This document shows, piece by piece, positions 1 to 35,803 of a DNA stretch of 35,803 bases. This stretch comes from a virus. Position 1 is the stretch's first letter, and every line of letters begins with the position of its first letter. Both the position numbers and the translations under genes were made by a program. The notes under the pieces were generated by a model. It ran no database searches. It was not told the origin of the DNA and saw only the letters and a list, made by a program, of their open reading frames with translations. The stretch lies in IMG/VR virus record IMGVR_UViG_3300020281_000067, positions 1 to 35,803 of that record; one strand, written 5' to 3'.

Positions 1-3000
1 CAAACTTATGTGTATAATTACCACCAGTTTGAACAAGTGCTCTTTGAACTCCATTACTTGATGCAGATACAAATGTATGTGAGTAATTACCACCTGTTGT
101 AATTGCGTCAGCAGTAGCAGAAACAAATATATGATTAGATGTATTTGTAGAAGGTGTGCTTGCTAAAGTCTGAACAGTAATTGTGTCATCAGTGACATCA
201 GTGATTGTGACTGCAGTGTTATAGTTAGGATCAGTAGTTCTAGGATATGAATGGTCTGTAGCATAATCATCTTGAGCACATCTGAATGTTATTGAGTTTG
301 TAGCAATCTTAACTGCAGTTCCTCTTCTTAAATTATGACGACCTATTGTAAGTGTCATGAATCCAGTTGTAGGATTATAATCAGCATGTGTAGGTGTGAA
401 CTTTCTTAATGGAGATTTACCAACGTTGATACTTAGTTTGTTATAATCAACATTGAATACTTCCATCCACTTACCACTGATAGGATCAGTAGAACGAGGA
501 TATGCTTTATTAGAACTATTACCATCCATTGAGCAACTAAATGTCACTGCACCATCTGCCAATTTAATTCTTTCGTACTCTTTAATTTGATGTCCATGCT
601 GTACAGCATTAGTCGATGCAGAAACAAATGTATGAGCAGATAGATCTGATATTGGAGTTCCGTCTCCATTTACATTGACTGTAATTGTAGTTGCAGTTTC
701 ATCAGTGACTGTTAGATCATAATTATACGCATAGTCATTACTACTTGCTCTTGGATATGTCTTCTGAGCAGTATTACCATCTAATGTGCATGTAAATGTA
801 ATTGAGTTAGGTTGAATTCTGACTGTATCACCAACTTTTAAAGTATGTGATCCAATAGTCAATACCATATCACCTGTAGTAGGATTGTAAGTAGCGTTAG
901 TTGGAGTAAAGTTAGTGGTTGGAAATGTCAATTCCATGACACCAGTTGTTGCATCATAAGTTGCACCATTAGGTGTGTACTGATGACTTACAACTCCAGA
1001 TAATGTATGAGTTGTTGTGTTGGAAGGTGTGTATCCATTAAGGACATTTATAGTGACAGAATTACTTGTAACAGCATCAATAGGAATTGCCTCAGCGACT
1101 GCAGGATCACCTTCTATAATTCCACCCTTAGTAGCAGATACAAATGTGTGAGTTGTTGTATTTGTAGAAGGAATCTTATCAAGTACTTGAACTGTAAATG
1201 TGGTTGTAGTTGGAATAGTTTCTACAAATAACCATCTATTACTTGCATAATCTGTAGATCTTGGATATGGGTGAAGTGTAGCATTATCATCTTCATTACA
1301 TGTAAATGTGAGAGATAGATCTTGGAACATAATTGGAGTTCCTACTCTAAATCCATGAGCAGCAGCAGTTGTGACTGTCATTATGCCAGTTACAGGATTG
1401 TAAGATGTACCAGTTGTAGCAGTATGTCTATCTTGTTCAGATCTAGGATATAAATGTTCTGTAGCATTACTATCTTGTGTACATGTAAAGACTAGAGAAT
1501 TAGGTGCTAACTTAATAGTTGAGTTTGCTTTACTTACACCACCAGATGTTGCACTTACAAATGTATGAGCAGTGACGTTAGTAGAAGGAATATTATCTAA
1601 AACCTGTACATCAAATGTGTCTGTTGTGACGTTGAAAATAGGAATCCACTTATTACTTACAGCGTCAGTAGATCTTGGGTAGTCATGGTTTGAAGCATTA
1701 CCATCTTGTGCACAAGTAAATCTTAATGAGTTATCTGCAATCTTAACTTTCTCACCATTAGAGAAGTTATGACCTGCAATAGTCAATGTCATGATACCTG
1801 TTGAAGGCACATAAACTGCATTTGTGACTGTATGAGTTGTTGGAGCTGGAAGACTATGATTTCCAATAGTTAACACAAGTGCACCTGTGGTAGCATTATA
1901 TGATCCTTGTCCAGTAGGTATATAAGCAACTGTTGGTGATTTACCAATATTAACTGTGATTGTATTGTTTCTCTTAACAATACTATGCTCAAGAGCAGAT
2001 ACAAATGTATGAACATATTGATCTGCAACAGCACCAATACCTACATTAACTTTTATTGTATTATCTGTTTTTTCTTCAATTCTTAACCATCTTTGTGCAG
2101 CAGGATCAGTCGCTCTAGGATAAGAGTGAGTAGTCTTATTACCATCTTTAGTGCATGCAAATGTTAGAGAATTTAATTCAATTCTAATCTCATCATCTGT
2201 TGTCAATCCATGATTAGCAATGGTGATGATCATGTCACCTGTTGTTGCGTCATAAATTGCATTTGTTGCAGTTAAAGTTGTACCGTTAGTCCAGATTGGA
2301 AGTGATGTATTATATCCAGGATCATCAGTTCTTGGATAAGAGTGTATAGTTTTAAAGTTATCTTGTGAACATGTAAATGATACTGCATCTTTGGAAAGTC
2401 TGAGTGTTTCTCCAGAACGAACCATAGAGTTAGGTAGTGCATACTGGAATGTATGAGTTGTAGTATTACTTGAAACACCTACGTTTACATCAAATGTATT
2501 TGTAGTGACATTGCTTATTGCTAACCACTTGTTGTAGTAAGGATCTGTAAGTCTAGGATATGGGTGATCTGTAGCATTACTATCTTGTGCACAAGTAAAG
2601 ACTAATGAATATGGATCAAACATTACTCTATCACCAACATAGAATCCATGATTAGCAATAGTAATTGTCATTGCTCCTGTTGATGGATTATAAGCAGCTC
2701 CTTCTGGGGTGTATTTCCAAGCAGTTCTTAAATCATTATCACCAATATCCATAGTCATGAATCCAGTCTGACCATTGTAAGTGGCATCAAGAACTGTGTA
2801 ATTTACAGTTGGTGATTTACCAACATTGATGCTAAAGTTATTAGCATCAACTCTGGTGACTTCCATCCAACCCTGTGCAGCTGGATCATCAGGACGAGGA
2901 TAAGATTGTGATACTGTATTACCATCTGATGTACATGTCATGGTAATAGAGTTTGGTTTCAACTTAATTCTATCACCAGTCTGAAGATTATGACCATTAG

Positions 3001-6000
3001 ATGTAATTCCTAAAACACCAGTGGTAGCAGTGTATGTTGCATTACTTGCAGTTATTTCACGAGGTGAAAGTAATCCATGATTGTTGCTAGTAAGAACCAT
3101 ATCACCAGTAGCAGGATTATATGTTGCACCTGTAGGAGTAAAGTTAACAGCAGATGGGTAATCAGAATCTTTTAGAGTTCCATCATATATCTGTGTAAAT
3201 GAATGACTTGTATCTTGAATATCCCAAGGAACGTTATTAATAACAAACTTAGATATTTTCTCTACAATTTCAGTTGCATATATCTCTTGTGGAACATCAC
3301 CTTCTATAGTTCCAGTTTGTATAGAAACTGGATTTGTTGTTCTGTTAACAAAAGATGCTGCTGTATTCCAAATATGACTATTACTACCATTACGAAGATC
3401 ATCTACTAATGCTTGTATAAGTGTTTCAAGTCTTGCTAATTGAACACCATCTCCACCTTTAACAGTATGTGCAGGGAATACCTGCTTCATAATATAAAGT
3501 GTTTCTGCTTTTATAAGTTCTTTGTTTATTAGAATATGATCTGCAGCGTTCAAGTATCTGTGTGTTCTACCAACGAATCCAGCTGGTGCACCAGTTGTAC
3601 GAGATGTTGCTAATATAGAATCATTATTAAATTCATCTCCAATAGCAGGAGTGACAAATCCAGACCAATCTTCTGTATATGTTTGACCGTTAGATCCATC
3701 AAAGTGAACTAATAATTTAGCATTTGTATCACCTTGGAAGATACCTGTAGGTGTAGTAAATGGTCCTGTATATCTGTTGCTATTAGATGCTCTAAATTCA
3801 TCAATATATCCTGTAAATCCATTGGCACCATTATAGTCCATACCAATTCTAATTGGTTTAGCAGCAAAGTTGCTACTATCAGTTCCAGTTCCTGCTTCAA
3901 CACCATTTACATATATCTTAGTTGTTGTAGAAGATCTAACAATTGCTATATGATACCATGTAGCATTATTAAGAGTAGTAGCACCAGATGTGACAAGATC
4001 TGATCCATTTACATTATAACGAATCTGAGCAGCTTCTAGATAGATTCTTGCAGCAACCTCAGTTGCATTTTCTCTTTGATCAACCAAGGTTGTAGTTCCA
4101 GTGATTGATGAAGAATCAGGATTGACCCAGAATTCTATAGTAAATGCACCAGTGCCCCAACCAAACTCAGTGCTAGAAGCAATGTTTACATAATCTCCTG
4201 TACCATCTAATAATAATGATGATCCACCATACTTAAATGAAGCAGTAGAGAGTTGTGCATTACCTGCAAATGTAATAGCATGTACATCTAAACCATTATA
4301 TTGACATCTACCAATCTTACCAAGATAAACAGTCTTTCTTGCTTGACTGTATCCAACAACTTCTGCTTTAGTTCCCTCTCCTTCTGCTAGAGAACCAATT
4401 CTAATATTTTGACCTGCTACAAAGAATCCATTTCCTTTTTGATTTGTAAATGTTAATTTACGTATCTTAGCATCCTCTGCTGCATTAAAATCTCCATTAG
4501 AATTACCGTAATCTATTTTGTAATTTCTAATATCCTCTCCTTCTGTTATTGCACCACTAGCATTATCATAAGGAATTATGTAGTTATTGATTTGTTCAGT
4601 GGAAGGGAAGTTTTCATTGAATGGTGTATTATTGTCTGTAAAGTCAACAATATTAACTTGAGAATTAGCAATGTTATCAAGAACAACGTTTGGATATGTC
4701 TGTGATGTAATTCTGTTGAATAGTAAACCAAAGAATGATGATCCTGGTGATATATTAACTTGACCAATAAACTCATTAGTTGTAGGATCTTGATATACAC
4801 TTGATGCAGTGACCTGTGCTACAACACCTGATTGTGCAGCAATAATATAGTCATTAAGTTGAATATCAAATAGACCAGGTGTAGACTGGTATGTACCTGC
4901 TGTCTTACTTAGAGTTAATTGATTTGTGACTGATATATCAGTACCATATACAGGAACATCTTCTTGATGTGAAACTGCAGTAGTACCATTTTGTGCTCTT
5001 ACTACAGTTAATGTTGTAGAATTGCTATTCTGTGTTATGACATCTACTCTTACAATTTCAGATCCAAACTGATAGTTCTTACCTGCTGTAAATGTTCCAG
5101 CTGGGACAACTTCATCAGCAGCAGTGTTATCAGTTCTATATGCTACTACTTCTATAGAAGTTGTAGATAAACCAACAGTATAACGAAGTTGAGCAAGAGG
5201 TGTTTCTTGACCTGTCTGTAAGTTAACTTGTTCAACTTTTGCAGTGTCTCCCTCAAAGTTAGAAACTTGCTCACCAAATATGAATAATCCACCACTAGCA
5301 ACAGTACCATTTACAGAATATACATTACCAGAGAATGCTCCTCCTCCTGCCAATGTTCCAGTAATAGTTTCATTTGTTTGGAATGTGCTTAGAGTAATAG
5401 TTCCAGTTACAGTAGTACCAACCACTCCAGTTACTATCATAGTAGAACCAGATGTTTGACCTGTTAAAACAGTACCTGCTGTGATATCTGCATTGTCTGG
5501 GAAGTTGCCAGTTGTTACTTGATCAATTACTATAGATACACTTCTTGTTGCAATATTAGCAGAGAATCCAGTAGCACTAACAGTTACTAACTCACCACCA
5601 CCTCCACCTGCAGTAGGTAGAATAAATGTTCCTTGAGTTATAAATCCAGTAACAGTATTACCAGTGACTTTGGTGACTGTTAGACGAGCATTAGATGAAG
5701 TACCTACAACAGTATTACCAACGCCAGGGAAAATACCACTAATATTACTAAAGTTAAGATCTACTGTCTGTATAAGGTTTATAGTTACATTTACATATTT
5801 TACACTAGCAGGAGGTTGTGGTGGTTCAACAAATACAATAGAGTCCTGTTGAATACTAAATGCAGTACCAGGTGTTTGTACAATACCATTTAAAACAATC
5901 ATTAACTGGTTTGCATTAGCAACAATATTAGTCTGATTAACTTGTAGTGGGAATGAAGTTCTTTCACCGTCAAATAGAGTTGATATATCATCAATTCTTT

Positions 6001-9000
6001 GTACAACAGATGTTAGAATATTCTCAGAAGAAGTTAATCGTTTCTGTCTGAACAATACTTCAGTATTATTAAACTCTGTGTATATTGGTTCAACAAGAGC
6101 AAAGTTTTGAATGTTAGGAACGATTGCTTCTTGTGCTAATTCAACAGACTTGGTTAGAGAGAAGAATGTTTCTTTATTAGGAATAAATCCATACTCATTT
6201 AAGTTAAGTTCACCAAATACTTTGAATGATGCAGGGTGAACGTTCTTAATAAGAATCTCTTTCCACTCACTAATAGATGTAGATGATTTAACAGCATATG
6301 AGAAATCTTGATAGTAGTAAGAGTCTTGAATCTTTTGAATAATCTCAGATGGTTTACCAACGTCATCAATAAACTGACCAGTAGTTCTAGTGATAGAACC
6401 AATCTCAAGAACACCACGAGCAATTTTAAGATCAGTAATAATACCAGAAGATTTAGATATAACACCAGTAATTCTTTGATTCTCTGAAAACTCTCCAGTG
6501 TAATCAACAATCTTAAGTACTCTAGGTCCTACCTGCCAACCTGCGTTAGTAGATACAAATCCTTGAGCAGTTGCAGTAGCAAGTGAATCACCTTGGTATA
6601 CAAGTTCTCCTTCTAAGAATGTTGATGTGATAACGTTTGCTTCAGCAGAACCACCGAATGATTCAGTCAATACTTGTTGACGACCTGTACCTGCGTTTGA
6701 GAACGCTAAAGCATCACCGAGTTCAGCGTTAGCAGGAGTAATAGCAAGTTTTAATTGATCTTCTTCTAGAGAGTTTGCAGTACCAGATATAGCATAGTAA
6801 GTTGTAGTACTATTCAATCTACCCACAGCACCAGATGCAAGAGGAAACTCAGCACCATCACCAGTGTCAACAACATTTAATGTGACTGCAGCACCATTTG
6901 CAATACCATGTGGGAAAGCGAATTGTAGTAATCCTAAGTCAAGGTTTACAACATAGTTGAATGAAGATCTTAGTGCAACGGTTGGAGTTGAAGAATATCC
7001 TGCACCAGGATCTTTAACAATAATAACATCTAATCTACCATTCTTAATTGTTGCTTCAGCAATAGCACCAGATCCTCCACCACCAGTGATAACAACAGCA
7101 GGTGCCTGTGAATATCCAGTACCTGGATCTGTAATGGTAATACTATCAAGTATACTTGTAGAAGTAAGCTGTGCGTTTATTGGGAAGGATATTTCAGGGC
7201 GTAATGTATAGTCATGTGGATAATCATAACCAAAGTTATTGTTCTTAAGTTTCTTAATCTTACCAACGTTAGTTCCAGAAGTAAAGATAGATGCTCCTGT
7301 ACCTACAGATGGTATGACAACTACTAACTCAGCACCAGATCCAGTTAATCCAGTTCCAAGTATGCCAGGTATAGCGTTAATATCAATAGTTGCAGTAGTA
7401 TAATTTTTACCTGGTGATGTAACAACTACATTACTGATTTGACCAGGAATTGTTGATCCTTCTGCATCAGTACCATCAGCAACCGTAATTTGTACAAATC
7501 CACCTTCACCATCACCACCGATAGGAACGCCACTATAAGTTCCAACTGCATATTCAGTACCTGGTGAATTGATCTGTACTCTTTCAATTTGTCTACTAGA
7601 TGTAATACCACTAACAATAGGCAACTTAGTGTAGAAACCACCAGGATTGACAATACGAATAGCACCAATAGAACCAACCGCTTTAGTAGAACTTGTCATA
7701 TAAGATGCTTGAGATATAGTCGCAGCTGCTTCAGGTTCATTAGCAAGTGGGAACTTAAGTATATCAGCACCTTTAGTAATAGTAGCACCTGCAACAGAAC
7801 TAATCTCAAATGTTCCGTTATATGGAGAATCTACAACATCAAGATAACTACCAGGTACCACTGGGCTGTTATCACCAGTTCTTGATGGATCGAAGTAATA
7901 TGATATATTTGTTACTATGTCTCTATCAACTTTAAGCTTTACTGTAGGAGTTGGTTGTCCACCACCAGTGACACCAGGTATACCTACTCTTTCTATAGAG
8001 TTAAATGAGTATTCAAGTTTGTATAAATTATCTTTTGCAAATGATAAGTTTCCACCCGCCATAGATGAATGACTAAGATCAAACAGATACTGATGACCAT
8101 AGTACATTTTTAATGTTGGTGATTTAACAAAAATACTTACATCAGATGCATTTGTAGCAGGAGCAGTAAGAGCTACCTGATCTAGTTTATATGTAAATTC
8201 TAAAGGACTAACGACTTTCTCTACAGCGAATGCACCATCATACTCATCATATGAGGTAGCCCCTATAGTTTGTGTTGGGTTTCCATCAACGTAAACCATA
8301 TCACCTTTAGATAGGTAATGGCTTGTATTTGTAATAACATACACTTCATCGCTATTTGCTACAGCAGTTGCTTGAAGAATCTTAGTTAGATTAGCAACTA
8401 GAGTAATTTTAAGAACACCTGTTAATCCAGATATTGTTGCTTGAGAGTAATCAGAGTTCCATGTAATTGCACCAGAACCTATAGTGACTACAGATCCAAC
8501 AATATATGCAGATGATCCAGAAACTTGATCTATTCTTACAGAGTAATCTTCATCAGCATATGGTTTGAATGTTGCAAATGAGTCTAGATTACCTGTAGTA
8601 GAGTTAATAGTAAACTTAGCATCTCCATTACCACCAGTAATTACTACTTCATCTCCAACTTTATATCCTGATCCTGCAGCTCCACCAGAATCTATAGAAA
8701 CACTTTGAATAACACCACCAGATGCAGTATAGTCAACTAATAATCCAGATGCTTCACCATTGGTTGTAGTTGTTGCAACACTATCACCTGTATTAGGGTA
8801 TCCTGTACCTGCTGCACTTAAAGCAATAGTTGCAGGTATATCTGCAACAGTACCATCTAAATCAAAACCGTCTAGGTTAATAATAAATGTACCAGGTGTT
8901 TGATTATTAATCTCTGCAAAAGTATAATTTTGTATTTCATTTATATCGTTAGGTATCGCACCAGTAATACCATAATTACTCTGCTCATTAAATTGTTCAG

Positions 9001-12000
9001 TAGATAATTGACCAGTGTTTAGATCATTACTCCAAGGATTATTATTAACTGCTAGGTAAACCTTATTATTCTCGACATCTGTTCTAATAATATAACCACT
9101 ATTAACAAATTGACCAGAATCATTCCTTAATACTAATTTAGAACCAACAGCAAAGTTAAATGACTGGTTGATAGTTAGTTCCTGTACGTTATCAAGTTTA
9201 ATTGTAGGTGTAACTTTGAAGTAATATCTATCTTTAACAACTGCAGTGACTTTTAGTTTTTGTGAACCTGGTGAAGGAACAGTAGCAGTTCTAGAACTCC
9301 AAACGTCTTGAACATGAGTTATTGTCTCAGTGTCCTCAGTCATAGTTGTGGTGCTATCATCAAAGTCTAATGACTGATAACCTGCATCTCCAAGAGGGAA
9401 ACCATTTACGTTGATTGTAAGAGGAGAACCAATAACAGGAGTTACAGCAGTTCTTGTAAAACTTATACCAGTTGTAGGTTTCTTACCTTGATCTCCTAAT
9501 CTTGCTGCATCTGCATTCTTATCAACTTTAACACCATATCCTGCATATTCGATGTAATCATAACGACTCATTGCATCAGCAAACCAAGCATCATCAACCC
9601 AATCAAATGTAAGACCGTATGCACCTGCACTAGGTAATGCAATGATATCACTAGGAACTGTTGGTGTGACTGCTCTATTTCTAAATCTTAAATGATCAAT
9701 ATGATACTGACCCTGCTCATTAGATCTAAACTGACCTAGTGTACCATTTGCACCAGGTATATTACCAAAGTATAAATCTTTAGCACCTAGTGAAGTTCCT
9801 GATATAGTACCAGTAAGAACCTCAATTCCGTTTACATATGCCTTAAATGTATCACCACTCTTAGTGACTGCAATTGCTTGCCATGTATTATCAGCATATA
9901 AGTTTGTTTGTGATGATGTTAAAGAACTACCTGCAGAGTTAATACTTGTGGTACTATTAGTAATAGTCATGGTCAAAGGACCACTCGGACCTGCAGAACT
10001 CTGATCATAGTATAAATGTAGTCCACCAGTGGATACTGTAGCATCACCTATAGCAAAAAGTGTCTCTTTAGGCTGGGAAAATACATTACTGTTTGTTGCA
10101 TCCTTGAATATAAAGAATTCGATAGTCCAATCACCTGCAAGTTTCTGTCCTAAATCTGCAGCTGCAAATTTAATATTAGTATTAGTCCAAACACTTGGTG
10201 CTGCTGTTGTTGCACCTAATATCTTACCCCATCCACCAGAGGTATCATAACTAAATGAATCACTTGTGCTTGTGAGAGCAGCAGTATAATGTGTTGTAGT
10301 ATCTGTAAGAGCACTACCTGTAAATGGTATAACAAACTCGTTTCTATTCCAATATGTTTGACCAAATAAGTGAACATCACCAGATGTATCAGTATCTAAA
10401 GAATGAACCTGTAAACCTTCTATATTATCGGCAGTAAATTCTGTAGTGGTGTGGTTTTTAATTGTACCGTTATAACCAATCTTTAATGTATCAATAGTCT
10501 TATAATCATTAGTATTGTTATCTCTAGTGTACGCAATGTTAAGATCACCAAATAAGTCAATAGTAGACTTACCTGCACATGTTACATCTCTACCAGGTGT
10601 TAGATAACGATAGTTCCAAAGTAAAGCACCTGTGCTATCAATCTTACCAACCCAAATGCTATCTCTATCTGTATCATTTGCTTTTTGTCTACATGTAGCA
10701 TTAATATAGATTTCATTAAACTCATCTATAGCAATGCTAGTGTCTATCATCGAATGTAGAGAGTTTGCATAAGTATTAATCCACTCAACTTCAATAGCAT
10801 TAATTCCAATCTGACACTTACCAACAGCAACATCTATATCAGCTGAATTTACTGTAGATGCAGTCTCCATACAGAAGTAAACATCTTGTGTCCCTGTTGC
10901 TGAGTTGTAATTACAAATAATATCGGTAATTCTTTCAGATTTATTTTGAGAAGCAAATTTTCTCTTAATAGCAAAATTACCTGATGTATCAATAGATGCT
11001 ATAAACGCATCATCAGGGTTTATAGAGTTTGTATTTGTGTATCCACCGATTATATAACGAGTATCACTATATTTCTTAATTATTGATATATTATCAGCAC
11101 GAGTACTACCAGAGATACCTGCATATGCTTTTTGGAAAGCAAGTGTTGCACTTAGACCATTTGCTGCCTGTGTGTACTTGCAAAGTATTATATCAGGATT
11201 ATATGCATTGAGGATACTGCTGTTTGGTTTATTAATACCAACAACCCATATATCATTACCATCAACAAATAAAGAATTGAATTCAGCGTAGTTTAACCCA
11301 CCAGAGAGTTCAAGAGTTTTTGACCATTCTTTAACACCAGTTGCTGATAATTTAGAGACGAATGCGACAACGTTTCCACTCGCATCTTTTGTTTTACCAC
11401 AGATGAATACTTCCTTGTTATCGTTGACTTTGACATCGTTGACTTTGACATAATTGTTATTATTGATGAATGATAGATAATAATCTGCTTTTTTGAAGAT
11501 CTGTGGATGTGAAAGTATAACTCTTGGATTAGTTGTATATCCAGAACCAGAGTTTACAATATTAACAGTATCAATAGAACCTACACTTGATACAACTGCT
11601 TCCAATTGACCATCTTGTCCAGAAGCACTATCAATAATAATAGTTGGAGGAATATCAGTATTGTATCCTGATCCAGTTTGTGTGATTTGTATCTCTTCTA
11701 TACCTCTATACTGACGAACAGCAAACTGTTTGTTAGTATTATCCATCACAGGTGTATAATCAACAAATATACTATCACCTGCAACTAAGTTGTGAGGATT
11801 AGCAGTTGTTAGGACACCAAAGTTATTACCACTTATACTTTCAAAGGTATATGCAGAAATTGTTTCTCCTTTAATACGAGAGATACGTGCAGAAGCACCA
11901 TCACCACCAGTTCCTGTATTATCAAAGACTAATCTATCATTTACCTGATATGATTGACCTGCGTTTTCAATAGTAAATCCAGTGACATTTGCATCTTCAA

Positions 12001-15000
12001 ATTTATTAGTTGTTTCTACTTCAATATCAACTTTTGAGTCAAATCTAACTTTAGGGAAGTAGTCAAAGAGTTGTAAAGGTGATTCTTCAAATAATTGACC
12101 TAGATTTGATTCTAGTTGCTCTTCAGCATCTATCTGTCCATCTCTATTAGTATCCTCTGGATCAAAGAGTAGAATTTCACCCGCTTCTGTTGTTAAAGCA
12201 TTTGTGGAAGCATTAGGTGCTCTTTCAACATCAATATCAACATTCTCATATGGATCACGATATCTTACAACACCCTCTGGAATATTTTGCTGTACAGCAC
12301 TTGTGCTTAAGTTCCAACTATCAACAACAGAGTTAAAACTAGGACCTAAGACATAAGGAAACTCTGGATTACCTGCCTCTGTAGCATCAATAGTCACAAA
12401 GTAGCAATATCTACCTGTAGGATAATCAGGTGTCTTACAGAATCTACCATTATACTGATCTAAATCACCAAGGTTAAAGATGTACTCATAGTCTTCAACA
12501 AAATTACCTGCTGCTTCATCAGCAAGTAGAGGACCTGCAGCTCTTACAGGACTTGGATTGGTATCACTCTGTACAAGAGCAGTCTTTAGTCTATATGAGG
12601 TTCTTAGTCTAGTAATAGCAGATGCTTGATCTGTAGGATCAGTATATCCGTAAGGACCATATATTGGGTTTCCATCAAATGCCCAACCAATGATAGGAGA
12701 GTGAGCTAACTGTGTTTCCTGTTCAGTAATAGTACCTGCAGTTGCTTCTTGTAAGTTATCACCAAGAATGAAACGTAATTTTTGTGGATTTGATAGGTGA
12801 GCATATTCACCACCGTACTGATTATTGTATCCTTCAAATACTCCACCCTTAGCAGAGTCTAATATTGATGTTGCTTGTAAGTTATATGTCCATTGGAATA
12901 CTGAAGGTGTAAAGATTGCACCTTGACCAACAGAGGTCATGTTAATAAGAGTAGTTCCTTGAACATATCCAATACCACGGTTGATAATAGTGATACTTGT
13001 TACTCTACCTGCGTTTTCACCATCAGTGTCTATGGTAGCACGAGCAACAGCACCAAATCCAACACCCTGAATACTAACTTCAGGTGCTGTAGTATATCCT
13101 GAACCTGCAGAAATGATAGCAATAGAAATGATTCTTCCATTCTGAACAATCGGCTGTGCCACTGCTCCTGAACCAGAAGATAGACTTACAGTAGGAGCAC
13201 TGGTATAAGAACTACCACCATTGGTAATATTAACAGTATTAATAGGACCTCTAACACTTGCAGTTCCCGCAGCTCCCGTTCCGCCTCCACCAACAATAGT
13301 AATTGAAGGTTGAGAAGTATAACCTGTACCACCAGAGTTGATCAAAATACGGCTTACAGCACCCTTTGTAATAATAGCAGTCGCTGCTGCTCCTGAACCG
13401 CCACCACCAACGATTGATACTAGAGGAGATGATGTGTATCCAGAACCTCCCTCTGTGACTGTGATCTCAGAGATAGAACCATTAACTATAACACTAGCAG
13501 CAGCACCAGTTCCCCCACCACCAGAAATAGTGATAACAGGAGGAGATGCAGCATCATAACCTTGTCCCGCATTAGTAATTGCAATGCTAGTAATAGCACC
13601 AAAGGTTTTACTCTGTGTTGACTTGTATGACCATACAGAAACACCATTTACCCATGTACCAATAGGACCTGAAGAAATAGTATTCTTTGTAGATATTGTA
13701 GTAGGTATTGCAGGGAATCTATTTAATTTACGTTGGTTGCCAGGTAAAAGAGCAGAACCAGGAAAAGGACCTATAGAATAGTTTGGTATACCAGTTGATG
13801 CAACGTAAGTATAATTGTCATTGAAGAATGAGTTCTGTATATTAGTAGTGTAAGGTCCTATTGCATTTAAAATAGTGCTAGTGTCAGACTTACCTTTGTT
13901 CAAGTCAACTGATACTAGAATATTACCTTGAGGTATAATTGATGCAGGTTGTGGTAGTGCATACTGGAATACTGTCTCACTATCTCTTGATGTGACAGTA
14001 AATGTACCATTGTAGATAATTGGGTTTGCACCATATACTGTAACCTGATCACCAACTAACAAACCATGATTATTTGCACAAGTCACAGTTGCGGATTGAT
14101 TATTTACACCTCCAAATGTAATACCACTAACAGTAATCAGTTTCTTAACGTTGTATAACCAAGTTGTTAGTAAAGGAGCTGTTCCAGTACCACCTAATTT
14201 AGAAACTGTTAATTTATCACCCTGTAAGTAATAAGAACCTGTATCAGTTAATGTTGTTTGTTGAGCATCAACAATACCAACAACATTCATCACAACTTCT
14301 TGTGGAGTTCCTTTATTAATGAATACTTGGAAGTTTGATGTGACTTCAGTAGCAGAATCCCAGTCCTCTACAACTCCGTTTACGGAACGAGTACACTCAA
14401 TAAACTGGTTAAGTGATTTTTCCTTGTATTGTACTAATTCTGCACCAGAACCTGTGCCAATAACAAACTCACCGTTTCTTTCTGGCCAACCAATGGTAGA
14501 GTCAACTGTAATGATTGAATCAGTTTGATTGAGAGGTTCAGCAAGTTTTGTCTTGTAGGGTACGGTAAACGTGCCACTAATAGTTTCTTCAGAGAGAACA
14601 AGTTCAAATATTTCTACTGTAGATGTTTTAATAGAGATATAGTTTTCAACTAACGCAGATGCTTGTTTTACATTGGAGTCTGCAATATCCGCTTCTTGTA
14701 TTAATAGACCGTCTTGAATATCTGTGGCAAGTCCAGAAACTTTAGTTGCTCTTAAAATAGTATCAATAGACCATGTTGCAGCAGATGGTTTGATAATCTG
14801 ATCTTTTGGATATGATATACTTACGGTTTCACCGTATAATAACTTGAATAGATACGCAATACTGAATGATGTACCCTTTGCGGAGTAAAAATCTTTAATA
14901 GTCTTGATTGCTGTACGAACATCAATCTTTGTATAGTCTAGTTCTGGTACATCAGGTAAGAACTGTTGTGTGTACTTGTCTAATAAACGTTTTACAAATA

Positions 15001-16984
15001 ATGCGTCAAGACATTTTACCTCTGTATCAATAGCACCTGCAGTAGCAGTAGTATTATTAGAAAATACTGCATTACCATCTTCCGTGTATTCTACGATACC
15101 AGATGCAGCACGTGCACATCCTGTAAACTGTGCTTTATTATATCCTTTACCTGATTGATTAACTTTAAATCCTGTGACCTCATTTAAACCTATTTCCGCA
15201 GATGCTTCTGCACTTGAAGGAGCCTGTATTACAACTGATGGAGGATTTGCAGCAGAATATCCAGTACCAAACGCAGTCACGTTAATATCTGTAATTGCAC
15301 CATTGAATATTGCAGCAGTTGCGGTAGCACCTGTACCACCTGCGTATGCTCCTGTACCATCTACACGTTTATCTACAATATAAACAGAAGGAACCTCATC
15401 ATATCCGCTTCCTCCGTCAAGTAAATCAATACGAATGACTCTTCCGTCTCCATCAACTACAGTTTCTAGAACTTGTGCACCAACAGGATCTACGATTGCT
15501 ACTCTTGGAACTGATGTATAACCTTGTCCTGCGTTAATTGTAGTAATAGATGCAATAGTTCCGTCTGCAGCAAGAACTGTTTGGAAAGATGCTCTGATTG
15601 GATTATTACCAGTTGGTTCATCAACATACACTGCAGGAGGGGTTGTATATCCAAATCCTGGATTAGTAATTGTTAAACCACCACTAATAGATCCACTAGA
15701 TAACGTCGGAGTGGCGACTGTAGCACCGCCAGGTTGTCGGAAAGTGATTCTAGGTGTAAATGTATATCCAGAACCTGATCCAACTAAATCTACCGCAGTG
15801 ACAGCTCCATTTGTCACTGTTGCTTTCATTGTTGCTTGTGTAGAACCTGTCTTTGTCGGAGACTCTATCTGAACAACAGGAGGGTTAGTATCACTATACC
15901 CTTTACCACCATCAAGTAAGGTGACGGACTTAACACCATTTACTAATGCTTGAGCAGCACCACCTGATCCTACAGTTGTGTTAATAGAAACTTTTGGTGG
16001 ATATTCAAATCTATAGTTGCTACCATTTACATTAGTTGAGATACCTGTAAGTTCACCATTATCATTTACTCTTGCAAAACCTTCCGCACCACTACCAAAA
16101 GAGGGTACAGGTGCTTCTATAGAGAATAGTGATAAGAATCTTCCGTTTGTAGGTGCGGTAGCAAATATAAAGTCTGCACCATCAACAAAATAATCTACTT
16201 TTGGTATTAATAGTCTTTGATCGTATATTGCGATTACATACTCATCTACAATTGGTTCATACTCTGCACCACCACGAGTTATTCTAAATTGTGTTTTACC
16301 TTCACCAAAAGAGTTTGATATATTATCTAATGCAACAATTTGATTCTCTACAAATCCATCTAGGTATGTGATAAAGGTGTTTATAGCATCATCAGAAGGA
16401 ATCTTTGTTCTAGGAGCAGTTGCAAAGGTAATAGTGGTTCCATTAACGCTATAGTCTGTACCAGGTGTCAATACCTTACCATATACAGATACTATCAAAT
16501 GCTGTGCACTTGGAGGTGCAATAGGATTGTCTTGAGATACTAGATTAAACTGAGTAGTAGTGCCATCGAAGAGATTGATAGGACTAAAAAGATTTACCCA
16601 CTTTAATTTTACCTGATCGTATGAAATACCTGGTGAAAGAGCGATGTTTGGAGAACTGGTTGTACTCTCATAGTAAATAACCTCATTACCTATGAGAATA
16701 GATCCAGACTCCTCTAAAAACTGGTTAATTGACTCTACAACGATTGTATCGCTAGTTTCATCTATTGCTTCTACTAATTTTGTCTTACCATCTAATATAC
16801 CTACGTCTAACCTATCAATATCAAGATATCCAAGAAAGTTGTTTAAAATATTCTGCCCAAGACCAGTCTTCTCTTGAGATTGATAGTAATACTCAAGAAA
16901 TCTATTAAAGAGTGGATAGTCTGACTCTATAAATTCGGGAGTCTGGGCAACAACTGCCTGTGAGACTTTATTGATATTTGTCAT
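1..16984 (-). CDS. Giant VrlC-like virion structural protein (partial, 3' end outside window)
   Basis: The frame opens at ATG 16984, behind the Shine-Dalgarno AAAGG and 9 nt after the gp6 stop. Read by eye, it has no stop down to position 2, giving at least 5,661 residues with the C-terminus missing. The N-terminus contains DYPLFNRFLEYYYQSQEK. Approximate landmarks by residue: GxGY Gly-rich repeats at 345-595, 1130-1310 and 3095-3330; a YHYH-type segment at 1426-1546 (GWAFDGNPIYGPYGY, then FPYVLGP); a propeller-like stretch at 1840-2195; LamG-like jelly rolls near 2230-2445 and 4240-4430; and H-x-Y-P-R modules from about 4690 to the edge. Cyanomyoviruses carry a very large structural protein called VrlC after gp25 and gp6, so a baseplate or tail-fibre-like adhesive role is inferred. 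A native split gene or an assembly fusion cannot be excluded. Confidence 0.85.
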   Translation of the reverse strand, partial: MTNINKVSQAVVAQTPEFIESDYPLFNRFLEYYYQSQEKTGLGQNILNNFLGYLDIDRLDVGILDGKTKLVEAIDETSDTIVVESINQFLEESGSILIGNEVIYYESTTSSPNIALSPGISYDQVKLKWVNLFSPINLFDGTTTQFNLVSQDNPIAPPSAQHLIVSVYGKVLTPGTDYSVNGTTITFATAPRTKIPSDDAINTFITYLDGFVENQIVALDNISNSFGEGKTQFRITRGGAEYEPIVDEYVIAIYDQRLLIPKVDYFVDGADFIFATAPTNGRFLSLFSIEAPVPSFGSGAEGFARVNDNGELTGISTNVNGSNYRFEYPPKVSINTTVGSGGAAQALVNGVKSVTLLDGGKGYSDTNPPVVQIESPTKTGSTQATMKATVTNGAVTAVDLVGSGSGYTFTPRITFRQPGGATVATPTLSSGSISGGLTITNPGFGYTTPPAVYVDEPTGNNPIRASFQTVLAADGTIASITTINAGQGYTSVPRVAIVDPVGAQVLETVVDGDGRVIRIDLLDGGSGYDEVPSVYIVDKRVDGTGAYAGGTGATATAAIFNGAITDINVTAFGTGYSAANPPSVVIQAPSSAEASAEIGLNEVTGFKVNQSGKGYNKAQFTGCARAASGIVEYTEDGNAVFSNNTTATAGAIDTEVKCLDALFVKRLLDKYTQQFLPDVPELDYTKIDVRTAIKTIKDFYSAKGTSFSIAYLFKLLYGETVSISYPKDQIIKPSAATWSIDTILRATKVSGLATDIQDGLLIQEADIADSNVKQASALVENYISIKTSTVEIFELVLSEETISGTFTVPYKTKLAEPLNQTDSIITVDSTIGWPERNGEFVIGTGSGAELVQYKEKSLNQFIECTRSVNGVVEDWDSATEVTSNFQVFINKGTPQEVVMNVVGIVDAQQTTLTDTGSYYLQGDKLTVSKLGGTGTAPLLTTWLYNVKKLITVSGITFGGVNNQSATVTCANNHGLLVGDQVTVYGANPIIYNGTFTVTSRDSETVFQYALPQPASIIPQGNILVSVDLNKGKSDTSTILNAIGPYTTNIQNSFFNDNYTYVASTGIPNYSIGPFPGSALLPGNQRKLNRFPAIPTTISTKNTISSGPIGTWVNGVSVWSYKSTQSKTFGAITSIAITNAGQGYDAASPPVITISGGGGTGAAASVIVNGSISEITVTEGGSGYTSSPLVSIVGGGGSGAAATAIITKGAVSRILINSGGTGYTSQPSITIVGGGGTGAAGTASVRGPINTVNITNGGSSYTSAPTVSLSSGSGAVAQPIVQNGRIISIAIISAGSGYTTAPEVSIQGVGFGAVARATIDTDGENAGRVTSITIINRGIGYVQGTTLINMTSVGQGAIFTPSVFQWTYNLQATSILDSAKGGVFEGYNNQYGGEYAHLSNPQKLRFILGDNLQEATAGTITEQETQLAHSPIIGWAFDGNPIYGPYGYTDPTDQASAITRLRTSYRLKTALVQSDTNPSPVRAAGPLLADEAAGNFVEDYEYIFNLGDLDQYNGRFCKTPDYPTGRYCYFVTIDATEAGNPEFPYVLGPSFNSVVDSWNLSTSAVQQNIPEGVVRYRDPYENVDIDVERAPNASTNALTTEAGEILLFDPEDTNRDGQIDAEEQLESNLGQLFEESPLQLFDYFPKVRFDSKVDIEVETTNKFEDANVTGFTIENAGQSYQVNDRLVFDNTGTGGDGASARISRIKGETISAYTFESISGNNFGVLTTANPHNLVAGDSIFVDYTPVMDNTNKQFAVRQYRGIEEIQITQTGSGYNTDIPPTIIIDSASGQDGQLEAVVSSVGSIDTVNIVNSGSGYTTNPRVILSHPQIFKKADYYLSFINNNNYVKVNDVKVNDNKEVFICGKTKDASGNVVAFVSKLSATGVKEWSKTLELSGGLNYAEFNSLFVDGNDIWVVGINKPNSSILNAYNPDIILCKYTQAANGLSATLAFQKAYAGISGSTRADNISIIKKYSDTRYIIGGYTNTNSINPDDAFIASIDTSGNFAIKRKFASQNKSERITDIICNYNSATGTQDVYFCMETASTVNSADIDVAVGKCQIGINAIEVEWINTYANSLHSMIDTSIAIDEFNEIYINATCRQKANDTDRDSIWVGKIDSTGALLWNYRYLTPGRDVTCAGKSTIDLFGDLNIAYTRDNNTNDYKTIDTLKIGYNGTIKNHTTTEFTADNIEGLQVHSLDTDTSGDVHLFGQTYWNRNEFVIPFTGSALTDTTTHYTAALTSTSDSFSYDTSGGWGKILGATTAAPSVWTNTNIKFAAADLGQKLAGDWTIEFFIFKDATNSNVFSQPKETLFAIGDATVSTGGLHLYYDQSSAGPSGPLTMTITNSTTSINSAGSSLTSSQTNLYADNTWQAIAVTKSGDTFKAYVNGIEVLTGTISGTSLGAKDLYFGNIPGANGTLGQFRSNEQGQYHIDHLRFRNRAVTPTVPSDIIALPSAGAYGLTFDWVDDAWFADAMSRYDYIEYAGYGVKVDKNADAARLGDQGKKPTTGISFTRTAVTPVIGSPLTINVNGFPLGDAGYQSLDFDDSTTTMTEDTETITHVQDVWSSRTATVPSPGSQKLKVTAVVKDRYYFKVTPTIKLDNVQELTINQSFNFAVGSKLVLRNDSGQFVNSGYIIRTDVENNKVYLAVNNNPWSNDLNTGQLSTEQFNEQSNYGITGAIPNDINEIQNYTFAEINNQTPGTFIINLDGFDLDGTVADIPATIALSAAGTGYPNTGDSVATTTTNGEASGLLVDYTASGGVIQSVSIDSGGAAGSGYKVGDEVVITGGNGDAKFTINSTTGNLDSFATFKPYADEDYSVRIDQVSGSSAYIVGSVVTIGSGAITWNSDYSQATISGLTGVLKITLVANLTKILQATAVANSDEVYVITNTSHYLSKGDMVYVDGNPTQTIGATSYDEYDGAFAVEKVVSPLEFTYKLDQVALTAPATNASDVSIFVKSPTLKMYYGHQYLFDLSHSSMAGGNLSFAKDNLYKLEYSFNSIERVGIPGVTGGGQPTPTVKLKVDRDIVTNISYYFDPSRTGDNSPVVPGSYLDVVDSPYNGTFEISSVAGATITKGADILKFPLANEPEAAATISQASYMTSSTKAVGSIGAIRIVNPGGFYTKLPIVSGITSSRQIERVQINSPGTEYAVGTYSGVPIGGDGEGGFVQITVADGTDAEGSTIPGQISNVVVTSPGKNYTTATIDINAIPGILGTGLTGSGAELVVVIPSVGTGASIFTSGTNVGKIKKLKNNNFGYDYPHDYTLRPEISFPINAQLTSTSILDSITITDPGTGYSQAPAVVITGGGGSGAIAEATIKNGRLDVIIVKDPGAGYSSTPTVALRSSFNYVVNLDLGLLQFAFPHGIANGAAVTLNVVDTGDGAEFPLASGAVGRLNSTTTYYAISGTANSLEEDQLKLAITPANAELGDALAFSNAGTGRQQVLTESFGGSAEANVITSTFLEGELVYQGDSLATATAQGFVSTNAGWQVGPRVLKIVDYTGEFSENQRITGVISKSSGIITDLKIARGVLEIGSITRTTGQFIDDVGKPSEIIQKIQDSYYYQDFSYAVKSSTSISEWKEILIKNVHPASFKVFGELNLNEYGFIPNKETFFSLTKSVELAQEAIVPNIQNFALVEPIYTEFNNTEVLFRQKRLTSSENILTSVVQRIDDISTLFDGERTSFPLQVNQTNIVANANQLMIVLNGIVQTPGTAFSIQQDSIVFVEPPQPPASVKYVNVTINLIQTVDLNFSNISGIFPGVGNTVVGTSSNARLTVTKVTGNTVTGFITQGTFILPTAGGGGGELVTVSATGFSANIATRSVSIVIDQVTTGNFPDNADITAGTVLTGQTSGSTMIVTGVVGTTVTGTITLSTFQTNETITGTLAGGGAFSGNVYSVNGTVASGGLFIFGEQVSNFEGDTAKVEQVNLQTGQETPLAQLRYTVGLSTTSIEVVAYRTDNTAADEVVPAGTFTAGKNYQFGSEIVRVDVITQNSNSTTLTVVRAQNGTTAVSHQEDVPVYGTDISVTNQLTLSKTAGTYQSTPGLFDIQLNDYIIAAQSGVVAQVTASSVYQDPTTNEFIGQVNISPGSSFFGLLFNRITSQTYPNVVLDNIANSQVNIVDFTDNNTPFNENFPSTEQINNYIIPYDNASGAITEGEDIRNYKIDYGNSNGDFNAAEDAKIRKLTFTNQKGNGFFVAGQNIRIGSLAEGEGTKAEVVGYSQARKTVYLGKIGRCQYNGLDVHAITFAGNAQLSTASFKYGGSSLLLDGTGDYVNIASSTEFGWGTGAFTIEFWVNPDSSSITGTTTLVDQRENATEVAARIYLEAAQIRYNVNGSDLVTSGATTLNNATWYHIAIVRSSTTTKIYVNGVEAGTGTDSSNFAAKPIRIGMDYNGANGFTGYIDEFRASNSNRYTGPFTTPTGIFQGDTNAKLLVHFDGSNGQTYTEDWSGFVTPAIGDEFNNDSILATSRTTGAPAGFVGRTHRYLNAADHILINKELIKAETLYIMKQVFPAHTVKGGDGVQLARLETLIQALVDDLRNGSNSHIWNTAASFVNRTTNPVSIQTGTIEGDVPQEIYATEIVEKISKFVINNVPWDIQDTSHSFTQIYDGTLKDSDYPSAVNFTPTGATYNPATGDMVLTSNNHGLLSPREITASNATYTATTGVLGITSNGHNLQTGDRIKLKPNSITMTCTSDGNTVSQSYPRPDDPAAQGWMEVTRVDANNFSINVGKSPTVNYTVLDATYNGQTGFMTMDIGDNDLRTAWKYTPEGAAYNPSTGAMTITIANHGFYVGDRVMFDPYSLVFTCAQDSNATDHPYPRLTDPYYNKWLAISNVTTNTFDVNVGVSSNTTTHTFQYALPNSMVRSGETLRLSKDAVSFTCSQDNFKTIHSYPRTDDPGYNTSLPIWTNGTTLTATNAIYDATTGDMIITIANHGLTTDDEIRIELNSLTFACTKDGNKTTHSYPRATDPAAQRWLRIEEKTDNTIKVNVGIGAVADQYVHTFVSALEHSIVKRNNTITVNIGKSPTVAYIPTGQGSYNATTGALVLTIGNHSLPAPTTHTVTNAVYVPSTGIMTLTIAGHNFSNGEKVKIADNSLRFTCAQDGNASNHDYPRSTDAVSNKWIPIFNVTTDTFDVQVLDNIPSTNVTAHTFVSATSGGVSKANSTIKLAPNSLVFTCTQDSNATEHLYPRSEQDRHTATTGTSYNPVTGIMTVTTAAAHGFRVGTPIMFQDLSLTFTCNEDDNATLHPYPRSTDYASNRWLFVETIPTTTTFTVQVLDKIPSTNTTTHTFVSATKGGIIEGDPAVAEAIPIDAVTSNSVTINVLNGYTPSNTTTHTLSGVVSHQYTPNGATYDATTGVMELTFPTTNFTPTNATYNPTTGDMVLTIGSHTLKVGDTVRIQPNSITFTCTLDGNTAQKTYPRASSNDYAYNYDLTVTDETATTITVNVNGDGTPISDLSAHTFVSASTNAVQHGHQIKEYERIKLADGAVTFSCSMDGNSSNKAYPRSTDPISGKWMEVFNVDYNKLSINVGKSPLRKFTPTHADYNPTTGFMTLTIGRHNLRRGTAVKIATNSITFRCAQDDYATDHSYPRTTDPNYNTAVTITDVTDDTITVQTLASTPSTNTSNHIFVSATADAITTGGNYSHTFVSASSNGVQRALVQTGGNYTHKF
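230..2910 (-). repeat. Tandem H-x-Y-P-R structural modules at the C-terminal side of the giant protein
   Basis: Within the giant frame a module of roughly 80-110 residues recurs. It runs: NSxTFTC, a D-x-N/D stretch, H-x-YPR-x-TDP, a W or other aromatic, VxVG or VxVL, then THTFVSA. The YPR triplet is encoded near 240, 497, 752, 1260, 1443, 1677, 2114, 2334, 2553 and 2896, so at least ten copies are present and more may lie beyond the left edge. Copies are diverged and partly interleaved with shorter 'YNPTTGxMxLTIGxH' units. The pattern suits a beta-rich fibre built by internal duplication. Confidence 0.85.
13030..13600 (-). repeat. Gly-rich GxGY repeat block in the giant protein
   Basis: About five to six units of about 40 residues run in tandem, each of the form GxGY-TS-x-P-x-V-x-I-x-GGGGxGAxA followed by a short beta stretch. 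The same unit recurs singly elsewhere in the frame, for example around 15200-15950, 11550-11690 and 7000-7150. The regular alternation of short beta strands and glycine turns suggests a repetitive beta-structure. Confidence 0.8.
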
Positions 16985-16992
16985 TTAACCTT

Positions 16993-18981
16993 TTAGGCTA
17001 CCGCTACTATATTTGGTGTTTGGTCGAACACTGTAGGACTCAAACTATTTAGTGGGATTGAAGGAGGTGGTGCTGTTCCAATTGGGGAAATTGTCACTTC
17101 AGGACTTACTAAGTTAATTATTGTACCTGGTGTTGAAGCAGGTATGGTAGAACTGTTAGCAGGAATGAATTGAACTGGTAATGATAATGATGTTGGAAGT
17201 CCTGCAGGATCACTTATAGAACCCGCACCAGTTGTTGAATCAGTAATTGTTATACCAGTGGTAGGAATATTTGTACCTGTTCCAATAACAGCAATAGGAC
17301 CAAAGGCAATTTCTCCTGTGTCATAGTTGACAGTCCCTGCAGAAGTATTAGTAAATACTTTTCTTGTACCTGTATTATAGAACGTTCTAAGGTTTCCATA
17401 TCCATCATCCTCAAATTGTTGATCAACACCTGGTCTATCTGCTGTACGGAACTGTCCAGAGAGTAGAATTGGTTCTTTCGCTCCATCTATAGACAAGGAT
17501 GTCTTACTTGGTGCGGAATTATACAAAGCAGAACCAGTAGATATTGTGTATGTGTTAGTTTGGTTGACAACAGGTACAATATATCTCAATAGAGTGACCT
17601 GTAGAGATACGTCTGTAATAGCATTATTTGACAGTGTAATCGCCTTCTCGTACGCTTGTGATCTAAATGTACTATTGAAGTTGTTTATCTGAGTTTGTTG
17701 TGCCCACTGACTGATTGCAGTCTGTACATTTGTTTTAATTGTAGATGTATCAGAACTACTACCAGTATCATATAGAACAAATACCTTAGTATAGATGTAA
17801 AGGTTCTCTGGATCAATGATTACAGGATCAATAGATGCCATTGCATACTTTCTTAGGTCTGCTGCAATGTTCTTTTTAGTTTGATCATTCAATGTAGCAC
17901 CTGTAGCAGTTTTTACCGCAACAAATACTTTTCCATATACAGGAGGGTTTAGAGAGTCTCCACCATATGCTACTACTGCATCTGCGTTAGGATATACCTT
18001 CTTAGTAAGAATAGCATAATCCCCTGCAGTCACAGCACGGTATTGTGAGGAATAGAATCTAGGAGCATTATATTTGATAGACTCAATAGTCTCAGCAGCA
18101 CTTCCGTTTTGTGATCTTGCCACTTTTGTAAGTGTCACAGCAGCAGTGCTATAACTTTGTGCAAGAGTATCCGTCATTCTACCGACATATGAAAAACTAT
18201 CTACGTCATTTGCCTCCTCACCAGAGGTGACTAGGTACTCAAACAACACAACTTCTCCGTCTTTAAGAGCTCTACCTACAGAATCATCACCAAATTTCAC
18301 CTCATACCGCATATCTTCACCCTCTGATAGGAAATATACCCTAGTGGATGCGGTAAGTCCTGTAATTGTATCCACTAAATTGTACAAATCAGAGGTAGTT
18401 GATGATTCGTTTGCCTTTACTCTTACGGAAAGTGTGTTAATATCCGCGTCTTCTGATGGAACTTTGAAATTTTGTGTCGCAAACGTGTTAACAACGTACT
18501 GAAAATTGACTATTGACCCTTCTCTTAGTATAAGATTGTTGAAAGTTGCGATACCAGTTGTGGAATTTACCTCAGCAGTTGTATCAGACATCACATTCCA
18601 TACATAATTACCACCAGTTGCCACTGCACCTTTCTTTAATGTGACAGTAGAAGGGTATGATCCGCTACTTTGTATGGTCTGTACTGTCAAATTTACAGTT
18701 GCTTGACTTGCCTGTACAGATCTTGGTACATAATTTAAAAGTTTTGCTATATTAACTACATTATCACGCACTGTGGAAGAGGGTAGGAATGCCTCATTCA
18801 TTGCCATGTTCGCATTAAACGAACTATAGTAAGTATTGTATGATAGAATATCAATCAGATAGTTCAATGTCGCACCATCAAACTCATAATCCGTAAACTC
18901 TTTCCTAGTTCTTAGATAAGATTTGATTGACGCTTTGATGTCATTAAAGTCTAATGCTGTTAAATTATTTGGTGTTGACAT
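16993..18981 (-). CDS. 6: Baseplate wedge subunit gp6
   Basis: A 662-aa protein of the T4 gp6 / baseplate J-like family, close to the roughly 660 residues of T4 gp6. In T4, gp6 dimers form the ring that ties neighbouring baseplate wedges together and sits against gp25 and gp53. The N-terminus reads DFNDIKASIKSYLRT and then FTDYEFDGATLNYLIDIL, the typical entry of this family. The C-terminus ends in a Pro/Ser-rich tail. The start is ATG at 18981, which shares one base with the gp25 stop, so the two are translationally coupled. The giant structural gene starts 9 nt after its stop. The order gp25, gp6, giant protein matches other marine T4-like phages. Confidence 0.93.
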   Translation of the reverse strand: MSTPNNLTALDFNDIKASIKSYLRTRKEFTDYEFDGATLNYLIDILSYNTYYSSFNANMAMNEAFLPSSTVRDNVVNIAKLLNYVPRSVQASQATVNLTVQTIQSSGSYPSTVTLKKGAVATGGNYVWNVMSDTTAEVNSTTGIATFNNLILREGSIVNFQYVVNTFATQNFKVPSEDADINTLSVRVKANESSTTSDLYNLVDTITGLTASTRVYFLSEGEDMRYEVKFGDDSVGRALKDGEVVLFEYLVTSGEEANDVDSFSYVGRMTDTLAQSYSTAAVTLTKVARSQNGSAAETIESIKYNAPRFYSSQYRAVTAGDYAILTKKVYPNADAVVAYGGDSLNPPVYGKVFVAVKTATGATLNDQTKKNIAADLRKYAMASIDPVIIDPENLYIYTKVFVLYDTGSSSDTSTIKTNVQTAISQWAQQTQINNFNSTFRSQAYEKAITLSNNAITDVSLQVTLLRYIVPVVNQTNTYTISTGSALYNSAPSKTSLSIDGAKEPILLSGQFRTADRPGVDQQFEDDGYGNLRTFYNTGTRKVFTNTSAGTVNYDTGEIAFGPIAVIGTGTNIPTTGITITDSTTGAGSISDPAGLPTSLSLPVQFIPANSSTIPASTPGTIINLVSPEVTISPIGTAPPPSIPLNSLSPTVFDQTPNIVAVA

Positions 18982-19400
18982 TATTCGGGTCTCTTAAGTA
19001 CGAATGACACAGTTTCAACTAGAGGTTGCCCTACTATTACATATTCTATAGTGACATTGAATTGATTTGCATCATACTGTTCTACTACAGCAAGGTTTTC
19101 AATTACAATTCTAGGTTCATGTTGTCCTACAGTATTTAGGATGTCATCTCTAATAGCATCTGCTGTGAAACCATCCATAGGTTCAAACAATAATTGTCTA
19201 ACTCCAGAACCTATTTGGGGTTGAAATAACTTTTCACCAGGCTGAGTCATCACAAGATTCTTTAATGACTGCTTTATTGAGTTGTCATTAGAAACTGCAG
19301 ATACATCTTTTGTGAAAGGGTTCTTTGCAAAGTCTACCTTTATGTCTTTAAAGGAACGACTTAGGTTTACATCCTTTCCTGATAATGATTTTAACGCCAT
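18981..19400 (-). CDS. 25: Baseplate wedge subunit gp25
   Basis: A 139-aa protein of the gp25 / TssE family, which sits at the sheath-baseplate contact and nucleates sheath assembly. The EPR triplet typical of the family is at residues 95-97, followed by a beta region ending FVLKRPE. The central MTQPGEKLFQPQIGSG stretch is also characteristic. The start at ATG 19400 lies inside the 3' end of the 37-aa gene upstream, and the stop overlaps the gp6 start by one base. Some databases call this family 'lysozyme-like', but no catalytic activity is implied here. Confidence 0.93.
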   Translation of the reverse strand: MALKSLSGKDVNLSRSFKDIKVDFAKNPFTKDVSAVSNDNSIKQSLKNLVMTQPGEKLFQPQIGSGVRQLLFEPMDGFTADAIRDDILNTVGQHEPRIVIENLAVVEQYDANQFNVTIEYVIVGQPLVETVSFVLKRPE

Positions 19401-19504
19401 TTGCTAAGTGGTTTCACATCCTTTTTCTTTTTTGCAGGATACTCACTTATCAGTGTTTTGCCACTTTTGACAAATTCTTCGCTTTTGTCTACTTTTACAA
19501 CCAT
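19391..19504 (-). CDS. Small basic protein coupled to gp25 (37 aa)
   Basis: A 37-residue ORF, MVVKVDKSEEF to PLSKWR, with a Lys-rich C-terminal half (PAKKKK). A strong Shine-Dalgarno (AAGGA) lies 6 nt before the ATG. Its last 10 nt overlap the gp25 start in another frame, so it probably couples translation into gp25. It is the first gene after the late promoter at 19524-19532. I do not recognise a function. Size, position and RBS make it a real gene, perhaps a minor wedge component or chaperone. Confidence 0.7.
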   Translation of the reverse strand: MVVKVDKSEEFVKSGKTLISEYPAKKKKDVKPLSKWR

Positions 19505-19523
19505 GATTTCCTTGATCCTAAAA

Positions 19524-19532
19524 GTATTTATG
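19524..19532 (-). promoter_or_regulatory. T4-type late promoter
   Basis: On the minus strand this reads CATAAATAC. It matches the T4 late consensus TATAAATA and the cyanophage form NATAAATAN. It lies about 20 nt before the 37-aa gene, in the 114-nt gap after the 157-aa gene. It would drive the 37-aa gene, gp25, gp6 and the giant protein as one late transcript, using the phage sliding-clamp-dependent late sigma system. I see no strong -35, as expected for this promoter class. Confidence 0.7.
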
Positions 19533-19618
19533 CTATTTCTTGAATATTTTTAATTGAAAGAGAATATAAGTTGTTAATATTGTCCAAAACAGGATTTCTA
19601 AGCCATAATTGTGCATAC

Positions 19619-20092
19619 TTATTCTCCGAGTGTGTGGATAACGGGTTTTTCGTGCTTCAGAATCTCGTAAAGTCGTTTATTTTCAGCTGCTGAAACGGGA
19701 ACGAACTCAGTATTATGATCAAACCCCTCTGTTCTACTAGATTGATTTATTACAACTGACCCATCATCACCAGAAATTGACCTATGATAGGTTTTTACAG
19801 GTATCATAAGGGCACCAGAGGAGCGATTTAGATGTACAATATGATATGGATACTTCCAATCGAAGTTTACCAGTTCAAATGTACGCTCCCCAGACACTAC
19901 TCTATTATAATCTATCTGATGATAATGTATATAGAACTGTTTTGCACCCACCAAGTCATCAGGAGGAGAGATTGCAGCACCAGTATGCACTACTAAGTCA
20001 GAGGCATTCGACTCCTCCACAGTAATATCGTAAAAGATTACGTCTTGCGTCTCTCGGAAGACTCTATGCTTCCTAAAAGTAACGTCGCTCAT
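19619..20092 (-). CDS. Conserved marine T4-like phage protein (157 aa)
   Basis: The protein begins MSDVTFRKHRVFRETQDVIF and is rich in predicted beta strands. It has repeated aromatic-hydrophobic patches (YDITVEE, FYIHYHQIDYNR, PYHIVHLNRSSGA), which would fit a beta-sandwich or cupin-like fold. There is no membrane segment or recognisable catalytic motif. Its ATG shares one base pair with the stop of the 45-aa basic gene upstream, and it sits just before the baseplate operon, so a virion or assembly role is plausible. I recall similar proteins beside gp25 in cyanomyoviruses but cannot name a function. Confidence 0.7.
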   Translation of the reverse strand: MSDVTFRKHRVFRETQDVIFYDITVEESNASDLVVHTGAAISPPDDLVGAKQFYIHYHQIDYNRVVSGERTFELVNFDWKYPYHIVHLNRSSGALMIPVKTYHRSISGDDGSVVINQSSRTEGFDHNTEFVPVSAAENKRLYEILKHEKPVIHTLGE

Positions 20093-20229
20093 TAGCGTCC
20101 TTGCCCTCGGTACGCTTTTTTCTTGTGGTTTCTCGCGGTCGCAGAGTACTTTGTGTGTGCTCCGTTTCCTTGTCTTGTCTTTTTTGGTCTGGTCTCAATT
20201 TCTTTGATACCGTTTCTGTACATTGCCAT
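20092..20229 (-). CDS. Short highly basic conserved protein (45 aa)
   Basis: A 45-residue ORF, MAMYRNGIKEIETRPKK onward, ending YRGQGR. It is strongly basic with almost no hydrophobic core, like a ribosomal-tail or nucleic-acid-binding peptide. Translation could also begin at the second ATG (20223). The TAA overlaps the start of the 157-aa gene by one base. A very similar short peptide is familiar from cyanomyovirus genomes near the baseplate genes. RNA or DNA binding is an inference from charge only. Confidence 0.7.
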   Translation of the reverse strand: MAMYRNGIKEIETRPKKTRQGNGAHTKYSATARNHKKKAYRGQGR

Positions 20230-20257
20230 AATTGTGGTCGCTCGCGGGGTAAATTTA

Positions 20258-20545
20258 CTATTTTCTAACGAATCTATACAAATTTTCGACTTTTTTGTCT
20301 AAAAACTCGATTTTTTCGTATAAATCGTTAATTATTTGCATAAAATTAAGGTTTTTATCACTATTTTTAGGATTATACGCTATTTTATCCAAAGTTGGGG
20401 TCTCTAGTGCCCATTTTTCTATATCTACGACTCTTTCTGCTAGTACTTGGGTCACTTCGTTCAGTCCTTCTATAGCAGCAGCATAAGGATCTTCTATATC
20501 CTCTTCTAATTGTTCTACCCAGTCTGTGTTGTTGTCTTCTGTCAT
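20258..20545 (-). CDS. Hypothetical coiled-coil protein (95 aa)
   Basis: The acidic N-terminus (TEDNNTDWVEQLEEDIEDP) is followed by two helical stretches with heptad-like hydrophobic spacing (LNEVTQVLAERVVDIEKW, then INDLYEKIEFLDKKVENLY), suggesting a helical hairpin or coiled coil. Its start overlaps the 82-aa gene upstream by 4 nt, so the two are probably co-translated. No family is recognised. Confidence 0.7.
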   Translation of the reverse strand: MTEDNNTDWVEQLEEDIEDPYAAAIEGLNEVTQVLAERVVDIEKWALETPTLDKIAYNPKNSDKNLNFMQIINDLYEKIEFLDKKVENLYRFVRK

Positions 20546-20790
20546 CTATTTAAGAAATAATGGTTGATAACTTCTATTCTTTCATGTGCTTTACTAATCT
20601 CATCGAGTTGACTCTCTATTGCTGCCATGACATCAGGATGCTCACCAATACCGACAGGTTGGTTGAGATAGATCTCTACATTCTGCTGATGCTTACAAAT
20701 TAATCCTTGGTAGTAAGATATCTGAGACTTAAGTATTTGATCTCGCAAATTAATAGGCATACGTTCTAATTGTTTGTTATTATCATACAC
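20542..20790 (-). CDS. Hypothetical helical protein (82 aa), GTG start
   Basis: The start chosen is GTG at 20790, because AGGA lies 8 nt upstream. The first in-frame ATG (20760) has no comparable ribosome binding site and would remove ten residues. The sequence is mostly helical (LRDQILKSQISYYQGLICKHQ, then MAAIESQLDEISKAHERI) and resembles small phage coiled-coil proteins. It lies 9 nt after the 91-aa gene and overlaps the 95-aa gene by 4 nt. Function unknown. Confidence 0.65.
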   Translation of the reverse strand: MYDNNKQLERMPINLRDQILKSQISYYQGLICKHQQNVEIYLNQPVGIGEHPDVMAAIESQLDEISKAHERIEVINHYFLNR

Positions 20791-20799
20791 TATCTATTC

Positions 20800-21075
20800 C
20801 TAGTTGTCAAGCAACCAATCACGAAAAGGTTGCTCTGGGTCATCTCTTTCTATTATATTCTCAAAAAACTCTTCTATCTGGTCTTCATGACTTGTCCAAC
20901 TAACACCACTATTAGAACCTTTGCATGGATTAATGCAATTTGGGTTATTATGTCTGTCTAATACATTACAAATCAGACCTGCGAGGTCGTGCGGACACGC
21001 TTCGCGTCCTGTTGCCCAATATAATTGATCATCTAACCATCTAGCATCACATACAGGACAAACTTTAATATTCAT
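20800..21075 (-). CDS. Hypothetical Cys-rich, zinc-ribbon-like protein (91 aa)
   Basis: The N-terminus MNIKVCPVCDARW is a CxxC knuckle, followed by Cys and His residues (REACPHDLAGLICNVLDRH, then CINPC) that could complete one or two zinc sites. The C-terminal third is acidic and helical (EDQIEEFFENIIERDDPE). Zinc binding is inferred from spacing only. The start overlaps the stop of the 45-aa gene upstream as ATGA. Confidence 0.7.
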   Translation of the reverse strand: MNIKVCPVCDARWLDDQLYWATGREACPHDLAGLICNVLDRHNNPNCINPCKGSNSGVSWTSHEDQIEEFFENIIERDDPEQPFRDWLLDN

Positions 21076-21209
21076 CGTGTACCTCTAATAGGAGGAAGTA
21101 CTACACGATGGAACTCTTCCCAGAGCTCTTGTGGGTTTGGGTGATATAACCTTTCTTTATCAGAAACCTTTACAAGGTTATTTAGTGTTTTCTTTTTTTC
21201 ACTTTTCAT
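21072..21209 (-). CDS. Hypothetical small protein (45 aa)
   Basis: A 45-residue ORF with a basic N-terminus (MKSEKKKTLNN) and a Pro/Trp-containing C-terminal half (YHPNPQELWEEFHRVV, then PPIRGTR). ATGA overlaps with both neighbours (57-aa gene upstream, 91-aa gene downstream) show it is part of a translationally coupled string. No family recognised. Confidence 0.65.
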   Translation of the reverse strand: MKSEKKKTLNNLVKVSDKERLYHPNPQELWEEFHRVVLPPIRGTR

Positions 21210-21379
21210 TCTAGTATTTCAAAAGACCATTTTATACTCTTAATGTAATCGAATGTACATGATATATCCTTATCACAATCAAATTCATACTTACGATCAC
21301 ACAAATAGTTTCTTAGTTCCTGTATAGAACCAAAGGAACCTTGAGGAGTATAATTTTCATCATATAATTTATACTTCAT
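21206..21379 (-). CDS. Hypothetical small protein (57 aa)
   Basis: A 57-residue ORF, MKYKLYDENYTPQGSFGSI onward, containing Cys residues in LCDRKYEFDCDKDISC. It is linked by 4-nt ATGA overlaps to the AbrB-like gene upstream and the 45-aa gene downstream. Composition is that of a compact soluble domain. Function unknown. Confidence 0.65.
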   Translation of the reverse strand: MKYKLYDENYTPQGSFGSIQELRNYLCDRKYEFDCDKDISCTFDYIKSIKWSFEILE

Positions 21380-21555
21380 CTTTCCAGAGGTTTGAAATGT
21401 ATAGAACCATCATCATCCATTTCGTATTCAAACTCTGTAGTAGCATCCCAACCAAACTCTTCACATATATCATATGGTATCGTGAGTTGGAGGTCACCAA
21501 AGTCATCTTCAAGGAGAGTAGTGGTGAATCTTTTTGACATATTAAGTGTATCCAT
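21376..21555 (-). CDS. AbrB/MazE-like small DNA-binding protein candidate (59 aa)
   Basis: The sequence has the look of a SpoVT-AbrB swapped-hairpin domain: GDLQLTIPYDICEEFGW, then a charged strand and DDGSIHFKPL at the end. That family gives dimeric DNA-binding proteins, either transition-state regulators or MazE-type antitoxins. I chose the ATG at 21555 because it shares a base with the upstream TAA (TAATG). An internal ATG at 21540 would give 54 residues. No toxin gene is visible next to it, so a phage regulator seems likelier than a toxin-antitoxin pair. The family call is by eye. Confidence 0.6.
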   Translation of the reverse strand: MDTLNMSKRFTTTLLEDDFGDLQLTIPYDICEEFGWDATTEFEYEMDDDGSIHFKPLER

Positions 21556-21740
21556 TATAGTCTATTATTGGGTATTCTATGATTGTAGCATTCCCATGAC
21601 TTATATAGTTTTTCTACATCTTGCAAATCACCCCACGTTTCAGCATATATCTGGGCACAATCATACATCTGTGTATATAACCTTCCTTCTTTCTTTAGCA
21701 GCTCTTGGAGTGCCCATACTCTCGACTCTTGAATGCTCAT
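21555..21740 (-). CDS. Hypothetical helical protein (61 aa)
   Basis: The first gene of the 20.2-21.7 kb string, reading MSIQESRVWALQELLKKEGRLY onward, with a helical, aromatic-rich body. It lies about 180 nt downstream of the terminator/promoter junction at 21.93 kb. The ribosome binding site is weak (a purine stretch about 10 nt upstream). The stop overlaps the AbrB-like gene as TAATG. Function unknown. Confidence 0.65.
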   Translation of the reverse strand: MSIQESRVWALQELLKKEGRLYTQMYDCAQIYAETWGDLQDVEKLYKSWECYNHRIPNNRL

Positions 21741-21923
21741 AATTTTTCTGGGAATTTTTTTTATTAAGGATGAAATTGAAGTTGGAATAATATACTGCCT
21801 CTGGGGAACCTTTGTAGGTTAGGGTAGTAAAGGTTTTTATATAAGACCGCCCGCAGAACCCGCGAGAACCCTTACAGTGACTGCGATCTCGACTGTTATT
21901 CTTTATAATTAGCGTAGTACTGT
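21741..21923 (-). other. Structured 5' leader without a gene
   Basis: About 180 nt between the -10 box at 21924-21929 and the first gene of the operon. It contains no ORF with a ribosome binding site. It has a perfect 7-bp inverted repeat (21807-21813 pairing with 21829-21835, AACCTTT/AAAGGTT on the minus strand, 15-nt loop). It also has a GC-rich segment around 21848-21872 with GGGTTCT repeated twice, which stands out in this AT-rich region. It could be a structured leader, but it matches no tRNA or riboswitch I recognise. Confidence 0.4.
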
Positions 21924-21952
21924 GTTATAACATAAAAAAATGGGGGTGTGTG
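21924..21952 (-). promoter_or_regulatory. Terminator-embedded promoter (-10 TATAAC, -35 in hairpin loop)
   Basis: On the minus strand the -10 hexamer TATAAC (21924-21929) follows the U-tract of the terminator by four bases. The hexamer at 17-bp spacing, CACACA (21947-21952), is a weak -35 match and falls inside the hairpin loop. The same layout is seen at 30.2 and 33.1 kb. It would drive the small-gene string from 21740 leftward. Confidence 0.5.
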
Positions 21953-21963
21953 AGTACCCCCAT
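21934..21963 (-). terminator. Rho-independent terminator after the 77-aa gene
   Basis: On the minus strand an 8-bp stem ATGGGGGT/ACCCCCAT (arms at 21956-21963 and 21940-21947) with an 8-nt loop runs into seven T residues. It lies about 30 nt after the stop of the 77-aa gene and would end that transcript. Confidence 0.85.
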
Positions 21964-21990
21964 TATAAACCCTTTTTGAAAGTTTGTCAA

Positions 21991-22224
21991 CTAGGCAAGA
22001 CTCTCAAGTCTGCTCTGTGGAACTCTCTTAATATCGTCGCTTTTGCTGTCTACTCCGATCCACTTGTTAATGTGACGAGATGTAGTGACCGAGAAAAATT
22101 CCTCTGATCTAACAAAACCTTCGCCAAAGATGTAAGCAGCAACTGGTGTAGAATAAGAAAAGAAAATGCGAGCGTCTGCTGTTTCGATTTCTGTCTGGTT
22201 TGCTGCGATTGGTGTAAGTCTCAT
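21991..22224 (-). CDS. Conserved small phage protein (77 aa)
   Basis: The sequence runs MRLTPIAANQTEIET, then FFSYSTPVAAYIFGEGF, then TTSRHINKWIG. This pattern (a two-strand opening, STPVAAY and a SRHINKW signature) is one I recall from many marine cyanophages as an uncharacterised protein. It is a single-gene transcription unit: a -10 box (22256-22261) and strong ribosome binding site (AAAGGA) lie upstream, and a strong terminator follows. That isolation suggests high, separately controlled expression. Function unknown. Confidence 0.75.
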   Translation of the reverse strand: MRLTPIAANQTEIETADARIFFSYSTPVAAYIFGEGFVRSEEFFSVTTSRHINKWIGVDSKSDDIKRVPQSRLESLA

Positions 22225-22255
22225 TTTTAAATGTTCCTTTGTTTGTTATGTACTT

Positions 22256-22261
22256 ATTATA
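22256..22261 (-). promoter_or_regulatory. -10 box upstream of the 77-aa gene
   Basis: The minus strand reads TTGTTATAATAAG, a perfect TATAAT, about 32 nt before the start codon. The -35 position at 17 bp (CGTCAC) is poor, so an activator or phage factor may be needed. Confidence 0.5.
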
Positions 22262-22298
22262 ACAACTGTTACCACCTAGTGACGAAGCCCTGTGACAC

Positions 22299-22484
22299 TT
22301 ATTTCACTGGCACATAATAACAAAATCCTTCCTCCAGGAAGTAATTACAATAACGTCCGATAAACTCATTATAATGTGTCTGCTCTGTGTCAAGTAAAAA
22401 CTGACATAACTCCACTTTTAACACGTTTGGAAGTACTGGGAAATTATCCCACAACTCTCGATACTTATCAGGCAAGCAAAGCAT
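22299..22484 (-). CDS. Hypothetical small protein (61 aa)
   Basis: The sequence runs MLCLPDKYRELWDNFPVLP, then VELCQFLLDTEQTHYNEFIG, then CNYFLEEGFCYYVPVK. It is helical with several cysteines and aromatics and has no transmembrane stretch. It stands alone behind a near-consensus sigma-70 promoter (22514-22542). Function unknown. Confidence 0.65.
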   Translation of the reverse strand: MLCLPDKYRELWDNFPVLPNVLKVELCQFLLDTEQTHYNEFIGRYCNYFLEEGFCYYVPVK

Positions 22485-22513
22485 AATTTACCTTTGAACC
22501 TCTTACAAGGTTA

Positions 22514-22542
22514 ATTGTACAGTATTTTGGGATATATGTCAA
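22514..22542 (-). promoter_or_regulatory. Near-consensus sigma-70 promoter
   Basis: On the minus strand TTGACA (22537-22542), a 17-bp spacer and TACAAT (22514-22519) lie about 30 nt before the 61-aa gene. It is the best host-type promoter in the window, consistent with immediate-early transcription by the unmodified host polymerase. Confidence 0.8.
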
Positions 22543-22722
22543 CTGTCTCAAAGAAATGTGTCGGTTTACTCAAAGTGCTTGACAGATGGGTGTTCACTCG
22601 CTAAGACTCCTTAAAGATCACATATTAATAAGGATAGTATCCTATAGTATAAAAACACTATATGATTTAATTATACATTTATTTGATTGACTAATTTCTG
22701 CGGATTATGCTATAATATAGGA
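22543..22722 (-). other. Intergenic region with inverted repeats
   Basis: About 180 nt with no well-supported gene. It holds the 13-nt imperfect palindrome AGGATAGTATCCT, and next to it an inverted repeat (ATAGT/ACTAT flanking a short AT loop) that may act as a weak transcript end for the 55-aa gene. A possible GTG-start 28-codon ORF lies at 22511-22597. Confidence 0.4.
22687..22716 (+). promoter_or_regulatory. Possible plus-strand (antisense) promoter
   Basis: On the plus strand TTGACT, an 18-bp spacer and TATAAT point rightward into the antisense of the 55- and 90-aa genes. There is no plus-strand gene downstream. It may be fortuitous in AT-rich DNA or drive an antisense RNA. Confidence 0.3.
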
Positions 22723-22890
22723 TTATTCCCCATTGTCCTCTTTGGGTTTCTTTATATACTTCTCTCTTATATGCTTCCCTCTCATATATTCCCATAGAAT
22801 AATAATTAACTCCTTAAGTGTTATCCAAGCATACATAAATTCATCCTTAGTTGTTATGTCAGATTGCTTATTATCATTAGATTCTTTCAT
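22723..22890 (-). CDS. Hypothetical small protein (55 aa)
   Basis: A hydrophilic N-terminus (MKESNDNKQSDITTKDE) is followed by an amphipathic or weakly hydrophobic helix (MYAWITLKELIIILWEYM) and a basic tail (KYIKKPKEDNGE). The central helix could touch a membrane, but its charged residues make a true transmembrane span doubtful. The start overlaps the 90-aa gene as ATGA. It is the last gene of the 23.4-22.7 kb operon. Confidence 0.6.
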   Translation of the reverse strand: MKESNDNKQSDITTKDEFMYAWITLKELIIILWEYMRGKHIREKYIKKPKEDNGE

Positions 22891-23159
22891 CTGAAAAACT
22901 CCCTATCTTTATGTTTAAATTGTACATTAAGGAACCTATTTTCTCGCCCTTCGATAACATTTAATTCATCCCAATTTGCTCTATAAATTAATATTAACAC
23001 TTGACGATATGGTAGGCGGGCATGTTCCGCATATTCTTTATTATGTGGGATTTCATGTAAACATACTGTGATGTAATCTTTACTTATAAAGTTAATATAA
23101 CCTTCCCCTTCTTTGGGAACATTTATATAACTTCCTAAGATAAATTCACTTAATTTCAT
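22887..23159 (-). CDS. Hypothetical protein (90 aa)
   Basis: The sequence runs MKLSEFILGSYINVPKEGEGY, then DYITVCLHEIPHNKEYAEHA, then RENRFLNVQFKHKDREFFR. It has a beta-rich opening and a charged C-terminus. It is the middle gene of a three-gene operon, 5 nt after the 79-aa gene and overlapping the 55-aa gene by 4 nt. No family recognised. Confidence 0.65.
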   Translation of the reverse strand: MKLSEFILGSYINVPKEGEGYINFISKDYITVCLHEIPHNKEYAEHARLPYRQVLILIYRANWDELNVIEGRENRFLNVQFKHKDREFFR

Positions 23160-23164
23160 TTACA

Positions 23165-23404
23165 TTATATCCCGATAAATATCTTGCCTTTATTGTTAAT
23201 TAGTTCATTATCTGCTAGTGAATAATCATCAACATGTTTATCATATATGCTAACAGTTTGTGTTAGTTCATCTGAGTTAAGTTCAGATAATTGTTGATAC
23301 AAATCAAGATAAGTCATTGTTTCTTTATTGTTATCTATTGCCTGTAATGTGTCAATAGAAGTTGTTAGTTCATTCCAAGGAATTAACGTCCATGTTGTTG
23401 ACAT
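23165..23404 (-). CDS. Hypothetical acidic protein (79 aa)
   Basis: The sequence runs MSTTWTLIPWNELTTSIDTL, a helical middle (YLDLYQQLSELNSDELTQ) and an acidic stretch ending KGKIFIGI. It heads a three-gene operon. Upstream lies a run of seven T and the palindrome CTTATATAAG, which may serve as a -10 region. Function unknown. Confidence 0.6.
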   Translation of the reverse strand: MSTTWTLIPWNELTTSIDTLQAIDNNKETMTYLDLYQQLSELNSDELTQTVSIYDKHVDDYSLADNELINNKGKIFIGI

Positions 23405-23494
23405 AAACCCATAATTTCATTGTTATGTTATTACTTATATAAGTAAAAAAATCGGGCGAGCAACCACAACGGAGCGAATTTACTCGGATAAGTG

Positions 23495-23635
23495 TTATCT
23501 ACGAGAATTAAATATGTCCTCTGAATAATAATCTTTTGGACGTAATTGCTTCCGATCTAGTTCATCTTGCTTGAGTAATGCTTCATAAATTTCTGGTTTT
23601 AATGGAAGCATCTTAGTAAATTGACGATTGCACAT
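23495..23635 (-). CDS. Hypothetical small protein (46 aa)
   Basis: The sequence runs MCNRQFTKMLPLKPEIYEALL, then KQDELDRKQLRPKDYYSED. The frame stays open up to 23746, but I place the start at ATG 23635, which has AGGAAC about 8 nt upstream. A longer start would overlap most of the 3' end of the 85-aa gene in another frame. It is the last gene of the operon headed by cassette 1. Function unknown. Confidence 0.6.
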   Translation of the reverse strand: MCNRQFTKMLPLKPEIYEALLKQDELDRKQLRPKDYYSEDIFNSRR

Positions 23636-23654
23636 AATAAAAGTTCCTGGTAAA

Positions 23655-23912
23655 TTAAAAAATAGCGTAAACAGTATTAAGGTTTTTGTCCTCGACTTGA
23701 ACTCGACCATATTCTTTAGACCACTCTCTTGCCGATTGCTTTGCAACTTCTAAGTCCATTGCGTAGTGTTCATGATACCCTAAGGGATGATTTGGAACTA
23801 CAATAGCATAGTCAAATTTGTTTCTAGGATGATTTGGTTCTCTTTTGAAATTCTCACGTTGACATGCTTTGAGATACTCTAATTTTGCTTCTAAGTCAGA
23901 TTTAAAATTCAT
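23655..23912 (-). CDS. Hypothetical protein (85 aa)
   Basis: A charged helix (MNFKSDLEAKLEYLKACQ) leads into NKFDYAIVVPNHPLGYHEHY and a second helix (AKQSAREWSKEYGRV), ending in a beta strand (NTVYAIF). The alternation resembles a small alpha/beta domain. It starts 2 nt after the 72-aa gene. Function unknown. Confidence 0.65.
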   Translation of the reverse strand: MNFKSDLEAKLEYLKACQRENFKREPNHPRNKFDYAIVVPNHPLGYHEHYAMDLEVAKQSAREWSKEYGRVQVEDKNLNTVYAIF

Positions 23913-23914
23913 GA

Positions 23915-24133
23915 TTATGCAACCTCCCTTACATAACCATTTTCTGCTTTGATAAATGCGTCTAGCATAGGGACGTTTAACTCTGGGTCATCAAAGTCAA
24001 TTTTAGCACATCCGTCAACACCCCACTCTGCTAACTCTTGTACAAATTCATCCCAGTTAGCACAACAACATGCCATATTCTGAAAATTGTCAACTTGTAC
24101 GATTCTGTTCATGATTGTTTGAGTTTTTGTCAT
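23915..24133 (-). CDS. Hypothetical acidic protein (72 aa)
   Basis: The first gene of the cassette-1 operon. It contains MACCCANWDEFVQELAEWG, a triple-cysteine stretch, then an acidic segment KIDFDDPELNVPMLDAF. The ribosome binding site is GAGG. A second ATG sits at residue 8, but the first fits the ribosome binding site spacing better. No family recognised. Confidence 0.65.
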   Translation of the reverse strand: MTKTQTIMNRIVQVDNFQNMACCCANWDEFVQELAEWGVDGCAKIDFDDPELNVPMLDAFIKAENGYVREVA

Positions 24134-24225
24134 GTGGTTTAATCCTCGTTTGTTATACTAATATTATACCATTGGAAAATACCGAAATGGTAGTAAAAGT
24201 GGACAGTAATAAAAGTGTCATAGCT
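24134..24225 (-). promoter_or_regulatory. Intergenic promoter cassette, copy 1
   Basis: This 92-nt gap carries, on the minus strand, CCACTTTTACTACCATTT, then ACCATT, 17 bp and TATAAT, followed by an AACAAACGAGG leader. A perfect dyad ACCATT/AATGGT spans the region between the -35 position and the -10. The box begins close to the previous stop codon, so the cassette fills the gap. It drives the 72-, 85- and 46-aa genes. Confidence 0.75.
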
Positions 24226-24447
24226 CTAGTTGACATTTTCAAAACCCTCCTTTAATTTTGCTATACGTTTATGGATTGCTTCCCTATGAAATTCTGGGAA
24301 AAATAAATCTATCATTAAATTGTATGTTCCATAATCAAAAACATGACCATCAACTTCTACATCACTAGGTAAGAATCCATAATGTACATAATGGTCAAGT
24401 GCATACTCTCTTACGAGATCAGCACTTGTTTTACTTGCGTCTAGCAT
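24226..24447 (-). CDS. Hypothetical protein (73 aa)
   Basis: The sequence runs MLDASKTSADLVREYALDHY, then VHYGFLPSDVEVDGHVFDYG, then FFPEFHREAIHKRIAKLKEG. It looks like a helix-strand-helix domain with a basic C-terminus. It is the last gene of the cassette-2 operon; its ATG directly abuts the stop of the 48-aa gene. Function unknown. Confidence 0.65.
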   Translation of the reverse strand: MLDASKTSADLVREYALDHYVHYGFLPSDVEVDGHVFDYGTYNLMIDLFFPEFHREAIHKRIAKLKEGFENVN

Positions 24448-24594
24448 TTAATCATCCTCCACTATGATGTTAGTTTGAATTTCAAATAGAAATGGGGTTT
24501 CGTTAGTCTCTCTAACGTATGCTTCCATTAAGAGATCGGTAATTGTTTCTCTCTCACGATCGGTTAAAAAATCGTAAACATCAACTGTTTTCAT
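24448..24594 (-). CDS. Hypothetical acidic small protein (48 aa)
   Basis: A 48-residue ORF, MKTVDVYDFLTDRERETITD, then LLMEAYVRE, ending NIIVEDD. Its ATG shares a base with the stop of the 85-aa gene (TAATG), and its stop abuts the 73-aa start. It is a coupled middle gene. No family recognised. Confidence 0.65.
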   Translation of the reverse strand: MKTVDVYDFLTDRERETITDLLMEAYVRETNETPFLFEIQTNIIVEDD

Positions 24595-24851
24595 TATGCG
24601 ACCTCCTTCACAAGTTGGTCGAAATCCTGATTGATTGCTCTAGTCTCGATAAGAATGTCTCTGACTCTCTCACGATCTAAAGAATCACCTTCCCCCCAAG
24701 TCATATCACCATCACATGATGCGATTAGGTCAAGATAGTTGAGAGTAGCAAGTGCTAACTCTTCTCTAGTTAATCCATCAATAGGATATAATCCATTATA
24801 AGGATTGTAGAATGACATGCAGTAGTCTAGAAATTCTCTGAAGTTGGTCAT
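24594..24851 (-). CDS. Hypothetical acidic protein (85 aa)
   Basis: The sequence runs MTNFREFLDYCMSFYNPYNG, a helix TREELALATLNYLDLIA, then the Asp/Glu-rich SCDGDMTWGEGDSLD and a final helix. It is the first gene of the cassette-2 operon. The DGDMTWGEGD stretch loosely recalls a calcium-binding loop, but the spacing is not convincing. Function unknown. Confidence 0.65.
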   Translation of the reverse strand: MTNFREFLDYCMSFYNPYNGLYPIDGLTREELALATLNYLDLIASCDGDMTWGEGDSLDRERVRDILIETRAINQDFDQLVKEVA

Positions 24852-24937
24852 AGTTGTTTGTTGCTTATAGTAATATTATACCATCCACTATTATCAAAAT
24901 GGTTGCAATAGTGGACGGTAATAATAGTGGCACAATG
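24852..24937 (-). promoter_or_regulatory. Intergenic promoter cassette, copy 2
   Basis: 86 nt. The minus strand has GTGCCACTATTATTACC, then CCACTATTGCAACCATTT, the -35-like ACCATT, 17 bp and TATAAT. The dyad ACCAT/ATGGT sits just before the -10. It heads the 85-, 48- and 73-aa operon. Confidence 0.75.
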
Positions 24938-25150
24938 CTAGTTGACAAGATTCTCGTCATGTATGTTAAACTCGAACATATAATAATTAAACTCAATTCC
25001 AATATTATTGCAATGCTTTAGGCATTGTTGATAAACCTTTTTTGAAATAAAGTCAACTTCAAAATACTCTGTTTCTACCTTATAGAATTTTGGTTTTTTA
25101 TTCTTCTTTGGTAGGTTTGGAAGTTTTGGTTCTCTTTTGTTTTTTGCCAT
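24938..25150 (-). CDS. Hypothetical protein with basic N-terminus (70 aa)
   Basis: A strongly basic, Pro-containing N-terminal arm (MAKNKREPKLPNLPKKNKK) precedes a compact aromatic domain (FYKVETEYFEVDFISKKVY, then IGIEFNYYMFEFNI). The arm could contact nucleic acid. It is the second gene of the cassette-3 operon, 35 nt after the 152-aa gene. No family recognised. Confidence 0.65.
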   Translation of the reverse strand: MAKNKREPKLPNLPKKNKKPKFYKVETEYFEVDFISKKVYQQCLKHCNNIGIEFNYYMFEFNIHDENLVN

Positions 25151-25185
25151 GATGATAGTAAGTAAAAGTTTTCAATTAGTGGGGA

Positions 25186-25644
25186 TTATCTCAAATAGAG
25201 ATAACCACCCGCCCATCCTGTATTATTAGGATTGTGTACAAAATTTCTCTCGGATATAATCCTCATGTCAAATCTGACATGCTTTGCAGGTTTTGCCCAA
25301 CCAGCAGGTTTGTAAATTTGACCAGTTTTCTTATCTACAAATGCGTGAACACTTGCATCACGATATTGTCCATAATACTTTGAACCTTCCCAAGTTTCAA
25401 ATTGCTGTTGGACTATCTTGTAATACTTCTTACCTGAGTAAACTTTGAACCACATTAAGTTCGCTGTTCCGTTTTTGATCTCTTCTAGTTGCTGTTTAGC
25501 ATACTCTGGATACTTACCAGATAAATTGCCTTCTAATGTTTGTAAATGATACTGACGATAGTTTTCTGTAATAGTGTCAGCATAGGTTTGAGTCCATTCT
25601 GCGACTCTTTGCTCTAGTGATTGTTCGATAGTAATAGTTTGCAT
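25186..25644 (-). CDS. Conserved hypothetical phage protein (152 aa)
   Basis: The helical N-terminal half (EQRVAEWTQTYADTITENY) is followed by the beta-rich KVYSGKKYYKIVQQQFETW, then SVHAFVDKKTGQIYKPAGW and KHVRFDMRIISERNF. The VHAFVDKKTGxIYKPA stretch is one I associate with a protein family shared by marine phages, with no known role. At 152 residues it is the largest protein of the small-gene zone, and it is the first gene behind cassette 3. Confidence 0.7.
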   Translation of the reverse strand: MQTITIEQSLEQRVAEWTQTYADTITENYRQYHLQTLEGNLSGKYPEYAKQQLEEIKNGTANLMWFKVYSGKKYYKIVQQQFETWEGSKYYGQYRDASVHAFVDKKTGQIYKPAGWAKPAKHVRFDMRIISERNFVHNPNNTGWAGGYLYLR

Positions 25645-25729
25645 AAGTGATTTGTTTCTATACTATTATAATAGTATAATATTATTTGAAATGGTAGTAA
25701 AAGTGGACGGAAATAATAGTGGCACAAGA
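25645..25729 (-). promoter_or_regulatory. Intergenic promoter cassette, copy 3
   Basis: 85 nt. The minus strand has GTGCCACTATTATTTCC, then CCACTTTTACTACCATTT, and TATAAT 19 bp after ACCATT, in an AT-only stretch with the dyad ATACTAT/ATAGTAT around the -10. It heads the 152- and 70-aa genes. It is nearly identical to copy 4 over the promoter core. Confidence 0.75.
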
Positions 25730-25957
25730 CTACTTGAAAGCGGTCAATTTGTGTGGTCTATTATCTCCATATTCAATATCAGTAATACACCATCCCATAG
25801 TATCACTAATTTTGTCTAGCAAGTGATCTTCATCATAAGCGAACCATACACCCAAAGTATTGAGTATAATGTCTCTCTGATCTTCTTCTGGAATAGTTCC
25901 CTGACTATCCTCGAAATCAAAATTAATTGATTCAACTAAGTAAGATTTTAATTTCAT
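25730..25957 (-). CDS. Hypothetical acidic protein (75 aa)
   Basis: The sequence runs MKLKSYLVESINFDFEDSQG, then WFAYDEDHLLDKISDTMGWC, then DIEYGDNRPHKLTAFK. The open frame extends seven codons further upstream, but the ATG at 25957 overlaps the upstream TGA as ATGA, the pattern used throughout this operon, so I chose it. It is the last gene of the cassette-4 operon. Function unknown. Confidence 0.65.
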   Translation of the reverse strand: MKLKSYLVESINFDFEDSQGTIPEEDQRDIILNTLGVWFAYDEDHLLDKISDTMGWCITDIEYGDNRPHKLTAFK

Positions 25958-26292
25958 AGGTATTGAATCTCCCCACATTCTACTGCTTCCATGTACTCAC
26001 AAAATTCATTATGTGCTTTTTCTCTATCTTCTTGCCATTGATCCCAACATAGTCTCCTATTAATGTCTAGCAACTTGCCAAGGTCAACTCCTTCCATATC
26101 TGTCCAGTTGCTGACGTAATCAAGTTGCGACTCATCATATCCACCTGACTCAAGACTAGGTGCTGATAAAAATTCAAAGGCAATATCAATAAAGAAATGC
26201 CTACCAAAATGTTCTGACTCAATAGTCTGCATAGGTTTAAACTCTAGTGAGTCATCTTCACATTTTGATTTAAAAATGTATGTACTTGTCAT
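25954..26292 (-). CDS. Hypothetical acidic protein (112 aa)
   Basis: A basic opening strand (MTSTYIFKSKCEDD) precedes a strongly acidic body (SGGYDESQLDYVSNWTDMEG) and a C-terminal helix (WDQWQEDREKAHNEFCEYME). It has ATGA overlaps with both neighbours. It looks like a compact soluble alpha/beta protein. No family recognised. Confidence 0.65.
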   Translation of the reverse strand: MTSTYIFKSKCEDDSLEFKPMQTIESEHFGRHFFIDIAFEFLSAPSLESGGYDESQLDYVSNWTDMEGVDLGKLLDINRRLCWDQWQEDREKAHNEFCEYMEAVECGEIQYL

Positions 26293-26417
26293 TGTAGTAA
26301 ATCCTCAAATAGTTGTTTGGTTAGTTCGATTTGCTCATCTTCTGTTAGATTTGGATGATCTACTTGAACCTCCTCGAATAGTGATTCAAGTAATGCTTCG
26401 TGATGTAATGTACTCAT
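26289..26417 (-). CDS. Small acidic helical protein (42 aa), cyanophage-type
   Basis: A 42-residue ORF, MSTLHHEALLESLFEEVQVD, then LTEDEQIELTKQLFEDLLQ. Two short acidic helices flank a turn. I recall short cyanophage proteins that share the MSTLHHE opening and LFEDL ending, with no known function. It is linked by ATGA overlaps on both sides. Confidence 0.65.
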   Translation of the reverse strand: MSTLHHEALLESLFEEVQVDHPNLTEDEQIELTKQLFEDLLQ

Positions 26418-26587
26418 TGGAATTTTGGGTCTGGTTTTACAACATTTGAACCTGAGTTGCATACAAGATCAAGTAATGAATCGAAATCATCCTGATCTAT
26501 ATTACCACCAACTCCCAACTCATTGAAGTATGATAGCATTTGAACTAGAACTGCGTCCTGTTTGTCGTTTAGTTTATAAGTGTGCAT
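26414..26587 (-). CDS. Hypothetical small protein (57 aa)
   Basis: The first gene of the cassette-4 operon: MHTYKLNDKQDAVLVQMLSY, an acidic centre (IDQDDFDSLLDLVCNSG) and a short tail. The ribosome binding site is weak. The 4-nt overlap with the 42-aa gene supports it. Function unknown. Confidence 0.65.
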   Translation of the reverse strand: MHTYKLNDKQDAVLVQMLSYFNELGVGGNIDQDDFDSLLDLVCNSGSNVVKPDPKFQ

Positions 26588-26676
26588 AGTGGTTAATTTG
26601 TTTCTATACCATTATAATAGTATAATATTATTTGAAATGGTAGTAAAAGTAGACACTAATACAACTGGCACACTAG
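26588..26676 (-). promoter_or_regulatory. Intergenic promoter cassette, copy 4
   Basis: 89 nt. On the minus strand GTGTGCCAG, then CTACTTTTACTACCATTT and TATAAT with 19-bp spacing from ACCATT. It is followed by ATAGAAACAAATT, as in copy 3. It heads the 57-, 42-, 112- and 75-aa operon. Confidence 0.75.
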
Positions 26677-26901
26677 CTATTTCGCATAATCGTCTAGTGT
26701 GATACCTTTTTCATAACAATACTGTATTAATACGCTATGAATCTCATCAGGGAAAAAATCCCAATCTCCCTTATTTTTGAGATCATCAGCAAGTATATCA
26801 ACTTGAACATCATCTAATAATGGATAGAATGATTTGATAATCTGAGTCAGGTTAAACTCTATAAAAGTATCCTGATTTGTAATTACTACTTTTCTTTTCA
26901 T
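26677..26901 (-). CDS. Hypothetical protein (74 aa)
   Basis: A basic start (MKRKVVITNQDTFIEF) leads into helical segments LTQIIKSFYPLLDDVQVDIL and IHSVLIQYCYEKGITLDDYAK. It is the last of six coupled genes behind cassette 5, overlapping the 70-aa gene by 4 nt. No family recognised. Confidence 0.65.
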   Translation of the reverse strand: MKRKVVITNQDTFIEFNLTQIIKSFYPLLDDVQVDILADDLKNKGDWDFFPDEIHSVLIQYCYEKGITLDDYAK

Positions 26902-27110
26902 AAGATTTCAAGTTCAGTATAATCATGACAAGTAATTCTCTTGCCATTGTTGTTAATTAGGATAGTAAAGTTTTCTGTTGGAATAAATCCCTTACGATCT
27001 TTATCTCCCTTGATATAGTTGATAAGTACCTGATAATCCTTACCTCTATATCTGACATTATCAGATACACCGATATATTCTGGTTTCTTGTATCTCTGGA
27101 TAAATTTCAT
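26898..27110 (-). CDS. Hypothetical basic beta-rich protein (70 aa)
   Basis: The sequence runs MKFIQRYKKPEYIGVSDNVR, then YRGKDYQVLINYIKGDKDRKG, then FTILINNNGKRITCHDYTEL. The strand-rich, basic pattern could form a small SH3- or OB-like barrel. It is the only clearly basic protein of this operon. The start overlaps the 65-aa gene by one base. Confidence 0.65.
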   Translation of the reverse strand: MKFIQRYKKPEYIGVSDNVRYRGKDYQVLINYIKGDKDRKGFIPTENFTILINNNGKRITCHDYTELEIL

Positions 27111-27307
27111 TAGTATTTTCCTCCTGTATTATTGATGTCAATAAAGAGATCATCTTTATCTGGGTATGGATACTGATTAGCAATTACATCCTGTAATTGT
27201 GTGAGTTGATTCTCATCTAATAAGTTAAACATCACATCAACAATATCATGTGCTGTTCCATTGTCTCCTTCTTCAATAATGTCATGAATGTCGTTTAAAA
27301 AAGTCAT
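27110..27307 (-). CDS. Hypothetical acidic protein (65 aa)
   Basis: The sequence runs MTFLNDIHDIIEEGDNGTAH, then DIVDVMFNLLDENQLTQLQD, then DKDDLFIDINNTGGKY. It is very acidic and helical. One-base overlaps join it to both neighbours. No family recognised. Confidence 0.65.
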   Translation of the reverse strand: MTFLNDIHDIIEEGDNGTAHDIVDVMFNLLDENQLTQLQDVIANQYPYPDKDDLFIDINNTGGKY

Positions 27308-27564
27308 TAGTTAGTCTCCTCGAATGGTTCTCTTAGTGGTTTTTTGAAAGGTGTTTTCATGTAATCTTGAATCTCATCAACTACTTCGCCAAAACTATCT
27401 TCCCAGTAGTTTTGTGCTTCATCAAGAAATTCTGCATCAGGCATATTCTTGTATAGGTCATCAAGATCATCCATGACATATTGAACTAAATCTTTTGTTG
27501 ACATATTATCAACATATCTCTCAACTAAAAATGATTTTAGTTCATTAATGATTGCTTTGTCCAT
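27307..27564 (-). CDS. Hypothetical acidic helical protein (85 aa)
   Basis: The sequence runs MDKAIINELKSFLVERYVDN, then VMDDLDDLYKNMPDAEFLDE, then SFGEVVDEIQDYMKTPFKKP. It consists of several acidic amphipathic helices and a basic tail. The start overlaps the 55-aa stop as TAATG. The high acidity would fit a protein-binding or DNA-mimic role, but this is speculation. Confidence 0.65.
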   Translation of the reverse strand: MDKAIINELKSFLVERYVDNMSTKDLVQYVMDDLDDLYKNMPDAEFLDEAQNYWEDSFGEVVDEIQDYMKTPFKKPLREPFEETN

Positions 27565-27731
27565 TAGAAAAATCCTCCGTTTACTTCTGCATCTTGAATG
27601 TTCTCAAAGACTTGTATCTGCTCATCAGATAACTCAAAATCCATATCTCTGAGTAGGTCATATAGTTTTACCATGTGGTATAACTGATCTCCAGTAAGGT
27701 TTACTGGTAATGTTTCGGGAATTAAGTTCAT
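27564..27731 (-). CDS. Hypothetical small protein (55 aa)
   Basis: A 55-residue ORF, MNLIPETLPVNLTGDQLYHM, then VKLYDLLRDMDFELSDEQIQ, ending VNGGFF. It has two predicted helices with hydrophobic spacing. It lies 2 nt after the 81-aa gene and overlaps the 85-aa gene by one base. Function unknown. Confidence 0.65.
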   Translation of the reverse strand: MNLIPETLPVNLTGDQLYHMVKLYDLLRDMDFELSDEQIQVFENIQDAEVNGGFF

Positions 27732-27733
27732 GA

Positions 27734-27979
27734 TTAGTTCTCGTAAAAGAAATCGTCCTCACCACCAAAAGGTGATGCTTCATACTCTGTATCTGCATCT
27801 ATGTTCTGTTTTAGATTGTCATCATAGATGCGAATAGATAACTCTCCGTTATCTGCCATGCCTACCCATCCCTTACGATCGAGTGCATTGTCAATAATGT
27901 CATATATTTTTAGGACTTCTTCATCATTGAGAAATCCACATATATTCCAGTATTTTTGAGTTGTTAAATGGTTTGGCAT
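27734..27979 (-). CDS. Hypothetical acidic protein (81 aa)
   Basis: The first gene behind cassette 5: MPNHLTTQKYWNICGFLNDE, then IYDIIDNALDRKGWVGMADNG, with an acidic C-terminus (EYEASPFGGEDDFFYEN). It looks like a small alpha/beta domain. No family recognised. Confidence 0.65.
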   Translation of the reverse strand: MPNHLTTQKYWNICGFLNDEEVLKIYDIIDNALDRKGWVGMADNGELSIRIYDDNLKQNIDADTEYEASPFGGEDDFFYEN

Positions 27980-28057
27980 AATGGTTGTTTGTCTATAGTA
28001 TCATTATAATGGTACATGATACCAAATAGTAGTATCATTGTGCCACTAATAAAATTG
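27980..28057 (-). promoter_or_regulatory. Intergenic promoter cassette, copy 5 (most divergent)
   Basis: 78 nt. The minus strand has GTGGCAC instead of GTGCCAC, lacks a clear CCACTTTTACTACC box, and keeps TACTACTATTT with TATAAT 16 bp after ACTATT. It carries the best dyad of the set (ATGATAC/GTATCAT). It heads the six-gene operon 27979-26677. Confidence 0.65.
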
Positions 28058-28282
28058 TCATGCGGTGTTCTCATTCCATACAAAATTTGTTATATCCTGT
28101 TGTCTAGCATCCGCTTGACCTGTATTCTCTTCTAAGAAAAATGTCCTATGGAATACTTCATAGTCAGCATAATCCCACTCGACTCCTTCAAAGTATGGTT
28201 CTTTAATCCATGCTTCAACTTCTTCTTTAGTTTTGAAGTCAATAGTGCCTGTGTTGTTTTCGTGAATTGTTAGTCTGTACAT
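28058..28282 (-). CDS. Hypothetical acidic protein (74 aa)
   Basis: The sequence runs MYRLTIHENNTGTIDFKTKE, then VEAWIKEPYFEGVEWDYADY, then FHRTFFLEENTGQADARQQD. A strand-helix-strand layout is followed by an acidic tail. It is the last gene of the cassette-6 operon, starting directly after the 69-aa stop. Function unknown. Confidence 0.65.
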   Translation of the reverse strand: MYRLTIHENNTGTIDFKTKEEVEAWIKEPYFEGVEWDYADYEVFHRTFFLEENTGQADARQQDITNFVWNENTA

Positions 28283-28492
28283 TTACCACTCCATAGTAGG
28301 TTGTTTGCTTTGTGCTTTTTCTATCTTATCATAATGTCTGTCAATAACACCTTCCAAGACTTCAAAGATTTCATCAACTTCATTACAAAGTTCTTCATCA
28401 TCATTACCTTGAACATATCCTTCAAGTACATAGAGAATAGTACTGATCTGACCTTCTCTAAGATTAACATTGTGTAGTGTATTTAATGACAT
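28283..28492 (-). CDS. Hypothetical acidic helical protein (69 aa)
   Basis: The sequence runs MSLNTLHNVNLREGQISTIL, then YVLEGYVQGNDDEELCNEVD, then EIFEVLEGVIDRHYDKIEKA. I use the ATG at 28492. An upstream TTG at 28501 would overlap the 61-aa stop and has no better ribosome binding site. Function unknown. Confidence 0.65.
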   Translation of the reverse strand: MSLNTLHNVNLREGQISTILYVLEGYVQGNDDEELCNEVDEIFEVLEGVIDRHYDKIEKAQSKQPTMEW

Positions 28493-28494
28493 GA

Positions 28495-28680
28495 CTACCA
28501 ATCTCCGTTAGAGTCAGCAAAAACATCTTCATTCCAATGTTCTGTCTTGTCTAGGATACCGCAATGTCTCATAATGCCATCATAGATTTCCATCCCTGAT
28601 CTTGACATTCTACCTGCTGTGTAATCCCAACCTAATTCTGTTAGGTTGTCGATAATAAAATTGAGTGATACTTTTTTCAT
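28495..28680 (-). CDS. Hypothetical protein (61 aa)
   Basis: The sequence runs MKKVSLNFIIDNLTELGWDY, then TAGRMSRSGMEIYDGIMRHC, ending in an acidic WNEDVFADSNGDW. The helical N-terminus with GW recalls small DNA-binding helices but is not diagnostic. It lies 2 nt from each neighbour. Function unknown. Confidence 0.65.
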   Translation of the reverse strand: MKKVSLNFIIDNLTELGWDYTAGRMSRSGMEIYDGIMRHCGILDKTEHWNEDVFADSNGDW

Positions 28681-28682
28681 GA

Positions 28683-28841
28683 TTATTTGAAGTTGAGTGA
28701 TTTAACTGGATTGTTTGTGCCTGTAAATGCTATTTCAAGAATAGTCTCTGCTAAGTCTCTCTGGTCAGTAGTCATCTTGAACTCATAATACTGAAAAGCA
28801 TCTTTGATAAGATCATAAGATTGTCTGTCAAGTTTGGTCAT
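28683..28841 (-). CDS. Hypothetical small protein (52 aa)
   Basis: The first gene of the cassette-6 operon: MTKLDRQSYDLIKDAFQYYE, then FKMTTDQRDLAETILEIAFT, with a short basic end (VKSLNFK). It forms two helices. The next gene starts 2 nt after its TAA. Function unknown. Confidence 0.65.
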   Translation of the reverse strand: MTKLDRQSYDLIKDAFQYYEFKMTTDQRDLAETILEIAFTGTNNPVKSLNFK

Positions 28842-28926
28842 AGTTGGTTTTAATTCTATAGTACTATTATAACCATAAGGTTATATGAAATGGAAGCGAG
28901 AGTGTACCACTAAAGCTACTGGCACA
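28842..28926 (-). promoter_or_regulatory. Intergenic promoter cassette, copy 6
   Basis: 85 nt directly after the helicase stop. The minus strand has GTGTGCCAGTAG, a diverged middle box, then CCATTTC and TATAAT with 17-bp spacing. The partial dyad CCAT/ATGG sits just before the -10. It heads the 52-, 61-, 69- and 74-aa operon and insulates it from the helicase unit. Confidence 0.7.
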
Positions 28927-30198
28927 CTAGACGTATGATAGAGGTGGAATCCCCTCTATAAAGATATAGTCAACTACATCCTGTATTTTCTTAGCAATTC
29001 TCTCGGAATACTTACCAGATAGAGGAACACACACCTTACCATAAGGTTTATGGTATAACTCAATAGCACCTACTGGAACTCTCCCCTCTGACATTGCTAG
29101 TCTGTCCTTAGGGTGTATCCTGATAACTCTACCAATAGTTTGTGCCATTTCGATTGTAGGTAGATTTCTCAACATGATTGTATGAGTAAGACCTGCTACG
29201 TTGATACCTTCAGATAATATAGAGTAATGGAATATGATAAACTTCTTATTCTCATCCTTACCATATTCTGTAAGAGTATTGAAAAACTCTTCTCTACCAA
29301 CTTTCTGTCCATTGATGTTAGCACCATACTTAGAGGTAATATGTAATACCTCGAATCCCTGCATGTATAACCAAGCAAGTGTATCAGTTCTTGATAAGAT
29401 ACCATAGATGTTAGCAGTTGATTGTCCTGCTACTAGAATCTTAGGATTAACAACTGTCATGTCATTAATCATATCTTTTAGATTGTCAGCATCAACTTCA
29501 ACAGCATTGTATCTGTCTCTTACTCTGTCTGTTTTAAATGGTATTACTTGAGGTGGTAATATTGAACCACCATCAATAAGTTCCTGTGCAGTTGTTTGCT
29601 CTAATACTGAACCATATACCTTACGATTGCACATCCCTCTGACTCCGTTTGCACTTCTCTTACCTCTGGATACTTTAGGTGTAGCAGTAAAGAAAAACTT
29701 ACGAGTTCTGGGTCTGTGTGATAATTGCTCAATAGGAATAAAGAAGTTCTTAGCAGTTCCATTGTGTGCTTCATCAAAGTAGATTGTATCAATTAGAATA
29801 CCACTCTCTACCACTCTGTGTAATGAATGATATGTAGTAAAGATGATACGATTCTCTCCTGTCTGCATCACATTGTTCTGCCATCTTACAATATGATCTG
29901 TCTTAAGTGTACTATCGTAGATTGTCTCTCCACTATGTACATGTAAACACTCTATTGAAAGATTATGCTTACCATCTAAGTTCTGCTCAAAAAATTCTGA
30001 ACATAATTGATTTGCCAATAATATGCGAGGAGCAACAACAACAATAGTCTGGTCTGACTTGTTTGATAGTTCTCTGATTATATCAGCGATCATGACGAAT
30101 GTTTTACCACCGCCAGTAGGAATAATAATTTGACCATGACCAGTTGTCATTGAGTTGTATGCTCTGGTCTGATGTGGTCTTAATAAATCTGAGAACAT
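28927..30198 (-). CDS. SF2 DEAH-type helicase
   Basis: A 423-aa superfamily 2 helicase or translocase. Visible motifs in order: an upstream Q-like RPHQ, Walker A PTGGGKT (27-33), APRILLANQ motif Ia, DEAH (143-146), TATP motif III (172-175), SEGIN motif V (330-334) and QTIGRVIR motif VI (354-361). The layout matches ResIII/UvsW-like ATPases, but it lacks the N-terminal extension of T4 UvsW and has no nuclease domain. It likely unwinds or remodels DNA in recombination, replication restart or late repair. It forms its own unit, between a terminator/promoter junction and cassette 6. Its place just after the methyltransferase-nuclease genes could mean a role with them, though the terminator between argues for separate control. 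Confidence 0.88.
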   Translation of the reverse strand: MFSDLLRPHQTRAYNSMTTGHGQIIIPTGGGKTFVMIADIIRELSNKSDQTIVVVAPRILLANQLCSEFFEQNLDGKHNLSIECLHVHSGETIYDSTLKTDHIVRWQNNVMQTGENRIIFTTYHSLHRVVESGILIDTIYFDEAHNGTAKNFFIPIEQLSHRPRTRKFFFTATPKVSRGKRSANGVRGMCNRKVYGSVLEQTTAQELIDGGSILPPQVIPFKTDRVRDRYNAVEVDADNLKDMINDMTVVNPKILVAGQSTANIYGILSRTDTLAWLYMQGFEVLHITSKYGANINGQKVGREEFFNTLTEYGKDENKKFIIFHYSILSEGINVAGLTHTIMLRNLPTIEMAQTIGRVIRIHPKDRLAMSEGRVPVGAIELYHKPYGKVCVPLSGKYSERIAKKIQDVVDYIFIEGIPPLSYV

Positions 30199-30218
30199 AA
30201 TAAAATTAACTTGATTTA

Positions 30219-30247
30219 ATTATAGCATAAAAAAATCCCCCTGTGTA
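30219..30247 (-). promoter_or_regulatory. Terminator-embedded promoter for the helicase
   Basis: On the minus strand TATAAT (30219-30224) starts four bases after the U-tract of the terminator. The 17-bp-spaced hexamer TACACA (30242-30247) is exactly the six-base loop of that terminator. The helicase ATG is about 20 nt downstream. Confidence 0.6.
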
Positions 30248-30254
30248 GGGGGAT
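30229..30254 (-). terminator. Rho-independent terminator of the R-M operon
   Basis: The minus strand has the stem ATCCCCC/GGGGGAT (arms 30248-30254 and 30235-30241), a 6-nt loop and seven T residues. It separates the methyltransferase operon from the helicase. Confidence 0.88.
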
Positions 30255-30273
30255 GTAAACCACTTAACCAACT

Positions 30274-30324
30274 GTCCACACCACTGGACTCATCTATAAG
30301 GAACAAACTTAAAAAACTTATAGA
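30274..30324 (-). other. Hairpins in the 3' untranslated region of the R-M operon
   Basis: Two inverted repeats: GTCCA/TGGAC (30274-30278 with 30285-30289) and a perfect 8-bp TCTATAAG/CTTATAGA (30293-30300 with 30317-30324, 16-nt loop). No ORF with a ribosome binding site lies here. They may stabilise the 3' end of the transcript or belong to a small RNA released upstream of the terminator. Confidence 0.4.
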
Positions 30325-30363
30325 CGAGAGGAAACAAAACTAGATCAAATACTTAAGTTCTAC

Positions 30364-30480
30364 TTAAATGCGTATGCGAGTGGTTCCAACTGCTAGTTGA
30401 ATCTGCTTAGTCATCCTAATGACTTCACTTTCGGTATCCGCAACCTTGAAAGTTTTACATTGATCGGGTTTGTTTCCCCA
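30364..30480 (-). other. Protein-like 38-codon open stretch after the methyltransferase, no start codon
   Basis: In the same frame as the TSPPY methyltransferase, just after its tandem stops TAA TAG, an open stretch encodes WGNKPDQCKTFKVADTE and then VIRMTKQIQLAVGTTRIRI. It reads like real protein, but the only ATG is near the middle and has no properly spaced ribosome binding site. It may be a gene remnant, a stop-readthrough tail or chance. Confidence 0.3.
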
Positions 30481-30483
30481 CTA

Positions 30484-31440
30484 TTAATATAACAGGTCTG
30501 CGAGAGGATTAGTGGGGCTATGTGCAACCTTTTCAACTGGCACACGTTGGTCTATCAAATTACCATATTCTTCATGCAACTCACATCCGATATAATCTCT
30601 ACCTAATTGCTTGGCAACCATAGCAGTTGTACCACTACCCATAAATGGGTCTAATACTATATCTCCCTTCTTACTCCCTGCCAGTACACAAGGTGTAATT
30701 AAGTCAGGTGGGAATACAGCAAAATGACTTCCTTTATATGGTTTATTTGTTATTGACCAAACATCACGTTTATTTTTCCTGTCATAAGACTTGGTAAGAC
30801 CACTATGAGGAGATAACCCACTCCCACTATTATGGTACTTACCATTTGTGCGGTTCCTTGTCCCCCAATCTTGCTTAACTGGTTCTTTGATTGCTTCATT
30901 GTCATAATAATACTTTTTGTTTTTGGATAATAAAAATATGTACTCATGTGATTTAGTACATCTATCTTTTACGGACTCTGGCATTGGATTAGGTTTATGC
31001 CAGATAATATCCTGACGTAGATACCATCCGTCCGATCTCATTGCAAATGCAAACATCCAAGGGATGCCAATTAAATCTTTTTCTTTTAATCCATCTAATT
31101 TATTACCACGTTTATTACATTGTGTTGGTAGGTCTTGATTAGTTTTAGATACTGATTGTTTAGGATATGATTGACCTTTTCCTGGTCTATAATTATAATA
31201 ACTATCCCCTAAGTTAACCCATAGAGTACCATCATCAGTTAATACATTTCTAACTTCTTTGAATACATTTACCAGTTGATCTATAAACTCCTCTGGTGTA
31301 TTCTCTTGTCCTATTTGATTCTCTTCATTACCATAGTTCCTTAATCCATAGTAAGGTGGAGAAGTTATACAAGTTCTTGCCTGTTCATCAAATTGTTTGA
31401 GAGTGTCTCTGCAATCTCCATATAATATTGTATTTCTCAT
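30484..31440 (-). CDS. DNA methyltransferase, beta-class, TSPPY motif (N4-cytosine or N6-adenine)
   Basis: A 318-aa AdoMet-dependent DNA methylase of the N4/N6 family (COG0863 type). Catalytic motif IV TSPPY is at residues 26-30. AdoMet motif I, DPFMGSGTT, is at 264-272 near the C-terminus. This IV-before-I order defines the beta class. WHKPNPMP and KRDVWSI are further family marks. SPPY is commonest in m4C enzymes, but base specificity cannot be settled by eye. I start at ATG 31440, which overlaps the upstream TGA as ATGA and has GGAGAAAG before it. An in-frame start eight codons earlier is less likely. It is the last gene of a nuclease-methylase-methylase operon and ends in tandem stops. 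In phages such enzymes act in modification or self-protection. Confidence 0.88.
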   Translation of the reverse strand: MRNTILYGDCRDTLKQFDEQARTCITSPPYYGLRNYGNEENQIGQENTPEEFIDQLVNVFKEVRNVLTDDGTLWVNLGDSYYNYRPGKGQSYPKQSVSKTNQDLPTQCNKRGNKLDGLKEKDLIGIPWMFAFAMRSDGWYLRQDIIWHKPNPMPESVKDRCTKSHEYIFLLSKNKKYYYDNEAIKEPVKQDWGTRNRTNGKYHNSGSGLSPHSGLTKSYDRKNKRDVWSITNKPYKGSHFAVFPPDLITPCVLAGSKKGDIVLDPFMGSGTTAMVAKQLGRDYIGCELHEEYGNLIDQRVPVEKVAHSPTNPLADLLY

Positions 31441-32363
31441 AGTATTACTTTCTCCAATAACCATCTTACTTCCTTGAATGATATTCTCTTACGATACTTA
31501 CCACTATTTTGTAGTGATTTAAAACTTGTTAGATAGAAATCATTTGTTTTCTCTCTGTATTCTCTTAATGCTTGATTGAACAATGGAATATGTTTATCTC
31601 TAAGATAAGAACATTCAATAGGAAATATATTTCTATTAGTTGTTTTACACTTGCCAAATGGGTCTGAAAGATTCTTACGATCTTTTTCACTCCATTTCCT
31701 TAGATGTATATTATCTCCATCTATTCTATCAATACCATTAATAATATACTCACTAAAATTAGGTGGATTGAATACTACAGGAAAATTAGTTGGTGTTGGT
31801 ATATCATTTTTATTAGTTGATATGCTTTTACCATTGATGTATAGTTTAGTTTTTAGACATGACTCTGGTATAAAATATCCAACTCCTGCGGGATTATCTG
31901 TGTCTGAAAATAGTTTCATATCAAATTTATCCCATGCAAATAATCTATCCTTAAATAGATTCTGATTCCAAAATGTTGAGGGTATAATTGCTGCAACATA
32001 ATCACAATTATCTAACATTAATTGTAAACAATCGAGGTATAAATCTTCATGCTTTGCAATTACTGATAACCTTTTTCTTCTTATTACTGTCTTTGCTAAG
32101 TATGGTGGATTAGTAATACATACTTGATAATCTTTAGGAAAATCTTTTATAGTATCTCTTAACTCTACATTAAAATGTTGAGGGTCAATATCATATCCTA
32201 CCCATGCTGCATCTATAAAATTAAATAGATTCCCTGCACCTGCAAATGGTTCTAATATTGGTTCATCTTTAGGTACTAAATCATACCATGATTTAAAAGC
32301 ATCTGAATTATTAAAAGGGTCAACAGTTGTATAATATTGACCTAATAATTGTTTAGTTTGCAT
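31437..32363 (-). CDS. DNA adenine methyltransferase, NPPY motif
   Basis: A 308-aa protein opening MQTKQLLGQYYTT, as in many Type II N6-adenine methylases. Motif I, EPFAGAGN, is at 38-45, an acidic motif II (YDID) near 57-60, and NPPY motif IV at 85-88. The I-before-IV order sets it apart from its partner. The C-terminal half, with many basic and aromatic residues (WSEKDRKNLSDPFGKC), would be the target recognition region. It abuts the candidate nuclease gene (TAG then ATG) and overlaps the second methylase by 4 nt. Together with the nuclease it looks like a Type II system that modifies two different strands or bases. Confidence 0.85.
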   Translation of the reverse strand: MQTKQLLGQYYTTVDPFNNSDAFKSWYDLVPKDEPILEPFAGAGNLFNFIDAAWVGYDIDPQHFNVELRDTIKDFPKDYQVCITNPPYLAKTVIRRKRLSVIAKHEDLYLDCLQLMLDNCDYVAAIIPSTFWNQNLFKDRLFAWDKFDMKLFSDTDNPAGVGYFIPESCLKTKLYINGKSISTNKNDIPTPTNFPVVFNPPNFSEYIINGIDRIDGDNIHLRKWSEKDRKNLSDPFGKCKTTNRNIFPIECSYLRDKHIPLFNQALREYREKTNDFYLTSFKSLQNSGKYRKRISFKEVRWLLEKVIL

Positions 32364-33095
32364 CTAATAGATTAATCTCTTTTGTAATTCTACATGATTA
32401 ACAACCCAAAGATTTCCCTGTGGATTGTCAAACTCTTCCTTCAGTGCATTATACTCCTTTTCTATGTCTGTGTCAACTAAAGCAATGTAAATTAAATCTT
32501 TTCTTTCTGATATATCTCTTCCCCACTCTAACCATCTTTTTTCTTCTTGAAATACATTTCCTTGATGTCCACCTGCTGTACCTCCATGTCCTAAACAATA
32601 CTTATGACTTCCCCATGCAATTAATTTACCATCTTTCTTAACTTCAAAATCAATAGTTTTAACATCATTAACTGTATTACCAAATTTCTTTTTATATAAT
32701 GTTTTAGGATATGTCTTACCATCCTTTGCAGGTCTTAAAAAATTATTGGGTAATCCTTCTACTCTGTATCCATAGTTTTTTACAACTTGATCTATTCCAT
32801 TGAGTGTAAATACTTCATCCATACCACTCTGTTTTGATGACATCTTAGCAAGTACTGATGCCATTTCCATTGCAATAAAACTATTACCTTGACTATTCAT
32901 AAAGTAATCTCTCTCAAGACAATTATGATATTCTAATTGTCTAGCTAGTTGAGTTTCATTGATATACTCTTTGATGGGTTCTCTATCTAATATTCCTTCT
33001 CTTAAAATCTTTGCAATAGTTTTTATTGTGTTTGTTTGTCTTTGTGATCTTAAATTTGGTGTGTCAAATTCAAATAATGGTGGTCTAATTTTCAT
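32364..33095 (-). CDS. Candidate Type II restriction endonuclease (PD-(D/E)XK-like)
   Basis: A 243-aa protein with no family I can name. Around residues 144-153 it reads ND-VKTI-DFEVKK, so D144 or D149 with E151 and K153 could form a PD-(D/E)XK site. After it comes a Cys/His/Gly-rich stretch SHKYCLGHGGTAGGHQGN (163-180). The C-terminus has WGRDISERKDLIYIALVDTD, a hydrophobic strand as in the restriction-enzyme core. It is the first gene of an operon with two DNA methylases and is the usual size for a restriction subunit. Promoter and terminator flank the three genes. The nuclease call rests on context plus one weak motif. An accessory DNA-binding protein is the main alternative. No strong ribosome binding site precedes the ATG. 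Confidence 0.55.
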   Translation of the reverse strand: MKIRPPLFEFDTPNLRSQRQTNTIKTIAKILREGILDREPIKEYINETQLARQLEYHNCLERDYFMNSQGNSFIAMEMASVLAKMSSKQSGMDEVFTLNGIDQVVKNYGYRVEGLPNNFLRPAKDGKTYPKTLYKKKFGNTVNDVKTIDFEVKKDGKLIAWGSHKYCLGHGGTAGGHQGNVFQEEKRWLEWGRDISERKDLIYIALVDTDIEKEYNALKEEFDNPQGNLWVVNHVELQKRLIY

Positions 33096-33115
33096 GATGT
33101 AAATGTATTACTTAT

Positions 33116-33143
33116 ATTATACCATAAAAAAGACCCCTGTAAA
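33116..33143 (-). promoter_or_regulatory. Terminator-embedded promoter of the R-M operon
   Basis: On the minus strand TTTACA (33138-33143), a 16-bp spacer and TATAAT (33116-33121). The -35 hexamer covers the terminator loop, and the -10 begins four bases after the U-tract. The nuclease gene starts about 20 nt downstream. Confidence 0.65.
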
Positions 33144-33149
33144 GGGGTC
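33126..33149 (-). terminator. Rho-independent terminator after the 58-aa gene
   Basis: The minus strand has the stem GACCCCT/AGGGGTC (arms 33143-33149 and 33132-33138), a 4-nt loop and six T residues. It begins 8 nt after the stop of the 58-aa gene, so it ends the right-hand operon. Confidence 0.88.
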
Positions 33150-33156
33150 AATTATT

Positions 33157-33333
33157 TTACTGGAACATATCTCGACATATCCTCCGACATTCGGTAGTGT
33201 GTACATCCATTGAACATTCAATTAAACAATCAAAGTAATCATTTTGGAGATCGTTTGTATCGGCACTCGATACTGTGTTAGTATCAAAATGGTTGAATTG
33301 AACCATTTGATTACTTGAAACTAAATTGTGCAT
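33157..33333 (-). CDS. Small twin-CX3C protein (58 aa)
   Basis: The sequence begins MHNLVSSNQMVQFNHFDTNT and ends with C-L-I-E-C, nine residues, then C-R-R-I-C. Two CX3C pairs face each other on what would be a helical hairpin, so it may bind a metal or form disulfides. A strong ribosome binding site GGAG lies 8 nt before the ATG. I recall similar YFDCLIEC-type tails in small cyanophage proteins of unknown function. It is the last gene before the terminator. Confidence 0.7.
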   Translation of the reverse strand: MHNLVSSNQMVQFNHFDTNTVSSADTNDLQNDYFDCLIECSMDVHTTECRRICRDMFQ

Positions 33334-33483
33334 TTGAAATCTCCAAAATGTATCTGACTATTTCATCATAAGTAGATTAGGGTACATTGCTCTGCCTCCA
33401 CACTCTACATTACTATTTAATAGTAGGATGTGTTTTGAAATGCTAATTGTTGCAAGAATTAATGCCTATTGTAGTTAGTAATA
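33334..33483 (-). other. Intergenic region with palindrome and possible 9-codon leader ORF
   Basis: 150 nt between the oxygenase and the 58-aa gene. It contains the 15-nt palindrome TACTATTTAATAGTA (33413-33427) and a 9-codon ORF (33358-33387, MYPNLLMMK) behind a strong GGAGG. The arrangement could regulate the 58-aa gene, but a bare intergenic spacer is equally possible. Confidence 0.4.
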
Positions 33484-34152
33484 CTATTCAATTTCCAAAT
33501 CTATATTAAATGCTACACTTATCCTATCCTCTTCAGTTAGATTAGGGCAAGTATTGTGCATTAACCATGACGGAAATAATATAATCTCTCCATCACAAGG
33601 AATAAACTCCATACTTTGAGGGCAAGTCTTAGTATTCTCTGGAAAATTACATGATTGCATTATATTATTGGGATTCATGAATTGAATACCTCCTTGATCT
33701 GGACTAACTCTCATATAATATACACCTGATATTTGATATCCAGGATGACAATGCCACTCATGTTTAGTATCTTTACCTTGAATATTCATCCATGAGTTTT
33801 TTATATTGATTCTCCATTTACGTCCATGTAATCTACTCCACATTGTAGATGTGACGTAATTAGTTGCTGTGTCAATAATTCTTTGTTTTAAATGATGTAA
33901 TCTATATTTACCAATTAAATCATCTTTGATAAGATACATTGAATCGGTTTCTTTTTTAGACTTTTGTGCTTTCGCTATGGGATGTATATAAGATACTTGC
34001 CCATAGTCCATTGTCTCTTCTATCCTTAAGAGTGCTGCTTTAACTTCCTTTTGTATTGGATGATAATTGTCAGGTCTAGGTAGGTCTTTGTATATTAAAG
34101 TCGGGAATATTGGCATTGTACCCGAATATGCCTGTACATTTACTTCATTCAT
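33484..34152 (-). CDS. 2OG-Fe(II) oxygenase family protein (222 aa)
   Basis: A double-stranded beta-helix dioxygenase of the family common in cyanophages. Visible residues: HEWHCHP at 131-137 (two or three candidate iron-ligand histidines), SGVYYM strand at 142-147, FPSWLMH with the distal H199, and R210 in RISVAFN, the usual 2-oxoglutarate-binding arginine. This matches the TIGR02466-like group (WxxHxHP, SGVYY, FPSWLxH, RISxAFN). The substrate is unknown; phage members may hydroxylate proteins or modified bases. It overlaps the 66-aa gene upstream as ATGA. Confidence 0.85.
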   Translation of the reverse strand: MNEVNVQAYSGTMPIFPTLIYKDLPRPDNYHPIQKEVKAALLRIEETMDYGQVSYIHPIAKAQKSKKETDSMYLIKDDLIGKYRLHHLKQRIIDTATNYVTSTMWSRLHGRKWRINIKNSWMNIQGKDTKHEWHCHPGYQISGVYYMRVSPDQGGIQFMNPNNIMQSCNFPENTKTCPQSMEFIPCDGEIILFPSWLMHNTCPNLTEEDRISVAFNIDLEIE

Positions 34153-34349
34153 CTTTTAACTATCCAATCAGGGTCATTAGTTGGGTGTACCCAAAATCCT
34201 ATACCTGTAGTAGGATTTCTTACTGACCATTTATCTAGTCGCTCTGTGATCCACATGTTAGGATCTTTCCTCATGTGATACTTGAACAGGTCTTTTGCTT
34301 TTCTTGATGCAGTTTCTCTAGGATATACCCTAATTCTGTGAGTGTCCAT
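34149..34349 (-). CDS. Hypothetical basic protein (66 aa)
   Basis: The sequence runs MDTHRIRVYPRETASRKAKD, then LFKYHMRKDPNMWITERLDK, then NPTTGIGFWVHPTNDPDWIV. Basic and Trp-rich. It overlaps the 47-aa gene by 20 nt and the oxygenase by 4 nt, which fits tight coupling. No family recognised. Confidence 0.65.
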   Translation of the reverse strand: MDTHRIRVYPRETASRKAKDLFKYHMRKDPNMWITERLDKWSVRNPTTGIGFWVHPTNDPDWIVKR

Positions 34350-34473
34350 AAATTAACTCAGAAATTGTAGTGTCTTGACTACCAAGTACAGTAGAAACCC
34401 AATCATGTTCCCTTTCTTGTGCTTCTTCAAAGTTTTCATCATAGTCCACCTCAAGGTAGTTTCTTTTCTTCAT
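34330..34473 (-). CDS. Hypothetical acidic small protein (47 aa)
   Basis: The sequence runs MKKRNYLEVDYDENFEEAQE, then REHDWVSTVLGSQDTTISEL, then IYGHSQN. It is strongly acidic. The ribosome binding site GGAGG lies 8 nt before the ATG. Both ends overlap neighbours in other frames (23 nt and 20 nt), which is unusual but supported by the ribosome binding site and composition. Function unknown. Confidence 0.6.
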   Translation of the reverse strand: MKKRNYLEVDYDENFEEAQEREHDWVSTVLGSQDTTISELIYGHSQN

Positions 34474-34651
34474 AACCAAATCCTCCATTTTGGAATTGAC
34501 GTTCTTCCTCTACTTTCACTCTAAGTTCCCTTAAAGCAAGTTTGAGTTTATGCAGTTCCTCGCTATCATATAGCGTAGGGTCTTGCTCACTCTTTTTGAG
34601 TGCGTGTTTTAAGAGTCTGATTTGACCCTTTGAACTAAAGAACTTTCTCAT
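34451..34651 (-). CDS. Hypothetical helical protein (66 aa), cyanophage-type
   Basis: A basic opening (MRKFFSSKGQIRLLKHALKK) is followed by SEQDPTLYDSEELHKLKLALR and an acidic, then basic tail. It has coiled-coil character. I recall a similar short protein in cyanomyoviruses with no known role. The start shares a base with the stop of the 217-aa oxygenase. Confidence 0.7.
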   Translation of the reverse strand: MRKFFSSKGQIRLLKHALKKSEQDPTLYDSEELHKLKLALRELRVKVEEERQFQNGGFGYEEKKLP

Positions 34652-35304
34652 TATAGTAAATCCATGTCTTTACCTGGTCGATTAGTAGACACCTCTTCTA
34701 CTGGCACAGGAGCTATTGTGAAGTTTGCACTAAATGTAATGCGTGTATTAGTTCCCTTATATGGTGTAACTAAGTGTAGGTAATGTGATGGGAACATTAA
34801 AATATCACCAGTTTTCACCTTTGGTATTGTTAGTTGTTCATCAGGTGTATTTAATACTTCATCAATACCTAATAATTTAATTGTTGAGTGTTCTTGATTA
34901 TAAAATCGAAAACCTACGTCATCATCATCTATATCATAGAAATAAACCATGCTGATATTGGTTCTCATGCTATCACTATGGTCATGTACTTCTTGATAGT
35001 CTCCTATATCATACTTATTTGCCCAACTATTGTCCATGATGATGTCAACATCACATTTTGTACCAACAACTTCAACAAATCTATCCATAGTCGGTTTAAG
35101 ATGCTTTAACCATGAGTGCCAAAGTTCCTTTGTATTATTCTCATGATGCCATGAGGATTTGACATTGCAATTCCAACCTTTTGGTTGTTGAAAGTTGTCA
35201 TCATTATTTACGAAGTCACTAAACAATTCTCTGGTCTTTTGTTGATCTTCTGTTGAAAGTTGATCGTGAAAGAACCATTTAGGACTAAACACTTGTATTG
35301 TCAT
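34651..35304 (-). CDS. 2OG-Fe(II) oxygenase (217 aa)
   Basis: A second, sequence-divergent dioxygenase. The core shows NSWANKYDIGDYQEVHDHSD with H107 and H109 (or the following D) as iron ligands, then NISMVYFYDID, GDILMFPSHYLHLVTP with H177, and R188 in TRITFSANF as the 2-oxoglutarate anchor. The GDYQ/HxH/FPSxxxH/RxxFSANF pattern is typical of phage and marine 2OG-Fe(II) oxygenases. It overlaps the 66-aa gene on each side by one to four bases, and shares the operon with the 222-aa enzyme. Confidence 0.87.
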   Translation of the reverse strand: MTIQVFSPKWFFHDQLSTEDQQKTRELFSDFVNNDDNFQQPKGWNCNVKSSWHHENNTKELWHSWLKHLKPTMDRFVEVVGTKCDVDIIMDNSWANKYDIGDYQEVHDHSDSMRTNISMVYFYDIDDDDVGFRFYNQEHSTIKLLGIDEVLNTPDEQLTIPKVKTGDILMFPSHYLHLVTPYKGTNTRITFSANFTIAPVPVEEVSTNRPGKDMDLL

Positions 35305-35501
35305 GTATGTTTATAGAGGTCTTTTAAGTTTAAATTTTCTGCTATCTCTTCAATTTGTTTCATCTTAGTCTCATATTCCTTAAAAGTTATTCCACCATCA
35401 CGAAAGTATTGCTTTTGTAATTGGCAAACATACATTATAAGTGAGTCTTTGACTATCAATTTCTGTTCATGATCTAATATAGCACTATGTAAAATACTCA
35501 T
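35301..35501 (-). CDS. Hypothetical helical protein (66 aa)
   Basis: The sequence runs MSILHSAILDHEQKLIVKDS, then LIMYVCQLQKQYFRDGGITF, then KEYETKMKQIEEIAENLNLK. It has long helices with heptad-like spacing. ATGA overlaps with the 63-aa gene upstream and the oxygenase downstream. Function unknown. Confidence 0.65.
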   Translation of the reverse strand: MSILHSAILDHEQKLIVKDSLIMYVCQLQKQYFRDGGITFKEYETKMKQIEEIAENLNLKDLYKHT

Positions 35502-35689
35502 CTGCGTAAGGTCTTACTGTACTCTACTATCTTATCACGAATTTCCATTAACTCAAGATAACAACCCTGATTATGTGCACATCCACGCAATTTAGGGTCT
35601 GGTTTGTATAAGGACTCAATAAACAAATCGAGTCCTCTATTAAATTTGATCTCAGGAGATTCCTCTACGTCAATAGAATTTTGATCCAT
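35498..35689 (-). CDS. Hypothetical protein (63 aa)
   Basis: The sequence runs MDQNSIDVEESPEIKFNRGL, then DLFIESLYKPDPKLRGCAHN, then QGCYLELMEIRDKIVEYSKT. It has two Cys residues and a helical body. The start overlaps the stop of the truncated gene upstream (TGATG). No family recognised. Confidence 0.65.
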   Translation of the reverse strand: MDQNSIDVEESPEIKFNRGLDLFIESLYKPDPKLRGCAHNQGCYLELMEIRDKIVEYSKTLRR

Positions 35690-35803
35690 CAGTATTGAGT
35701 TGTGTAATCTATGTCTATGTCAGTAAATGAAGCATCATCATAGTCTAGTTCTTCATCATCAAAAGTCTCTTTCTTCGTTGAGTCTTTTAATTCTTTTGTC
35801 TGT
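35689..35803 (-). CDS. Acidic C-terminus of a truncated gene at the right edge (partial)
   Basis: Only about 38 codons are inside the window: QTKELKDSTKKETFDDEE, then LDYDDASFTDIDIDYTTQY and stop TGA. The strongly acidic, low-complexity tail resembles the tails of single-stranded DNA-binding or replication proteins, but the fold is outside the window and no family can be assigned. The stop overlaps the 63-aa start as TGATG. Confidence 0.6.
   Translation of the reverse strand, partial: QTKELKDSTKKETFDDEELDYDDASFTDIDIDYTTQY

Follow-up and report, generated by a model that had tools for sequence, protein, structure and literature searches.

A predicted type II restriction-modification pair in a lytic T4-like marine cyanophage

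Results

Gene content of the locus

The stretch of DNA analysed here, referred to as the window, is a virus record of 35.8 kb and represents a fragment of the genome of a lytic T4-like marine cyanophage (cyanomyovirus) close to Prochlorococcus phage P-SSM3, to which it is nearly identical over the 9 kb compared (97.6% identity). Three genes follow each other on the minus strand. X (32364..33095, 243 aa, phrog_18366) encodes a putative type II restriction endonuclease with a permuted PD...K...E site, M1 (31437..32363, 308 aa, phrog_18657) an M.TaqI-like gamma-class N6-adenine DNA methyltransferase with a TNPPY motif, and M2 (30484..31464, 326 aa, T4-GC 38 'dam') a TSPPY methylase of the N6_N4_Mtase family. 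The TAG of X abuts the ATG of M1, and M2, if counted from its first ATG, shares 28 nt with M1. Since most M2 homologs begin aligning at Met9 (31440), this is the more likely true start, and it would leave a 4-nt ATGA overlap with M1. The abutting or overlapping arrangement of the three genes given in the original prediction is real, but its reading of them as one phage restriction-modification (R-M) unit stands only in part: a nuclease encoded together with a methylase is supported by the predicted fold of X, by its invariant residues and by the near-obligate pairing of X with M1, whereas M2 as a member, a catalytic E151/K153 and a sole promoter do not hold. Elsewhere in the window, a single minus-strand open frame of >5,660 codons (2-16984) runs off the window and matches virion structural/baseplate families (phrog_701) as well as Laminin_G_3 and YHYH domains. 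A search for structured RNAs and tRNAs across the window returned none.

X belongs to a labelled family of phage proteins

Over its full length (residues 1-243), X matches the profile of phrog_18366, 'restriction endonuclease II', with an E-value of 1e-121, and the same name has already been given in RefSeq to X in P-SSM3, P-SSM4, S-RSM4, ACG-2014e, ACG-2014i and S-H38. These proteins and X belong to the same family, but the RefSeq and PHROGs records are annotation only, and active site, partner and internal promoter are unstated there. Our search of the open literature found no paper describing a cyanophage X-M1 system, which is already labelled in databases yet apparently undescribed in the open papers searched. 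Sequence searches with X against Pfam, NCBIfam, PADLOC and the PDB gave nothing usable and no match to any solved nuclease; the best PDB matches, to HIV gp41 helices, were dismissed as chance. A search for plasmid-borne relatives yielded one weak match at chance level. The dN/dS of X is 0.14-0.26, indicating purifying selection and hence a maintained protein, and together with its conservation in dozens of phage contigs this argues against a chance ORF.

Predicted fold of X

The AlphaFold2 model of X, built with 22 sequences (pLDDT 87.5), contains a PD-(D/E)xK core. Its elements are helix 91-108, strands 110-114, 150-154 and 157-167, helix 179-195 and, towards the C-terminus, strand 202-209, helix 212-222 and strand 229-232; D149 begins one core strand, K165 belongs to the next strand and E184 to the helix after it. 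In structural comparisons, the closest solved structure is BstEII (Z 7.7, rmsd 5.3, 189 residues), followed by AgeI (Z 7.3), Bse634I (7.1) and PspGI (7.1), with BsaWI, Cfr10I, NgoMIV, PfoI and SgrAI further down near the top among other nucleases, although Z values of 6-8 are modest and can also be reached by unrelated folds. The nearest solved structures are mostly restriction enzymes. Foldseek gave no match of the model to the PDB at E<=0.001. Because the Z values are modest and the Foldseek search came back empty, we place weight on the agreement between the list of similar folds and the invariant residues; taken together, X is predicted to have a restriction nuclease fold with a complete active site, at Z values below 8. 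Separately, the model matches a BFVD entry for a 280-aa viral protein, M1HMH0 (E 3.8e-7, TM 0.57, 13% identity).

A predicted permuted active site in X

In an alignment of 18 X homologs, with identities down to 15%, the only invariant residues are E94, D149, K165, G175, Q178, E184 and D208. Among these, E94 (codon at 32814..32816, minus strand) is located in the first core helix, in a position analogous to E70 of NgoMIV (PMC6344858). D149 (32649..32651, minus) stands at the start of core strand 150-154, K165 (32601..32603, minus) within core strand 157-167, and E184 (32544..32546, minus) in helix 179-195, which follows the lysine strand. The order of residues in the alignments, D...(S/F)xK...x14...E, had pointed to a permuted site of the NgoMIV/Cfr10I type before the fold search was made, and the invariant E94, D149, K165 and E184 correspond to the permuted 'PD...K...E' site found in CCGG-family enzymes. 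On the basis of the alignment and the model, the catalytic site of X is likely to be D149/K165/E184, probably together with E94. A different D/ExK site, E151-V-K153 (32637..32645, minus), had been proposed in the original prediction. It is unconserved in the X family, being present in the window X and a few close relatives but lost in other clades (IDGVI--NG), and on its poor conservation across the X homologs we reject it as the catalytic pair.

The permuted site in CCGG-family enzymes has been described as PDX21-53KX12-13E (PMC4652773), with an additional helix glutamate (E70 in NgoMIV; PMC6344858). X shares with this family (NgoMIV, Cfr10I, Bse634I, AgeI, BsaWI, SgrAI, PspGI) the PD-(D/E)xK core, the order helix Glu ... 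Asp ... Lys ... Glu (PMC4652773, PMC6344858) and the lack of an acidic residue two positions before the lysine. There are clear differences as well. The D-to-K spacing is 15 residues in the window X rather than 21-53, and K and E are separated by 14 residues in most homologs and by 18 in the window X, compared to 12-13. At the start of the helix that follows the lysine strand, where R-(D/E)R would read CCGG, the alignment of X shows GGxQxN with an invariant glutamine instead, and there is no match at the sequence level. Given the different spacing and the missing R-(D/E)R, we do not file X as a member of the CCGG family; it probably works like a CCGG-family enzyme on another site.

M1 is a predicted complete methylase and the regular partner of X

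M1 is modelled (pLDDT 91.5) as a complete M.TaqI-like N6-adenine methylase with the NPPY motif. Compared with M.TaqI, M.BseCI and CamA, the model gives Z values of 14-15 over ~260 residues, so that the fold extends over the full length of the protein. The likeness to M.TaqI and M.BseCI includes the target-recognition domain in addition to the NPPY motif, but M1 is short (308 aa) and only ~14% identical to these enzymes. Between the window and P-SSM4, M1 differs most in residues 161-245, and this segment is likely to be the variable target-recognition segment.

X and M1 share the same 16 phage records, and the pair is linked in every contig with readable context. Among 36 X-bearing IMG/VR contigs, M1 is directly downstream of X in 24 and one gene away in 9 (33/36); in the remaining 3, the sequence ends near X or just past an inserted gene. 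A putative endonuclease gene thus lies next to a methylase gene, as expected of a type II R-M system. Searching from M1 revealed strongly diverged X copies adjoining it, and in one contig (L075) a diverged X of 175 aa was recognised by eye via the D..K-x14-E pattern. The pair also extends to a MAG from the Euryarchaeota (G001), in which an X homolog is directly followed by an NPPY methylase and adjoins a hydrolase gene, and the same MAG has a second X homolog at a contig end (the two loci are L044:154-894 and L046:1039-3320). When 390 genomes of this archaeal phylum were surveyed, this MAG remained the only one with a clear X. M1 homologs without a detectable X occur in several distant contigs (L085, L087, L089, L092), and M1 therefore does not require X.

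In L010, the sequence resumes with M1 after the inserted gene. Different phages have three unrelated extra genes (phrog_2615, phrog_33124 and an unassigned 409-aa gene) inserted at one and the same position between X and M1 (L010:4735-5805, L004:5729-6766, L017:893-1933, L003:5694-6806, L012:4720-5949). By eye, NGRHRY/GNHRYM stretches in the phrog_33124 and 409-aa inserts resemble ParB-like domains. Downstream of X-M1 in the distant phage contig L041 (4001-7507) lies a gene for a 577-aa protein that carries a GHKL-type ATPase domain (PF13589).

The distribution of M2 is very different. M2-like genes are found in 216 phage records, mostly without X; in P-RSM4 and P-SSM7, M2 is located near the helicase with neither X nor M1 alongside, and conversely most X-M1 pairs are without an adjacent M2 (S-RSM4, ACG-2014e, ACG-2014i, S-H38). 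On this distribution we reject M2 as an essential partner of X and see no support for the proposal that it is an R-M component; M2 is probably a widespread orphan-type neighbour outside the core X-M1 pair. The ~230 bases between M2 and the downstream terminator (30484-30235, minus) gave no Rfam or tRNA match, and by eye contain a short start-less frame, VADTESEVIRMTKQIQLAVGTTRIRI.

A conserved promoter-like site within X

The cassette had been described as lying behind one promoter and before one terminator, and both are present: a promoter-like site upstream of X (33116..33143, minus; TTTACA-16-TATAAT with a TG preceding the second hexamer, 11/12), the first hexamer of which overlaps a terminator hairpin (33149-33132), and an intrinsic-terminator-like hairpin downstream (30235..30254, minus). 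However, M1 is also preceded by a perfect site inside X (32448..32476, minus). This site, TTGACA-17-TATAAT, is a 12/12 match to sigma-70 promoters, and lies 85 nt before the M1 start; with spacers of 15-19 allowed, the window contains just one other exact 12/12 match. It is encoded by the codons for V/I-D-T ... Y-N of X, and 13 of the 14 distinct X sequences having this peptide keep the exact promoter, in homologs with ~35% protein identity. The codon of D208 is GAC in 12/12, against a background GAC use of 20%, and among the other conserved Asp columns of X seven are mostly GAT and two are mixed (5/12); these counts come from related sequences, so that a Fisher value computed without the two mixed columns overstates the significance, but the contrast in GAC use is clear nonetheless. 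The X genes of the S-RSM4 / ACG-2014e clade are without the site, and the internal promoter is therefore not universal. We infer that this putative promoter, conserved by codon choice, lets M1 be expressed separately.

X is more diverged than M1, M2 and the helicase

Between the window and P-SSM4, dS is 0.89 for X, 0.34 for M1, 0.15 for M2 and 0.09 for the helicase, and the sequence upstream of X is likewise highly diverged. The high dS of X and the divergence of M1 residues 161-245 may mark a change of specificity.

Discussion

The computational evidence makes it highly probable that, in X and M1, a lytic T4-like cyanophage carries a type II restriction-modification pair. M1 would methylate adenine in a short site and so protect virion DNA, and X, via its predicted PD-(D/E)xK site (D149...K165...E184, probably with E94), would cut the same site when unmethylated; we infer both the cleavage and the matching specificity. 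After infection, probably early, M1 would be made from two promoters, the upstream one and its own conserved sigma-70 promoter within X, so that the phage DNA stays methylated. X would meanwhile attack unmethylated DNA in the cell, and the unmethylated DNA of a co-infecting phage would be exposed too.

Other readings of the genes themselves fit the data less well. X could be a nuclease that acts in repair or recombination, or it could bind DNA as a catalytically inactive partner of M1, and the fold similarity to Can2, RecU and EndoMS, with Z values only somewhat lower or equal, is in line with this. The near-obligate pairing with a TaqI-like methylase, the fast divergence of X relative to M1, the invariant E/D/K/E residues and a match list rich in restriction enzymes all speak against it, and we regard such a role as improbable. 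Slightly more improbable still is a single asymmetric-site R-M system made up of X, M1 and M2 with two methylases. In Ronodorvirus, M2 does come after M1 with overlapping reading frames, but the general lack of an adjoining M2 next to X-M1, and the many phages with M2 but no X-M1, where M2 lies near the helicase in those inspected, argue for the two-gene pair.

A separate question is what the predicted X-M1 pair is used for. An attack on host or rival phage DNA, as suggested in the original prediction, is plausible. Our ranking puts host DNA breakdown first, exclusion of rivals second and selfish maintenance third. The first choice follows from the analogy with chloroviruses: there a restriction enzyme gene lies next to a methylase gene, and the role ascribed to them is the breakdown of host DNA rather than exclusion (PMC7019647). 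Chloroviruses such as PBCV-1 resemble the window phage in carrying these adjoining genes, but they differ in having a eukaryotic algal host and in packaging the enzyme in the virion, and no sequence relation is seen. By this analogy, breakdown of the host chromosome comes close to an even chance of being the main use of X. The pair might instead serve mainly in superinfection exclusion, with X destroying the DNA of co-infecting phages that lack M1. The patchy presence of X and M1 (many cyanomyoviruses have M2 but not the pair) fits this idea, as does the greater divergence of X and part of M1, relative to M2 and the helicase, as for a changing specificity cassette. Against it are the strong divergence of the flank upstream of X and the chlorovirus enzymes, which are thought not to cause mutual exclusion (PMC7019647), leaving exclusion as a possible but doubtful main use. 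Maintenance as a selfish, homing-endonuclease-like cassette, in which progeny losing the pair would be cut in mixed infections, seems unlikely. The pair recurs in settings that have no relation to each other, among them distant phage contigs and an archaeal MAG, and unrelated genes have repeatedly been inserted between X and M1; both observations are consistent with such a cassette. Its conservation within Ronodorvirus and the purifying selection acting on X would suit a useful gene as well, however.

With a conserved promoter inside X, methylation could run ahead of cutting by simple means. We tentatively propose, at somewhat less than even confidence, that X stands for a restriction endonuclease family as yet without a name. 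Its members would have a permuted site of the CCGG type but a different recognition helix (GGxQxN) and would pair, in archaea as well as in lytic phages, with M.TaqI-like methylases; the promoter embedded in the endonuclease gene would allow protection to come before the host chromosome is attacked. Because P-SSM3 and P-SSM4 are named isolates, grown on Prochlorococcus NATL2A, the prediction is testable on known phages, and new specificities may be found among the endonucleases of the X family. Restriction enzymes usually have phages as their targets. A complete R-M pair in a lytic cyanophage would reverse this role, and could explain part of the host DNA breakdown or of the competition between phages in abundant marine cyanobacteria.
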